Positions 1 to 64,000 of a stretch of 64,000 nt of DNA are shown here, piece after piece. Under the pieces are notes generated by a model, which saw only the letters and a program-made list of their open reading frames with translations, was not told the origin of the DNA and made no database searches. Both the position numbers and the translations under genes were made by a program. The stretch spans positions 1-64,000 of the forward strand of contig NZ_JAFAGT010000085.1 of assembly GCF_019237615.1 (NCBI RefSeq), written 5' to 3'. This stretch comes from Roseateles sp. GTDB taxonomy: Bacteria; Pseudomonadota; Gammaproteobacteria; Burkholderiales; Burkholderiaceae_C. The stretch's first letter is position 1, and every line of letters begins with the position of its first letter.

Positions 1-1178
1 GCCATTTCGTCCAGCGCGGCAAGGTGCGAATAGCCGGGAGCGCGGATCTTCAGCCGGTACGGCTTGTTCGCACCGTCGCTGACGATGTAGATGCCAAACT
101 CACCCTTCGGGTGCTCGACTGCGGCATAGGCCTGGCCTTCGGGCACGCGGAATCCTTCGGTGAAGAGCTTGAAATGGTGGATCAGCTCTTCCATCGAGGA
201 CTTCATCGACTCGCGGCTCGGCGGGGCGACCTTGTGGTTGTCCGTGATGACCGGGCCCGGGTTGGCGCGCAGCCAGGCCACGCACTGCTGGACGATGCGG
301 TTGGCCTGGCGCATTTCCTCAACGCGCACGAGGTAGCGGTCGTAGGTGTCGCCGTTCGTGCCGATGGCCACGTCGAAGTCCATCTGGCCGTAGACGTCGT
401 AGGGCTGCTTCTTGCGCAGGTCCCAGGCGATGCCCGAGCCGCGCAGCATCGCGCCGCTGAAGCCCAGGTTGAGCGCGCGCTCGGGCGACACGACGCCGAT
501 GCCGACCGTGCGCTGCTTCCAGATGCGGTTGTCCGTCAGCAGCGTCTCGTAGTCGTCGACGTTCTTCGGGAAGCGACGGCAGAAGTCCTCGATGAAGTCG
601 AGCAGCGAGCCCGAACGGTTCTCGTTGAGCTGCGCGATGGCCTTGGCATTGCGGATCTTGCTGACCTGGTATTGCGGCATGCTGTCCGGCAGGTCGCGGT
701 AGACGCCGCCCGGACGGAAGTAGGCCGCGTGCATGCGCGCGCCCGACACCGCCTCGTACATGTCGAAGATGTCCTCACGCTCGCGGAAGCAGTAGATGAG
801 GATGTTCATCGCACCGCAGTCCAACCCGTGCGCACCCAGCCAGAGCAGGTGATTCAGAATGCGGGTCAGCTCGCCGAACATCACGCGGATGTACTGGGCG
901 CGGATGGGCACTTCGAGGCCCAGCATCTTCTCGATGGCCAGGCAGTAGGCATGCTCGTTGGACATCATCGACACGTAGTCGAGGCGGTCCATGTAGGGCA
1001 GCGACTGGATGAAGGTCTTGCTTTCGGCCAGCTTCTCGGTGGCACGGTGCAGCAGGCCGATGTGGGGGTCGGCGCGCTGGATGACTTCGCCGTCAAGCTC
1101 CAGCACCAGACGCAGCACGCCGTGGGCGGCCGGGTGCTGGGGACCGAAGTTCAGCGTGTAGTTCTTGATTTCTGCCAT
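1..1178 (-). CDS. nuoD: NADH-quinone oxidoreductase subunit D (partial, runs off window start)
   Basis: Reverse strand from ATG at 1178 reads [33 protein letters not shown]..., the NuoD N-terminus; followed in order by nuoC, nuoB, nuoA. Confidence 0.95.
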
Positions 1179-1774
1179 TACAGACCGCCGTACTTGTCTT
1201 CGCGGATGATGCGGGGCGTGATCTCGCGCGGCTCGATGGTGACCGGCTGGTAGATCACGCGCTTCTGTTCGGCGTCGTAGCGCATCTCGACGTGACCCGA
1301 CACCGGGAAGTCCTTGCGCATCGGGTGGCCGATGAAACCGTAGTCCGTCAGGATGCGGCGCAGGTCATCGTGGCCGTCGAAGATGACGCCGTACATGTCG
1401 AAGGCCTCGCGCTCGAACCAGTTGGCCGAGTTCCACACCGGCGTGACCGAGGCCACGCAGGGGAAGTCGTCGTCGGTGGCGAAGACCTTGAGGCGCAGGC
1501 GCCAGTTCTTGCTGATCGACAGCAGGTGGCTCACGACGGCGTAGCGCTGGCCCTCCCAGGCGCCGTCGCCATAGCCGCTGTAGTCGACGCCGCAGAGGTC
1601 GATCAGCTGCTCCAGCTGCAGCTCGGGATGGTCGCGCAGCGTGGTCGCAACGTCGAGATAGTCGGCCGCGCGAACAGTCAGCGTCAGCTCGCCCAGGGCG
1701 GACTGCAGCGAGACGACGCGCTCGCCCAGGATGGCGCCAATCTGCTGGGCCAGGGTTTCGAGATTCAGGCTCAT
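1178..1774 (-). CDS. nuoC: NADH-quinone oxidoreductase subunit C
   Basis: [20 protein letters not shown]...[39 protein letters not shown]; start placed at the internal Met of the listed ORF. Confidence 0.95.
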
Positions 1775-1784
1775 ACCTTGGCGC

Positions 1785-2261
1785 TCAGCGGGCAATGGTG
1801 TTTTCGCGGCGGATCTTGGCCTGCAGCTGCAGGATGCCGTACAGCAGGGCCTCGGCCGTCGGCGGGCAGCCGGGCACGTAGACGTCCACCGGCACGATGC
1901 GGTCACAGCCGCGCACCACCGAGTAGCTGTAGTGGTAGTAGCCGCCGCCGTTGGCGCAGGAGCCCATGGAGAGCACCCAGCGCGGCTCAGCCATCTGGTC
2001 GTAGACCTTGCGCAGGGCCGGCGCCATCTTGTTGCACAACGTGCCGGCCACGATCATCAGGTCGGACTGACGCGGGCTCGGGCGGAACAGCATGCCGAAG
2101 CGGTCGATGTCGTAGCGCGCGGCACCCGCGTGCATCATCTCGACGGCACAGCAGGCCAGACCGAACGTCATTGGCCACAACGAGCCGGTCTTGGACCAGT
2201 TGATGAGCTTGTCGACCGATGTCGTGACAAAGCCCTCTTTCAGGACGCCTTCAATACCCAT
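1785..2261 (-). CDS. nuoB: NADH-quinone oxidoreductase subunit B
   Basis: [44 protein letters not shown]...[40 protein letters not shown]. Confidence 0.97.
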
Positions 2262-2291
2262 TTGAAATTCCCAGCTTGTGTCGGCGGACGC

Positions 2292-2651
2292 TTATTCCCA
2301 ATCGAGGGCGCCTTTTTTCCACTCGTAGGCGAAGCCCACGACGAGGATGCCGAGGAAGATCATCATCGCCCAGAAGCCGGTCGCACCGATTTCCCTGAGC
2401 GCCACGGCCCAGGGGAACAGGAAGGCGATTTCCAGGTCGAAAAGAATGAACAGGATGGCGACGAGGTAGTAGCGCACGTCGAATTTCATGCGCGCGTCTT
2501 CAAAGGCCTCGAAGCCACACTCGTAGGGGGAGTTCTTGGCCTGATCCGGCCGATTGGGACCCAACAGCGCGCCGAGCACCTGGGGCGCGATCCCGACCAC
2601 TGCGCCAACCAGGATGAAGAGGATGACGGGCAGGTATTGTTCGAGATTCAT
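2292..2651 (-). CDS. nuoA: NADH-quinone oxidoreductase subunit A
   Basis: 119 aa; [41 protein letters not shown]. Confidence 0.96.
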
Positions 2652-2826
2652 CTGCGCTTTCTCGTGTCACAAAAGCAAACAGGCGCGCCACCAGCGAATC
2701 GAATGATGTCGCTCGCGGATCGCGCCCGCCTGGAACCTTGCATCCACCTCCCGGCTCGAACCGGGCGATCTCCGCGACAGGCCGCTTTGGCTGACTCCCA
2801 CAACAGCGGAAGCCTTGCCGATTGTT

Positions 2827-2911
2827 TGGTGCCGTCGGCGAGACTCGAACTCGCACAGCTTTCGCCACTACCCCCTCAAGATAGCGTGTCTACCAATTTC
2901 ACCACGACGGC
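2827..2911 (-). tRNA. tRNA-Leu (anticodon GAG)
   Basis: Reverse complement GCCGTCGTGGTGAAATTGGTAGACACGCTATCTTGAGGGGGTAG...GTTCGAGTCTCGCCGACGGCACCA: acceptor stem GCCGTCG/CGACGGC, anticodon stem CTATC/GGTAG around TTGAGGG, long variable arm, encoded CCA. Confidence 0.95.
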
Positions 2912-3023
2912 AGGTACTCAATTTGCCTGGCAACAAAGGAGGGTTTGCATTGCCAGACAGCCTCGCATTCTATACCGGAAAAGCCTGGCCTCCGGCGAAG
3001 ACGCGAGGGTTAGTTCGCCTTCT

Positions 3024-3392
3024 TCAGTGCGACGCCGGGGATGCCGGCGCTGCGGGGGCGACGACGGCACCGGGGATGGCAGCGGCTCCCGAGGCGGCCG
3101 GCGCCACGATGGCAGCGCGGTCCAGCACGTTGTCGACGGCCGGCGCGGAGGTGCGGCCGTTGGACAGGAAGGCCAGGCCCAGGGTGCAACCGAAGAACAG
3201 CGTCGCGGCGACGGCCGTGCTGCGCGACAGGAAGTTGGCACTGCCGGTGGCACCGAACAGGCTTCCCGACGCACCACTGCCGAAGGAGGCGCCCATGTCG
3301 GCGCCCTTGCCGTGCTGCACCAGCACCAGACCGATGATCACCAGAGCCGACAGCAACTGAACGATCAACACCAGATTCGCAAAGACCTGCAT
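3024..3392 (-). CDS. secG: Preprotein translocase subunit SecG
   Basis: MQVFANLVLIVQLLSALVIIGLVLVQHGKGADMGASFGSGASGSLFGATGSANFLSRSTAVAAT; next to tRNA-Leu and tpiA. Confidence 0.93.
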   Translation of the reverse strand: MQVFANLVLIVQLLSALVIIGLVLVQHGKGADMGASFGSGASGSLFGATGSANFLSRSTAVAATLFFGCTLGLAFLSNGRTSAPAVDNVLDRAAIVAPAASGAAAIPGAVVAPAAPASPASH

Positions 3393-3453
3393 TCCAAACA
3401 CTCCATCAAAACTCTTGTGGCGCCCTGCCCTCTTGGCCAGGCGCCGGGAAAAC

Positions 3454-4197
3454 TCAGTGGGCCGCAGCCAGGCAGATGGCCGCGAAGTCGGCCACCTTCA
3501 GGGATGCGCCCCCGATCAGACCGCCATCGATGTCGGGCTGGCCGAACAGCTGGGCGGCGTTGTCGGCCTTGACGCTGCCGCCGTACAGGATGCGCATTGC
3601 CGACGCGCGGTCCGTCGCAGCCTGCATCTGGGCGCGCAGCACCGCATGCACGGCCTGCGCTTCGGCGGGCGTGGCGGTCAGGCCGGTGCCGATGGCCCAG
3701 ACAGGCTCATAGGCCACGACCATCTCGCCGCAGCAATGCCCCAGCGTGTGGATGACCGCCGCGAGCTGGCGCTTGACGACAGCTTCGGTCTGGCCGGCCT
3801 CGCGCTCGGCACGCGTCTCGCCCACGCAGACGATGGGCGTCACGCCATGCGCCAGCGCGGCCTTGGCCTTGTCGGCGACGAGCTGGTCGCTCTCCGCGTG
3901 ATAGGCCCGCCGCTCCGAGTGACCAACGATGGCATAGCGGCAACCGACGTCGGCCAGCATCGCGCTGGACACCTCGCCGGTGTAGGCCCCCTGCTCGTGA
4001 GCCGAGCAGTCCTGCGCACCGTACGCGATGGCCGTACCGGTCAACGCGAGGGCCGTCTCGGCGATATAGGGGAAGGGCACGCAGACGGCGACGTCGGCGT
4101 TCCAGGGGCCGGCCTCCTTCAGGCCGGCAAGCAGCTGGGCATTGGCAGCCCGGCTGCCATGCATCTTCCAGTTGCCCGCGACGAGCTTTCTTCTCAT
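3454..4197 (-). CDS. tpiA: Triosephosphate isomerase
   Basis: [15 protein letters not shown]...[11 protein letters not shown]...ILYGGSVK motifs. Confidence 0.97.
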
Positions 4198-4210
4198 CTC
4201 TTGCTCTCCC

Positions 4211-5197
4211 TCACCAGGTCAGCACGATCTTGCCGATGTGCTGGTTGGACTCCATCCGCGCGTGCGCCTCGGCCGCCTGCGCGGCGGGCAGCTCACGGTC
4301 GATGACCGGCCGAATACGGCCCGCCTCGATCAGCGGCCAGACCCGGTCGCGCAGCGAACGCGCCAGGCCGGCCTTGAAGGCCGCCGAGCGCGGGCGCAGC
4401 GTCGAGCCGGTGATGGTCAGGCGCTTGCGCAGAACGAGGCCGGCATCGATCTCCGACTTCACGCCACCCTGCACCGCGATCAGCGCCAGACGACCGTCGT
4501 CGGCCAGCGCCTGCACGCCACGGCCGATGTAGTCGCCGGCCACCATGTCCAGGATCACGTCGACACCGCGACCACCCGTGGCGGCCTTGGCCTCGGCGAC
4601 GAAGTCCTGCTCGCGGTAATTGATCGCGATGTCGGCGCCCAGTGCCTTGCAGGCCTCGGCCTTGTCGGCGCTGCCGACCGTCACCAGCACGCGGGCGCCC
4701 AGCGCCTTGGCGATTTGGATGGCCGTCACGCCGATACCGCTGGAGCCACCATGGATCAGCAGCGTCTCACCAGCCTGCAGACCGGCACGGTCAAACACGT
4801 TGGCCCAAACGGTGAAGCAGGTCTCCGGCAGCGTGGCCGCCTGCGCCAGCGTCCAGCCCTGGGGCAGCGGCAGGCATTGGCCCACCGGAGCCGTGCACAG
4901 CTCGGCATAGCCGCCGCCGTTGACCAGCGCACAGACCTTGTCGCCGACCTTGAAGCCAAGCGCAGCCAGGGCCTGCTCGTCGCCGGCGACGATCTCGCCC
5001 GCAACCTCCAGACCCGGCAACTCGCTCGCCCCGGGCGGCGGAGGGTAGGCGCCCTTGCGCTGCAGCACGTCCGGACGGTTGACGCCCGAAGCTGCAACAC
5101 GGATCAGGCACTCACCCGGGCCCGCGACCGGATCCGGCCGCTCGGCCAATTCCAGCACCTCGGGCCCGCCGGGGCGGGTGATCGCGATGGCTTTCAT
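4211..5197 (-). CDS. NAD(P)H-quinone oxidoreductase, zinc-independent MDR superfamily
   Basis: [73 protein letters not shown] nucleotide-binding motif. Confidence 0.9.
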
Positions 5198-5207
5198 CGC
5201 CGGTCTG

Positions 5208-7355
5208 TTACTCCGCGGCGGCCGGCGCTTCTTCAGCGCCCGACGCAGCTTCACGGGGCTCACGCTCCGGACGGTCGATCAGCGCCTTCATGGACAGCTT
5301 GATGCGGCCCTTCTCGTCGGTCTCCAGCACCTTGACCTTGACGACCTGGCCTTCCTGCAGGAAGTCGGTCACCTTCTCGACGCGCTGGTGGGCGATCTGG
5401 CTGATGTGCAGCAGGCCGTCCTTGCCGGGCAGCAGGTTCACGAGGGCGCCGAAGTCCAGGATCTTGACGATCGGGCCTTCGTAGATCTTGCCCACTTCGA
5501 CTTCAGCGGTGATCTCGGCAATGCGCTTCTTGGCCATCTCGGCCTTCTCGGCATCCGTCGAGGCGATGGTGATGGTGCCGTCCTCGGCGATGTCGATGGT
5601 CGTGCCGGTCTCTTCGGTCAGCGCCCGGATGGTGGCGCCGCCCTTGCCGATCACGTCACGGATCTTCTCCGGGTTGATCTTCATCGTGTACAGGCGCGGG
5701 GCGAACTGCGACACCTCGGTGTTGGCGCCGCTCATGGCCTCGACCATCTTGCCCAGGATGTGCAGGCGTGCCTCCTTGGCCTGAGCCAGTGCGACCTGCA
5801 TGATCTCCTTGGTGATGCCCTGGATCTTGATGTCCATCTGCAGGGCCGTGATGCCGGTCGTCGTGCCAGCCACCTTGAAGTCCATGTCGCCGAGGTGGTC
5901 CTCGTCACCCAGGATGTCGGTCAGCACGGCGAAGCGATTGGCGTCCTTGATCAGGCCCATGGCGATGCCGGCCACGTGGGCCTTCATCGGCACGCCGGCG
6001 TCCATCAAAGCCAGGCAGCCGCCGCAGACGGAAGCCATGGACGAGGAGCCATTGGACTCGGTGATCTCGGAGACAACGCGCAGCGAGTACGGGAAGTCTT
6101 CCTTGCTCGGCAGTGCGGCGATCAGCGCGCGCTTGGCCAGGCGGCCGTGGCCGATTTCGCGGCGCTTCGGCGAGCCCACGCGGCCCGTCTCGCCAGTGGC
6201 GAACGGGGGCATGTTGTAGTGCATCATGAAGCGGTCTTCGAACTCGCCATCCAGCGCGTCGATGCGCTGCGCATCACGGTCCGTCCCCAGCGTGGCGACG
6301 ACCAGGGCCTGCGTCTCGCCGCGCGTGAACAGCGCCGAGCCGTGGGTGCGCGGCAGGATGCCGTTGCTGATCTCGATGGGGCGCACGGTGCGGGTGTCGC
6401 GACCGTCGATGCGGGGCTCGCCGGCCAGGATCTGGCTGCGGACGATGCGGGCTTCGATCTCGAACAGCAGGCCTTCGACCTCGACCTTGTCGAACGACAC
6501 GCCTTCGGCCGACAGCGCGGCGAACACGTTGGCCGATGCCGCACGGCAGGCTTGCGTGCGGGCCTGCTTGGAACGGATCTGGTAGGCCTCGCGCAGCGGG
6601 CCTTCCGCCAGGGCGTTGACCTTGGCGATGAAGGCTTCATCCTTGGCGGGAGCAACCCAGTTCCAGGTCGGCTTTCCGGCTTCCTTGACCAGCTCGTTGA
6701 TCGCAGCGATGGCCACATTGCCCTGCTCGTGGCCGAAGACCACGGCGCCCAGCATGACTTCCTCCGACAGGCCCGAGGCCTCGGACTCGACCATCAGCAC
6801 GGCGGCTTGCGTGCCGGCGACGACCAGGTCCATCTGGCTGTTGGCCAGCTCGGACTTGCTGGGGTTCAGCGTGTACTCGCCGTTGACGTAGCCCACGCGG
6901 GCAGCGCCGATGGGGCCGTTGAACGGGATGCCGGACACGGCCAGCGCGGCGGACGTGCCGATCATGGCGGCGATGTCGGCCTGCACTTCGGGGTTCAGGC
7001 TCACCACATGGATGACGACCTGCACTTCGTTGAAGAAGCCTTCGGGGAACAGCGGACGGATCGGACGGTCGATCAGGCGGCTGGTCAGCGTCTCGTGCTC
7101 GCTGGGGCGGCCCTCGCGCTTGAAGAAGCTGCCGGGGATCTTGCCGGCGGCATAGGTCTTCTCGAGGTAGTCGACGGTCAGCGGGAAGAAATCCTGGCCG
7201 GCCTTGGCCTCGGTCTTGGCGACCACGGTGGCCAGCACGACGGTGCCTTCGATGTTGACGAGGACGGCGCCGGTGGACTGGCGGGCGATCTCACCCGTTT
7301 CCAGCACGACTTGGTGGCGCCCCCATTGGAAGGACTTGGTGACCTTATTGAACAT
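5208..7355 (-). CDS. pnp: Polyribonucleotide nucleotidyltransferase (start could be 7355, 7361 or 7367)
   Basis: [33 protein letters not shown]...; C-terminal KH ([20 protein letters not shown]) and S1 domains. Confidence 0.97.
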
Positions 7356-7519
7356 GGACATGCTCATCTCCTGGTTGTGGTGGACGCAGTCAATCGCGTC
7401 CGGTGAAACCGGGAACGAGGCTGGGTTTGGTCCAGATGCCATTCCAGGGCGGCTCGGGTTGGAGCCGTCTTGGAATGATCCGCGACCACGTCAGCTTGGT
7501 TCCTGGCTAGAAAGACAAA

Positions 7520-7554
7520 GAGCCTGTACTGGGCTTGATGGACCAGACAGGCTC
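7520..7554 (-). terminator. Hairpin between rpsO and pnp (terminator or processing site)
   Basis: GAGCCTGT(7520-7527)/ACAGGCTC(7547-7554) plus inner CTGG/CCAG with one bulged A; reverse strand reads stem then TTTGTCTTTCT. Confidence 0.7.
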
Positions 7555-7572
7555 CTTGGCGGATTCGCTAGC

Positions 7573-7842
7573 TTACTTGCGCAGGCCCAGCTTCTGGATC
7601 AGCGCGACGTAACGGGCGGAGTCCACGCGCTTCAGGTAGGCCAGCAGGCTCTTGCGCGTGTTGACCATCTTCAGCAGGCCGCGGCGGCCATGGTGGTCCT
7701 TGGCGTGCAGCTTGAAGTGGGGGGTCAGCTCGTTGATGCGGGCGGTCAGCAGGGCAACTTGGACTTCCGGGCTACCGGTGTCGTTGGCGCTGCGGGCATT
7801 GGCCTTGACGATTTCGGCCTTGTTCAGATCGGCGACGGACAT
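7573..7842 (-). CDS. rpsO: 30S ribosomal protein S15
   Basis: [72 protein letters not shown]. Confidence 0.97.
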
Positions 7843-8136
7843 TTTGTTTTCCAAAAAGGTTTCGGAAGTCCGGCCGGGCGAGACGCACACGAGGCGCTGC
7901 CGCAGACGGTTTCCGGGGTTGACTTGCGGACACGGGGGAAACCGCCCCGAGCCGTGCTATGCATTCCGCACGCCTTGCGGCGCACAAAACCTGCGGATTC
8001 TAGCCCAAAGCCGGGAACGGGCCAAACCGCGGCAGGCCAGGCGGGCGCACATAAGGCCAGCCACTCGAGCTTTCAAGAGCCCAAACCGCCCTGCCCTGCA
8101 AATGCGTGACTTCTCTTGCCGCGGCGGAAAAGCGCT

Positions 8137-8164
8137 CTTGAAGCGCATTCCGGCCACCCTATCT
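8137..8164 (+). promoter_or_regulatory. Candidate sigma-32 (RpoH) promoter of the Hsp20 gene
   Basis: CTTGAAG - 13 nt - CCCTATCT, close to CTTGAAA-N11-15-CCCCATNT, about 60 nt upstream of the Hsp20 ATG. Confidence 0.7.
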
Positions 8165-8224
8165 CTCGGTCATCGGGTGCTGCTCCCGACTGGTTCAGCA
8201 GCGCAAACCTACGGAGTTGTCCCC

Positions 8225-8614
8225 ATGTTCTATCTGACCCATCCCCGCCAAGTCACCCGTGTCCTGCGTCAGTTCGACGCCGACGTCGCCCGCACCCCGG
8301 CCCTGGACGTCAGCGAAGACGACAAGGCCTACAGCGTCACCGTTGACATGCCCGGCGTGGCCAAGGAAGCCGTCAAGGTCCGCGTGGAAGGCCGCCGCGT
8401 GCACATCGAGACCGCCGCCGCCGAAGCCGCCGCGCCGAGCGATGGCTCCCGCATGCTCTACCGCGAGCGCCGCGCCGCCAGCTACGCCCGCAGCTTCTCG
8501 CTGCCGGTCGAGATCGACCAGGCCCAATCGCAGGCCCGCTTCGACAACGGCGTGCTGACGCTGACCCTGGTCAAGCGTGTCGCCGAAAACGGCGGCCAGC
8601 TGACGGTCAACTAA
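8225..8614 (+). CDS. Hsp20/alpha-crystallin family small heat shock protein
   Basis: 129 aa; [37 protein letters not shown]...[28 protein letters not shown]. Confidence 0.92.
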
Positions 8615-9654
8615 GCCGCGCTCAGATCCCAGCGCGGGCGGACCTCGAAGCCGCCGTCCCGCCTGGGTCGGGCCATGCCGCGCTGCACGCGCAGCGCGGC
8701 GGCCATCGCGATCATGGCGCCGTTGTCGGTGCACAGCGACAGTTCGGGATAGTGCACGCGCACGCCTCGCTTGGCGCAGACCGCGTTCAGCTGCTCGCGC
8801 AGCTTGACGTTCGCACCCACGCCACCGGCCACGACGAGACGCTTCAGGCCGGTCTCCTTCAGCGCCAGCAGCGACTTCTTCACGAGCACCTCGACGATGG
8901 CGGCCTGCGTCGACGCGGCCAGGTCGGCCTTGGTCTGCTCGCAGGGCGATTCGCCAATCCTCTTCACCTGCGTCAACACGGCCGTCTTGAGGCCGGCAAA
9001 GCTGAAGTCCGGCCTGCCGCTGTGCAGCAGCGGGCGCGGCAACTCGAATGCTGCCGGATTGCCGAACTCGGCCATGCGCGCCAGGTGCGGGCCACCAGGG
9101 TACGGCAGACCCAGCAGCTTGGCGCTCTTGTCGAAGGCCTCGCCGGCCGCGTCGTCTATGGTCTCGCCGAGGATCTCGTAGCTGCCCACGTCGTCCACGC
9201 GCATCAGCTGCGTGTGGCCGCCACTGACCAGCAGCGCGACGAAGGGGAACTCCGGAGGGTCAGCCGACAGAAAGGGCGACAGCAGATGCCCCTCAAGGTG
9301 ATGGATGGGCAGCGCCGGCACATCCAGCGCCGCGGCCAGCGACACCGCCACACCGGCACCCACCAGCAGCGCACCCGCAAGGCCCGGACCCTGCGTATAG
9401 GCCACCAGGTCCACGTCCTGCAGCGCCACGCCGGCCTGCGACAGCACCTCGCGCGTCAGCGGCAAAACACGGCGCACATGGTCGCGCGAGGCCAGCTCGG
9501 GCACCACGCCGCCATAGGCCTGGTGCATCGAGATCTGGCTGTGCAGCGCCTGCGCCACCAGCCGTGGCGGCTTGTCGCCGTCGACCTCGACGAGCGCCAC
9601 CCCGGTCTCGTCACAGGACGATTCGAAGCCGAGGACGCGCTGGACCGAACTCAC
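8611..9654 (-). CDS. tsaD: tRNA N6-adenosine threonylcarbamoyltransferase TsaD
   Basis: [26 protein letters not shown]...[10 protein letters not shown]...[16 protein letters not shown]. Confidence 0.96.
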
Positions 9655-9989
9655 TTGCCTTCCTTGGCGTGGTTGATCGAGTACTTGGGGATCTCGACCG
9701 TGATGTCCTGCTGGCGCAGCAGCGCCTGGCAGGACAGCCGCGAGTCGGGCTCAAGCCCCCAGGCGCGGTCCAGCATGTCTTCCTCGTCCTCTTCCATCTC
9801 GCTCAGCGAGCGGCCACCCTCGCGCACGATGACGTGGCAGGTGGTGCAGGCGCAGACCTGGTCGCAGGCATGCTCGATGTGGATGTCGTTGTCCAGCAGG
9901 GCTTCGCAGATCGACGTGCCCGGGGCGGCCGTGATGCTGGCGCCCTGCGGGCAGTACTCGGCGTGCGGGAGGATCTTGATGACGGGCAT
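9651..9989 (-). CDS. fdx: ISC system [2Fe-2S] ferredoxin
   Basis: [59 protein letters not shown]...LSCQALL. Confidence 0.95.
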
Positions 9990-9999
9990 GGTGTGAATC

Positions 10000-11844
10000 T
10001 CAGAGCTGGCTGACATCGCGGCCGGTCAGCGCGCGGGCGATGCTGCGGTTCATGCGTTCGGCGGCAAAGCCTTCGGTCGCCTCGGCCAGCGCCTTTGTTG
10101 CAGCCTCGATGGCGTCGGCGTCGCCGGTCATGGCGGCCAGCGCCGACAGGCGGGCCTCCAGCGCCTCGCGCTCGGCCTCCGGCAGCAGGTCGCCGTCGGC
10201 GGCCAGTGCGCTGCGCGTGGCCAGCACCATGCGCTCGGCCTCCACCCTCGCCTCGCGCAGCTTGCGCGCGGCCATATCGGCGTCGGCACTGGCGAAGCCG
10301 TCCTTCAGCATGCCGGCGATCTGCTCGTCGGAGAGGCCATAGCTTGGCTTGACGGCGATGGCGGCCTCCACACCCGAGGTCAGTTCCTGGGCCGACACGC
10401 TGAGCAGGCCATCGGCATCGACCTGGAAGCTGACACGAATGCGCGCCGCGCCGGCCGCCATGGGCGGGATGCCGCGCAGCTCGAAGCGCGCGAGGGACCG
10501 GCATTCGCTGACCAATTCGCGCTCGCCCTGCACCACGTGCAGCGCCAGCGCGGTCTGGCCGTCCTTGAATGTCGTGAAGTCCTGGGCCTTGGCGACGGGG
10601 ATCGTGGCGTTGCGCTCGATGATGCGCTCGACCAGGCCACCCATGGTCTCCAGACCCAGCGACAGCGGGATCACGTCCAGCAGCAGGATCTCGCCATCGG
10701 CCGCATTGCCGGCCAGCTGGTTGGCCTGGACGGCCGCACCCAGCGCCACGACCTCATCGGGGTTCAGGTTGGTCAATACCTCGCGGCCAAACAGATCGCC
10801 GACCGCACGGCGCACGACCGGCATGCGCGTAGAACCACCCACCATGACCGTACCCTGCACGTCCGCGGCCTTGACCTTGGCATCGCGCAGCACGCGCTTC
10901 ACGGACGACAAGGTCCTGGCGATCAAGGGCTGAGCCAGTGCCTCGAACTGGGCTTGCGTGACGGTCACGCGCAGCTCGCCCGCGTCCAGCGCGGCAACGA
11001 GCTCGGTGGATTCGGCGTCGGACAGCGCCTCCTTGGCGGCTCGCGCGGCGACCAGGATGGCGCGCTTGTCATGGGCCGACTCCAGAGTCCGACCGGCCAG
11101 CACCCAGTCCGCCAGCGCGCGGTCGAAATCGTCACCACCCAGCGCTGCATCGCCACCGGTCGCCACGACCTCGAACACGCCACGCGTCAGCCGCAGCAGC
11201 GAGATGTCGAAGGTGCCGCCGCCCAGGTCGTAGACGGCATACAGGCCCTCGCTGGCGTTGTCCAGGCCGTAGGCGATGGCCGCCGCCGTGGGCTCGTTGA
11301 TCAGGCGCAGCACCTTGAGGCCCGCCAGCTCCGCGGCGTCCTTGGTGGCCTGGCGTTGGGCGTCGTCGAAATAGGCCGGCACCGTGATGACCGCGCCGAA
11401 CAAGTCGTCCAGGAAGCTGTCCTCGGCGCGGAAGCGCAGCGTCGCGAGGATCTCCGCGGACACCTCGACAGGGCTCTTCACGCCGTCGCGCGTCACGATG
11501 CCCAGCATGCCGGGGCGATCCTCGAAGTGGTAGGGCAGATGCTCGCGATCACCCACGTCGGCGACGCCGCGGCCCATGAAGCGCTTGACCGAGACGACCG
11601 TGTTCTCGGGGTCCTCCGCCTGTGCCGCCAGCGCGTCGGCGCCGATCTGGCGGCGGCCCTCGGGCAGGTAGCGCACTGCCGACGGCAGGATCACGCGGCC
11701 CTGCTCGTCGGGCAGGCACTCGGCAACGCCATGGCGCACGGCGGCGACAAGGGAATGCGTCGTGCCGAGGTCGATGCCGACGGCAATGCGGCGCTGGTGC
11801 GGGTCGGGCGAGGCGCCGGGTTCGGAGATCTGCAGAAGAGCCAT
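10000..11844 (-). CDS. hscA: Fe-S assembly chaperone HscA (Hsp70 family)
   Basis: [18 protein letters not shown]...[15 protein letters not shown]; between hscB and fdx. Confidence 0.95.
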
Positions 11845-11847
11845 GGG

Positions 11848-12366
11848 TCAGGCGTCCAGCGCGGCAAGGCGCTTGTCGATGTCGGCCCGGAAGCGCTGGA
11901 TGAACATCAGCGCGCGGACCTGGGATGCGGCGGCGGGCGCGTCGCCCACCTCGTCGAGCAGGCGCCGGGCCTGCTCCAGCGCGGCGGCCTGGGCGCGCGC
12001 CGCGTCGTCGTCCAGCGCCTCGAGCCCGGCCTCGTCGCCTGCTTCGTCCAGCGCCTCGCGCCACGCCATCTGCTGCATCAGGAAGGCTGCAGGCATGGCC
12101 GTGTTGTTCTCGGCCTGCACCGGCGCGCCGCGCAGCTCGCACAGATAGGCGGCACGCTTGAGCGGGTCCTTCAGGCGCTGGTAGGCCTCGTTCACGCGCA
12201 TGGCCCATTGCATGGCCACGCGCTGGGCAGCAACGCCTTCCGCGGCGAAGCGGTCGGGGTGGACCTCGGCCTGCAGCGTCTTCCAGCGCGCGTCGATGTC
12301 GGCACGCTGCTGGGCCTGCCGCGCAGGCAGGCCGAAGAGCTGGAAGTCGTTGTCGGTCAGTCGCAT
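11848..12366 (-). CDS. hscB: Fe-S assembly co-chaperone HscB
   Basis: MRLTDNDFQLFGLPARQAQQRADIDARWKTLQAEVHPDRFA (HPD motif). Confidence 0.94.
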   Translation of the reverse strand: MRLTDNDFQLFGLPARQAQQRADIDARWKTLQAEVHPDRFAAEGVAAQRVAMQWAMRVNEAYQRLKDPLKRAAYLCELRGAPVQAENNTAMPAAFLMQQMAWREALDEAGDEAGLEALDDDAARAQAAALEQARRLLDEVGDAPAAASQVRALMFIQRFRADIDKRLAALDA

Positions 12367-12427
12367 GGTTTGGCGAAAAAGCAAAAAGCGCGGCCCGTGC
12401 CGCGCTCGCGAAGATCGTCGGTGTCGA

Positions 12428-12751
12428 TCACACGCGGAAGGATTCGCCGCAGCCGCAGCGGTCCTTCTCGCGCGGATTGCGGAACTTGAAGCCTTCGTTC
12501 AGGCCTTCGCGCACAAAGTCCAGCTCGGTGCCGTCGAGGTAGGGCAGGCTCTTGGGGTCGATGAGGATCTTGACCTCATGACCCTCGAAGACGACGTCCT
12601 CGGGCGCGGCCTCATCGGCGTACTCCAGCTTGTAGGCCAGGCCCGAGCAGCCGGTTGTCTTCACGCCCAGGCGAACGCCAATGCCCTTGCCGCGCTTGGC
12701 GATGTAGCGCTTGACATGACGGGCAGCAGCCTCGGTCAGGGTCACCGACAT
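12428..12751 (-). CDS. iscA: Iron-sulfur cluster assembly protein IscA
   Basis: [23 protein letters not shown]...[15 protein letters not shown]...[10 protein letters not shown]. Confidence 0.95.
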
Positions 12752-12752
12752 A

Positions 12753-13139
12753 TCAGTTCGCGTGTTTGGCGCGGTAGTCGTCCACGGCCGCCTTGATGGC
12801 GTCCTCGGCCAGGATGGAGCAATGGATCTTGACCGGCGGCAGCGCCAGTTCCTCGGCGATCTGCGTGTTCTTGATGGACAGCGCCTCGTCCAGGCTCTTG
12901 CCCTTGACCCATTCGGTCACGAGCGAGCTGGAGGCGATGGCCGAGCCGCAGCCATAGGTCTTGAACTTGGCGTCCTCGATGAGGCCGGTGGCCGGGTTGA
13001 CCTTGATCTGCAGCTTCATCACGTCGCCGCAGGCCGGGGCGCCGACCATGCCGGTGCCGACGTCCTCGTCGCCGTTCTCAAACTTGCCAACGTTGCGGGG
13101 GTTCTCGTAGTGGTCGACGACCTTGTCGCTGTATGCCAT
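12753..13139 (-). CDS. iscU: Fe-S cluster scaffold IscU
   Basis: [20 protein letters not shown]...[22 protein letters not shown]...[19 protein letters not shown]. Confidence 0.97.
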
Positions 13140-13159
13140 GGTGTTCTCCTAGTTCGCGA

Positions 13160-14380
13160 TCAGTGCGCCGCCCACTGGATGGTCGACAGGTCGATGCCAT
13201 CCTTGTACATGTCCCACAGCGGGGACAGCTCGCGCAGCTTGGCGACGCGGTCGGCCAGCACGCTGATCGCATAGTCGATCTCTTCCTCGGTCGTGAAGCG
13301 GCCGATGGTCATGCGCAGCGAGCTGTGGGCCAGCTCGTCGCTGCGGCCCAGCGCACGCAGCACATAGCTGGGCTCCAGGCTGGCCGAGGTGCAGGCCGAA
13401 CCGGACGACACGGCAATACCCTTGACGCCCATGATCAGCGACTCGCCCTCGACGTAGTTGAACGAGATGTTCAGGTTGTGCGGCACGCGCTGCTCGAGGT
13501 CGCCGTTGATGAAGGTCTGCTCGATGCCGGACAGGCCCCGGACCAGGCGGTTGTGCAGCGCGCGGATGCGCTCGCTCTCGGTACCCATCTCCTCGCGGGC
13601 GATGCGGAAGGCCTCGCCCATGCCGACGATCTGGTGCACCGGCAGCGTGCCCGAGCGCATGCCGCGCTCATGGCCGCCGCCATGCATCTGGGCCTCCAGG
13701 CGCACGCGCGGCTTGCGGCGCACGTACAGCGCGCCTATGCCCTTGGGGCCGTAGGTCTTGTGCGAGGCCAGGCTCATCAGGTCGATGGGCAGCCGGGCCA
13801 TGTCGATCTCGACCTTGCCGGTGGCCTGGGCCGCATCGACGTGGAAGATGATGCCGCGCTCGCGGCAGAGGTTGCCCAGCGCGACGACGTCCTGGATGAC
13901 GCCGATCTCGTTGTTCACGTACATGACCGAGGCCAGGATGGTGTCCGGGCGCAGCGCGGCCTTGAAGGCCTCCAGGTCGACGAGGCCGTTCTGCAGCACG
14001 TCGAGGTAGGTCACCTCGAAGCCCTGGCGCTCCAGCTCGCGCATGGTGTCCAGCACCGCCTTGTGCTCGGTCTTCACCGTGATCAGGTGCTTGCCGCGGG
14101 TCTTGTAGAACTGCGCGGCGCCCTTCAGCGCGAGGTTGTTGGATTCGGTAGCGCCCGAGGTCCAGACGATCTCGCGCGGGTCCGCGCCGATCAGCGCGGC
14201 GACCTGCTCGCGGGCCTTCTCGACCGCTTCTTCCGCCTCCCAGCCCCAGGCGTGACTGCGCGACGCCGGGTTGCCGAAATGCTCGCGCAGCCAGGGGATC
14301 ATCGCGTCGACCACGCGGGGATCGCACGGCGTCGTCGCGCCGTAGTCGAGGTAGATCGGGAAGTGCGGGGTCATGTCCAT
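13160..14380 (-). CDS. iscS: Cysteine desulfurase IscS
   Basis: [24 protein letters not shown]...[23 protein letters not shown]...[22 protein letters not shown]. Confidence 0.97.
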
Positions 14381-14405
14381 GGAACGACTACTCTTTGAAT
14401 TCTTC

Positions 14406-14939
14406 TTACTTGCTGAACGCGCCGCCCAGCGCGAACACCGAGTTCGGCGCCGTCACGCGGATGGGTTTGAGCACCGGCTGGCTGGAGATGGCGCGCTTGA
14501 CCGGCGCCGCCTCGACCTCGAAGCCCTTGGCCAGCTGCTCGTCGGCGAGCTTGCGCAGCGACACGGAGTCGAGGTACTCGATCATCTTGGCGTTCAGGTT
14601 GGTCCAGAGCTCATGGGTGATGCAGCGGCCGCTGTCCTCGCCCATGCAGTTTTCCTTGCCGCCGCAGCCGGTGGCGTCCAGCGCCTCGTCCACGGCGACG
14701 ATGATGTCGGCGACGGTGATGTCCTCGGCCTTGCGGCCCAGCGAGTAGCCGCCGCCGGGCCCGCGGGTGCTTTCCACCAGCTCATGGCGGCGCAGCTTGC
14801 CGAAGAGCTGCTCCAGGTAGGACAGCGAAATCTGCTGCCGTTGACTGATCGCCGCCAGGGCCACCGGGCCCGTATTCTCGCGCAGCGCCAGGTCCAACAT
14901 CGCGGTGACAGCAAACCGGCCTTTGGTGGTGAGACGCAT
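14406..14939 (-). CDS. iscR: Rrf2 family regulator IscR
   Basis: [51 protein letters not shown]; Cys residues in [16 protein letters not shown]. Confidence 0.96.
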
Positions 14940-14990
14940 ACAAACTCCTTTGCGAGAGGTCCGGGCGGGTGTCGTCCGGATCCAATGAAT

Positions 14991-15057
14991 TCGGGTTAAC
15001 CCGAGAGGCCCAGACAATAGTCGAGCGATTCATTTCCGATGATTTTACTCGACTACT
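14991..15057 (-). promoter_or_regulatory. iscR upstream region with candidate IscR operator(s)
   Basis: Perfect 14-bp palindrome TCGGGTTAACCCGA (14991-15004); inverted repeat TAGTCGAG (15018-15025)/CTCGACTA (15048-15055); reverse-strand TAGTCGAGTAAAATCATCGGAAAT resembles the E. coli IscR type-1 site. Confidence 0.5.
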
Positions 15058-15124
15058 CGCCGGCACCCTGTTCGCCACCAGTAGCCACAGGCAACAAGGG
15101 GTTTCTTGCTGCAGCGCAGCAGCG

Positions 15125-17254
15125 TCAGCGCGAAGCGCCGCCCTTGCGGGCGCTGTCCAGCGGCACGATGTTGTCGTGCACCAGCGCGCCGAAGGCCTGC
15201 TCGCGCAACTGCGCCAGCTGGTCGCGCAGCCGGGCAGCCTGCTCAAACTCCAGGTTGCGCGCATGTTCCAGCATCTGCTTCTCGAGCTGGGCCATGCGCT
15301 TGGCCAGGTCCTTCTCGGACAAGTCCTCGACCCGGGCCGCCGCCAGCAGCTTGGCGTCGTCGCGGCCGGCCTCCTCGGAATAGACGCCATCTATGAGGTC
15401 CTTGATGCGCTTTTGAACGCTGCGCGGCGTGATGCCGTTAGCCTCGTTGAAGGCGATCTGCTTGGCACGGCGGCGCTCGGTCTCGCCCATGGCCTTGCGC
15501 ATGGACTCGGTGATCTTGTCCGCGTACAGGATGGCCTTGCCGTTCAGGTTGCGCGCCGCCCGGCCTATGGTCTGGATCAGGCTGCGCTCGGCACGCAAGA
15601 AGCCCTCCTTGTCCGCATCCAGGATGGCCACCAGCGACACCTCCGGGATGTCCAGCCCCTCGCGCAGCAGGTTGATGCCCACCAGCACGTCGAAGGCACC
15701 CAGGCGCAGGTCGCGCAGGATCTCCACCCGCTCCACCGTGTCCACGTCCGAGTGCAGATAGCGCACCTTGACGCCGTTGTCGCTGAGGTAGTCGGTCAGC
15801 TGCTCGGCCATGCGCTTGGTCAGCGTCGTGATCAGCACGCGCTCGCTGGCCTCCACGCGCAGACGGATCTCCTGCAGCACGTCGTCCACCTGGTGCGTGG
15901 CCGGGCGGACCTCGACGAGGGGGTCCACCAGGCCCGTGGGCCGCACGACCTGCTCCACCACCTGGCCGGCGTTGTCCTGCTCGTACTGCGCCGGCGTGGC
16001 CGACACGAAGACGGCCTGGCGCATCTTGCGCTCGAACTCGGCGAACTTCAGCGGCCGGTTGTCCAGCGCGGACGGCAGACGGAAGCCGTACTCCACCAGC
16101 GTCGTCTTGCGCGCCCGGTCGCCGTTGTACATGCCGCCGAACTGGCCGATCAGCACATGGCTTTCGTCCAGGAACATGACGGCGTCCTTGGGCAGGTAGT
16201 CCACCAGCGTGGGCGGCGGGTCACCCGGCTGGGCGCCGGACAGGTGGCGCGTGTAGTTCTCGATGCCCTTGCAATGGCCCACCTCCTGCAGCATCTCCAG
16301 GTCGAAGCGGGTGCGCTGCTCGATGCGTTGCGCCTCGACCAGCTTGCCCTCCTTCACAAAGAAGCCAACGCGCTCGCGCAACTCCTCCTTGATGGCCTCG
16401 GCGGCGGCCAGCACGCGCTCGCGCGGCGTCACGTAGTGGCTGCTGGGGTAGACGGTGAAGCGCGGGATCTTCTGGCGCACCTGGCCGGTGAGCGGATCGA
16501 ACAGCGACAGTCCGTCGATCTCGTCGTCGAACAGCTCGATGCGCAGGGCCAGCTCGGAATGCTCGGCCGGGAACACGTCTATGGTGTCGCCGCGCACGCG
16601 GAAATGGCCGCGGGTGAACTCCATCTCATTGCGCGTGTACTGCATGCGTATGAGGTGGGCGATGACGTCGCGCTGGCCCAGCTTGTCGCCCACGCGCAGC
16701 GTCATCACCATCTGGTGGTAGTCGCTGGGGTTGCCGATGCCGTAGATGGCCGACACCGACGCGACGATGACCACGTCGCGCCGCTCCAGCAGGCTCTTGG
16801 TGCAGGACAGGCGCAACTGCTCGATGTGCTCGTTGATCGCGCTGTCCTTCTCGATGAACAGGTCGCGCTGCGGCACATAGGCCTCGGGCTGGTAGTAGTC
16901 GTAGTAGCTGACGAAGTACTCCACCGCGTTCTTGGGGAAGAAGTCCCGGAACTCGCTGTACAGCTGTGCCGCCAGCGTCTTGTTCGGCGCGAAGACGATG
17001 GCCGGCCGACCCAGGCGGGCGATGACGTTGGCCATCGTGAAGGTCTTGCCCGAGCCGGTCACGCCCAGCAGCGTCTGGTAGCTCAGGCCGTCGTTCACCC
17101 CCTCGACGAGCCGGGCGATGGCGGTCGGCTGATCCCCCGCCGGCGGGAAAGGCTGGAACAGCTGGAACGGCGAGCCTTCGAAGCTGACGAATTCGCCCTT
17201 GCGCTCCTCCGTGTCGCTTTCGGAGCCGGGCATGGCGTTCAAGGCTTCTTGCAT
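15125..17254 (-). CDS. uvrB: Excinuclease ABC subunit B
   Basis: [46 protein letters not shown]...[21 protein letters not shown]-terminal UVR motif. Confidence 0.97.
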
Positions 17255-17367
17255 GGGGAATTCCCTGGGTTCACGGGCAAAATTGCTGCGCTGCGAAACC
17301 AGGCAGGTTAGCGCAGACCCTCGGTTTTCAACCTGCCCCTGCTGACAACGCCATTTCAGGAACCCTC

Positions 17368-18558
17368 ATGTCTTCTTTGTTCGCCGACGTCGCCCTGGCC
17401 CCCCGTGACCCCATCCTCGGCCTGAACGAGCAGTTCAACGCCGACACCCGCCCGGGCAAGGTCAACCTCGGCGTGGGCGTCTACTACGACGAGGCCGGCA
17501 AGCTGCCGCTGCTGAAATGCGTGCGGGAAGCAGAAGGCCTCATGGCCGCGACACCCAAGCCGCGCGGCTACCTGCCCATCGACGGCATCGCTGCCTATGA
17601 CAAGGCCGTGCAGAAGCTGGTCTTCGGCAGCGAGCTCAAGCATGTCGCCACCGTGCAGGCCCTGGGCGGCACCGGCGCGCTGAAGATCGGCGCCGACTTC
17701 CTCAAACACCTCAGCCCCGGCGCCAAGGTGATGATCTCCGACCCGAGCTGGGAGAACCACCGCGCACTGTTCACGCAGGCCGGCTTCACGGTCGAGACCT
17801 ACCCCTACTACGACGCCACCAGCAAGGGCGTCAACTTCGACGGCATGCTGGCCGCGCTGAACGCCGCCCCGGCCGGCACGGTCGTGGTGCTGCATGCCTG
17901 CTGCCACAACCCCACCGGCTACGACATCACGGCCGCACAATGGGCCCAGGTGGTCGCTGCCGTGAAGGCCAGGGGCCTGACGCCCTTCCTGGACATGGCC
18001 TACCAGGGCTTCGGCTTCGGCCTGAAGGAGGACGGCGAGGCGGTGCGCCAGTTCCTGGCGGCCGGAGTGGGCTTCTTCGTGTCCACCAGCTTCTCCAAGA
18101 GCTTCTCGCTGTACGGCGAGCGCGTCGGCGCGCTGAGCGTGGTCTGCAGCGGCGACGAGGAGGCAGCCCGCGTGCTGTCGCAGCTGAAGATCATGATCCG
18201 CACCAACTACTCCAACCCGCCCACGCATGGCGCCCAGGTCGTGGCCCAGGTGCTGGCCGACGACCGGCTGCGCGCGATGTGGGAGGAGGAACTGGCCGGC
18301 ATGCGCGTGCGCATCAAGGCCATGCGCTCGGCCCTGGTGGCGGCGCTGCAGGCCGCTGGCGTCACGCAGGACCTGTCCTTCGTCACCGAGCAACTGGGCA
18401 TGTTCAGCTACTCTGGCCTCTCCGCCGCCCAGATGCAGCGCCTGCGCAGCGAGTTCGGCGTGTATGGCGTGGATTCGGGCCGCATCTGCGTGGCGGCCCT
18501 GAACGAGGTCAACCTGCCGGTCGTGGCTACGGCGATGGCGGCCGTCATGAAGGGCTGA
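17368..18558 (+). CDS. Aromatic amino acid / aspartate aminotransferase (class I)
   Basis: MSSLFADVALAPRDPILGLNEQFNADTRPGKVNLGVGVYYDEAGKLPLLKCV...SFSKSFSLYGERVGALS. Confidence 0.93.
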   Translation: MSSLFADVALAPRDPILGLNEQFNADTRPGKVNLGVGVYYDEAGKLPLLKCVREAEGLMAATPKPRGYLPIDGIAAYDKAVQKLVFGSELKHVATVQALGGTGALKIGADFLKHLSPGAKVMISDPSWENHRALFTQAGFTVETYPYYDATSKGVNFDGMLAALNAAPAGTVVVLHACCHNPTGYDITAAQWAQVVAAVKARGLTPFLDMAYQGFGFGLKEDGEAVRQFLAAGVGFFVSTSFSKSFSLYGERVGALSVVCSGDEEAARVLSQLKIMIRTNYSNPPTHGAQVVAQVLADDRLRAMWEEELAGMRVRIKAMRSALVAALQAAGVTQDLSFVTEQLGMFSYSGLSAAQMQRLRSEFGVYGVDSGRICVAALNEVNLPVVATAMAAVMKG

Positions 18559-18573
18559 CGCCGACGCGGAATG

Positions 18574-18606
18574 CGCAGGATTGGCGGTTTGGCCGCCAAT
18601 CCTGCG
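18574..18606. terminator. Strong hairpin downstream of aminotransferase gene, no U-tract
   Basis: CGCAGGATTGGCGG - TTTGG - CCGCCAATCCTGCG: perfect 14-bp stem, 5-nt loop. Confidence 0.55.
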
Positions 18607-18687
18607 GCGGCAAATGCTGCACCGCACAACCGGCAAGGCGTTTTCTGGCACCATTGGGGCCTTCCTGTCCCTAGATCAAGGCCAGCC

Positions 18688-20010
18688 ATGCTGTATCAGC
18701 TCTTCGAAACCCAGCGCGCGCTGCTCAGCCCTTTCTCCGAGTTCGCGGCGGCGTCGGCCAAGCTCTACAGCCACCCGCTGTCGCCGTTCGCGCACACGCC
18801 CATGGCGCAGCGCCTGTCGGCCGGCCTGGACCTGGCGCACCGCCTGGCCAAGGACTACGAGAAGCCGGAGTTTGACATCCGCTCGGTCGAGGTCGACGGC
18901 GTGGACGTCGCCGTGCAGGAACTGGTGGCGCTGGAGAAGCCCTTCTGCCGGCTGCTGCGCTTCAAGCGCTACACGGACGATCTGAAAGTGCTGGCCCAGA
19001 TGAAGGACCAGCCCACGGTGCTGGTCGTCGCGCCGCTGTCCGGCCACCATGCGACGCTGCTGCGCGAGACCATCAAGCAGTTGCTGAAGTCGCACAAGGT
19101 CTACATCACGGACTGGACCGACGCCCGCATGGTGCCCCTGGAAGTCGGCCCCTTCCACCTGGACGACTACATCCGCTACGTGCAGGAGTTCATCCGGCAT
19201 GTCGGCGGCGCGGACTGTCACGTCATTTCCGTCTGCCAGCCCACGGTGCCCGTGCTGGCCGCCATCTCGCTGATGGCATCGGCCGGCGAGGCCACGCCGC
19301 GCAGCATGACCATGATGGGCGGCCCCATCGACGCCCGCAAGAGCCCGACGGCCGTCAACAACCTGGCCATGAACCGCAGCTTCAGCTGGTTCGAGAACAA
19401 CGTCATCTACCGCGTGCCGACCAACTTCCCCGGCGCCGGCCGCGAGGTCTACCCCGGCTTCCTGCAGCACAGCGGCTTCGTCGCGATGAACCCGGACCGC
19501 CACCTGAGCTCGCACTACGACTACTTCCTGGACCTGGTGCGCGGCGACGACGAGGGCGCCGAGGCCCACCGCCGCTTCTACGACGAATACAACGCCGTGC
19601 TGGACATGCCGGCCGAGTACTACCTCGACACCATCAAGACCGTCTTCCAGGACTTCGCGCTGGTCAACGGCACCTGGCAGGTCGATGGCGCCTTCGTGCG
19701 CCCGCAGGACATCACGACCACGGCGCTGCTGACCGTGGAGGGTGAACTGGACGACATCTCCGGCGCTGGCCAGACCCGGGCCGCCCACGATCTCTGCTCC
19801 GGCGTGCCCAGGCAGCACCAGTTCCACTACGACGCCATCGGCGCCGGCCACTACGGCATCTTCTCGGGCCGGCGCTGGCGCGAGAAGGTCTACCCCGAGG
19901 TGCGCGACTTCATTGCCAAGTACGAGGCCGCACCGCTGAAGAAGACCGCCAAGGCCACGCCCCTCAAGGCGGCGGCCAGGCCCGCGCCGGTCCGCAAGCG
20001 CAAAGCGTGA
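18688..20010 (+). CDS. phaZ: Intracellular polyhydroxyalkanoate depolymerase
   Basis: [53 protein letters not shown]...[20 protein letters not shown]...PARTM-type C-terminus. Confidence 0.93.
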
Positions 20011-20651
20011 GCCTCGCGACCCTGATCGACGCCGCGCTGCCGCAGACCCAGTGCACCCGTTGCGGCTACCCGGACTGCCGCGCCTATGCAGACGCCATCG
20101 CCGCCGGTGAGGCCGAGATCAACCAATGCCCGCCCGGCGGCGCCGAAGGCGTGCACCGGCTCGCCGCCCTCACCGGGCGCCCGGCCCTGGCGCTGAACCC
20201 CGTCAACGGCATCGAGGCGACGCGCGGCGTCGCCGTCATCGACGAGGCCTGGTGCATAGGCTGCACGCTGTGCATCAAGGCCTGCCCGGTGGACTGCATC
20301 GTCGGCGCGCCCAAGGCCATGCATGTCGTGGTGGCCGCGCAATGCACCGGCTGCGAACTCTGCGTGCCGGCCTGCCCCGTGGACTGCATCTCCCTGCCCG
20401 AGGTCACCGAGACGACCGGCTGGGACGCCTGGAGCCAGCCGCAGGCCGACGAGGCGCGCGAGCGCTATGCCTTCCGACAGTTCCGCCGCCACCGCGAGGC
20501 TCAGGAGAACGAGGCCCGCCTGATGGACAAGGCCGAGGCCAAGCTGGCGGACCTGCCGGCGGCGTCGGCCATCAGCGACCCGGCGCAGCTGTCCGCCAAG
20601 CGCGCCGCCATCGAGGCGGCTCTTGCCCGCGCGCGCGCCAAACGAGGCTGA
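20007..20651 (+). CDS. RnfB/RsxB-like electron transport ferredoxin
   Basis: [21 protein letters not shown]...[16 protein letters not shown]...[16 protein letters not shown]; upstream of nth. Confidence 0.9.
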
Positions 20652-20661
20652 CAATCGCGGC

Positions 20662-21306
20662 ATGAATGCCGCGCAGATCGAACGCTTCTTCGCCACCCTG
20701 AAGGCCGCCAACCCCGCGCCGCAAACCGAACTGGAGTTCGCCAGCGTCTTCGAACTGCTGACGGCCGTGCTGCTGTCCGCCCAGGCCACCGACGTGGGCG
20801 TCAACAAGGCCACCCGCCGCCTGTTCGTCGTCGCCAACACTCCGGCGCAAATCCTGGCGCTGGGGCAGGAGGGGCTGGAATCCCACATCAAGACCATAGG
20901 TCTGTACCGCAGCAAGGCCAAGCACCTGCTGCAGACCTGCCGGATGCTCATCGATCTGCACGGCGGCGAGGTGCCGCGCAGCCGCGAGGCGCTGGAGGCC
21001 CTGCCCGGCGTCGGCCGCAAGACGGCCAACGTGGTGCTGAACGTGGCCTTCGGCGAGCCGACGATGGCCGTGGACACGCACATCTTCCGCGTCAGCAACC
21101 GCACGGGCCTGGCGCCGGGGAAGACGCCGCTGGCCGTGGAGCTGGGCCTGCTCCAGCGCATCCCGCCGGCCTACAAGGTCGATGCCCACCATTGGCTGAT
21201 CCTGCACGGCCGCTATGTCTGCCAGGCCCGCAAGCCGTTGTGCAATGTTTGCGCCGTCGCCGCCGAATGCGACTACGGCCGAGACCTAAAATCCACCGCC
21301 GCCTGA
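20662..21306 (+). CDS. nth: Endonuclease III
   Basis: MNAAQIERFFATLKAANPAPQTELEFASVFELLTAVLLSAQATDVGVNKATRRLF...LPGVGRKTANVVLNVAFG...CNVCAVAAEC. Confidence 0.96.
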   Translation: MNAAQIERFFATLKAANPAPQTELEFASVFELLTAVLLSAQATDVGVNKATRRLFVVANTPAQILALGQEGLESHIKTIGLYRSKAKHLLQTCRMLIDLHGGEVPRSREALEALPGVGRKTANVVLNVAFGEPTMAVDTHIFRVSNRTGLAPGKTPLAVELGLLQRIPPAYKVDAHHWLILHGRYVCQARKPLCNVCAVAAECDYGRDLKSTAA

Positions 21307-21319
21307 CACTCCCCCATCC

Positions 21320-21532
21320 ATGGCCAGCCTGACCGATCTGACCGACCGCGTGGAGCGCCTGCTCCTTCGCCACGACGAAATCCTGCGCACCAACCTGCTG
21401 CTGCAGGTACAGCTGTCCACCATCACGCAGGAGCGCGACAGCCTGCGCTCGCGCCTGAACGCGGCGCGCGCCCGCGTTGACGCGCTGCTGGAGCGCCTGC
21501 CCGCCGACACGCCCAAGGAGGACCAGCCATGA
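21320..21532 (+). CDS. ZapB-like small coiled-coil protein
   Basis: 70 aa MASLTDLTDRVERLLLRHDEILRTNLLLQVQLSTITQERDSLRSRLNAARARVDALLERLP; 4-nt overlap with zapA. Confidence 0.75.
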   Translation: MASLTDLTDRVERLLLRHDEILRTNLLLQVQLSTITQERDSLRSRLNAARARVDALLERLPADTPKEDQP

Positions 21533-21840
21533 AGCAGATGGAAGTGACCATCATGGGCCAGAGCTATCTGCTCGGCTGCCCCGAGGGCGGCGAGGCCGCA
21601 CTGACGGCCGCCGTGGCCCAGGTGGACCGCGAGATGAGCGCCATCCGCGACGCCGGCAAGGTCAAGGCGCGTGAGCGCATCGCGGTGCTGGCCGCACTCA
21701 ACCTCGCCTACCAGCTGGCCGAGGCACCGCGGGCCACACCTCGGGAAGTGCCTCGCGAGGCGCCGCCGTCGATGCCCGAGCTGGACGCCCTCGTCATGCG
21801 CCTGGACGAGGCGCTGGAGCACGACGGGCAGCTGCTCTAG
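21529..21840 (+). CDS. zapA: Cell division protein ZapA
   Basis: MKQMEVTIMGQSYLLGCPEGGEAALTAAVAQVDREMSAIRDAGKVKARERIAVLAALNLAYQLA. Confidence 0.92.
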   Translation: MKQMEVTIMGQSYLLGCPEGGEAALTAAVAQVDREMSAIRDAGKVKARERIAVLAALNLAYQLAEAPRATPREVPREAPPSMPELDALVMRLDEALEHDGQLL

Positions 21841-23130
21841 GCGTCCATGCGCGGATAGACGGGCTCGAAGGCGCCGCGGCGGATCTCGTCCAGCGTCGGT
21901 GCCTAGCCGGCCCAGAACACCAGTGCCGGTCCCGGCAGGTCGAGGTTGCGCTCCAGCCAGCGGCACAGCGCGTAGCGGTCCTCGTCCGCCATGCCCGGCA
22001 GCTCGACGAAGACCAGGTAGGCCCGGCGGCGCGGGAACTCGCGCAAGGCCTTGCTGACCAGCCAACAGCGCACCACGGGCCTGCAGCGCGCCAGTTCCTG
22101 CTGCTCCTCGACCAACTCGAAGACGGACAGGTCATGCCGCGTGATCTGGCTGAAGAACGGCATCTGGCGCAACTCCTCCCAGGCCCTCTCCTCCCCCTCC
22201 TGCGCCAGCCGGGCGCGCTCGCGCCAGAGCTTGAGCGCCGCGGCATCGTGCGCCAGGCCCGCGCGTGGCGTCTCCAGCTCGTCCACGGCGTTGCGCGCTG
22301 CCCACCAGCGGTGATCGTGGCCCGCGTCCCACAGCCGCTGCAGAGCCTGCAACCGGGAGGGCGGTCGCCGTCGGCCAGCGTGAGCGCCAGCCCCTGCAGC
22401 GCGCCTGCATGCTCGGCGCTGCGCTGCAGCGCCAGCTCGTACAGCGGCCGCACGTCTGCGTGGCGATCGAGGCGGCGGCGCAGCGTGGCCTCCTCGACGA
22501 GTTCGTCGGCATTGCCCGTCGCCCGCGCCGCCGCGAGCGCCTGCACCCGCTCACGCACGCGGCCCAGCCAGGCGTGATGCCGTTTACAGCCGCTGGCATT
22601 GTCCTTGCACCATTGCCTGTCGAAATGCCGCGGCGATTCCCGAGTCGTTGCGCATGCTGTCATGCAGGCGCAGCCAGGACAGCCGGGTGCGGTAGATCCA
22701 AGCGGCGAAGCGCCCATGGTCGCCGCGCAAGTGGCCGTACTCGTGTGCCAGCACGGCGAAGAGCCGCGGCTTGTCCAGTGCCATCAGCAGCGGCAGGCCG
22801 ATGGTGAGCGTGTTCACCGCCCCCCAGCAGTCCCCAGTGCGGCGTCTGCCGGATGCTGGCGTTGAACTCCGCGTCCAGGTAGACGGCATGGATGGGCGGC
22901 CCGTGGATTTTCTTGCGCATGCGCTCCAGGGCCTCGAACAGCGTCGGCGCCTCGTGCGCGGTGAGGAGCTGGCCCTCGGGGGCGTCCAGGCGCATCCACA
23001 GCGCGCGCAGGCTGACCCACAGCAGTCCCAGCGCCGCGAAAGCGGCGACGCCGCGGCGGTAGGCACGGCTGTCTTGCGCGCTGGCCTGCTCGCTCAGGCG
23101 CACCATGTGCACGAAATCGGCCTGATCCAT
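21837..23130 (-). pseudogene. Decayed M48 family metallopeptidase
   Basis: MDQADFVHMVRLSEQASAQDSRAYRRGV... then HEYGH in another frame (frameshift at G6 tract near 22820-22825), further frame change near 22590-22620, another near 22350-22370, and in-frame TAG in VFWAG*APTLDEIRRGAFEPVYPRMDA*. Confidence 0.85.
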
Positions 23131-23187
23131 GAAGCCTCCCTGCGGCTCTTCTTGTCGGCGGCGCATCCTAGCGAGCTTCGCAGGTTC

Positions 23188-23193
23188 TAGAAT
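23188..23193 (+). promoter_or_regulatory. Candidate -10 element (TAGAAT) of the 6S RNA gene
   Basis: TAGAAT ends 7 nt upstream of the predicted terminal stem GTCCACCGC at 23201. Confidence 0.5.
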
Positions 23194-23197
23194 CACT

Positions 23198-23378
23198 ACC
23201 GTCCACCGCTCCGACGGGCTTTAATTTCCTTCATCCGATGCTCTATGAGCAAGGGCTTGGAAAATTCCGGACGGGCGTGATCGTCTCGCGTCAGATGAAC
23301 CCGAAGTCCGGCTGACCTCGCCCACCTGATTACCCCTGGGTGTTCAGGATCTCGGCCCCCGGATCGCGGTGGACACCT
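23198..23378 (+). ncRNA. ssrS: 6S RNA candidate
   Basis: About 180 nt; terminal stem GTCCACCGC(23201-23209)/GCGGTGGAC(23366-23374) extended by TCCG/CGGA; internal GGGCG...GTCAG...CTGAC..CGCCC apical hairpin; no good ORF; near zapA, just before the EVE-domain gene. Confidence 0.75.
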
Positions 23379-23400
23379 TCTCCTCCCTTAGCATCGGCCG

Positions 23401-23859
<459 letters not shown>

Positions 23860-23911
23860 CGGCCAGGCCCCGGCACGTTCGCGCGCGCCGCAGCCGTTAA
23901 GCTGCGCGCCC

Positions 23912-24841
23912 ATGAACCACACCGCCCTCGCTCTGGCCCTGGCCGGCCTGCTATGCACCGCCGCCATGGCCGCGCCCGCCAAGGCCCCTGCCAAAAAGAA
24001 GACCGCCGCGGAGATCCTGGCCGCCTCGCCCGCCAGCGACTGGCGTGCGCTGGACCCCGACAACACACTGCTGATGGAGCTCGCCTCGGGCCAGGTCATC
24101 ATCGAGCTGGCACCCCGCTTCGCACCGGCCCACGCGGCCAACATCCGCGCGCTGGCCCATGGCGGCTACTGGGACGGCCTGGCCATCGTGCGCGTGCAGG
24201 ACAACTTCGTCACCCAATGGGGCGACCCGGACGGCGAGGACGCCACCAAGGCCAGGCCGCTGCCGGCGGGCGTGGCGGCCAAGCTGCCGGCCGAGTTCTC
24301 CGTGCCGCTGGACCGCATCGGCAAGAGCGCCCGTTTCGCCAGGCTGCCCGACGTGGACGGCTGGGCTCCGCGCAGCGGTTTTGCCGAGGGCTTTCCCGTC
24401 GCTGCCGACCCCAAGGCCGGCAAGGCCTGGCTGGCGCATTGCTACGGCATGGTCGGCGCCGGCCGCGGCGACACCGTCGATTCCAGCAACGGGACCGAGC
24501 TCTACGTCGTCATCGGCCATGCGCCGCGCGGGCTGGACCTGAACATCACCGTCGTCGGCCGCGTCATCAAGGGCATGGAACTGCTGTCCGCCCTGCCCCG
24601 CGGCGCCGCGGCCATGGGTTTCTACGACAAGCCCGAGCAGCGCACCGGCATCCAGCGCGTGCGCCTGCTGGCCGACGTGCCTGCGGCCGAGCGGCCCGCG
24701 CTGCAGTTGCTGAAAACCGAGTCCGGCACCTGGACCCAGTTGCTGGACGCCCGGCGCTTCCGTGGCGGCTGGTTCGTCCACAGCCCCGGCCACGTGGATG
24801 TCTGCAGCGCCGGCGTGCCGACGCGGCCGACGCCGCCCTGA
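23912..24841 (+). CDS. Cyclophilin-type peptidyl-prolyl cis-trans isomerase with signal peptide
   Basis: [23 protein letters not shown] signal; [46 protein letters not shown]. Confidence 0.85.
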
Positions 24842-24844
24842 ACC

Positions 24845-26713
24845 TCAGCCGGCGCCCAGCAGCAGCGCCACGCGGTAGGTGATGAAGGAGGCCAGGTAGG
24901 CCAGGCCGAACAGATAGGCCATCATGATCAGCGGCAGCCGGTAGCCGCCGGTCTCGCGCTTCACGGCGGCCAGCGTCGCGATGCACTGCGGCGCGAACAC
25001 ATACCAGGCAAGCAACGACAGCGCCGTCGCCAGGCTCCAGCTCTGAGCGATCAGCGGCGCCAGCGCCTGGGCGGCATCGTCGCCGGTGGCGGACAGCGCG
25101 TAGACCGTGCCCAGCGCGCTGATGGCCACCTCGCGCGCCGCCAGCCCCGGCACCAGCGCCAGACTGATCTGCCAGTTGAAGCCTATCGGCTCGAATAGCT
25201 TGGCCAGGCCGGCTCCCAGCCAGCCGGCCACGCTGTACTGGATGGGCGCGCCCGTCGCGCCCTCGGGCACCGCGGGGAAGCTGGCCAGCAGCCACAGCGC
25301 GATCGTCAGCACCAGGATGATGCCGCCCACGCGCTTGACGAAGATCATCGCGCGCTGCCACAGGCCGATGGCGATGGAGCGCGGGTGCGGCCAGTGGTAG
25401 CTCGGCAGCTCCATCATCAGCGGCCGCACGAGGCGGCCCGCGCTGGTGAAGCGCTTCAGCAGCCAGGCGACGACCAACGCCCCGAGGATGCCGGCGAGGT
25501 ACAGGCCGAACAACACCAGGCCCTGCAGCTCGAGCCCCATCACCTGGCGCCGCGGCACGAAGGCGCCGATCAGCAACGCATAGACGGGAAGCCGCGCCGA
25601 GCAGGTCATCAGCGGCGCGATCATGATGGTGACCATGCGGTCGCGCGGGTTGGAGATCGAGCGCGTGGCCATGATGCCGGGAATGGCGCAGGCAAAGCTC
25701 GACAGCAACGGGATGAAGCTGCGCCCGGACAGGCCCACGCTTCCCATCAGCCGGTCCAGCAGCAGCGCGGCGCGCGGCAAATAGCCCGACTCCTCCAGGA
25801 TGAGGATGAAGAAGAACAGGATCAGGATCTGCGGCAGGAAGGCCAGCACGCCGCCGGCCCCGGCGATGACGCCGTCGACGATAAGGCTGTGCAGCCAGCC
25901 CTCCGGCAGCCAGTGGCCCACCTGCTGGCCCAGCCAGACCATGCCGGCCTCGATCAGGTCCTTGGGCAGCTCGGCCCAGGAGAAGACCGCCTGGAACAGC
26001 AGGAACAGCAGCACCGCCAGGATGACCGAGCCGGCCACCGGATGCAGCAGCACGCGGTCGACGCGGTCGCTGGGCAGCGTGGGCAGCTCGTGGTCCAGAT
26101 CCAGGGCGCGCAGCCAGGTCTTGACGGTGACATGGTCGTCGGACTGCTGCTCGGCCGCGATGGCGGCGCTCTCCCACACCTCGGGCCGGTCCAGCAGCGC
26201 GCGCAACTCGTCCAGGCCTTCCTTGTGGATGGCGACGGTTCGCACCACCGGCAGGCCGAGCTGAGCGCCAAGCGCCGCAGCGTCGATCTTGAGGCCGCGG
26301 CGGGCCGCCAGGTCAGCCATGTTCAGCGCGACGACCACGGGCAGGCCCATGCGACGCACGGCCAGCACCAGGCGCAGGTTGCGGCGCAAGTTGGTCGCGT
26401 CCAGCACGCAGACGACCAGGTCGGGCCGCTTCTCGCCCTTGGCGCGGCCGGCCAGCACGTCGCAGGTCACGCGCTCGTCCGGCGAGCGCGGGTGCAGGCT
26501 GTAGGTGCCCGGCAGGTCCAGCAGGCGCAACGCCTTGCCAGCGGTCGTGACGAGGCGGCCCTCCTTGCGCTCGACGGTGACACCGGCGTAGTTCGCCACC
26601 TTCTGGTGGCTGCCAGTCAGGCCGTTGAAGAGGGCCGTCTTGCCGCAGTTCGGGTTGCCGACGAGGGCAACGAGCTTGCCGCCGCGGTGGACGTGGACGA
26701 CGGCTTCCGTCAT
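24845..26713 (-). CDS. feoB: Ferrous iron transporter FeoB
   Basis: MTEAVVHVHRGGKLVALVGNPNCGKTALFNGLTGSHQKVANYAGVTVERKEG; multi-TM C-terminus. Confidence 0.95.
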   Translation of the reverse strand: MTEAVVHVHRGGKLVALVGNPNCGKTALFNGLTGSHQKVANYAGVTVERKEGRLVTTAGKALRLLDLPGTYSLHPRSPDERVTCDVLAGRAKGEKRPDLVVCVLDATNLRRNLRLVLAVRRMGLPVVVALNMADLAARRGLKIDAAALGAQLGLPVVRTVAIHKEGLDELRALLDRPEVWESAAIAAEQQSDDHVTVKTWLRALDLDHELPTLPSDRVDRVLLHPVAGSVILAVLLFLLFQAVFSWAELPKDLIEAGMVWLGQQVGHWLPEGWLHSLIVDGVIAGAGGVLAFLPQILILFFFILILEESGYLPRAALLLDRLMGSVGLSGRSFIPLLSSFACAIPGIMATRSISNPRDRMVTIMIAPLMTCSARLPVYALLIGAFVPRRQVMGLELQGLVLFGLYLAGILGALVVAWLLKRFTSAGRLVRPLMMELPSYHWPHPRSIAIGLWQRAMIFVKRVGGIILVLTIALWLLASFPAVPEGATGAPIQYSVAGWLGAGLAKLFEPIGFNWQISLALVPGLAAREVAISALGTVYALSATGDDAAQALAPLIAQSWSLATALSLLAWYVFAPQCIATLAAVKRETGGYRLPLIMMAYLFGLAYLASFITYRVALLLGAG

Positions 26714-26964
26714 CGTGTCGTCACGGCGATACATTCGGCCTCGGCATGGCGCAGCGCAAACGTCGACTGCCCGACGCGCACCACCAGGTTGCCCGTGCGC
26801 TGGGCACCGCGGCGCAGCACGCGCACGGCCTCACCCGGCAGGAAGCCCAGGTCGGCCAGCCAGGCGGCCCATTCCGGCGAATGCTGGGGTGCGCGCACCT
26901 GCTCGACGGTCAGCGCCCGCCCGGCAGGGGCGGCGGCGAGGCTGGAAGGCAGCGGCTCGGACAT
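26710..26964 (-). CDS. feoA: Ferrous iron transport protein FeoA
   Basis: 84 aa, PEWAAWLADLGFLPGEAVRVLRRGAQRTGNLVVRVGQSTFALRHAEAECI; overlaps feoB start by 4 nt. Confidence 0.9.
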   Translation of the reverse strand: MSEPLPSSLAAAPAGRALTVEQVRAPQHSPEWAAWLADLGFLPGEAVRVLRRGAQRTGNLVVRVGQSTFALRHAEAECIAVTTR

Positions 26965-26989
26965 GGGCAGGTCGACGGGCTGTCGGTTT

Positions 26990-27008
26990 GATGAGAATGA
27001 TTCTCATT
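26990..27008 (-). promoter_or_regulatory. Fur box upstream of feoAB
   Basis: GATGAGAATGATTCTCATT; ATGAGAAT-G-ATTCTCAT dyad, 26 nt upstream of feoA. Confidence 0.88.
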
Positions 27009-27075
27009 GTACGCAAAGCCACGCCCACCCGGGCGCTGGCATGGACTTGCCCGACGAAGTTTTCGCGCGCCGTGC

Positions 27076-30000
27076 TCAGCGCGGGTTGAGGTGATCCAGC
27101 AACTGGTCGCAGACCTTCAGCGCCCTGGCGAAATCCAGCCGCGCCACGGCGGCCGACAACATGTGCATCTCCGGGCCGAGCGCAACCGCGTGGGCAGCCA
27201 CCAGTTGCTCGCAGACGGCGACCGAGCGCATGTTGCGCTCCACCAGCAACTGGCGCAGCCGGCGCAGTGCCTCGAGCGGGCCACCGCCCGCGACCTCGGC
27301 CGGGGCGGGCGCCACGGCCGGCGCCCCGCCCGCGGTGAACGCCGCGAGCGCGGCCAGGCTGTCGTCGAGCCGGCCCTGCAGGGCCGCCAGGTCGACCGAC
27401 GCCATGGCAGCGCCGTCGCGCAGGGCCTGCTCCTGCCGGCCCGCCGCGGCAGCCAGTGCACTGGCGCCGACGGCGCCAGCCAGGCCGCGCAGGGTGTGCA
27501 GCACGCGCAACGCGTCGCCCCGGCCCGAATGCCCCAGATGGCGCCCAAGGGCCTCCATCTCCCGGGGCGCGTCGTTGGCAAAGGAACGCAGCAGCCGCTC
27601 GTACAGCGCCCGGCGCCCGCCCAGGCGCCGCAGCGCGGCCTCGGGCTCCAGCAGGGCCACCTCGGCGGGCGCCATGGCCGGTACGGCAGGCCCCACAAGG
27701 CGGCACAGGCAGGCGACCAGTTGCTCCAGGTCCACCGGCTTGGCGACATGGTCGCGCATGCCGGCGGCCAGGCAGGCCTGGCGGTCGGCCTCCATCGCAT
27801 TGGCCGTCATCGCGATGACGACGCTGTCGGGCCGGCGCGCGAGGATGCGCTGTGTCGCCTCGAAGCCGTCGATGTCGGGCATCTGCAGGTCCATCAGGAT
27901 GGCGTCGTAGGCCGGCTCGGCCACGAGGGCCAGATGGGCGCCCTCCACGCCGCCGCTGGCCAGCGTGACAACGGCGCCCTCGTCTTCCAGCAACTCCTGC
28001 GCGACCTGCTGGTTGAAGGCGTTGTCCTCGACGATGAGCAGGCGCATGCCGGCCAGTCTCTGCTCCGCTGACGGCGCACGCGCCTGGGCGGGGCGGCCGC
28101 CCGTGGCCTCGACGACGACGTCGTACAGCATGGAGGCCGTGACCGGCTTGACGAGATAGCCTCCCAGGCTCTGGATGTCCTGCTCGCTGCGCTCGGCCAG
28201 CAACTCGCGGCCATGGGCCGTGACCATGATGATGACGGGCGCGTCCGACGCATGGCTGTCGCGGATGCGCCGCGCGGTCTCCCAGCCGTCCAGCCCCGGC
28301 ATGCGCCAGTCCATCAGGATGAGCTGGTAGTGCGGCTCGCCGCGCTGCGCAGCCTCGTGCACCAGGCCCAGGGCCTGCTCGCCACTGGCCGCCAGCTCGC
28401 AGTCCCAACCCAGGCTCGCGCCTATGCCCTGCAGCACGTCACGGGCCATGGGGTTGTCGTCGACGACAAGTACCTTGAGGCCGCGCTGGGCCGGGTCGGC
28501 GTCGCCGCTGCCGGCCGGCGCACTCTCCATCAGCAGCTCGAAGTGGAAGCGGCTGCCCTCGCCGACCTGGCTGTCCACGCCCAGCTCGCCGCCCATCAGC
28601 GCGACGAGGCGGCGGCTGATGGCCAGGCCCAGGCCGGTACCGCCGTACCGCCGCGACGTGCTCTGCTCGGCCTGGCTGAAGCCATCGAAGATGTGCTCCA
28701 GCTTGTCGGGTGCGATGCCGATGCCGGTGTCGCAGACCTCGAAGCGCAGCCGGACGCACCCGCCCTCCTCCTCCCCCAGCAGCCGCAGGCCCAGGACCAC
28801 CTCGCCCCGCTCGGTGAACTTGAGCGCATTGCCGGCCAGGTTGAGCAGCACCTGGCGAAGGCGCATCGCATCGCCCACCAGGGCGCCGGGCAGGCGCGGG
28901 TCGAGGCGAAACAGCACCTCGATGTCCTTGGCCCCGACGTTGGCCGACAGGATGACGGCCAGCTCGCGCATGAAGTCGCTGAGCTCGAAGCGGTGCAGGT
29001 CCAGCTCCATCTTGCCGGCCTCGACCTTGGAGAAGTCCAGCACGTCGTTGATGACGGCCAGCAGCGCCTGCGCGGCCGTACGGGCCTTGCTGGCGTAGTC
29101 GAGCTGGCGCGGTGACAGTTCGGTGCGCAGCAGCAGGTTGAGCATGCCCAGCGCACCGTTCATTGGCGTACGGATCTCGTGGCTCATGTTGGCCAGGAAG
29201 TCGCTCTTGGCCTGGCTGGCCGCCTCGGCCACGACGCGGGCACGCACCAGTTCCACCTCGGCGCGGTGGCGCTCGGTCACGTCGACGAGCATCTGCACGA
29301 CGTTGACGAGATGGCCGCGCCCGTCGCGGATGGCGCTGGCGCTGGCATCGACGAAGAGTTCGCCGCCGCCGGGCAGTGCGAAGCCGCGCTCGAAGCGCAC
29401 GTGTGCCTGCCGCCCGCCCGCCAGCCGTGCCAGCTCGCCACCCAGCGCGCGCCCGGCGCGGAAGTCCGGCAGGTCGGCGAGCTTGGTGCCGCGCAACGCG
29501 CCGGCCTCGCGGCACAGCATGGCCGTCAGCGCCTGGTTCACGTCCAGGATGCCCCCCTGTGCATCGCACAGCGCGATGCCGACCTGGGCGCGCTCGAAAA
29601 TACCGCGGAAGCGCTGCTCGCTGTCGAGCAGCGCCCGCGTGCGCTGCTCCACGCGGGCCTCCAGCTGTTGTCGCTCGACGACCAGCTGCTCAGTCATGTG
29701 GTTGAACCCCCGCGCCAGCTCGCGGAACTCGCTGAAGCCGCAGACCGGGGCGCGCTCGTCCAGCTTGCCGCCGGCGATGCGAGCGACGGCACCGCTGAGC
29801 ATCTCCACCGGCTCGACGATGCGGCGCCTCAGCAGCAGGCACAGCGCGAGGGCCAGCAGCAAGGCCAGGCCCAGGGCCAGGGCCAGGCGGTCACGCAGCG
29901 CGTGCGCCGGTGCGAAAGCCTCGGCCGCGTCGAGGTTGACCGACATGCCCCAGTCCAGCGCCGGCAGGTGGCGCCAGGCGGAGATGACCTCGACGCCCGC

Positions 30001-30846
30001 ATAGTCACGCATCATTCCGCTGCCACTTTCGCCACGCAGGGCGCGCAGGGCGGGCGGCGCATCGGGCGCCACCAGGTCCATGCCCTCGGCCTGGCCCCGC
30101 CCGGGCGGGCGCCTGAGGTCGTTGATGAAGGCAGCCCCGTCGCCCTCCCGCCGCGCCAGCACCGTCTCACCGGCCAGCGCCAGCCCCGAACGCTCGGTCG
30201 CGACGCGCAGCAGCCGGTCGAGGCCCAGCTGCAGCACGACGCTGCCCAGCACGCGGTCGTCGACGACGACCGGGTGGACGAAGAACAGGGTCGGGGCCCC
30301 CTCGCCGCGCAGGCGCTGCACCGACGTCAGCTGCGCATCCAGGTGGTCGATGGCGCGGCGGTGGGCGGAAAACAGCTCGCTGCCCTCGAAGACCCCGCCA
30401 TCCAGGCGCGTCGCCGCCGCCTTCATCGCGAAGCTGATGCTGCCGTCGGGCCGGACCAGCAGCAGGTCCAGGTATTTGCCGGTGTCGTAGAGCCGCTCGA
30501 AGAAGGCCCGGCTGGCCGCCGGCATGCGCGTCGCGGCGGCGTCGCCGCGTTGCGCCAGCAGCGCGGCGGCATCGCTGGCCTGGGCGACGAGGCGGCCGTC
30601 GTTCTGCACCTCGTTGAGATATTCGTTGATCTCGTGCACCTTCTTGCGCGACAGGACGACCAGTCCCTCGGTCACCGTCTCGCGCAGGCTCCGCTCGACG
30701 TTCACCAGCTGCCACAGCCCCACCAGCCCAAGGGGCAGGAGGGACAGCAGCATCAGGCCCAGCAGCAGCGCGGGCCCGACGCGCCAGGCTCGGCGCGTCG
30801 GCGCCACGGCCACGGGGGCCTCCGTCGGCGGTCGGGCGGCGCTCAA
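27076..30846 (-). CDS. Hybrid histidine kinase: TM sensor-HAMP-PAS-HisKA-HATPase-REC-REC-HPt
   Basis: 1256 aa; extracytoplasmic sensor between two TM segments; [20 protein letters not shown]; receivers [14 protein letters not shown] and [14 protein letters not shown]; HPt [14 protein letters not shown]. Confidence 0.92.
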
Positions 30847-32084
30847 CGCTCCACCTCGATGCGCGACAGCTCGGCCATCCAGTACTCGGCCGAGCGGAAG
30901 CTCGGCCAGGGCTCGGGCCGGATGTAGCGCGGCAGCAGGACGACCTCACGGAGCTGGCCGTCGGGCCTGACCTGGGCGATGCGCAACTGGCGCCACAGGT
31001 GGCGGCTGCGACCGTCCACCGTCGCAGAGCCCTGCGGCGCCGTCACGGACTGATGCAGCACGTTGACGGTGACCGCCTCGGTCTGCGGGCTGCCGACCTC
31101 GCGCACCGCCGCGGCCCAGATCTGCACGCCGAGGTAGGCCGACACGGCCGTGTCGCTGGCCAGGGCGGCCTCGCCCTGGCGGCGCCGCAGCCGCGCCAGG
31201 AAAGCTTCGTTGGCCGGCCCGGGCTGGGACTGCAGATAGCTCCAGGCGCTGAAGTGCCGGCCCAGCCGGCCGCCGCCGAAGGCCTTCATCTCGGGCTCGG
31301 CGGCGCCGAGGGACAGCACGGGCTGGTCGCCCAGCCCGGCGGCCACGAGGGCGTCGAAGAAGGCCTGGTTGCCGGCGCCGCTGATGGCGCTGAGCACGAC
31401 GTCGGGCCGCAGCCGGCGCAGGTCGGCCATGACGGCACCCATGTCGCCGGCACCCAGCGGCAGATAGCGTTCACCCAGCAACTGGCCGCCGCCGAGCTGG
31501 ACGAAGTCGCGCAGCACGATACCCAGGCGGCGCTGGTAGAGGCCATCGGTGCCGACCAGGTAGACACGCCGGCCGAAACCGCCCATGGCCCAGCCGGTCG
31601 CCGGCAGCGCCTGCTGGTTGGGCGTCGGGCCGGTGTAGACGATATGCGCCGACAGCGCCATGCCCTCATGGGCGGCCGGGTGGAAGAGCAAGTGCCGGTG
31701 GGCCTCCACCACGGGCCTGACGGCCTCGCGGCAGGCCGACGACCCGCAGCCGAACAGCACTGCCGCCTGCTCGGTACCGATCAGCCGCTCGGCTGCCGCG
31801 GCCGCGGCGCTTGGGTCGGAGCGCGAGTCCCCTATCCTCAGCTCGACGCGCCGGCCCAGCAGGCCACCGCCGGCGTTGAGTTCCTCCACCGCCATCTTGA
31901 CGGCCGCCACCAGCGGCGCGTCGCTCTCCGCCATCGGACCGCTGAGCGCATGCAGCAGGCCGATGACGATGGGGCGACGCTCCGCATCGGTGGCCTCCCT
32001 CTGCACGAAGTAGGCCACCAGCCCCAGGGCCAATGCCAATAGCAGGCCGCCTGGCCACGCCCATCGGGGCCGCAAAGCCCGCAT
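30843..32084 (-). CDS. Periplasmic substrate-binding protein, type-1 fold (UrtA/AmiC-like)
   Basis: PIVIGLLHALSGPMAESDAPLVAAVKMAVEELNAGGGLLGRRVELRIGDSRSDPSAAAAAAERLIGTEQAAVLFGCGSSACREAV; no ABC permease/ATPase nearby; 4-nt overlap with the downstream kinase gene. Confidence 0.85.
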   Translation of the reverse strand: MRALRPRWAWPGGLLLALALGLVAYFVQREATDAERRPIVIGLLHALSGPMAESDAPLVAAVKMAVEELNAGGGLLGRRVELRIGDSRSDPSAAAAAAERLIGTEQAAVLFGCGSSACREAVRPVVEAHRHLLFHPAAHEGMALSAHIVYTGPTPNQQALPATGWAMGGFGRRVYLVGTDGLYQRRLGIVLRDFVQLGGGQLLGERYLPLGAGDMGAVMADLRRLRPDVVLSAISGAGNQAFFDALVAAGLGDQPVLSLGAAEPEMKAFGGGRLGRHFSAWSYLQSQPGPANEAFLARLRRRQGEAALASDTAVSAYLGVQIWAAAVREVGSPQTEAVTVNVLHQSVTAPQGSATVDGRSRHLWRQLRIAQVRPDGQLREVVLLPRYIRPEPWPSFRSAEYWMAELSRIEVER

Positions 32085-32087
32085 GGC

Positions 32088-33254
32088 CTAGCCCGCCGCG
32101 CGCCGCGCCTCGGGCGAGATCATCGGCAGCGTCAGCCTTGCCGTGGTGCCCACGCCCGGCGTGGATGCCACCTGGATCTGCCCACCCAGCGCGAACGTGA
32201 CCAGATTGCGGACGATGTACAGCCCCGGCTCGCTGCGGTTCAGGCCGAAGCGGGTGGAGAAGAAGGGGTCGAAGACGCGGCCCAGCATGCCCGGCGGGAT
32301 GCCCGCGCCATGGTCCTGCACCGTAATGACCAACTGGTCGTCGCCCAGGGGCCGCACGCGCAGATGCACCTCGCCGCCGGCCTCGCGGTAGGCGTGCTTG
32401 ATGGCGTTCTGGATCAACGTCCCCAGCACCTTGGCCAGCGCGCCGCGGAAGCTCAGCAGGTGCAGGTCGTCGCCGGCGTCCAGCTCGCAGCGCACCTGGT
32501 GGGTCTCCAACGCCGGCGCCAGGCCGGCAACGACCTCATGCACCAGCTCCAGCAGCGAGAAGCTGCGGCGCTGGTCGCCGAAGTTGTCGGCCGTGGACTG
32601 CAGGAAGGAATCCACGATGGACAGCGCGCGCTGGAGGTTGGACAGCACCAGGCCCACGCTCTCGCCGCTGACGCGCAGATGCCGGTCGAGGTCGCTGCGC
32701 TTGATGCTGCCCGCCTGCGCGAGGCCGCGCAACTGGGCCAGGTCGTCCTGCAGCGTGCAGGCCGAGATCAGCGCATTGCCCAGTGGCGAGCTCAGCTCCT
32801 GGGCGATCCCGGCGATGGTTCGGCCGACCGAGGCCAGCTTGTCGCGCTGGAACAGCTCGATCTGCGAACGTGCAAAGCTCTCGGACGCGAGCTTGAGATC
32901 GAGCTGGGTGCGCACGCGCGCCTTCACGACGACGTCGACGAAGGGCTTGGGGATGTAGTCGACCGCGCCGTGGGCAAAGCCCTCGGCCTCGTCGTCCGCG
33001 CTGCCCTGCACGGTCACGAAGATGATGGGGATGCCGCGCGTGCGCGGGTCGGCCTTCAGGCGGTCGCAGACCTCGTAGCCGCTCATTTCTGGCATCAGCA
33101 CGTCGAGCAGGATGAGGTCGGGCAGCTGCTGTGCGCAGTAGGCCAGCGCCTCGGCACCGCTGGTAGCCATCGACACCTCGCATTCATCCACCAACAGCTG
33201 GTATAGCGCGTGGATGTTGCTGGGCTGATCGTCTACGACGAGGATGAGCGGCAT
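32088..33254 (-). CDS. Receiver domain fused to (degenerate) histidine kinase
   Basis: MPLILVVDDQPSNIHALYQLL...LILLDVLMPEMSGYEVC...GRTIAGIAQELSSPLGNALISA (Gln at the phospho-acceptor position)...LIQNAIKHAYREAGG...DHGAGIP. Confidence 0.88.
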   Translation of the reverse strand: MPLILVVDDQPSNIHALYQLLVDECEVSMATSGAEALAYCAQQLPDLILLDVLMPEMSGYEVCDRLKADPRTRGIPIIFVTVQGSADDEAEGFAHGAVDYIPKPFVDVVVKARVRTQLDLKLASESFARSQIELFQRDKLASVGRTIAGIAQELSSPLGNALISACTLQDDLAQLRGLAQAGSIKRSDLDRHLRVSGESVGLVLSNLQRALSIVDSFLQSTADNFGDQRRSFSLLELVHEVVAGLAPALETHQVRCELDAGDDLHLLSFRGALAKVLGTLIQNAIKHAYREAGGEVHLRVRPLGDDQLVITVQDHGAGIPPGMLGRVFDPFFSTRFGLNRSEPGLYIVRNLVTFALGGQIQVASTPGVGTTARLTLPMISPEARRAAG

Positions 33255-33392
33255 GGCGGCCCAGGATAACCGCAGCCCCAGCCCCGACGCCGCTGTCCTG
33301 CCCTGGGCTTTCCCCAGGGGTCGTGCCGTGAATCCGTCGCACATTTCGCGCATCGCGCCCTCCCATAATCTGCGCCTTCCGCACCGCCGCCA

Positions 33393-35690
33393 ATGCCTCT
33401 GCGCACGCTCACGCTCGGTCTGATCTGGCTCGCCATGGCGGCGCTGGCCGCGCTGTTCCTGTTGCTTTGGGGGCTGCGCGGCACCGGCGGCGTGGCCATC
33501 GACGCCGCCCTGCTGATCACGGCCCTGCTGCTGCCGCTGCCGCTGTGCGGCCTGTTCGCCTGGTACCGGGGTGCCGCCGCCACGGCGGCGGCCAAGTCCC
33601 GCCTGCTGGCCCAGATCAGCCACGAGATCCGCACGCCCATGAATGCCGTCATGGGCATGACCCAGCTCGCACTGCAGACACCGCTCACGACCGAGCAGCG
33701 CGAGCTGCTGACGCGGGCCGACGCTGCCTCGCGCAGCCTGTTGGGCCTGATCAACGACGCCATCGACGTCTCCAAGATCGAGGCCGGCCAGATGCTGATC
33801 GAGTCGCAGCCGCTGCGGCTGGAGGACGTCGTCGCCCAGGCCATAGAGCGGGTGCGGCAGGCCCATGGCAACCCCGATGTCGCGCTGGTCTGCGACTGGG
33901 CCGATGCCGGACTGCTGGGCGCGCAAGGCCAACTGCTCGGCGACGCGCAGCGTCTGCAGCAGGTGCTGGTCAACCTGCTGTCCAACGCGCTGCGCTTCAC
34001 GCCCTCCGGTCAGGTGCTGCTGCGTCTGGCCATGCAGCCCGCCGACGCGCAGGACCGGGCATCACTGGCCATCACGGTGCAGGACAGCGGCATCGGCATG
34101 AGCGCCGAACAGCTCGACGGCCTGTTCCGAGAGCCTGGGCCGGGCGGCCCAGCCCAGGCGCGGCGCGACGGCGGCAGCGGCCTGGGGCTCGGCCTCACGC
34201 GCCGCCTCGTCGAGCTGATGGGGGGCCGCCTGCACGTGCGCAGCCAGCCGGGCCGGGGCAGCAGCTTCGAGGTCCACCTCGCGCTGCCGCTGGACCCGCA
34301 GGGCCAGCTCCCGGTGCCGCTGCGGCCGCAGCGCGTGCTGCTCGCCAAGGTTGCCGCCGACGCCCCCGAAGCGACGCTCTCCTTGCTGCGCCACCTCGGC
34401 CTCGGCCCGGGGCTGGCCGCCAGCAGCGATGTCGCAGGCATGCTGGTGGCGCTGGCCCAAGCCCGCCAGGCCGCCCAGCCCTTCGACTGGCTGCTGCTGG
34501 ACTGGCGTCTGCCCGGCCCGGGCGCCACCGGCGCCGAGCTGCTGGCCCAGCTGCGCCGCGAGCACCCTGGCCTGCGCATCGCCGTGCTGAGCCCACCTGG
34601 CCAAGCCGATGAGCCGGCCCAGGCCCGCGCCTTTGGTGCCCGCGCCCTCTGCCCCAAGCCGCTGCTACCCGGGGAGCTGCGCCGCCTGCTGGGCGACGCG
34701 TCCGGCGACCGCCCCGCCGGCGTCGACACCCAGTCCCTCGCCGGCCTGAGGGTGCTGCTCGTCGAGGACCATGCCATCAACCAGGAGATCGCGCTGCGCC
34801 TGCTGAGCAGCCGCGGCGCACAGGTCGAGCTCGCCGCCAACGGCCAGGAATGCCTGGATCGACTGAGGGAACGCGGCCCCGCTGCCTACGATCTCGTGCT
34901 GATGGACCTGCAGATGCCGGTAATGGACGGCCTCAGCGCGACGCGCCGGCTGCGCGAGCTGCCCGGCTTCGAGACCCTGCCCGTGCTCGCGATGACGGCC
35001 CATGCCCTCGCCGAGGAGCGCGCCGCCTGCGCGGCCGCAGGCATGCAGGGCCACATCGCCAAGCCGCTGGACGTGGCGCGTCTGGTGCGCGAGCTGCAAC
35101 GCTACCGCCCCCAGGCCCAGCTCTCGCCGCCGCCGCTGCTGGACCTGCAGCTCGGCCTGCGCCAGTTCGATGGCCAGGCCGCCCTCTACCGTCGCACCCT
35201 GCAGGGCTTTGCCGACCAGTATGCGGACGGCCTGGCCGCCTGGCCCGGCTGGCTGGCGCGGGGCGACTGGGCCGAGCTGCGCCGCGCCGCCCACACGCTT
35301 CAAGGCCTGGCCGCGACGCTGGGCGCTCGCCCCCTGCAGCGGGCAGCCCATGCGCTGGAACGCAGCGCACTCGCGGCCGACATCGCAGCGGCCGACGAGC
35401 AACTGGACCATGTCCGGGCCGGGCTGGCGCTGCTGCAGGCCGAGATTCAGGCCGCCCTGGCCCGTCCCTGGGACGGCGCCGCGCCGCGCGGCAGCGGGCC
35501 GGGCGATGTCGAGGAGCTGCGCCAACTGCTGGCCCAGAGCGACAGCCAGGCGCTGGACTGGTGGCAGGCCCATGGCCCTCATAGCGGCCTGGATACCGAG
35601 CTGCAGCGGCGCCTGGAGCGCGCACTGGCGGCGCTGGACTTCGACGCTGCCGCCCAGGCCCTGGGCCCCTCGACCAGGGGCAGCGCATGA
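33393..35690 (+). CDS. Hybrid histidine kinase: TM-HisKA-HATPase-REC-REC-HPt
   Basis: 765 aa; [43 protein letters not shown]...LVLMDLQMPVMDGL; HPt RRAAHTLQGLAATLGA. Confidence 0.9.
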   Translation: MPLRTLTLGLIWLAMAALAALFLLLWGLRGTGGVAIDAALLITALLLPLPLCGLFAWYRGAAATAAAKSRLLAQISHEIRTPMNAVMGMTQLALQTPLTTEQRELLTRADAASRSLLGLINDAIDVSKIEAGQMLIESQPLRLEDVVAQAIERVRQAHGNPDVALVCDWADAGLLGAQGQLLGDAQRLQQVLVNLLSNALRFTPSGQVLLRLAMQPADAQDRASLAITVQDSGIGMSAEQLDGLFREPGPGGPAQARRDGGSGLGLGLTRRLVELMGGRLHVRSQPGRGSSFEVHLALPLDPQGQLPVPLRPQRVLLAKVAADAPEATLSLLRHLGLGPGLAASSDVAGMLVALAQARQAAQPFDWLLLDWRLPGPGATGAELLAQLRREHPGLRIAVLSPPGQADEPAQARAFGARALCPKPLLPGELRRLLGDASGDRPAGVDTQSLAGLRVLLVEDHAINQEIALRLLSSRGAQVELAANGQECLDRLRERGPAAYDLVLMDLQMPVMDGLSATRRLRELPGFETLPVLAMTAHALAEERAACAAAGMQGHIAKPLDVARLVRELQRYRPQAQLSPPPLLDLQLGLRQFDGQAALYRRTLQGFADQYADGLAAWPGWLARGDWAELRRAAHTLQGLAATLGARPLQRAAHALERSALAADIAAADEQLDHVRAGLALLQAEIQAALARPWDGAAPRGSGPGDVEELRQLLAQSDSQALDWWQAHGPHSGLDTELQRRLERALAALDFDAAAQALGPSTRGSA

Positions 35691-37705
35691 CGTCGTCGCT
35701 GATCGTCGTCCTCGGCCCGCGGGGCACGCGCTGGCTGTTCGCAATCGTCGTCGCGTCGGCGCTGCTCGCCTGGGGCAGCGAGACGGCCGCGGGCGTCATC
35801 GAACCCGGCGACCGCATCGCCTATCCGCTGATCGCCGCGGCCTTCACGGCCCTAGTGTTGCTTGTCTGGCGACGACCGCAGCTGCTGCCGCTGTGGCAAC
35901 GCGGCGGCGCCACCCTGCTGGCGCTGTACTTCAGCCTCAGCATGCTGGGCTTCACGCTGCGCGACGGCCCCGGCCCCAGTCTCTACACGCTGGGCAGCTT
36001 CGCGCCCTGGACCATGGCCAGCAGCCTTCTGCTGTTCACCGCCTGGCGCGCCCGCCAGGCGCTGCTCATCTCGCTGGGCCTGCTGGTCCTCATGCTGGCG
36101 CCGCCGACGCTGTTGCGATTCCTCGGCACGCCGCCGCCCTGGCTCGTCGAGGGCTGGCCGCTGATTGCCAACCTGGCGCTGTGCCAGACGATGTTCTGCC
36201 TCGCGCTGTGGGGCCTGTCGCGCCAGCTCGGCCGGCTGACGCAACTGGCCCCGTCCGCCGGCGCGCTGGCCACGCCCGACGACCTCGTCGCCGCGCGGCT
36301 GACCGAACTGGAGAGCGCGCGCGCCGCGGCCGAGGCAGCGTCGCGCGCCAAGTCCGACTTCCTAGCCAACATCGGCCACGAGATCCGCACTCCGATGAAC
36401 ACCGTGCTCGGCCAGACCCGGCTGTTGCTGCAGGGTCGCCTGCCGGCCGAGCAGCGCGGGCGGCTGCAGGAGGTGGCCAAGGCGGGCGAATCGCTGGTGA
36501 GGCTCATCGACGGGCTGCTGGACTACGCCGACCTCGACGCCGGCCGCCTGCAGCTGGCCGACGCTGCGCTGCACCTGGAACAGGTGCTGGCCCATGCCTT
36601 CGACGCCGTGCGGCCGGCGGCCCAGGCCAAGCACCTGGACCTGATCTGCGACATCGCCTCGCCCGAGCTGCTGGGCGCAGCGGGCGCGCGCCGCGGCGAT
36701 GCGGTGCGCCTGACCCAGCTCGTCACCGAGCTTCTCGTCAATGCCGTCAAATTCACGTCGACCGGCCAGATCAGGCTCGGCGCATCCCTCGACGCCTCCG
36801 GCGGCTGGGTGCTGTGCGTGCGCGACAGCGGCGTGGGTCTCGAGCCCGAGCAGCTCGCCCGGCTGTTCACGCCCTTCGCCCAGGCCGAGGCCGGCGCCAC
36901 GCGGCGCTTCGGCGGTACCGGCCTTGGGCTGGCCGTCTGCCGCGCGCTGGCCGAGCGCATGGGCGGCACGCTCACGGCGCGCGGTGCCCCGGGCCGTGGC
37001 AGCGAGTTCGAGCTGACGCTGCCGCCCTCGCCCTGCCCCGGGTTCAAGCTGCCGCCGACGCCGACGGCGCGCCGGATGCTGCTGGTACAGGCCGCGCACA
37101 GCCCGGGCCACGAAACGCTGGTGGCGTTGTTGAAGGCACTGGCGCCGGCGACCCGCGTCGACGTGGTCGCCCAGGGCCGGCAGGCGCTGGCCCGTCTCGT
37201 GGCCGTACCGGCCGGCCAGCCCTATGACCTGGTTCTCATCGACTGGGTGCTGCCGGATATGGAAGGCGGCGAACTGCTAGCCCGCCTGGCCCAGAACGGC
37301 CCTCCGCGCGCACGCCGCATCGTGCTGCTGAGCGCCTTCGACACGCCGGTACTGCGCGAACGTGCGCGACGTCAGGGCGCCGAGACGCTGGCGGCCAAGC
37401 CGCTGTTGCCGCACGCGCTGCGCCGCCTGCTGGACCCGGACCACCCCTTGCCCGCCGAGCGGCTGCCGCCCGATGCCGCCGCCCCGGCCGGCACCGACGC
37501 GGCCGCGCTGTTCAGCGAGCTCGACGCCCTGCTCGGCGAGGCCGACAGCCACGCACTGACGCTTTGGGAGCTGCATGAATCGGCCATCATCGACGCGCTG
37601 CCAGCCCACCAGGCCAAGGCCCTGGCAGGCGCGATGCAGCGCTTCGATTTCGACGGCGCCCAGGCCGCGCTGCGCGGCGAGCTGCAGGACGCTCCGAAGC
37701 CATGA
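35687..37705 (+). CDS. Membrane hybrid histidine kinase with multi-TM N-terminus and C-terminal receiver
   Basis: 672 aa; hydrophobic N-terminal ~180 aa; [57 protein letters not shown]. Confidence 0.88.
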   Translation: MTSSLIVVLGPRGTRWLFAIVVASALLAWGSETAAGVIEPGDRIAYPLIAAAFTALVLLVWRRPQLLPLWQRGGATLLALYFSLSMLGFTLRDGPGPSLYTLGSFAPWTMASSLLLFTAWRARQALLISLGLLVLMLAPPTLLRFLGTPPPWLVEGWPLIANLALCQTMFCLALWGLSRQLGRLTQLAPSAGALATPDDLVAARLTELESARAAAEAASRAKSDFLANIGHEIRTPMNTVLGQTRLLLQGRLPAEQRGRLQEVAKAGESLVRLIDGLLDYADLDAGRLQLADAALHLEQVLAHAFDAVRPAAQAKHLDLICDIASPELLGAAGARRGDAVRLTQLVTELLVNAVKFTSTGQIRLGASLDASGGWVLCVRDSGVGLEPEQLARLFTPFAQAEAGATRRFGGTGLGLAVCRALAERMGGTLTARGAPGRGSEFELTLPPSPCPGFKLPPTPTARRMLLVQAAHSPGHETLVALLKALAPATRVDVVAQGRQALARLVAVPAGQPYDLVLIDWVLPDMEGGELLARLAQNGPPRARRIVLLSAFDTPVLRERARRQGAETLAAKPLLPHALRRLLDPDHPLPAERLPPDAAAPAGTDAAALFSELDALLGEADSHALTLWELHESAIIDALPAHQAKALAGAMQRFDFDGAQAALRGELQDAPKP

Positions 37706-38823
37706 CACCGCCCGAGATCGCCGCCCAGGCGTTGAGCCAGTCCGTCACCCAGGCCACCGTGCTGGTCGTGGACGACACGCCCGCCAACCTGACGCTGCTG
37801 GCCCAGGTACTCAAGCCCAGCTACCGCGTGCAACTCGCCGTCAGCGGCGCCAAGGCGCTGGAGATCTGCCGCCGCCAGCCGCCCGACCTCATCGTGCTCG
37901 ATGTGATGATGCCGGAGCTCGACGGCTACGAGGTCTGTCGCCGGCTCAAGGCCGACCCGGCAACGCGCCGCGTGCCCGTCATCTTCCTGACCGCGCTGAC
38001 CCGGCCCGAGGACGAGAGCGCCGGCTTCGAGGCCGGCGGCGCCGACTTCATCCACAAGCCCTTCAACCCGGCCACGGTGCGGGCCCGCGTGCGCACCCAT
38101 CTGCAGCTCAAGCTCGCCGAGGACCAGCTGCTGTGCCGCAACGCGCAGCTCAGCGGCGAGCTGGACGCGCGCCGGCGCGAGGTCGAACGGCTGCGCGACA
38201 CCACGCTCTTCGTCATGGTCAGCCTGGCCGAATTCCGCGACGCAGACACCGGCAACCACATCCAGCGCACCCAGGAGTACGTGCGCACGCTGGCACAGTG
38301 GATCGCCGCCCAGCCCGACGGCCCGGCCGACCTCACCGAGGCCGCCATCGACGAGCTGGCCAAGGCCGCGCCACTGCATGACATCGGCAAGGTCGCCATC
38401 CCCGATGGCGTCCTGCTCAAGCCCGGCCGGCTCTCACCCGACGAATGGCGGGTCATGAAGACCCATGCCGAGCATGGCGCCGACCTGCTGCAGCGCGCCA
38501 TTGACCGCCTTGGCGACGATGCCGGCCCGATGCTGACTTTCGGCAAGCAGATCGCCCGCCACCACCACGAGAAATGGGACGGCAGCGGTTACCCGGACGG
38601 CCTGGCCGGCGAGGCCATCCCGCTGGCCGCCCGACTGATGGCCGTGGCCGACGTCTACGACGCGCTGATCAGCGTGCGTCCCTACAAGAAGGCCATGACC
38701 CACGACGAAGCGCTGACCTTCATCCGTGGCGGCGCCGGCAGCCATTTCGACCCGCGCATCGTCGAGGCGCTGGACGCCTGCCTGGAACCGGTGCGGGCCA
38801 TCGCCTCCCGGTGGGCGGATTGA
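37702..38823 (+). CDS. Response regulator with HD-GYP domain (predicted c-di-GMP phosphodiesterase)
   Basis: VLVVDDTPANLTLLAQVL...LIVLDVMMPELDGYEVC; HDIGKVAIPD and HHHEKWDGSGYPDGLAGEAIPLAARLMAVADVYDAL. Confidence 0.93.
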   Translation: MTPPEIAAQALSQSVTQATVLVVDDTPANLTLLAQVLKPSYRVQLAVSGAKALEICRRQPPDLIVLDVMMPELDGYEVCRRLKADPATRRVPVIFLTALTRPEDESAGFEAGGADFIHKPFNPATVRARVRTHLQLKLAEDQLLCRNAQLSGELDARRREVERLRDTTLFVMVSLAEFRDADTGNHIQRTQEYVRTLAQWIAAQPDGPADLTEAAIDELAKAAPLHDIGKVAIPDGVLLKPGRLSPDEWRVMKTHAEHGADLLQRAIDRLGDDAGPMLTFGKQIARHHHEKWDGSGYPDGLAGEAIPLAARLMAVADVYDALISVRPYKKAMTHDEALTFIRGGAGSHFDPRIVEALDACLEPVRAIASRWAD

Positions 38824-38837
38824 TAATCCTGCCCCTC

Positions 38838-39578
38838 ATGCAGTCCGCCCCCATCCTCAACATCTCCTGCTATCTCTTCGTCTCGCTGACCGACGCGGCG
38901 GCGCTGCGCGAGCGGCTGCACGCGCGGGCGCAGGCCCTGGCCCTCAAGGGCACGGTGCTGATCGCCGAGGAGGGCATCAACCTCTTCCTGGCAGGCCCGG
39001 CTTCAGCCGTGAACGCCTGGGTGGACGAGCTGCGCGCCGACCCCCGATTCGCGGCGCTGACGCCCAAGGAGAGCTGGAGCGAGGGCCAGCCCTTCCAGCG
39101 CCTGAAGGTCAAGGTCAAGGCCGAGATCATCCGCATGAACCGCCCCACCATCCGCCCCGACCAGGCGCCGCGCGCACCGGCGCTGGCGCCGGCGACCCTG
39201 GCGCGCTGGCTGGACCAGGGTCATGACGATGCCGGCCGCGAGGTCGTCATGCTGGACACGCGCAACGGCTTCGAGGTCGACCACGGCGCCTTCGACGGCG
39301 CCATCGACTGGCGGCTGCACAGGTTCAGCGACTTCCCCGACGCGCTGGCCGCCCACCGCGACGAGCTGGCCGGCAAGACCGTGGTGAGCTACTGCACCGG
39401 CGGCATACGCTGCGAGAAGGCCGCCATGGTGCTGGAGGAGCAGGGCCTGACGGCGTGGCAGCTGGACGGCGGCATCCTGAAGTACTTCGAGGACACCGGC
39501 GGCAAGCATTACCACGGCGGCTGCTTCGTCTTCGACGAGCGCGAGTCGCTGGCGCCGGATCTGAGCCCGGTCTCGTGA
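38838..39578 (+). CDS. trhO: Rhodanese-like tRNA U34 hydroxylation protein TrhO/YceA
   Basis: LNISCYLFVSLTDAAALRERL...VLIAEEGINLFLAG...VVSYCTGGIRCEKAAMVLEEQG. Confidence 0.85.
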   Translation: MQSAPILNISCYLFVSLTDAAALRERLHARAQALALKGTVLIAEEGINLFLAGPASAVNAWVDELRADPRFAALTPKESWSEGQPFQRLKVKVKAEIIRMNRPTIRPDQAPRAPALAPATLARWLDQGHDDAGREVVMLDTRNGFEVDHGAFDGAIDWRLHRFSDFPDALAAHRDELAGKTVVSYCTGGIRCEKAAMVLEEQGLTAWQLDGGILKYFEDTGGKHYHGGCFVFDERESLAPDLSPVS

Positions 39579-40531
39579 GCAGCCGGCTGTCCGAGCTCCT
39601 GCTGAAGGCCACCGGCATCCTGCTGATGCTGGCCGCGCTCGGCTTTGCCGTCAGCAAGGCGCCGGACCGCTCGCTGGAGAGCCTCGTGCCGCGCTGGGCG
39701 CCGCCGCCGTCCGACTTCGTCGAGCTGGACGGCCTGCTCGTCCACTACCGCGACCAGGGGCCCAGCAGCGATCCCGTGCCCCTGGTCCTCATGCACGGCA
39801 CCAGCGCCAGCCTGCACACCTGGGAGGGCTGGGCAACCGAGCTCAGCGCCACGCGCCGCGTCATCAGCTTCGACCTGCCCGGCTTCGGCCTGACGGGGCC
39901 GAACGCCGACAACGACTACAGCGACGCCCGCTACGTCGCCTTCGTGCGCCAGTTGCTGGCCCGCCTGGGCGTGGGCCGGGCCATCGTCGGCGGCAACTCT
40001 CTGGGCGGCGAGATCGCCTGGCAGTTGGCCCTGGCCGACCCGGACCGCGTCGCCGGCCTGGTGCTGGTCGACGCAGCCGGTTTCGACTTCGTCCCCGAGT
40101 CGCTGCCGCTGGGCTTCCGGATCGCACGCATCCCGGTGCTGCGCGAGCCCATGCGCTGGCTGCTGCCGCGCCGTGCCATCGAGGTCAGCGTGCTGGACGT
40201 CTACGGCGATCCAGGCAAGGTGAGTGCCGCGCTGGTGGACCGTTACTACGAACTGGCGTTGCGGGAAGGCAACCGCGTCGCGCTGATGCGGCGCATGGAC
40301 CAGCTCGCACCCACCCCCGTCGGGCGCCTGCCCGAGATCAAGGTGCCCACCCTCATCCTCTGGGGCGGCAAGGACAGGCTGATCCCGCTGCGCTGGGGCC
40401 ATGAGTTCGAAAAGGCGATCCCCGGCAGCCGTCTGGTGGTTTTCCCGAACCTGGGCCATGTGCCTCAGGAGGAGGACCCGACTGCTACCCTTGCGGCCTT
40501 GCGCGACTGGCTGCCTCAGGTCGCCCGCTGA
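39575..40531 (+). CDS. Alpha/beta hydrolase (GTG start inferred)
   Basis: PLVLMHGTSASLHTWEGWATELSATRRVISFDLPGFGLTG...GRAIVGGNSLGGEIAWQLA. Confidence 0.88.
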   Translation: MSSRLSELLLKATGILLMLAALGFAVSKAPDRSLESLVPRWAPPPSDFVELDGLLVHYRDQGPSSDPVPLVLMHGTSASLHTWEGWATELSATRRVISFDLPGFGLTGPNADNDYSDARYVAFVRQLLARLGVGRAIVGGNSLGGEIAWQLALADPDRVAGLVLVDAAGFDFVPESLPLGFRIARIPVLREPMRWLLPRRAIEVSVLDVYGDPGKVSAALVDRYYELALREGNRVALMRRMDQLAPTPVGRLPEIKVPTLILWGGKDRLIPLRWGHEFEKAIPGSRLVVFPNLGHVPQEEDPTATLAALRDWLPQVAR

Positions 40532-40556
40532 ATCCGTCTCACCCGAGAGGTCCGAC

Positions 40557-41345
40557 ATGAAGAAACCCTCCCTGCTCGCCCTGGCCCTGCTGGCCGCGGC
40601 CGGCCTCGCCCACGCCCAGCCCCCCGACTGGAAGAAGCTGCGCATCGGCGTCGAAGGTGCCTACCCGCCGTTCTCCGAGATCGGCCCGGACGGCAAGCTC
40701 AAGGGCTTCGAGATTGAGCTGGTGCTGGCCTATTGCGCCGAGATGAAGGCCCAATGCACGCTGGTGCAGCAGGACTTCGACGGGCTGATCCCGGCGCTGC
40801 AGTCGCGCAAGGTGGACGCCATCTTCGCCAGCGTCTCCATCACCGAGGAGCGCCAGAAGACCATCGCCTTCTCCAAGCCCTACTACAACACGCCGGCCCG
40901 CCTGGTCGCCAAGGCCGGCGTGAAGCTGGAGCCCACAGCCGCCGGCCTGAAGGGCAAGAAGATCGGCGTGCAGCGCGGCACGACGCACGAGACCTACGCC
41001 GCCAAGACCTTCACGCAGAGCGAGATCGTGCGCTACGGCAGCCAGGACCAGGTCTTCCTGGACCTGAAGAGCGGCCGCATCGACGCGACGCTGATGGATT
41101 CGCCCGCCGCCGACTTCGGCTTCCTCAAGAAGCCCGAGGGCAAGGGCTTCGCATTCGCCGGCCCGCCCATCCTGGACGACAAGATCTTCGGCGTCGGCAC
41201 CGGCGTGGGCATGCGCCGCGCCGACGAGGCCACGCTGGGCAAGAAGTTCAACGCCGCCATCGATGCGCTGCAGGCCAACGGCACGTTCAAGACGCTGGCC
41301 GGCAAGTACTTCGACTACGACATCGCACCTCGCACCAAGCAGTGA
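40557..41345 (+). CDS. Amino-acid ABC transporter substrate-binding protein (Lys/Arg/Orn/His type)
   Basis: Signal peptide then KLRIGVEGAYPPFSEIGPDGKLKGFEIELVLAYCAEMKAQCTLVQQDFDGLIPALQSRKVDAIFASVSITEERQKTIAFSKPYY. Confidence 0.92.
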   Translation: MKKPSLLALALLAAAGLAHAQPPDWKKLRIGVEGAYPPFSEIGPDGKLKGFEIELVLAYCAEMKAQCTLVQQDFDGLIPALQSRKVDAIFASVSITEERQKTIAFSKPYYNTPARLVAKAGVKLEPTAAGLKGKKIGVQRGTTHETYAAKTFTQSEIVRYGSQDQVFLDLKSGRIDATLMDSPAADFGFLKKPEGKGFAFAGPPILDDKIFGVGTGVGMRRADEATLGKKFNAAIDALQANGTFKTLAGKYFDYDIAPRTKQ

Positions 41346-41415
41346 CGCGCGACGCCGGCGCCGACGGCGCGCGGCGCTTCCCACAGGGCCGCCCCCGGGC
41401 GCCGACGCTCTCCCC

Positions 41416-42108
41416 ATGTTGTTGCACGGATTTCTCCCAAGCCTGCTCGAAGGCGCCGCGATCACGCTCGCAGTGGCCCTGTCCTCGCTCGCGATCGCGG
41501 CCCTGCTGGGCCTGAGCGGCGCCTTGGCCAAGCTGTCGCGCTCGCGCGTCGCGCGGGGCGTGGCGGCCACCTACACGACGCTGATACGCGGCGTGCCCGA
41601 CCTGGTGCTGATGCTGCTGATCTTCTACGGCGGCCAGGTGGCGGTGAACACCGTCGCGCCCCTGCTGGGCCATGAGGACTACATCGACATCGACCCCTTC
41701 CTCGCGGGCGTGCTGACCATTGGCTTCATCTTCGGCGCCTATCTCACCGAGGCCTTCCGCGGCGCCTTCCTGGCCGTACCGCCAGGCCAGCGCGAGGCCG
41801 GCCTGGCCTACGGCATGAGCCCACGCCAGGTGCTGTGGCGCATCACGCTGCCGCAGATGCTGCGCCACGCGCTGCCGGGCGTCTCCAACAACTGGCTGGT
41901 GCTGCTGAAGAGCACGGCCATCGTGTCCATCATCGGCCTGTCCGACTTGATGACGCGCGGCCAGCAGGCCGCCGGCACCACGCGCGAACCCTTCAGCTTC
42001 TACCTCGCCGTGGCACTGATCTACCTCGTCTTCACGAGCCTGTCCGAGCTCGCCTTCGGCTGGGCGCGGCGCCACCTGGCCATCGGCGTGAAGGAGGGAG
42101 AGCTGTGA
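41416..42108 (+). CDS. Amino-acid ABC transporter permease (HisQ-like)
   Basis: MLLHGFLPSLLEGAAITLAVALSSLAIAALLGLSGALAKLSRS...EAFRGAFLAVPPGQREAGLAYGMSPRQVLWRITLPQM. Confidence 0.92.
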   Translation: MLLHGFLPSLLEGAAITLAVALSSLAIAALLGLSGALAKLSRSRVARGVAATYTTLIRGVPDLVLMLLIFYGGQVAVNTVAPLLGHEDYIDIDPFLAGVLTIGFIFGAYLTEAFRGAFLAVPPGQREAGLAYGMSPRQVLWRITLPQMLRHALPGVSNNWLVLLKSTAIVSIIGLSDLMTRGQQAAGTTREPFSFYLAVALIYLVFTSLSELAFGWARRHLAIGVKEGEL

Positions 42109-42791
42109 ACTTCGAGGCCATAGGCGAGAACTTCCCGCTCTACCTGTCGGGCCTGGGCATCACGCTGAAGCTGCTGTCGCTGTCGCTTGCATGCGGCCTG
42201 CTGCTGGCCCTGCCTCTGGCCGTCGTGCGCACCGTGTCCAAGGGCTGGGCCTCGCGGCTGGTCTGGGTCTACACCTATGCCTTCCGCGGCACACCCATGC
42301 TGGTGCAACTCTTCCTCTGCTACTACGGCCTGGCGCAGTTCGACGCGGTGCGCGACAGCTGGGCCTGGCCCTGGCTGTCGTCGGCGTCGTTCTGCGCGTG
42401 GCTGACATTCACGCTGAACACGGCGGCCTACACGACCGAGATCATTGCCGGCAGCATCCGCGCGCTGCCGGCCGGCGAGATCGAGGCCGCCAAGGCGCTC
42501 GGCATGGGCCGCGGCCTGATGCTGCGCCGCATCGTGCTGCCCGCCGCCCTGCGCCGTGCGCTGCCGGCCTACGGCAACGAGGCCATCTTCATGCTGCACG
42601 GCACCGCCCTGGCCAGCGTCGTCACGCTGCTGGACGTGACCGGCGCCGCCCGCGCCGTCAACGCCAAGTACTACCTCCCCTTCGAAGCCTTCATCACGGC
42701 CGGCGCCTTCTACTTCGTGCTGACGCTGGGCCTGGTCGGACTGTTCCGCTGGGCCGAGGCGCGCTGGCTCAAACCCATGATGAACCGCTGA
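42105..42791 (+). CDS. Amino-acid ABC transporter permease (HisM-like, GTG start)
   Basis: FEAIGENFPLYLSGLGITLKLLSLSLACGLLLALPLAVVRT...EIIAGSIRALPAGEIEAAKALGMGRGLMLRRIVLPAALRRALP. Confidence 0.9.
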   Translation: MNFEAIGENFPLYLSGLGITLKLLSLSLACGLLLALPLAVVRTVSKGWASRLVWVYTYAFRGTPMLVQLFLCYYGLAQFDAVRDSWAWPWLSSASFCAWLTFTLNTAAYTTEIIAGSIRALPAGEIEAAKALGMGRGLMLRRIVLPAALRRALPAYGNEAIFMLHGTALASVVTLLDVTGAARAVNAKYYLPFEAFITAGAFYFVLTLGLVGLFRWAEARWLKPMMNR

Positions 42792-42802
42792 AGCCCATCG
42801 CC

Positions 42803-43924
42803 ATGCAAGTCGTCCGACACCCCCTGCTCCCCCCCGCCCCCGGCACCCAGCGCGAGCTGGTCTCGCTGCACTACGGCCAGCCGGGCGGTTCCGCGGGCAA
42901 GGCCTACATCCAGGCCTCGCTACACGCCGACGAGTTGCCCGGCATGCTGGTCGCCTACCACCTGAGACAGCAGCTCGATGCGCTGGACGCGGCCGGCCAG
43001 ATCTCTGGCGAGATCGTGCTGGTGCCCATGGCCAACCCCATCGGCCTGGCCCAGCATCTGCTGCACCTGCACCTGGGCCGCTTCGAGCAGACCACGGGCG
43101 AGAACTTCAACCGCCACTACCCGGACCAGGTGGCCGCCGTGGCCGCCGCGGTGGCCTCGGAGCTGGGTGGCGACGCGGCCGCCAACGTCACCACGCTGCG
43201 GCGCGCGCTGAAGGCCGCCGTCACCGCCGCGCCGGTGGAGACCGAGTTGCAGTCGCTGCGCCGTACGCTGCTGGGCCTGTCCTGCGACGCCGACATCGTG
43301 CTGGACCTGCACTGCGACGCCCAGGCCGTGATGCACCTCTACACCGAGACGCCCTGCTGGCCCGACTGCGAGCCGCTGGCGCGCTTCCTCGGTGCCCGCG
43401 TATCGCTGCTGGCCCAGGATTCGGGCGACAACCCCTTCGACGAAGCCTGCTCGCAGGTATGGTGGAAATGGGCCCGGCAGTTCGGCGACAAGCACCCCAT
43501 CCCGCAAGCCTGCATGTCGGTCACCGTGGAGCTGCGCGGCGCCGCCGACGTGACGCATGAACTGGCTGCAAGGGACGCCGCCAACATCATTGACTTCCTG
43601 CGCTGGCGCGGCCTGCTCAAGGGCGACAGGCCGGCCCTGCCCGCGCCTCAGGGCGACGCCCGCCCGCTGGCCGGCAGCATGCCCATCCACGCGCCCAAGC
43701 CCGGCGTGCTGACCTTCCTGAAGGACGTCGGCGCCGAGGTCAAGGCCGGGGAGGTGCTGGCCCACGTGATCGACCCAGTCACGGCGGAGGTGACGGAGCT
43801 GAAGAGCCCCGTCGATGGACTGCTGTTCGCGCGCGACTTCCTCCGCTTCGCGTTCGCCGGCATGCGCGTCGCCAAGGTCGCAGGCCACGAGGCCAAGCGC
43901 ACCGGCAAGCTGCTCGGCGCATGA
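42803..43924 (+). CDS. Succinylglutamate desuccinylase/aspartoacylase family protein
   Basis: GKAYIQASLHADELPGMLVAYHLRQQL...NFNRHYPD...DIVLDLHCDAQAVMHLYTE. Confidence 0.88.
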   Translation: MQVVRHPLLPPAPGTQRELVSLHYGQPGGSAGKAYIQASLHADELPGMLVAYHLRQQLDALDAAGQISGEIVLVPMANPIGLAQHLLHLHLGRFEQTTGENFNRHYPDQVAAVAAAVASELGGDAAANVTTLRRALKAAVTAAPVETELQSLRRTLLGLSCDADIVLDLHCDAQAVMHLYTETPCWPDCEPLARFLGARVSLLAQDSGDNPFDEACSQVWWKWARQFGDKHPIPQACMSVTVELRGAADVTHELAARDAANIIDFLRWRGLLKGDRPALPAPQGDARPLAGSMPIHAPKPGVLTFLKDVGAEVKAGEVLAHVIDPVTAEVTELKSPVDGLLFARDFLRFAFAGMRVAKVAGHEAKRTGKLLGA

Positions 43925-44024
43925 CGAAGCCCCTCACCCCGCCCGGCCCCGCTGAGCGCGGGCCTCGTCTGCGCGGGGCCGGCTTGGGAGCGGCCCGACG
44001 CGCGGCCCGCAAAGAAGAACTGAC

Positions 44025-44792
<768 letters not shown>

Positions 44793-44796
44793 CGCC

Positions 44797-45153
44797 GTGC
44801 ACAAGCTGGCGTGGCGGGCGCTGGCGCTGCTGAGCCTCGCGCTGGCGCTGCTCGGCGTGGTGCTGCCGGTGCTGCCGACAGTGCCCTTCCTGCTGCTGGC
44901 CGCCTGGGCCGCCGGCAAGGGCTGGCCGGCGCTGGAGGCCTGGTTGCTCGGGCATCCGCGCTTCGGCCCCAGCATCCGCGACTGGCGGGAGCGCGGCGCC
45001 GTACCGCGCCGGGCCAAGTGGCTGGCCAGCCTGATGATGACTGCCAGCGCCGTCGCGATGGCGTTGTCGCCGCTGCACCTGGCGGCCAAGATAGGTGCAC
45101 CGGCGTTGATGCTGGCCGTCGCGGCCTGGCTCTGGTGCCGGCCGGAGCGCTAG
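44797..45153 (+). CDS. DUF454 / YbaN family inner membrane protein
   Basis: ALALLSLALALLGVVLPVLPTVPFLLLAAWAAGKGWPALEAWLLGHPRFGPSIRDWRERGAVPRRAKWLA. Confidence 0.85.
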   Translation: MHKLAWRALALLSLALALLGVVLPVLPTVPFLLLAAWAAGKGWPALEAWLLGHPRFGPSIRDWRERGAVPRRAKWLASLMMTASAVAMALSPLHLAAKIGAPALMLAVAAWLWCRPER

Positions 45154-45214
45154 GCACGCACCGCCTCGGCGAGCAGCCCTAGACTGGCCCGGCTACACAC
45201 TTCGGGAAACGCAC

Positions 45215-45994
45215 ATGACGAAGGAACGCGGGATCGCGCTGGTCACCGGCGGTGGTACGGGCGTCGGCGCCGCCACCGCACTGCTGCTGGCCCGCAGGGG
45301 CTACGACCTGCTCGTCAACTACTCGCGCAGCGCCGATGAGGCCGAAGCCAGCGCCGCGGCCTGCCGCAACGCGGGGGCCGACGTGCTGGTGATGCGCGGC
45401 GACGTCTCGCAGGACGCCGACTGCCGCGCCCTCGCGCAGGCCGCCATGGATCGCTGGGGTCGTCTGGATGCCCTCGTCAACAACGCCGGCATCTCGGTCT
45501 TCGGCAAGGCGGCCGAGTGGGACGCGCTGGACGCCGAGACTTTCCAGCACATCCTGGGCGTCAATGCGCTGGGCAGCTTCCAGATGGTGCGGGCCTGCGT
45601 GGCGCATCTGAAGGCCACCGAGGGCTGCATCGTCAACGTGTCCTCCGTGGCCGGTGCCTTGGGCGTGGGATCGTCCATGCCCTACATCGCCTCCAAGGGC
45701 GCCATCAACGCGATGACGCTGCACCTGGCCCGCACCCTGGCGCCGGCCGTGCGCGTGAACGCGGTGTGCCCGGGTCTCGTCACCACGCGCTGGTTCGTGC
45801 AGGGCGTTGGGCAGGAGGGCTACGAGAAAGGTCTCAAGGCCTACGAGGCCGGCGTGCCGCTGCAGCGCGCCTGCTCGCCCGAGGACGTCGCCGAAGCCAT
45901 CGTCTGGCTGGTCGACGGCGCCAGGACGGTGACGGGCGAACTGCTGCTGCTGGACAGCGGCATGCACCTGGCGGGCGTGCAGCCGCCGCGGTGA
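45215..45994 (+). CDS. SDR family oxidoreductase
   Basis: GIALVTGGGTGVGAATALLLARRG...LVNNAGIS...SMPYIASKGAINAMTLHLAR. Confidence 0.9.
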   Translation: MTKERGIALVTGGGTGVGAATALLLARRGYDLLVNYSRSADEAEASAAACRNAGADVLVMRGDVSQDADCRALAQAAMDRWGRLDALVNNAGISVFGKAAEWDALDAETFQHILGVNALGSFQMVRACVAHLKATEGCIVNVSSVAGALGVGSSMPYIASKGAINAMTLHLARTLAPAVRVNAVCPGLVTTRWFVQGVGQEGYEKGLKAYEAGVPLQRACSPEDVAEAIVWLVDGARTVTGELLLLDSGMHLAGVQPPR

Positions 45995-46016
45995 TGCGGC
46001 GGGAGCGGCGCCAGGG

Positions 46017-48068
46017 TCAGGCCGGCAGCAGCCCGCGGTCCTTCAGCATGGGCTCGACGACCGGGTCGCGGCCGCGGAAGGCGCGGAAGGCCTCACCGGG
46101 CTCGACGCTGTTGCCGGCCGACAGGATGCAGTCGCGCAGCCGCGCAGCCACGGCCGGGTCGAAGACGTTGCCGGCCTCGACGAAGGCGTCGAAGGCGTCG
46201 CAATCCAGCACCTCGGCCCACAGGTAGACGTAGTAGCCGGCCGCATAGCCGGCGCTGCTGAACAGGTGCTGGAAATGGGTGAGCCTGTGGTTCATGCCCA
46301 CCTCGGCCGGCAGCTGCCACTTGGCCAGCGTGTCACGCTCGAAGGCGACCACGTCGGCCGGTGCCGCCGGCAGTGCATGGGCCGCCATATCGACGATGGC
46401 GCTGGCCGTGTAGCGCAGCGTCTCGTAGCCCTGGCCGAACTGGCGCGCGGCCTGAAGCTTGGCCAGCAGCGCATCGGGCAGCGGCGCGTCCGTCTGCCAG
46501 TGGCGCGCGAACTGCTTCAGCACCTGGGGCTCGGCCATCCAATGCTCGTACAGCTGCGACGGCAGTTCGACGAAGTCGCGCAGCACCTGGGTACCGGCCA
46601 GGCGCTCGTACTCGACGCTGGACAGCAGGCCGTGCAGGCCATGGCCGAACTCGTGGAACAGCGTGCGCACGTCGTCGAAGCTGAGCAGCGTCGGCTCGCC
46701 GGCGGCGCCTCGTGCGAAGTTGTTGTTGTTCAGAATGACGGGCGTGGCTCCCAGCGCGCGGCTCTGGTTGCGCAGCGCGTTCATCCACGCGCCGCTGCGC
46801 TTGGTGGGACGGGCGAAGTTGTCCTGCATGAACAGGCCGCGCAGCGCGCCGTCGGCATCGCAGACTTCGTAGGCGCGCACGTCGGCGTGGTAGCCGGCAA
46901 TGTCGGGCCGGGCCTTGAACCTCAGGCCGAACAGGCGGCCGGCGCAGTCGAACATCGCGGCCACCATGCGGTCCAGCGCGAAATACGGCTTGACCTCGGC
47001 CTCGTCCAGCTCGAAGCGGGCGCGCCTGGCTTGCTCGGCAAAGAAGCGCCAGTCCCAGGGCTCCAGTGCATGTGTGGCGCCGGCCGCGGCCATCGCGCCC
47101 TGCACGGCCTCGCGCTCGCGGGCCTGCGCACTCACGGCGGGATGCCAGACGCGCTCCAGCAGGCCCATGACGGCGCCCTGGCTGCGCGCCATCGTGTCCT
47201 CCAGCGCGTAGTCGGCATAGCAGGCATGGCCGTGCAGCCGGGCCTGCTCGGCGCGCAGTTCCAGGATCTCGCGGCAGATCTCGCGGTTGTCGGTCCCACC
47301 GGTGGCATCGCCCCGGCCCACCCAGGCGCGCCAGGCCTGCTCGCGCAGGTCGCGCCGGGCGCTGAAGGACAGGAACGGCACGATCAACGAGCGCGACAGC
47401 GTGATGACGTGGACGCCCCCGCCATCCAGCTCACCCAGGCCACGGTCCACGGCCGCCTGTCGGGCGGCGGCGCGCACGAAGCCGGGCAGCCCGGCCAGCT
47501 CGTCCTCGGTCGTCAGCCGCAGCTGGTAGTCGCTCTCGGACGCCAGCACGTTCTGGGCGAAACGCGTGTTGAGCTCCGCCAGGCGTGCCATGACGGCGGC
47601 ATAGCGCGCCCGGGCCTCGGGTGCGAGACGGGCGCCGGCGCGCAGAAAGTCCAGGTGCACCCGCTCCAGCAACCGGCGCTGCTCGGACGTGAGTCCCAGG
47701 CGCTCGCGCTGCTCGAACAGCGCATCGACGCGCGCAAACAGGCCCTGGTGCATGTAGACGGCGCTGCCATGCTCGGCAAGCGGCGCGGCCAGCGCGCGCT
47801 GCTGGGCCTGCAGCTCGGGCGAGGTGGCTGAAGCGGCCAGCGTGTAGAAGAGATGCTCCAGCCGGGTCAGCAGCCGGCCGCTGGCGTCGAAAGCGGCAAG
47901 GGTGTTGGCAAAGCTCGGGGGCTCGGCCTGCGTGGCGATCGCGTCGATCTCGGCGCGGTGCGCGGCGAGGGCGGCGTCGAAGGCCGGCTGGAAATGCGCC
48001 GGGGCGATGTCGGCAAAGGGTGGCAGGCCATGCGGGCCGGCCCAGTCCTGCAGCAGCGGGTTGCTCAT
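46017..48068 (-). CDS. M3 family oligopeptidase (oligopeptidase A/PrlC-like)
   Basis: SFDDVRTLFHEFGHGLHGLLSSVEYERLAGTQVLRDFVELPSQLYEHW. Confidence 0.93.
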   Translation of the reverse strand: MSNPLLQDWAGPHGLPPFADIAPAHFQPAFDAALAAHRAEIDAIATQAEPPSFANTLAAFDASGRLLTRLEHLFYTLAASATSPELQAQQRALAAPLAEHGSAVYMHQGLFARVDALFEQRERLGLTSEQRRLLERVHLDFLRAGARLAPEARARYAAVMARLAELNTRFAQNVLASESDYQLRLTTEDELAGLPGFVRAAARQAAVDRGLGELDGGGVHVITLSRSLIVPFLSFSARRDLREQAWRAWVGRGDATGGTDNREICREILELRAEQARLHGHACYADYALEDTMARSQGAVMGLLERVWHPAVSAQAREREAVQGAMAAAGATHALEPWDWRFFAEQARRARFELDEAEVKPYFALDRMVAAMFDCAGRLFGLRFKARPDIAGYHADVRAYEVCDADGALRGLFMQDNFARPTKRSGAWMNALRNQSRALGATPVILNNNNFARGAAGEPTLLSFDDVRTLFHEFGHGLHGLLSSVEYERLAGTQVLRDFVELPSQLYEHWMAEPQVLKQFARHWQTDAPLPDALLAKLQAARQFGQGYETLRYTASAIVDMAAHALPAAPADVVAFERDTLAKWQLPAEVGMNHRLTHFQHLFSSAGYAAGYYVYLWAEVLDCDAFDAFVEAGNVFDPAVAARLRDCILSAGNSVEPGEAFRAFRGRDPVVEPMLKDRGLLPA

Positions 48069-48166
48069 GCGGGGCCTCTCGGTGGAGATCCGGGGGGAGA
48101 AACAAGAAAGAAGGGCCGCGTCCTGGCGGAGGCGGCCCGTCGTCGGTCGTCAGCGTGCGTCGCGGA

Positions 48167-48835
48167 TCACTTGCCTGCGGCAGCGGCGGCCCGTTCCTTG
48201 CGAACGGCCTTCTCGTCGTTCTCGTCGTAGGGCTTGTTCTGGCACTCGGCCTTCCACTTGTCGTTGGCGTCGAAGTGCTTCTCGGTACGGTCCTCGATGG
48301 CCTTGAACTGCGCTTCCAGCGCCTCGACCTTCTCGCCGAAGGCCTTGCGCTTGACACCCTGCTCGGCGTCGGCGGACTTCACGGCGTCGACCATCGGGCC
48401 GAAGGCTGCAGCGCGCGCCTGGTAGGCCTCGTTGCGGGCCTTCAGGTCTTCCTTGGAGAGCTTGGGCGCCTCCGCGGCCAGCGCCTCGTGGGCCTTCAGG
48501 ATGGCCTCGCGTTCCGCCTTCACGTCGCTGACCTGCTTGCCCAGCGCGGCCTCACCAGCCTCGAGGGTGGCCTTCTCGGCCTTGAGTTTCTCGGCGCCGG
48601 CCTTGTAGGAGTTCTGCTCGGCCTTGATGGCCTCGGCCTCCTTGCTGTTGCTGTCCTGCTGGTCGATGCAAGCGCGCAGTTCGTCGCGCGTCAACAGCTT
48701 GACCTTGGGTTTCTCCACGACCGGGTTGCTGACCTTGTTGTTCTTCGGGTCGACCTTGGCCTTGGTGTTGGTGGTGATCTGTGCCTGGGCGGAGACGGCA
48801 ATGACCAGGGCCAGCGGGAGAAGGGTGCGTTTCAT
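48167..48835 (-). CDS. Secreted coiled-coil-rich hypothetical protein
   Basis: MKRTLLPLALVIAVSAQAQ signal peptide; Lys/Glu/Ala-rich helical body; two Cys in mature part. Confidence 0.7.
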   Translation of the reverse strand: MKRTLLPLALVIAVSAQAQITTNTKAKVDPKNNKVSNPVVEKPKVKLLTRDELRACIDQQDSNSKEAEAIKAEQNSYKAGAEKLKAEKATLEAGEAALGKQVSDVKAEREAILKAHEALAAEAPKLSKEDLKARNEAYQARAAAFGPMVDAVKSADAEQGVKRKAFGEKVEALEAQFKAIEDRTEKHFDANDKWKAECQNKPYDENDEKAVRKERAAAAAGK

Positions 48836-48940
48836 GGCGAGAGCGCAACACGGGGTTGCGAAGGTTCAGAACGGGAGGCGGAATGATGCCACGAGGCTTC
48901 GCCCCGATAATCGGCGGCTGCTCTTGGTCACCTCCTCCCC

Positions 48941-49501
48941 ATGGCGCTCAAAGCCACCATCCACAAAGCCCAGCTCCAGATCGCCGACATGGACCGCCAT
49001 GTCTATGGCGACCATGCCCTCACCATCGCCCGCCACCCGAGCGAGACCGACGAGCGCATGATGATCCGCGTGCTTGCCTATGCGCTGAACGTGCCGGCCG
49101 ACGACTTGCGTGGCCGTCTGGAATTCAGCAAGGGCCTGTCCGACGTGGATGAGCCCGAGCTCTGGCAGCTCGACCTGACCGGCGACGTCGTGCACTGGGT
49201 CGACCTCGGCCAGCCCGACGAGCGCCGCCTGATGAAGGCCCATGGCCGCAGCGAGCGCGTCAGCGTCTACAGCTATGCGTCCAGCACGGACGTCTGGTGG
49301 CGCGGCCTGGAGGGCAAGCTCACGCGCGCGCCCAAGCTGGCCGTCTGGCAGATTCCGGCCGAGCAGTCGCAGGCACTGGCCGCACTGGCCGAACGCAGCA
49401 TGCAGCTGCAGATCAGCATCCAGGACGGCAGCATCTATGTGTCGACCGTGAACGCGTCGGTCGAGATCCATCCCGTCGCACTCAAGGCGGCCACCGCATG
49501 A
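48941..49501 (+). CDS. YaeQ family protein
   Basis: MALKATIHKAQLQIADMDRHVYGDHALTIARHPSETDERMMIRVLAYALNVP...FSKGLSDVDEPELWQLDLTG. Confidence 0.93.
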   Translation: MALKATIHKAQLQIADMDRHVYGDHALTIARHPSETDERMMIRVLAYALNVPADDLRGRLEFSKGLSDVDEPELWQLDLTGDVVHWVDLGQPDERRLMKAHGRSERVSVYSYASSTDVWWRGLEGKLTRAPKLAVWQIPAEQSQALAALAERSMQLQISIQDGSIYVSTVNASVEIHPVALKAATA

Positions 49502-49764
49502 CGCCCCTGCACGAACCCGAGCACCAGCGCTTCACGTTGCCGACGACGCCGGCCAGCGTGCTCGACTACCAACTCAGCGGCGACCGCGTCGTCTTCACCC
49601 ACACCGGCGTGCCTTCGGCCTACCGCGGCCAGGGCCTCGCGGCCAGGCTCGTCGAGGCCGGCCTGCAATGGGCCCGGGCCCAGGGCCTGAAGGTCGTGCC
49701 GGCCTGCAGCTACGTCCACCTCCACATCCAGCGCCACCCCGAGTGGCAGAACCTCGTCGCCTAA
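49498..49764 (+). CDS. GNAT-like acetyltransferase of the short YidJ/NATD1 type
   Basis: 88 aa; GDRVVFTHTGVPSAYRGQGLAARLVEAGLQWARAQGLKVVPACSYVHLHIQRHPEWQ; overlaps yaeQ stop. Confidence 0.88.
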   Translation: MTPLHEPEHQRFTLPTTPASVLDYQLSGDRVVFTHTGVPSAYRGQGLAARLVEAGLQWARAQGLKVVPACSYVHLHIQRHPEWQNLVA

Positions 49765-51099
<1,335 letters not shown>

Positions 51100-51112
51100 G
51101 CGGGAACGCCAC

Positions 51113-51150
51113 TGGTCAGGCCTCGGCAAATGCTGTATAAATTCACAGTA
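51113..51150 (+). promoter_or_regulatory. LexA (SOS) box overlapping a sigma-70-type promoter
   Basis: TGCTGTATAAATTCACAGTA (51131-51150; CTGT-N8-ACAG at 51133-51148); -35 TGGTCA (51113-51118), 17-bp spacer, -10 TATAAA (51136-51141) inside the box. Confidence 0.82.
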
Positions 51151-51169
51151 CTCACCGAGGAGCCCGACC

Positions 51170-51250
51170 ATGCACAACCAGTACCGCCAGAACTACGTCC
51201 CCGGCCGCCCGCTGCCCCGCTGGCTGCAGGTCCTGTTGCGCTGGCTCTGA
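51170..51250 (+). CDS. 26-aa cationic Trp/Leu-rich microprotein (candidate SOS-induced)
   Basis: MHNQYRQNYVPGRPLPRWLQVLLRWL; GAGGAG 7 nt upstream of ATG; directly downstream of the LexA box. Confidence 0.65.
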   Translation: MHNQYRQNYVPGRPLPRWLQVLLRWL

Positions 51251-51527
51251 ACACTGACGTCAGAAGTCGTCGGCCACGCGGGTAAAGCCCGCGAAGCGCG
51301 GCTTGCCGGGCGGCGTGAGGTCGCCGTAGCGGCCGGTCACCACCGCGCGCAGGGGCGTCGCTGCAGCCCGCGCCGGCCTTGAAGCGAACGCTGTCGGGCG
51401 TCTGCGGCACCAGCGCGCCGAGCCGGCCCTTGCCGGGCTCATGGCCGATGGCGTCGGCCTGCTGCCAGAGCTTGAGCAGCAGGTCGCTGCCGCCCGAGAG
51501 CAGCGCCGGCAGCGCACGCAGGGTCAG
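51251..51527 (-). pseudogene. Frameshifted gene remnant downstream of murB, family not identified
   Basis: Reverse frames join as [55 protein letters not shown] / ATPLRAVVTGRYGDLTPPGKPRFAGFTRVADDF*; no start codon. Confidence 0.45.
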
Positions 51528-51529
51528 CT

Positions 51530-52600
51530 TCAGACCACCACCGGCTCCGGTTCCAGCCGGATGCCGAAGCGCCCGTAGACGCTCTCCTGGATGGCCCGCG
51601 CCAGCGTGACGACCTCGGCGCCGCGCGCGTCGGCCTTGTTCACCAGCACCAAGGCCTGCTTGTCATAGACCGCCGCTCCGCCTACCGTCTTCCCCTTCCA
51701 GCCGCAGGCGTCGATCATCCATCCGGCCGCCAGCTTCACGCTTCCGTCGGGCATGGGATAGTGGACGATGCCGGGGTCGCGACCGATGATGTCGCGGCAC
51801 TGCTCGGCCGTGACGACGGGGTTCTTGAAGAAACTGCCGGCATTGCCGATGACGGCCGGGTCGGGCAGCTTGGCGCGGCGCACCGCGCAGATCCAGTCGA
51901 AGATCTGCCGCGCATCCGGCGCCGCAATGCCGGTCTCGGCCATCTTGCGTGCGATCTCGAGATAACCCAGCACCGGCTGCCAGGGGCGCGGCAGCCGCAA
52001 ACGCACCTTGGTGATGACGCTCTTGCCCGCCAGGCCGCCGAAATCGCTTTGCTTGAAGACGCTGTCGCGGTAGCCGAAGCGGCAGACCTCGGCCGGCAGC
52101 AGTGCCGGCCGGCCGGTGACAAGGTCCATGACCTCCACCGCCTCCAGCCTGTCCTTGACCTCGATGCCATAGGCGCCGATGTTCTGCACCGGTGCGGCGC
52201 CGACGGTACCCGGGATCAGGGCCATGTTTTCCAGGCCGGGGTAGCCATGGTCCAGCGTCCAGCCGACCAGCTCGTGCCAGACGACACCCGCGCCGGCCTC
52301 GACGATCCAGGCGTCCGCCCGCTCCTCCAGCAGCCGGATGCCAGGGATCTCCACCTTCAGCACGACGGCCTCGACATCCCGGGTCAGCACCAGGTTGCTA
52401 CCGCCGCCCAGCACGAACTTCGGGGCGCGGCCGAGCTCCGGGTGGTCGACGACACGGCGCACGTCGGCCGCCTCGCGGATGCGCACCAGGCGGCGCGCGA
52501 CGGCCGGCAGCGCGAAGCTGTTGTAGGGCTTGAGGTTGACGTCGGTCTCGATCTGGAGGCCGGGGGCTTCGTTCGGGGGGGGCGAGGCGGTGGCGGACAT
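51530..52600 (-). CDS. murB: UDP-N-acetylmuramate dehydrogenase
   Basis: [30 protein letters not shown]...[15 protein letters not shown]...FGYRDSVFK...[11 protein letters not shown]. Confidence 0.95.
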
Positions 52601-52672
52601 GGGACACTTTTGGATGGCTTGCGCGGCGCGCAGGCATCAAAATTTTCGCAGACAGCTTTACCCGGACCTCAT

Positions 52673-53161
52673 ATGCCCAGCTTCGACACCGTTCTCGAAC
52701 CCGACCACGTCAAGATCCGCAATGGCGTGGACAACAGCATCAAGGAGATTGGCACCCGCTTCGACTTCAAGGGCACGGGCGCCAAGGTCGAGCTCAAGGA
52801 CAAGGAAATCCACACCACCGGCGACAGCGAGTTCCAGCTCGAACAGATCGAGGCCGTGCTCTACGGCAAGCTGACCAAGCAGGACGTCGTCATCAGCTTC
52901 CTCGACAAGGCCGAGAAGGTCGACAAGCTGGGCGGCGACAAGGTGCGCCAGGTCTACAAGATCAAGGAAGGCATCGAGGCAGCCCTCGCCAAGAAGATCG
53001 TCACCTCGCTGAAGGACAGCAAGCTCAAGGTCCAGGCCAGCATCCAGGGTGATGCGGTGCGCGTGACCGGCAAGAACCGCGACGACCTGCAGGCAGCCAT
53101 CGCCCACCTGAAGAAGAGCTTCAGCGACACGCCGCTGACCTACAACAACTTCCGCGACTGA
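52673..53161 (+). CDS. yajQ: YajQ family nucleotide-binding protein
   Basis: [46 protein letters not shown]...[14 protein letters not shown]. Confidence 0.96.
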
Positions 53162-53163
53162 GC

Positions 53164-53808
53164 ATGCACCGCCTCGCGCCGTTGCTGCTGGCATGCGGCC
53201 TGGCGACCGCCCAGGTGCAGTCGCCCGGCCAGGTGCAGCTCAACGGCATGCTGGGCAGCCGGGCGGCCCTGCTCATCATCGACGGTGAACCGCGCACCGT
53301 CGCCGTCGGCGACACGGCGATGGGCGTCAGGCTCATCGCGCTGGAGGAAGGCCGCGCCGTCGTCGAGTACGGCGGCCGGCGCCAGACACTGGCCCTGGGC
53401 GCCTCGCCAGGCCGTGTCGTCGCACAAGTCGTCGAGCCTCCTCGCCAGATCGTGCTGCCCATGGGCGGCGGCGGCCATTACACGACCATGGGCACGATCA
53501 ACGGCCAGGTCACGAGCTTTCTCGTCGACACCGGCGCCACCAACGTGTCCATCAGCCAGGTCGAGGCTGAGAAGCTGGGTCTGCGCTACATGTACGGCAA
53601 GCGCGTCGTCACGCAGACCGCCAACGGCATCGTGCCGGCCTACCAACTCCAGCTCAGCAGCGTGCGGATCGGAGATCTGGAGGTGCGCGACGTCGACGCC
53701 ATCGTCATCCCCGGCGTCATGAGCCATGTGCTGCTGGGCAACAGCTTCCTGAACCGCTTCCGGATGCGGCGCGATAACGACACCATGACGCTGGAACTGC
53801 GCTACTGA
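53164..53808 (+). CDS. Retropepsin-like (TIGR02281-type) aspartic protease
   Basis: GHYTTMGTINGQVTSFLVDTGATNVSISQVEAEKLGL...GVMSHVLLGNSFLNRFRM. Confidence 0.88.
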   Translation: MHRLAPLLLACGLATAQVQSPGQVQLNGMLGSRAALLIIDGEPRTVAVGDTAMGVRLIALEEGRAVVEYGGRRQTLALGASPGRVVAQVVEPPRQIVLPMGGGGHYTTMGTINGQVTSFLVDTGATNVSISQVEAEKLGLRYMYGKRVVTQTANGIVPAYQLQLSSVRIGDLEVRDVDAIVIPGVMSHVLLGNSFLNRFRMRRDNDTMTLELRY

Positions 53809-53864
53809 TCGCCGCTGACGGCCTTCTGCAAGAATCCGGCGCTCACTCTCGCCGGCCCGTCCAG

Positions 53865-56672
53865 ATGACCCGTCACCACGCTCTGCTATCCAGCCTGCTG
53901 GCCGCCCTGCTGACCGCCGGCGCATTCGCGGCCCCGGCCCCGGACGCCGCCAAGGCCGCGCGCTTCTACGAAGACGCGTTGCAGCGCTACGAGAAGCACG
54001 ACATCCCCGGCGCCATCATCCAGCTCAAGAACGCGCTGCAGGCCGACAAGAGCCAGTTGCCCGTGCATGTGCTGCTGGGCAAGGCCCTGCTGGCCAACAG
54101 CGAGCCGGCGGCGGCGGCGTTCGAGCTCGGCGAGGCCATACGCCTGGGCGTCAACCGCGCCGAGGTCGCCGTCGCCCTCGCCATGGCCCTGAATGCCCAG
54201 GGCAAGCAGCCGCAGATGCTGGATGACCCGCGCCTGCAGCCCGCCGGTCTGCCGCCGGGCATCCGGCTGCAGCTGATGCTGGAGCGCGCGCTGGCCCAGT
54301 CCGACATGGGCGACACCAAGGCAGCGCTTGCCAGTGTCCTGGAGGCCCGCGCCCTCAACCCCGGCGACGTGAACGGCTGGCTCGCGGAGGTGCCCCTGCG
54401 CGTGCGCAACCGCCAGTTCGCCGAGGCGCATGCCGCCGCCGACCAGGCCCTCAAGCTCGCGCCCGACAACGCAGAGGCGCTCTACCAGAAGGCCTCCATC
54501 CACCACGCCAATGGCCACATCGTCCAGGCCCTGGCAGGTTACGAGCGTGCCATCGCGGCCCAGCCCAGGCATGGCGAGTCCCATCTGGCGCGGGCCGGTC
54601 TGCTGGTCGACCTGGGCCGCGACGCCGACGCCCTGTCCGAGGTGAACGCCTTGCAGGCCCTCAAGCCCAACGACCCGCGCGGCGCCTATCTGCGTGCCGT
54701 GCTGGCCGAGCGCGCCAACGACAAGGCCGCCGCGCGCGCCGCGCTGAAGCGCATCACGGACCTGCTGGACCCCGTCCCCATCGAGTACATCCGCTACCGC
54801 ACGCAGCTGCTCATGCTCAACGGCCTGGCGCATTACGACCTCGGCGAGCTGGAGAAGGCCAAGCCCTTCCTGGAACTCGCGGCGCGCCAGCAGCCCGGCA
54901 GCCCGCTGACCAAGTTGCTGGCCCAGATCGCGCTGAGCGAGCCCAATGTCGGCCGCGCCATCGAGCTGCTGGACGCCTACGTGAAGGCCCGCCCCGGCGA
55001 CGGCCAGGCCTTGCTGATGCTGGCATCGGCGCACATGAGCCAGGGCCGGCATGCGCGCGCCACCGCGCTGATGCAGGAGGCGCTGCGCGCCAAGGACGCC
55101 CCCGAGTACCGCACGGCCCTGGGCCTGTCTCTGCTGCAGAGCGGCAAGATCGCGCCGGCCGCAGACGAGCTCGCCAGGGCCTACAAGGCCGACCCCAGGC
55201 AGACCTATGCCGGGCTGGCGCTGATCACCGTGTATCTGCGCGAGGGCCAGGTACCCAAGGCGCTGGCCGTCGCCGACACGCTGGCCCGCGCCAACCCGAA
55301 CAACGCCACCGTCCTCATGGTCCAGGCCTATGCCAAGACCCAGGCCGGCGATGTGGCAGGCGGCCGCGCGGGCTACGAAAACGCCCTCAAGCTGGACCCC
55401 AGGCTGACGGAGGCCCGCCTCGGCCTCGTCCGCATCGACGCGGCGGCCGGCAACTTCGACGCCGCCAACAAGCGGCTGCGCGAAATGCTGAGGGGTGACG
55501 AACGCAACAGCACGGTGCTGTTCGAGCTGGCCCTGCTGCATGAGCGCCAAGGCAAGGACGACGAGGCGCTGAAATGGCTTGAAAGTGCCGCCGACGCCTC
55601 CGGCGCCCGCGACACCCGGGCCAACTTCGCCCTCGTCGCCTGGCATCTGCGCAAGGGCCAGCCGGCGCGCGCCTCCGATGCCGCCAAGATCCTGCTGGCC
55701 AAGCTGCCCGACGACGTCGAGGCCCTGCAGGCCTATGCCGGCGCCCAGGCCGCCAACGGCGACCCGGCAGGCGCCAAGTCGACGCTGACGCAGGCCGCGC
55801 GCCGGGCCGCGTTCGACTCGCCGCGGCTGCTCGAGGTCGCGCGCCAGCAGGTCGGCATCAAGGACTACGCCGCCGCTGCCTACAGCCTGGACAAGGCCCT
55901 CAGCGGCAGCCCCGACTTCATGCCGGCCATGGCCATGCTGTCCAGCATCGAGCTGGCCCAGGGCGATGCCGCCAAGGCCGAGCAGCGTGCCAGGCAGGTC
56001 ATCCAGACGGCGCCCAAATCGGCCATGGGCTACAACCTGCTGGCGGAGGTCGCGCTCTATCGCGGCCAGGGCGCGGCCGCCGTCGACGCGCTGCGCAAGG
56101 CGCACGACATCGAGAAGTCCCAGGCCAGCCTCACGCGGCTGATGCAGGCCGTCGGCAACCAGAATGGCCCCAAGGCCGCCACCGACCTCGGCGAGGCCTG
56201 GCTCAAGCGCAACCCCGGCGACCTGGCCGTGCGCAGCGCCGTCGCCGAACAGGACCTGCGCGGCCGCGACTTCAAGTCGGCCCGCGCGCAGTACGAGGCC
56301 ATCCTGAAGCAGCGCCCCAACCACGCCGAGACGCTGAACAACCTTGCCAACCTGCTGATGCTGACCCGGGACCCGGGTGCCTTGGCCATGGCGGAGCGTG
56401 CTTACAAGGTCGACACGCGCAACCCCAAGCTCATGGACACGGCGGGCTGGGCCAATCACCTGGCCGGCAATGGCGAACGGGCGCTGCAGCTGCTGCGCGA
56501 GGCGCGCCTGCGCGCGCCGGACGTGCCCGAGATCCGCTATCACCTCGCCGTGGTGCTGGCCAAGACGGGGCGCAAGGGCGAGGCCCGAGAGGAGCTGAAT
56601 GCCGCGCTGCGGACCAACACGGGCTTCGCCGCGGCGGACGATGCCAAGAAATTACTGTCCACCCTCAACTGA
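53865..56672 (+). CDS. PEP-CTERM system TPR-repeat protein PrsT-like
   Basis: 935 aa, signal peptide, tandem TPR; AARFYEDALQRYEKHDIPGAIIQLKNALQADKSQLPVHVLLGKALLANSEPAAAAFELGEAIRLG; next to a PEP-CTERM gene. Confidence 0.85.
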   Translation: MTRHHALLSSLLAALLTAGAFAAPAPDAAKAARFYEDALQRYEKHDIPGAIIQLKNALQADKSQLPVHVLLGKALLANSEPAAAAFELGEAIRLGVNRAEVAVALAMALNAQGKQPQMLDDPRLQPAGLPPGIRLQLMLERALAQSDMGDTKAALASVLEARALNPGDVNGWLAEVPLRVRNRQFAEAHAAADQALKLAPDNAEALYQKASIHHANGHIVQALAGYERAIAAQPRHGESHLARAGLLVDLGRDADALSEVNALQALKPNDPRGAYLRAVLAERANDKAAARAALKRITDLLDPVPIEYIRYRTQLLMLNGLAHYDLGELEKAKPFLELAARQQPGSPLTKLLAQIALSEPNVGRAIELLDAYVKARPGDGQALLMLASAHMSQGRHARATALMQEALRAKDAPEYRTALGLSLLQSGKIAPAADELARAYKADPRQTYAGLALITVYLREGQVPKALAVADTLARANPNNATVLMVQAYAKTQAGDVAGGRAGYENALKLDPRLTEARLGLVRIDAAAGNFDAANKRLREMLRGDERNSTVLFELALLHERQGKDDEALKWLESAADASGARDTRANFALVAWHLRKGQPARASDAAKILLAKLPDDVEALQAYAGAQAANGDPAGAKSTLTQAARRAAFDSPRLLEVARQQVGIKDYAAAAYSLDKALSGSPDFMPAMAMLSSIELAQGDAAKAEQRARQVIQTAPKSAMGYNLLAEVALYRGQGAAAVDALRKAHDIEKSQASLTRLMQAVGNQNGPKAATDLGEAWLKRNPGDLAVRSAVAEQDLRGRDFKSARAQYEAILKQRPNHAETLNNLANLLMLTRDPGALAMAERAYKVDTRNPKLMDTAGWANHLAGNGERALQLLREARLRAPDVPEIRYHLAVVLAKTGRKGEAREELNAALRTNTGFAAADDAKKLLSTLN

Positions 56673-56773
56673 GGGGGCCGAGGCCCTGGCGCCGGCGTCG
56701 GATGTTTTTACAATTTTTAGCACGCCAGACGTGGCAATTCGGCAAACGCTTGAGCGGCAAGGAATTTCTCGGA

Positions 56774-56790
56774 CTGGCATTGAATCTGCT
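56774..56790 (+). promoter_or_regulatory. Candidate sigma-54 (RpoN) -24/-12 promoter
   Basis: CTGGCATTGAATCTGCT: GG (56776-56777)-N10-GC (56788-56789), ~50 nt upstream of the PEP-CTERM ATG. Confidence 0.75.
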
Positions 56791-56839
56791 TGGCTTGTTC
56801 GAAATTTGACCGCCGGCTGGCGACTACCAAGGAAAACCG

Positions 56840-57751
56840 ATGAACGTCCGCTCCATTCGCATGACCGCTCTCACGGCGCTCATCGCCGGTCTGGCCTGGA
56901 GCGGCGCCGCCCAGGCCTATTGGGGCCTGGACACCACGCCGACCGCAACGGTCAACGACAGCGCCGCGACGGCGCAGAACCCCTACACCGTCAAGATGTC
57001 GGGCTTCTACGTCAGCAACACGCTGAACGCCTCCAACAAGCTGTCCGGTAACTGGACCGCCGGCACGCTGACCCAGTACGCCGGCAACGGCCAGGGCATG
57101 AGCACCGGCACCGACTCCGGCTCGCCGTACCACGCGCTGGACAACAACGGCAACACCGAAGGCGTGCTGCTGTCCTTCAGTGCCTCCACGGTGCTGACCA
57201 GCATCGGCCTGGGCTACACGGCCACCACCGGCCCGGCCGAGTACGGCTGCGTCAGCAACGGCGCCGTCGTCGGCACGGTCCTCGGCAGCGCGGCCTGCAG
57301 CAAGGGCACCAAGACCAGCGACGTGACGGTCGACGTCTCCGTCTTCCGCTGGACCGGCACCAGCGCCCCGACGCTGGCTGGCACGGCCGCCGGCACGATG
57401 GGCGGCTGGGAGCTGGTCGGCAACTACGGCGACTTCATCCTGGACACGACCAACCCCTACAACCTGGTCAACAGCGCCGGCAAGACGTCCAGCTGGTGGC
57501 TGATCACGGCCTACAACAGCGGCTTCACGCAAAGCGCGGGCACCGAGAACCGCGGCACGCTGACCGATGGCGACGACTACTTCAAGCTGTACGCCGTGGC
57601 GGGCAACAAATGCACGGGCACCGTCAATGCAAACGGCGTCTGCGGCGGCACGACCACCAACGTGCCCGAGCCGGCCACGCTGGCCCTGGCCAGCGTCGCG
57701 CTGATCGGCGTGGCCGGCCTGCGCCGCCGCCAGCCCAAGGCCAACGCCTGA
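56840..57751 (+). CDS. PEP-CTERM sorting domain surface protein
   Basis: Signal peptide ...AAQAYWGLD; C-terminus NVPEPATLALASVALIGVAGLRRRQPKANA = PEP motif, hydrophobic helix, Arg-rich tail. Confidence 0.93.
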   Translation: MNVRSIRMTALTALIAGLAWSGAAQAYWGLDTTPTATVNDSAATAQNPYTVKMSGFYVSNTLNASNKLSGNWTAGTLTQYAGNGQGMSTGTDSGSPYHALDNNGNTEGVLLSFSASTVLTSIGLGYTATTGPAEYGCVSNGAVVGTVLGSAACSKGTKTSDVTVDVSVFRWTGTSAPTLAGTAAGTMGGWELVGNYGDFILDTTNPYNLVNSAGKTSSWWLITAYNSGFTQSAGTENRGTLTDGDDYFKLYAVAGNKCTGTVNANGVCGGTTTNVPEPATLALASVALIGVAGLRRRQPKANA

Positions 57752-57833
57752 CGCCGGCCCGGGCCCTGGCTCGAAAGGCTCCCTTCGGGGCCAATGCCAG
57801 TCAGCCAAGCCCGCAGAGAGGCCGACCCGATAC

Positions 57834-57865
57834 AAGGGGAACGTGTTGAGCACGTTCCCCTTTTT
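57834..57865 (+). terminator. Rho-independent terminator after the PEP-CTERM gene
   Basis: AAGGGGAACGTG - TTGAG - CACGTTCCCCTT followed by TTT. Confidence 0.85.
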
Positions 57866-57867
57866 GC

Positions 57868-58500
57868 TTGATGGGCCTGCTTGAGAGTGCGCTGCGCCAG
57901 CCCCTGCCCCGAGTTCCCGAGCGGCTCGATGAACTCAGCGCCTTGATCGATCCAAGCTGGATCAATCAGGCGCTGGCAGCCAGCGGGAAGGGCTCGATCC
58001 GCAGCCGCAAGCTGCCAGCCGAGCATGCCGTCTGGCTGGTGATTGGCCTGGCGCTGTTTCGCAACCGGCCGCTGTGGCAGGTGGTTGAGCAACTGGATCT
58101 GAGCCTGGACGGGCAACCGCTGCCTGCGCCCAGCGCCAGCGTGCAGGCTCGCCAGCGCCTGGGTGAAGAGCCTCTGGCCGAGTTGTCTGGCCTGTTGACC
58201 CGGGCTTGGAATCGTGCCCCGCGGCACGTGCACGGCGCGCCGCTGAGGGTGCTGGCCGTGGACGGCGTGGTGTGGCCGGCACCGGACACGCCAGACAACC
58301 GCGAGCAACTGGGCAGCTGCAGCACCCAGCACGGCCCGCTGCCCTGGCCACAGATCCGTGCGACCTGTCTGATGGACGCACGCAGCCATGAGCTGCTGGA
58401 TGCCAAGCTTGGCGGCATGGCCTGCGGTGAGCTGGGTCTGGCGGCGCAGTTGCAAGGACGGGAGCATGCCCTGAGCCATGAACTCGCAAAGACTGTTCAT
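57868..58500 (+). mobile_element. Truncated IS4-family transposase (N-terminal part only)
   Basis: ESALRQPLPRVPERLDELSALIDPSWINQALAASGKGSIRSRKLPAEHAVWLVIGLALFRNRPLWQVVEQL...VLAVDGVVWPAPDTPDN...; homology appears to end near 58490, then hipB. Confidence 0.8.
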
Positions 58501-58540
58501 GCTGACTTATTTGTCAATTAAGTCTACACTTACATACATT

Positions 58541-58867
58541 ATGCGTAGAAGGGACCCGACCAGCGAACCCCTTGAGGTTACCCAGTTTGTGGGTGACGTT
58601 GGCGTACGCATCCGGGTAATGCGACTGGCACGAGGATTGACCCAGAAGGACTTGGCAGAGCGAGCTGACATCAGCCGACTGACTCTCATGGCCATCGAGG
58701 CTGGTTCGTTTGGCAGCAGGTTTGCAGATGTGGCCCGGTTGCTCTGGGTCTTGGATGACGTGAGCCTTCAGGCCTCGCTGGCCACGGCGGCCCAGGACCC
58801 GGCATATCAGGACGCTGTACGGGGAAACCTCCCGCGCTTCAAGAGCCGCAAGAAGGACCTCGAATGA
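58541..58867 (+). CDS. HipB-like helix-turn-helix antitoxin
   Basis: VGVRIRVMRLARGLTQKDLAERADISRLTLMAIEAGSFGSRFADVARLLWVLD; stop overlaps hipA start. Confidence 0.85.
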   Translation: MRRRDPTSEPLEVTQFVGDVGVRIRVMRLARGLTQKDLAERADISRLTLMAIEAGSFGSRFADVARLLWVLDDVSLQASLATAAQDPAYQDAVRGNLPRFKSRKKDLE

Positions 58868-60090
58868 CACGCCGAGCTCCAGTGTTCCGATGGACTATCG
58901 ACCAGGCGACAAAGACCCGCGTTCCGATCCGCGTTGGCGAGCTGACGCAGGAGTCTTCTCGGTGGGAGTTCGTGTTTGACCCTGATTATTTGGCGCGTGG
59001 CTCGGATGCATGGGAACTGGACCCCACCGGAATTCGCACGAAGCAGTGCTCCCCGTTCACGCGAGTTGGCTCCGTGCCCTTTCCTGTCTTTTGTGACGTG
59101 GCCCTCTCGGGATGGACCCTGGACCTTCTGAAGAAGAACGCTTCCCGAAGCGCTGAAGGTGAGGAGCCCTGGGGTTGGTGGGAGCGGCTGGTTTACGCTC
59201 CCGTCGACGGCTTTGGGGCCCTGTTCGTTGGAGACATTCAGGGACGACCGGACGCTATTGGCACCATTGCGCATGCGCTGCACAACCTGACCAGGGACTC
59301 GTTGACCGAAGGCCCGCTGGCCTCGTCGTCCGGAGCGATGGGAGGCGAGAGGCCAAAGGTCGCGCTGCACTTCGAACTCGAGGACGGACGCCTCGTGCCG
59401 ACGTTGCTCAAGTTTGCGCTCCCAAACGAACGGTTTGACAGCGTCATCGCCGAGGCCACCGCGCTGACGCTAGCAGCTGGACTCGGGATGCAGGTGCCGT
59501 TCCATCAGGTGATGTGGTTTAACGACGTCCCGGCACTTGCCATTGAACGGTTCGACCGCCAAGGGGAGGACAAGCAGCTTTGGCACTGCGTGAGCGCTGC
59601 AACCGCGCTCGACCTTGTGCCAGGCGCTGACGTTGAGGACCCCAAGCAAAATTACGTCAGGCTTCGGTCCAAACTCAAACGCGTCGAAGACAGCCGCGAG
59701 CTGTTCGAACGCATCGTCCTGAACGGTGCGGTTGGCAACACCGACGACCATCCCTGGAATACCAGCCTGCGCCAGTTGGGCCCGGGAGATTGGGAGTTGT
59801 CGCCGTTGTACGACGTATTGCCGTTCTCTGAGCGGCAAGGCGTGCCGGCGTTCAGCATGGACCTGACCAAGAAGCGTCCTTCCCGCGCGGCCACGCGTGC
59901 CAACCTCGTGGCCGCAGGAAGGCAAATTGCTGCGCTTGATGAGAAGGACGTGCTTCAGCGAATTGACCGGACGACCACCTACGTTCGAGAGAACTGGCGA
60001 AAGGCCTTCGAGGCGCACAGCCGGCCCTCCAAGGAAGTTCCGGTCGAGGACTGGAAGCGCGTTTTCGAGCACGACTGGATTGCCCTTTAA
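58864..60090 (+). CDS. HipA-family serine/threonine kinase toxin
   Basis: GAMGGERPKVALH, LAIERFDRQGED, GNTDDHPWNTSLR, LSPLYDVLP motifs. Confidence 0.88.
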   Translation: MTRRAPVFRWTIDQATKTRVPIRVGELTQESSRWEFVFDPDYLARGSDAWELDPTGIRTKQCSPFTRVGSVPFPVFCDVALSGWTLDLLKKNASRSAEGEEPWGWWERLVYAPVDGFGALFVGDIQGRPDAIGTIAHALHNLTRDSLTEGPLASSSGAMGGERPKVALHFELEDGRLVPTLLKFALPNERFDSVIAEATALTLAAGLGMQVPFHQVMWFNDVPALAIERFDRQGEDKQLWHCVSAATALDLVPGADVEDPKQNYVRLRSKLKRVEDSRELFERIVLNGAVGNTDDHPWNTSLRQLGPGDWELSPLYDVLPFSERQGVPAFSMDLTKKRPSRAATRANLVAAGRQIAALDEKDVLQRIDRTTTYVRENWRKAFEAHSRPSKEVPVEDWKRVFEHDWIAL

Positions 60091-60434
60091 CGAGCAACGC
60101 GGAAGTCGCAACGGGTGCGCGATGTGCTCATGCTCGACTCACCTTCAGTCTTGCCGTTGGTGCCTGGAGGACCGGCAACTGAAACCCAGCGCTCGCGGCC
60201 GCAGGGCTTCGACGGCCCTGGCGTAAAGCTTCCATGACCGCACCAGGAGGGCTTGAGACCCTTCCGAGGCGTCGCCGCCACGAACTTGCCTGTCCGGCCG
60301 GCTCCGCCGCCCAGGCCCTCAACCGGCGGAGTTCTGGGCCACCTGCATCGCGGCCCTGTCCCTGGCCGGACAGCCGGGATGCGAACGACCGTGCTAAAAA
60401 GCCCGGCATTCCCATCACGACGACACAGCGAGAC

Positions 60435-61634
60435 ATGGACCTCAACTTCACCGAGGCGGAGCTGGCCTTCCGCACCGAGGTACGCGACTGGGTGCGGGCC
60501 AACCTGCCGTCCGACATCGCCCACAAGGTGCGGCATGCGCTGCGCCTGAGCAAGGACGACCTGCAGCGCTGGGCCAAGATCCTGGGCGCCAAGGGCTGGC
60601 ATGGCTGGGCCTGGCCCAAGCAGTTCGGCGGCCCGGGCTGGAACGCCGTGCAGCGCCACCTGTTCGAGGAGGAATGCGCCCTCGCCTGCGCACCACGCAT
60701 CGTGCCCTTCGGCCCGGTGATGGTGGCACCGGTCATCATGGCCTTCGGCACGCCCGAGCAGCAACAGCGCTTCCTGCCGGGCATCATGAGCGGCGAGGTC
60801 TGGTGGAGCCAGGGCTACAGCGAACCCGGCTCGGGCTCGGACCTGGCCTCACTGAAGTGCCGCGCCGAGCGCCAGGGCGACAAGTACATCGTCAACGGCC
60901 AGAAGACCTGGACCACGCTGGGCCAGTACGGCGACTGGATCTTCTGCCTGGTGCGCACCTCCACCGAGGGCAAGCCGCAGACCGGCATCAGCTTCCTGCT
61001 GATCGACATGAAGTCGCCCGGCGTGAGCGTCAAGCCCATCATCATGCTGGACGGCGAGCACGAGGTGAACGAAGTCTGGTTCGACAACGTCGAGGTGCCG
61101 GCGGAGAACCTGATCGGCGAGGAGAACAAGGGCTGGACCTATGCCAAGCACCTGCTCTCGCACGAGCGCACCAATATCGCCGACGTGAACCGCGCCAAGC
61201 GCGAGCTGGAGCGGCTCAAGCGCATCGCCAAGGCCGAGGGCCTGCTGGACGATGCCCGCTTCCGCGACCAGATCGCACTGTGCGAGGTGGACGTCGTCGC
61301 GCTGGAGATGATGGTGCTGCGCGTGCTGTCCGGCGAGCGCAGCGGCAAGCAGCCACTGGACGTCGCCGGCCTCCTGAAGATCCGCGGCAGCGAGCTGCAG
61401 CAGCGCTACACCGAGTTGATGATGCTGGCCGGCGGCCCTATGGCCCTGCCCTACATCCACGAGGCCATGGAGGCCGGCTGGCAGGGCGACCAATGGCTGG
61501 GCGGCGCGTGGATGGGCGGGGCCTCGCACGCCATCCCGCTGACGGGCAACTACCTCAACGTCCGCAAGACGACGATCTATGGCGGGTCCAACGAAGTGCA
61601 GCGCAACATCGTCGCGCAGACCGTGCTCGGCTGA
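60435..61634 (+). CDS. Acyl-CoA dehydrogenase, larger subunit type
   Basis: MDLNFTEAELAFRTEVRDWVRANLPSDI...WWSQGYSEPGSGSDLASLKCRAERQGDKYIVNGQKTWTT...TIYGGSNEVQRNIVAQTVLG. Confidence 0.93.
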   Translation: MDLNFTEAELAFRTEVRDWVRANLPSDIAHKVRHALRLSKDDLQRWAKILGAKGWHGWAWPKQFGGPGWNAVQRHLFEEECALACAPRIVPFGPVMVAPVIMAFGTPEQQQRFLPGIMSGEVWWSQGYSEPGSGSDLASLKCRAERQGDKYIVNGQKTWTTLGQYGDWIFCLVRTSTEGKPQTGISFLLIDMKSPGVSVKPIIMLDGEHEVNEVWFDNVEVPAENLIGEENKGWTYAKHLLSHERTNIADVNRAKRELERLKRIAKAEGLLDDARFRDQIALCEVDVVALEMMVLRVLSGERSGKQPLDVAGLLKIRGSELQQRYTELMMLAGGPMALPYIHEAMEAGWQGDQWLGGAWMGGASHAIPLTGNYLNVRKTTIYGGSNEVQRNIVAQTVLG

Positions 61635-61647
61635 CAGGGAGACAGAG

Positions 61648-62775
61648 ATGGATTTCGATTTCAGCGAAGACCAGCAGGCCTTGCGAGACGCCGTGCGCCG
61701 CTTCATCGACAAGGACTACGGTTTCGAGCGTCGCACGCGGATCGCGCGCGCCGGCGGCTTCGACCGCGACGCCTGGCAAGGCCTGGCGGGCCTGGGGCTG
61801 ACCGCGCTGGCCGTGCCCGAGGCCCACGGCGGCCTGGGCTTCGGTGCCGTCGAGGCGATGGTGGTCATGGAGGAGCTGGGCCGCGGCCTCGTGCTTGAGC
61901 CGGTCGCCCAGGGCGCGCTGATCGCGCCGGCGCTGCTGCGGCAGGCGCCCGACGAGCTGCAGGCGGCCTGGCTGCCGCGCATCGCCGGCGGCGAGGCCCT
62001 GGTGGTGCTGGCCCATCAGGAAGCCAAGTCACGCTACCGGCTGAACCGGGTCGCCACGCGCGTCGTCGACGGCAGGCTGAGCGGCGTGAAGAGCCTGGTG
62101 CCGGCCGGCGACATCGCCGACGCGTTCATCGTGCCGGCCCGCGTCGCCGGCGCCGATGACGCCCGGGACGGCATCGCCCTCTACCTCGTCGAGCGCTCGG
62201 CGGCCGGCGTGCACACGCGGCCCTATTCGCTCCACGACGGCTCGCGTGCCGCCGAGGTGCACCTCGACAACACGCCCGCCCAGCTCATCGCCGGCCCCGA
62301 GCAGGGCCTGGCGCTGCTGGAGCTTGCCGCCGACATCGGCATCGCCGCGCAGGCCGCCGAGGCCGTCGGCGTGATGGAGCGCTACCTCGCGCTGACCGTC
62401 GACTACCTGAACACGCGCAAACAGTTCGGCGTCGCTATCGCCAGCTTCCAGGCACTGCGCCACCGCACGGCCGACGCGAAGATGCAGCTGGAGCTGGCCC
62501 GCTCCATGAGCTATTACGCCACGCTGCGCCTGGGCGACGCGGAGCCGGTGCGCCGCCGCGCGCTCTCGCAGGCCAAGGTGCAGCTCGGCAACGCCATGCG
62601 CTTCGTCGGCCAGCAATGCACGCAGATGCACGGCGGCATCGGCGTCACCGACGAATATGCCGGCAGCCATTACTTCAAGCGCCTGACCGTCATGGAGATG
62701 CAGTGGGGCGACACCCTGCACCACCTCGGCGAAGTCAGCGCGCGGATGCAGGACACTGCGGGGGTGTTCGCCTAA
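61648..62775 (+). CDS. Acyl-CoA dehydrogenase, second subunit type
   Basis: MDFDFSEDQQALRDAVRRFIDKDYGFERR...RKQFGVAIASFQALRHRTADAKMQLELARSM...QMHGGIGVTDEYAGSHYFKRL. Confidence 0.92.
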   Translation: MDFDFSEDQQALRDAVRRFIDKDYGFERRTRIARAGGFDRDAWQGLAGLGLTALAVPEAHGGLGFGAVEAMVVMEELGRGLVLEPVAQGALIAPALLRQAPDELQAAWLPRIAGGEALVVLAHQEAKSRYRLNRVATRVVDGRLSGVKSLVPAGDIADAFIVPARVAGADDARDGIALYLVERSAAGVHTRPYSLHDGSRAAEVHLDNTPAQLIAGPEQGLALLELAADIGIAAQAAEAVGVMERYLALTVDYLNTRKQFGVAIASFQALRHRTADAKMQLELARSMSYYATLRLGDAEPVRRRALSQAKVQLGNAMRFVGQQCTQMHGGIGVTDEYAGSHYFKRLTVMEMQWGDTLHHLGEVSARMQDTAGVFA

Positions 62776-62791
62776 CCTTGGAGACCGCCCG

Positions 62792-63337
62792 ATGAAAGCA
62801 CCCGTCCTCCTCCTGCTGCTCGCCGGCCTGGCGGGCCTCGCCCATGCCCAGGCGATGAAGCCCGGCCTGTGGGAGCTGAAGCAGACGCCCCAACTCGACC
62901 CCGAGCGCCAGGCCCAGATGGCGCAGGCGCAGAAGGCCATGGAGAGCATGTCGCCCGAGCAGCGCAAGATGATGGAGAGCATGATGGGCCAGCATGGCGT
63001 CAGCATGGGCTTCTCCGGCGGCGCGATCACGATCAAGGCCTGCATCACGAAGGAGCAGGCCGAGCGCAACATGACGCCGACCGGCGAACGCGGCAACTGC
63101 ACGCACAACAGCCAGCGCAGCGGCAACGTCATCAAGACCCGCTTCGTCTGCACCGACCCGGTCGGCGAAGGCGAGAGCACGGTCACGCTCAAGGGCGGCG
63201 ATGGCTTCAGCAACCAGGTCCGGATCACCCGGCAGCGCAACGGCAAGACCGAGACGACGACGATGAGCGGCGAGGGCCGCTGGCTGGGCAGCGACTGCGG
63301 TGACATCAAGCCGATGAAGGACCAGGCCAAGCCTTGA
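62792..63337 (+). CDS. DUF3617 family secreted protein
   Basis: Signal peptide AHAQAMKPGLWELKQTPQLDPERQAQMAQAQKAMESMSPEQRKMMESMM...ITIKACITKEQ. Confidence 0.8.
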   Translation: MKAPVLLLLLAGLAGLAHAQAMKPGLWELKQTPQLDPERQAQMAQAQKAMESMSPEQRKMMESMMGQHGVSMGFSGGAITIKACITKEQAERNMTPTGERGNCTHNSQRSGNVIKTRFVCTDPVGEGESTVTLKGGDGFSNQVRITRQRNGKTETTTMSGEGRWLGSDCGDIKPMKDQAKP

Positions 63338-64000
63338 AACAGCGTCTCTCGCAAATTCTCTTCAGCCAGGGCTTCGGCACTCGCAGGCTGTGTGCAGGAC
63401 TGGTCTGGAACGGTGAGGTGTCCGTCGGCGGTGCGGTCGTCGACGACCCCGATGCCGAGTTCGAAACCCAGGGCCTGCGCTTCACGGTCGACGGCCGGGA
63501 ATGGCCCTGCTTCGACAAGGCACTCATCCTGCTGCACAAGCCGGCCGGCTACGAGTGCTCCCAAAAGCCCAAGCACCACCCCAGCGTCATGAGCCTGCTG
63601 CCCGCGCCGCTTCGCGAGCGCGGCGTGCAACCCATAGGCCGGCTGGACGAAGACACCACAGGCCTGCTGCTGCTGACCGATGACGGCGCCCTGATCCACA
63701 AGCTGACATCTCCCAAGCACCATGTGCCCAAGGTCTACGAGGCCCGCTGCAAGCATCCGCTGACGGCGGCAATGGCCGAGCAGCTGCTGGCCGGCGTCGA
63801 GCTCAAGGAGCCCGAAGGCAAGTTCCAGCGCCCGCCCGAGATCAGCAAGGTCGAAGCCGCCGAAATCGTCGACGAAACGCTGCTGCGCCTGACATTGCTG
63901 GAGGGCAAGTACCACCAGGTCAAGCGCATGGTCGCGGCGGTGGGCAATCGCGTCGAGGCCTTGCACCGGCCGCGCTTCGGCGCGCTGGGCTTGCCGGAGG
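63334..64000 (+). CDS. 16S rRNA pseudouridine synthase RsuA-like (partial, runs off window; TTG start inferred)
   Basis: KQRLSQILFSQGFGTRRLCAGLVWNGEVSVGG...LLHKPAGYECSQ...PIGRLDEDTTGLLLLTDDGALIHKLTSPK. Confidence 0.88.
   Translation, partial: MKQRLSQILFSQGFGTRRLCAGLVWNGEVSVGGAVVDDPDAEFETQGLRFTVDGREWPCFDKALILLHKPAGYECSQKPKHHPSVMSLLPAPLRERGVQPIGRLDEDTTGLLLLTDDGALIHKLTSPKHHVPKVYEARCKHPLTAAMAEQLLAGVELKEPEGKFQRPPEISKVEAAEIVDETLLRLTLLEGKYHQVKRMVAAVGNRVEALHRPRFGALGLPE

Follow-up and report, generated by a model that had tools for sequence, protein, structure and literature searches.

The window (the whole 64,000-nt stretch of DNA analysed here) contains, downstream of argG, a compact candidate unit made up of a promoter, a LexA operator and a 26-codon open reading frame. 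The features, with the neighbouring gene, are the following:

49783..51099, + strand: argG, argininosuccinate synthase (Pfam PF00764/PF20979), a neighbour outside the unit
51113..51118, + strand: proposed -35 element TGGTCA, by inspection of the sequence only
51133..51148, no strand assigned: LexA/SOS box CTGTATAAATTCACAG, core CTGT-N8-ACAG, inside the extended 20-mer TGCTGTATAAATTCACAGTA at 51131-51150
51136..51141, + strand: proposed -10 element TATAAA, within the left part of the LexA box, 17 nt after the -35
51157..51162, + strand: Shine-Dalgarno sequence GAGGAG, 7 nt before the ATG at 51170
51170..51250, + strand: micropeptide gene, 26 codons plus stop, first ORF after the promoter, product MHNQYRQNYVPGRPLPRWLQVLLRWL
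51185..51202, + strand: core motif R-Q-N-Y-V-P (R, Y and P invariant across 52 distinct members)
51215..51247, + strand: C-terminal 11-residue amphipathic segment P-R-W-L-Q-V-L-L-R-W-L, of fixed length, with P at -11 and W at -2 invariant

Read directly from the sequence, the LexA box (51133-51148) overlaps the proposed -10 of the micropeptide promoter. At this level the original prediction was accurate throughout: its CTGT-N8-ACAG operator is correct to the base, TATAAA lies 17 nt after TGGTCA with the LexA box over it, GAGGAG stands 7 nt before the ATG, and the 26-residue product is Trp/Leu-rich and cationic, with four Arg and no acidic residue. A generic promoter scan made no call here because it requires a T at the final -10 position. 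Many relatives carry TTGGCA or TTGCAA at a similar position as -35 candidates (inspection only), and in most of them a GGAG-like motif precedes the micropeptide ATG. A longer in-frame start (a 72-aa GTG ORF) was ruled out: promoter and box fall inside that ORF, and the relatives begin at the ATG. On the other side of the gene, 51260-51517 (- strand) holds what appears to be left of a gene for an ATP-dependent DNA ligase, namely the C-terminal part (...GKPRFAGFTRVADDF) and broken pieces only; in one relative (L004) an intact ligase ORF, identified by eye, lies between murB and the micropeptide (up to 1487).

Such a layout could in principle be a chance ORF beside a chance or unrelated LexA box. 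The host genome (4.80 Mb) contains 16 CTGT-N8-ACAG sites versus 8 for a reversed control pattern, so that about half of its boxes would be background and a single box alone is weak, and 26 codons is within the length of random ORFs. That doubt is settled by the retention of peptide and box in all 20 genomes of the genus set (the window genome plus 19 other Roseateles/Pelomonas genomes; NCBI: Sphaerotilaceae, Burkholderiales). A single-sequence search of 101 genomes gave a full-length match (or 25 of 26 residues) in 20 of 20 genus genomes, with E values of 1e-7 to 1e-14; every copy has 26 codons, and about 36 nt ahead of each ATG stands a CTGT-N8-ACAG box, which in nearly all cases reads CTGTATAAA-N3-ACAG. 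The type strain R. saccharophilus DSM 654 has a copy too (L064). Selection on the peptide and co-conservation of box and peptide were among the tests that the original prediction had called for. Substitution counts in pairs at 70-98.5% identity, which are not independent of one another, give a pN/pS of 0.44 in frame versus 1.10 and 1.95 in the other frames, a pattern that shows purifying selection on the micropeptide in its own frame only. Box and peptide, for their part, are retained jointly while the neighbours change, the opposite of a peptide lost between conserved flanks. The description "downstream of argG" is true in the window but incidental, because basal relatives and other genera have the gene at other sites; six basal relatives (L015-L020) have an intact box and peptide at a site that is not next to argG. 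The chance reading is refuted by the fact that box, start, stop and residues are all conserved in at least 26 genera and in unrelated contexts; we assign it a negligible probability.

The profile built from the genus reached other genera, and those matches carried boxes. A combined pattern of box, 25-55 nt and RQ[NT]Y codons was found in 21 of 401 genomes of the family (9 genera); the reversed control gave 1. Beyond the family, about 385 genomes from some 50 further families of the order yielded no match, the pattern being blind to RQHY/RQLY members. With widened profiles, the membership grew to at least 26 genera, all belonging to the same GTDB family (counted at E <= 1e-5 in one widened search, with g135 and g148 added from another). 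These members encode 26-40 residues and share the consensus of an invariant R-x-x-Y-x-P followed by P-x-W-L-R-R-[ILV]-W-x-W-[LF]-stop; profile matches like TPVRPLPIWLA... (L031, L035, L040, L044) were discarded as chance matches inside other reading frames. Matches occur in 26 of the 141 genera sampled in the GTDB family; the gene is absent or undetected in more than 80% of them, and therefore is not an essential SOS step there. The searches are samples of genomes, in which the spread across genera may reflect gain or loss.

The original prediction recognised no known family in the sequence, and the peptide indeed has no match in Pfam or NCBIfam at E <= 1 or in the PDB at E <= 10, while PHROGs gave single-member matches only (best E 0.011). 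A phage or prophage origin was considered and rejected, since the 76 matches that box plus RQ[NT]Y gave in viral contigs were all unrelated; plasmid and phage records held no convincing relative, the peptide profile being too diverse for a viral scan. Literature searches, with subscription journals mostly outside their coverage, returned no description of the family. Among unnamed beta-proteobacterial SOS genes, the predicted LexA-regulated hypA (Sanchez-Alberola et al. 2012) is reported only in multi-chromosome species and hypB only in Burkholderia (PMC3323433); compared by description, they would differ in distribution from the peptide and from the companion protein described below, and hypA might be one of the two. 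As far as sequence comparison reaches, the micropeptides are an undescribed family of tiny proteins with a LexA switch.

The association with the box can be assessed independently at 35 loci that were found by profile, the box playing no part in finding them. A strict CTGT-N8-ACAG lies within 130 nt at 22 of the 35, and a CTG-N10-CAG at 27, when the number of strict boxes expected for 35 loci is 0.015 (genome-wide rate) or about 0.23 (flank rate, 4 in 79,230 nt). The loci with no near box mostly have a box or a weaker CTG-N10-CAG box further upstream, several of them before a companion ORF. The distance from box to ATG is about 20-35 nt in most loci of the family, and base composition was tallied by column over 45 boxes. 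At some 15 peptide loci there are two boxes, 17-19 nt apart, and this tandem layout is common to the promoter of lexA itself: lexA is present, and in three genus genomes carries tandem CTG-N10-CAG boxes, CTGGATGAAAATACAG and CTGGACAAATT[GT]CCAG, 19 nt apart (one relative has the lexA box variant CTGGACAGATTTCCAG). The recA gene of the window genome carries the box CTGTACAAACATACAG. Judged from these lexA and recA boxes, the host LexA is predicted to use a motif of the CTGT-N8-ACAG type. From the conservation described above, the micropeptide is almost certainly a real translated product, and its gene is very probably LexA-controlled.

The other CTGT-N8-ACAG sites of the window genome, assigned by eye, lie upstream of recA (two loci), an integron integrase, mraZ, gmk and parE. 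The two recA genes (L074 and L077, on G000:C14 and C27), each with a LexA box, are either true paralogues or a sign of contamination (reported 1.7%). The integron-integrase-like gene (L073, G000:C13:54829-54844) has its LexA box about 58 nt before a possible start, again by eye. The box CTGTGTAAATCAACAG (L075, G000:C19:392-407) stands some 120 nt ahead of mraZ, with which the division/cell-wall cluster begins, and might link that cluster to the SOS response; at another locus (L213) a peptide gene lies about 500 nt upstream of mraZ.

The genes that flank the peptide are diverse. When the best ORF on either flank was tallied by Pfam, no recurrent family emerged across loci: argG, a GDSL hydrolase, pyruvate dehydrogenase E1 and an amino-acid kinase are among the neighbours, mostly once or twice each, and the GDSL neighbour recurs four times, within the genus set. 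An operon with argG or with any constant neighbour was accordingly rejected, and the diversity of the neighbours argues that the micropeptide unit is kept for itself. In one genus (g15, L199) a DUF7661 protein (PF24697, E 1.9e-13) begins about 6 nt after the peptide stop, a layout that suggests a small putative SOS operon in that genus. In another (g118), dinB/Pol IV is the next ORF after the peptide in the same orientation and has the peptide promoter upstream of it. This arrangement, together with the strict linear motifs of the peptide, is what would be expected of a modulator of translesion synthesis or recombination that docks via short motifs on RecA, DinB, ImuB or the beta clamp. Elsewhere, however, no DNA-repair neighbour recurs, and ImuA is near universal in peptide carriers and non-carriers alike and hence gives no signal of co-occurrence; we regard a role of this kind as unlikely.

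One partner does recur. An unnamed companion family of 60-75-aa proteins (MNAPL...EGVxRYVWESRFGxMLIEVxDGxxYVNGxxVEP; loci L234, L232, L233, L209, L228, L227 and L264-L277) adjoins the peptide at 11 places in 9 genomes. In genera g107, g145, g23 and g13 a LexA-type box precedes the companion ORF, which in turn precedes the peptide, with stop/start overlap (TGA/ATG) in some; in g137, g141, g93 and g87 the companion ORF is downstream of the peptide on the same strand. The companion has no match to Pfam, NCBIfam or PADLOC models, occurred in 0 of 54 genomes from other families, so that its sampled occurrence is limited to the GTDB family of the peptide, and was not found in viral contigs or phage records. 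The peptide and the companion might therefore make up a two-part SOS system, one of them serving, for instance, as effector and the other as modulator, as suggested by this adjacency, whether upstream or downstream, and by the LexA box that unlinked companions often have of their own (G112, G259, G009, G285, G251). Yet the companion is present in only 16 of 40 peptide carriers, which argues that the peptide usually works alone and makes an obligate toxin-antitoxin pair unlikely, and in the window genome it lies on another contig (L268, G000:C43:15006-15182, - strand) with no recognisable box. We consider the two-part system less probable still than the repair modulator.

Across the 52 distinct members, the anatomy of the peptide is strict in two places. 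In R-x-x-Y-x-P the R, Y and P are invariant, and Q occurs in 45 of 52; in the tail, P at -11 and W at -2 are invariant, with W at -9 in 49, L at -8 in 41, [ILV] at -5 in 51 and W at -4 in 43, and the final residue is L, F or C. The N-terminus and the linker between the motifs vary, while the last 11 residues are constant in length. Net charge ranges from +3 to +7. The original prediction had called the tail amphipathic, and its hydrophobic moment (0.59 versus 0.36 for shuffles, with 52 of 52 members exceeding their own shuffle) bears this out. The best 19-residue hydropathy window averages -0.5 and reaches 0.42 at most, values too low for a transmembrane helix, so the peptide would combine an amphipathic tail with a conserved polar recognition motif.

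Bacterial lineages differ in their SOS division inhibitors and SOS toxins. The original prediction likened the peptide to TisB (E. coli tisB/istR-1, 29 aa), and both are LexA-controlled, very short, cationic and amphipathic. A TisB-like toxin would insert in and depolarise the inner membrane under severe damage, leading to dormancy; the SOS box, the short length, the charge of the members, the Trp/Arg tail and the tight repression that the tandem boxes suggest all agree with this. TisB, however, has a 20-residue transmembrane helix and an RNA antitoxin (PMC11449926), whereas the peptide family lacks any segment with the length or hydrophobicity needed to cross a membrane and has a short leader, the 20-35 nt between box and ATG leaving little room for RNA control. 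Rfam contains no RNA family that matches the locus, and a scan found no terminator- or promoter-like site (a novel RNA may yet be encoded there), so that no antitoxin RNA is visible. The invariant polar RxxYxP core, moreover, would be superfluous for a lytic peptide. On these grounds the likeness to TisB was not upheld, and toxicity of this type seems improbable; instead, we lean towards a specific partner over general membrane lysis.

A second comparison is SidA (Caulobacter, 29 aa), an SOS-induced division inhibitor that acts on FtsW and is likewise LexA-regulated, of the same size and from a lineage lacking SulA; SidA is an inner-membrane protein (PMC4211646), whereas the peptide family has no TM helix, the two being compared by description and not by sequence. 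By analogy, TisB and SidA are the nearest functional comparisons, and both are membrane proteins. DinQ of E. coli is also a short SOS-regulated peptide, toxic and with a single transmembrane segment; it is transmembrane and has antisense agrA/agrB RNAs (PMC3567139), and it differs in these respects from the peptide family, which has no TM segment.

The C-terminus of E. coli FtsA, SWIKRLNSWLRKEF, has a spacing similar to WLRRIWxWL of the peptide family. MinD has a C-terminal amphipathic membrane-targeting helix of a class like that of FtsA. Mimicry of the FtsA tail was rejected, as the host's own FtsA ends in ...VQTLLGRAKDWFMGNF, which is no close match; the likeness of the amphipathic ends is a class resemblance and not homology.

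Taken as a whole, the original observation is confirmed at the level of sequence, and more strongly than was apparent when it was made. We hypothesize that the locus is a gene of its own, repressed by LexA, whose product is a functional micropeptide of a new family, probably an effector that binds a specific partner and that may restrain growth or division or tune repair. DNA damage would lead to LexA cleavage and to induction of the micropeptide, whose C-terminal helix would settle in a hydrophobic groove or against the membrane on its cytoplasmic side, with the RxxYxP core binding a single specific partner; as a result, growth or cell division would be held back for a time, or repair would be tuned, until the DNA is restored. 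The tight repression by two operators suggests that undamaged cells are better off without the product. Restraint of division or growth as the outcome, read from the anatomy of the peptide, is a tentative suggestion. No canonical SulA was found in 40 genomes (seven matches fall in 250-337-aa frames, most coinciding with ImuA loci), and the peptides have no Pfam match and hence no SulA-domain homology; another SOS division inhibitor is therefore plausible, an argument that does not discriminate because genomes without the peptide also lack SulA. More speculatively, the partner-specific, non-transmembrane micropeptide and its 60-75-aa companion could form a lineage-specific DNA-damage checkpoint in bacteria without SulA.

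Because gene callers commonly skip such short ORFs, a whole family of peptides under SOS control may have gone unannotated in dozens of genera. With its strict motifs and tandem LexA operators, the family lends itself to immediate tests of a specific function, and in a clade apparently without SulA the peptide and its companion would be the first candidates for the missing effector.
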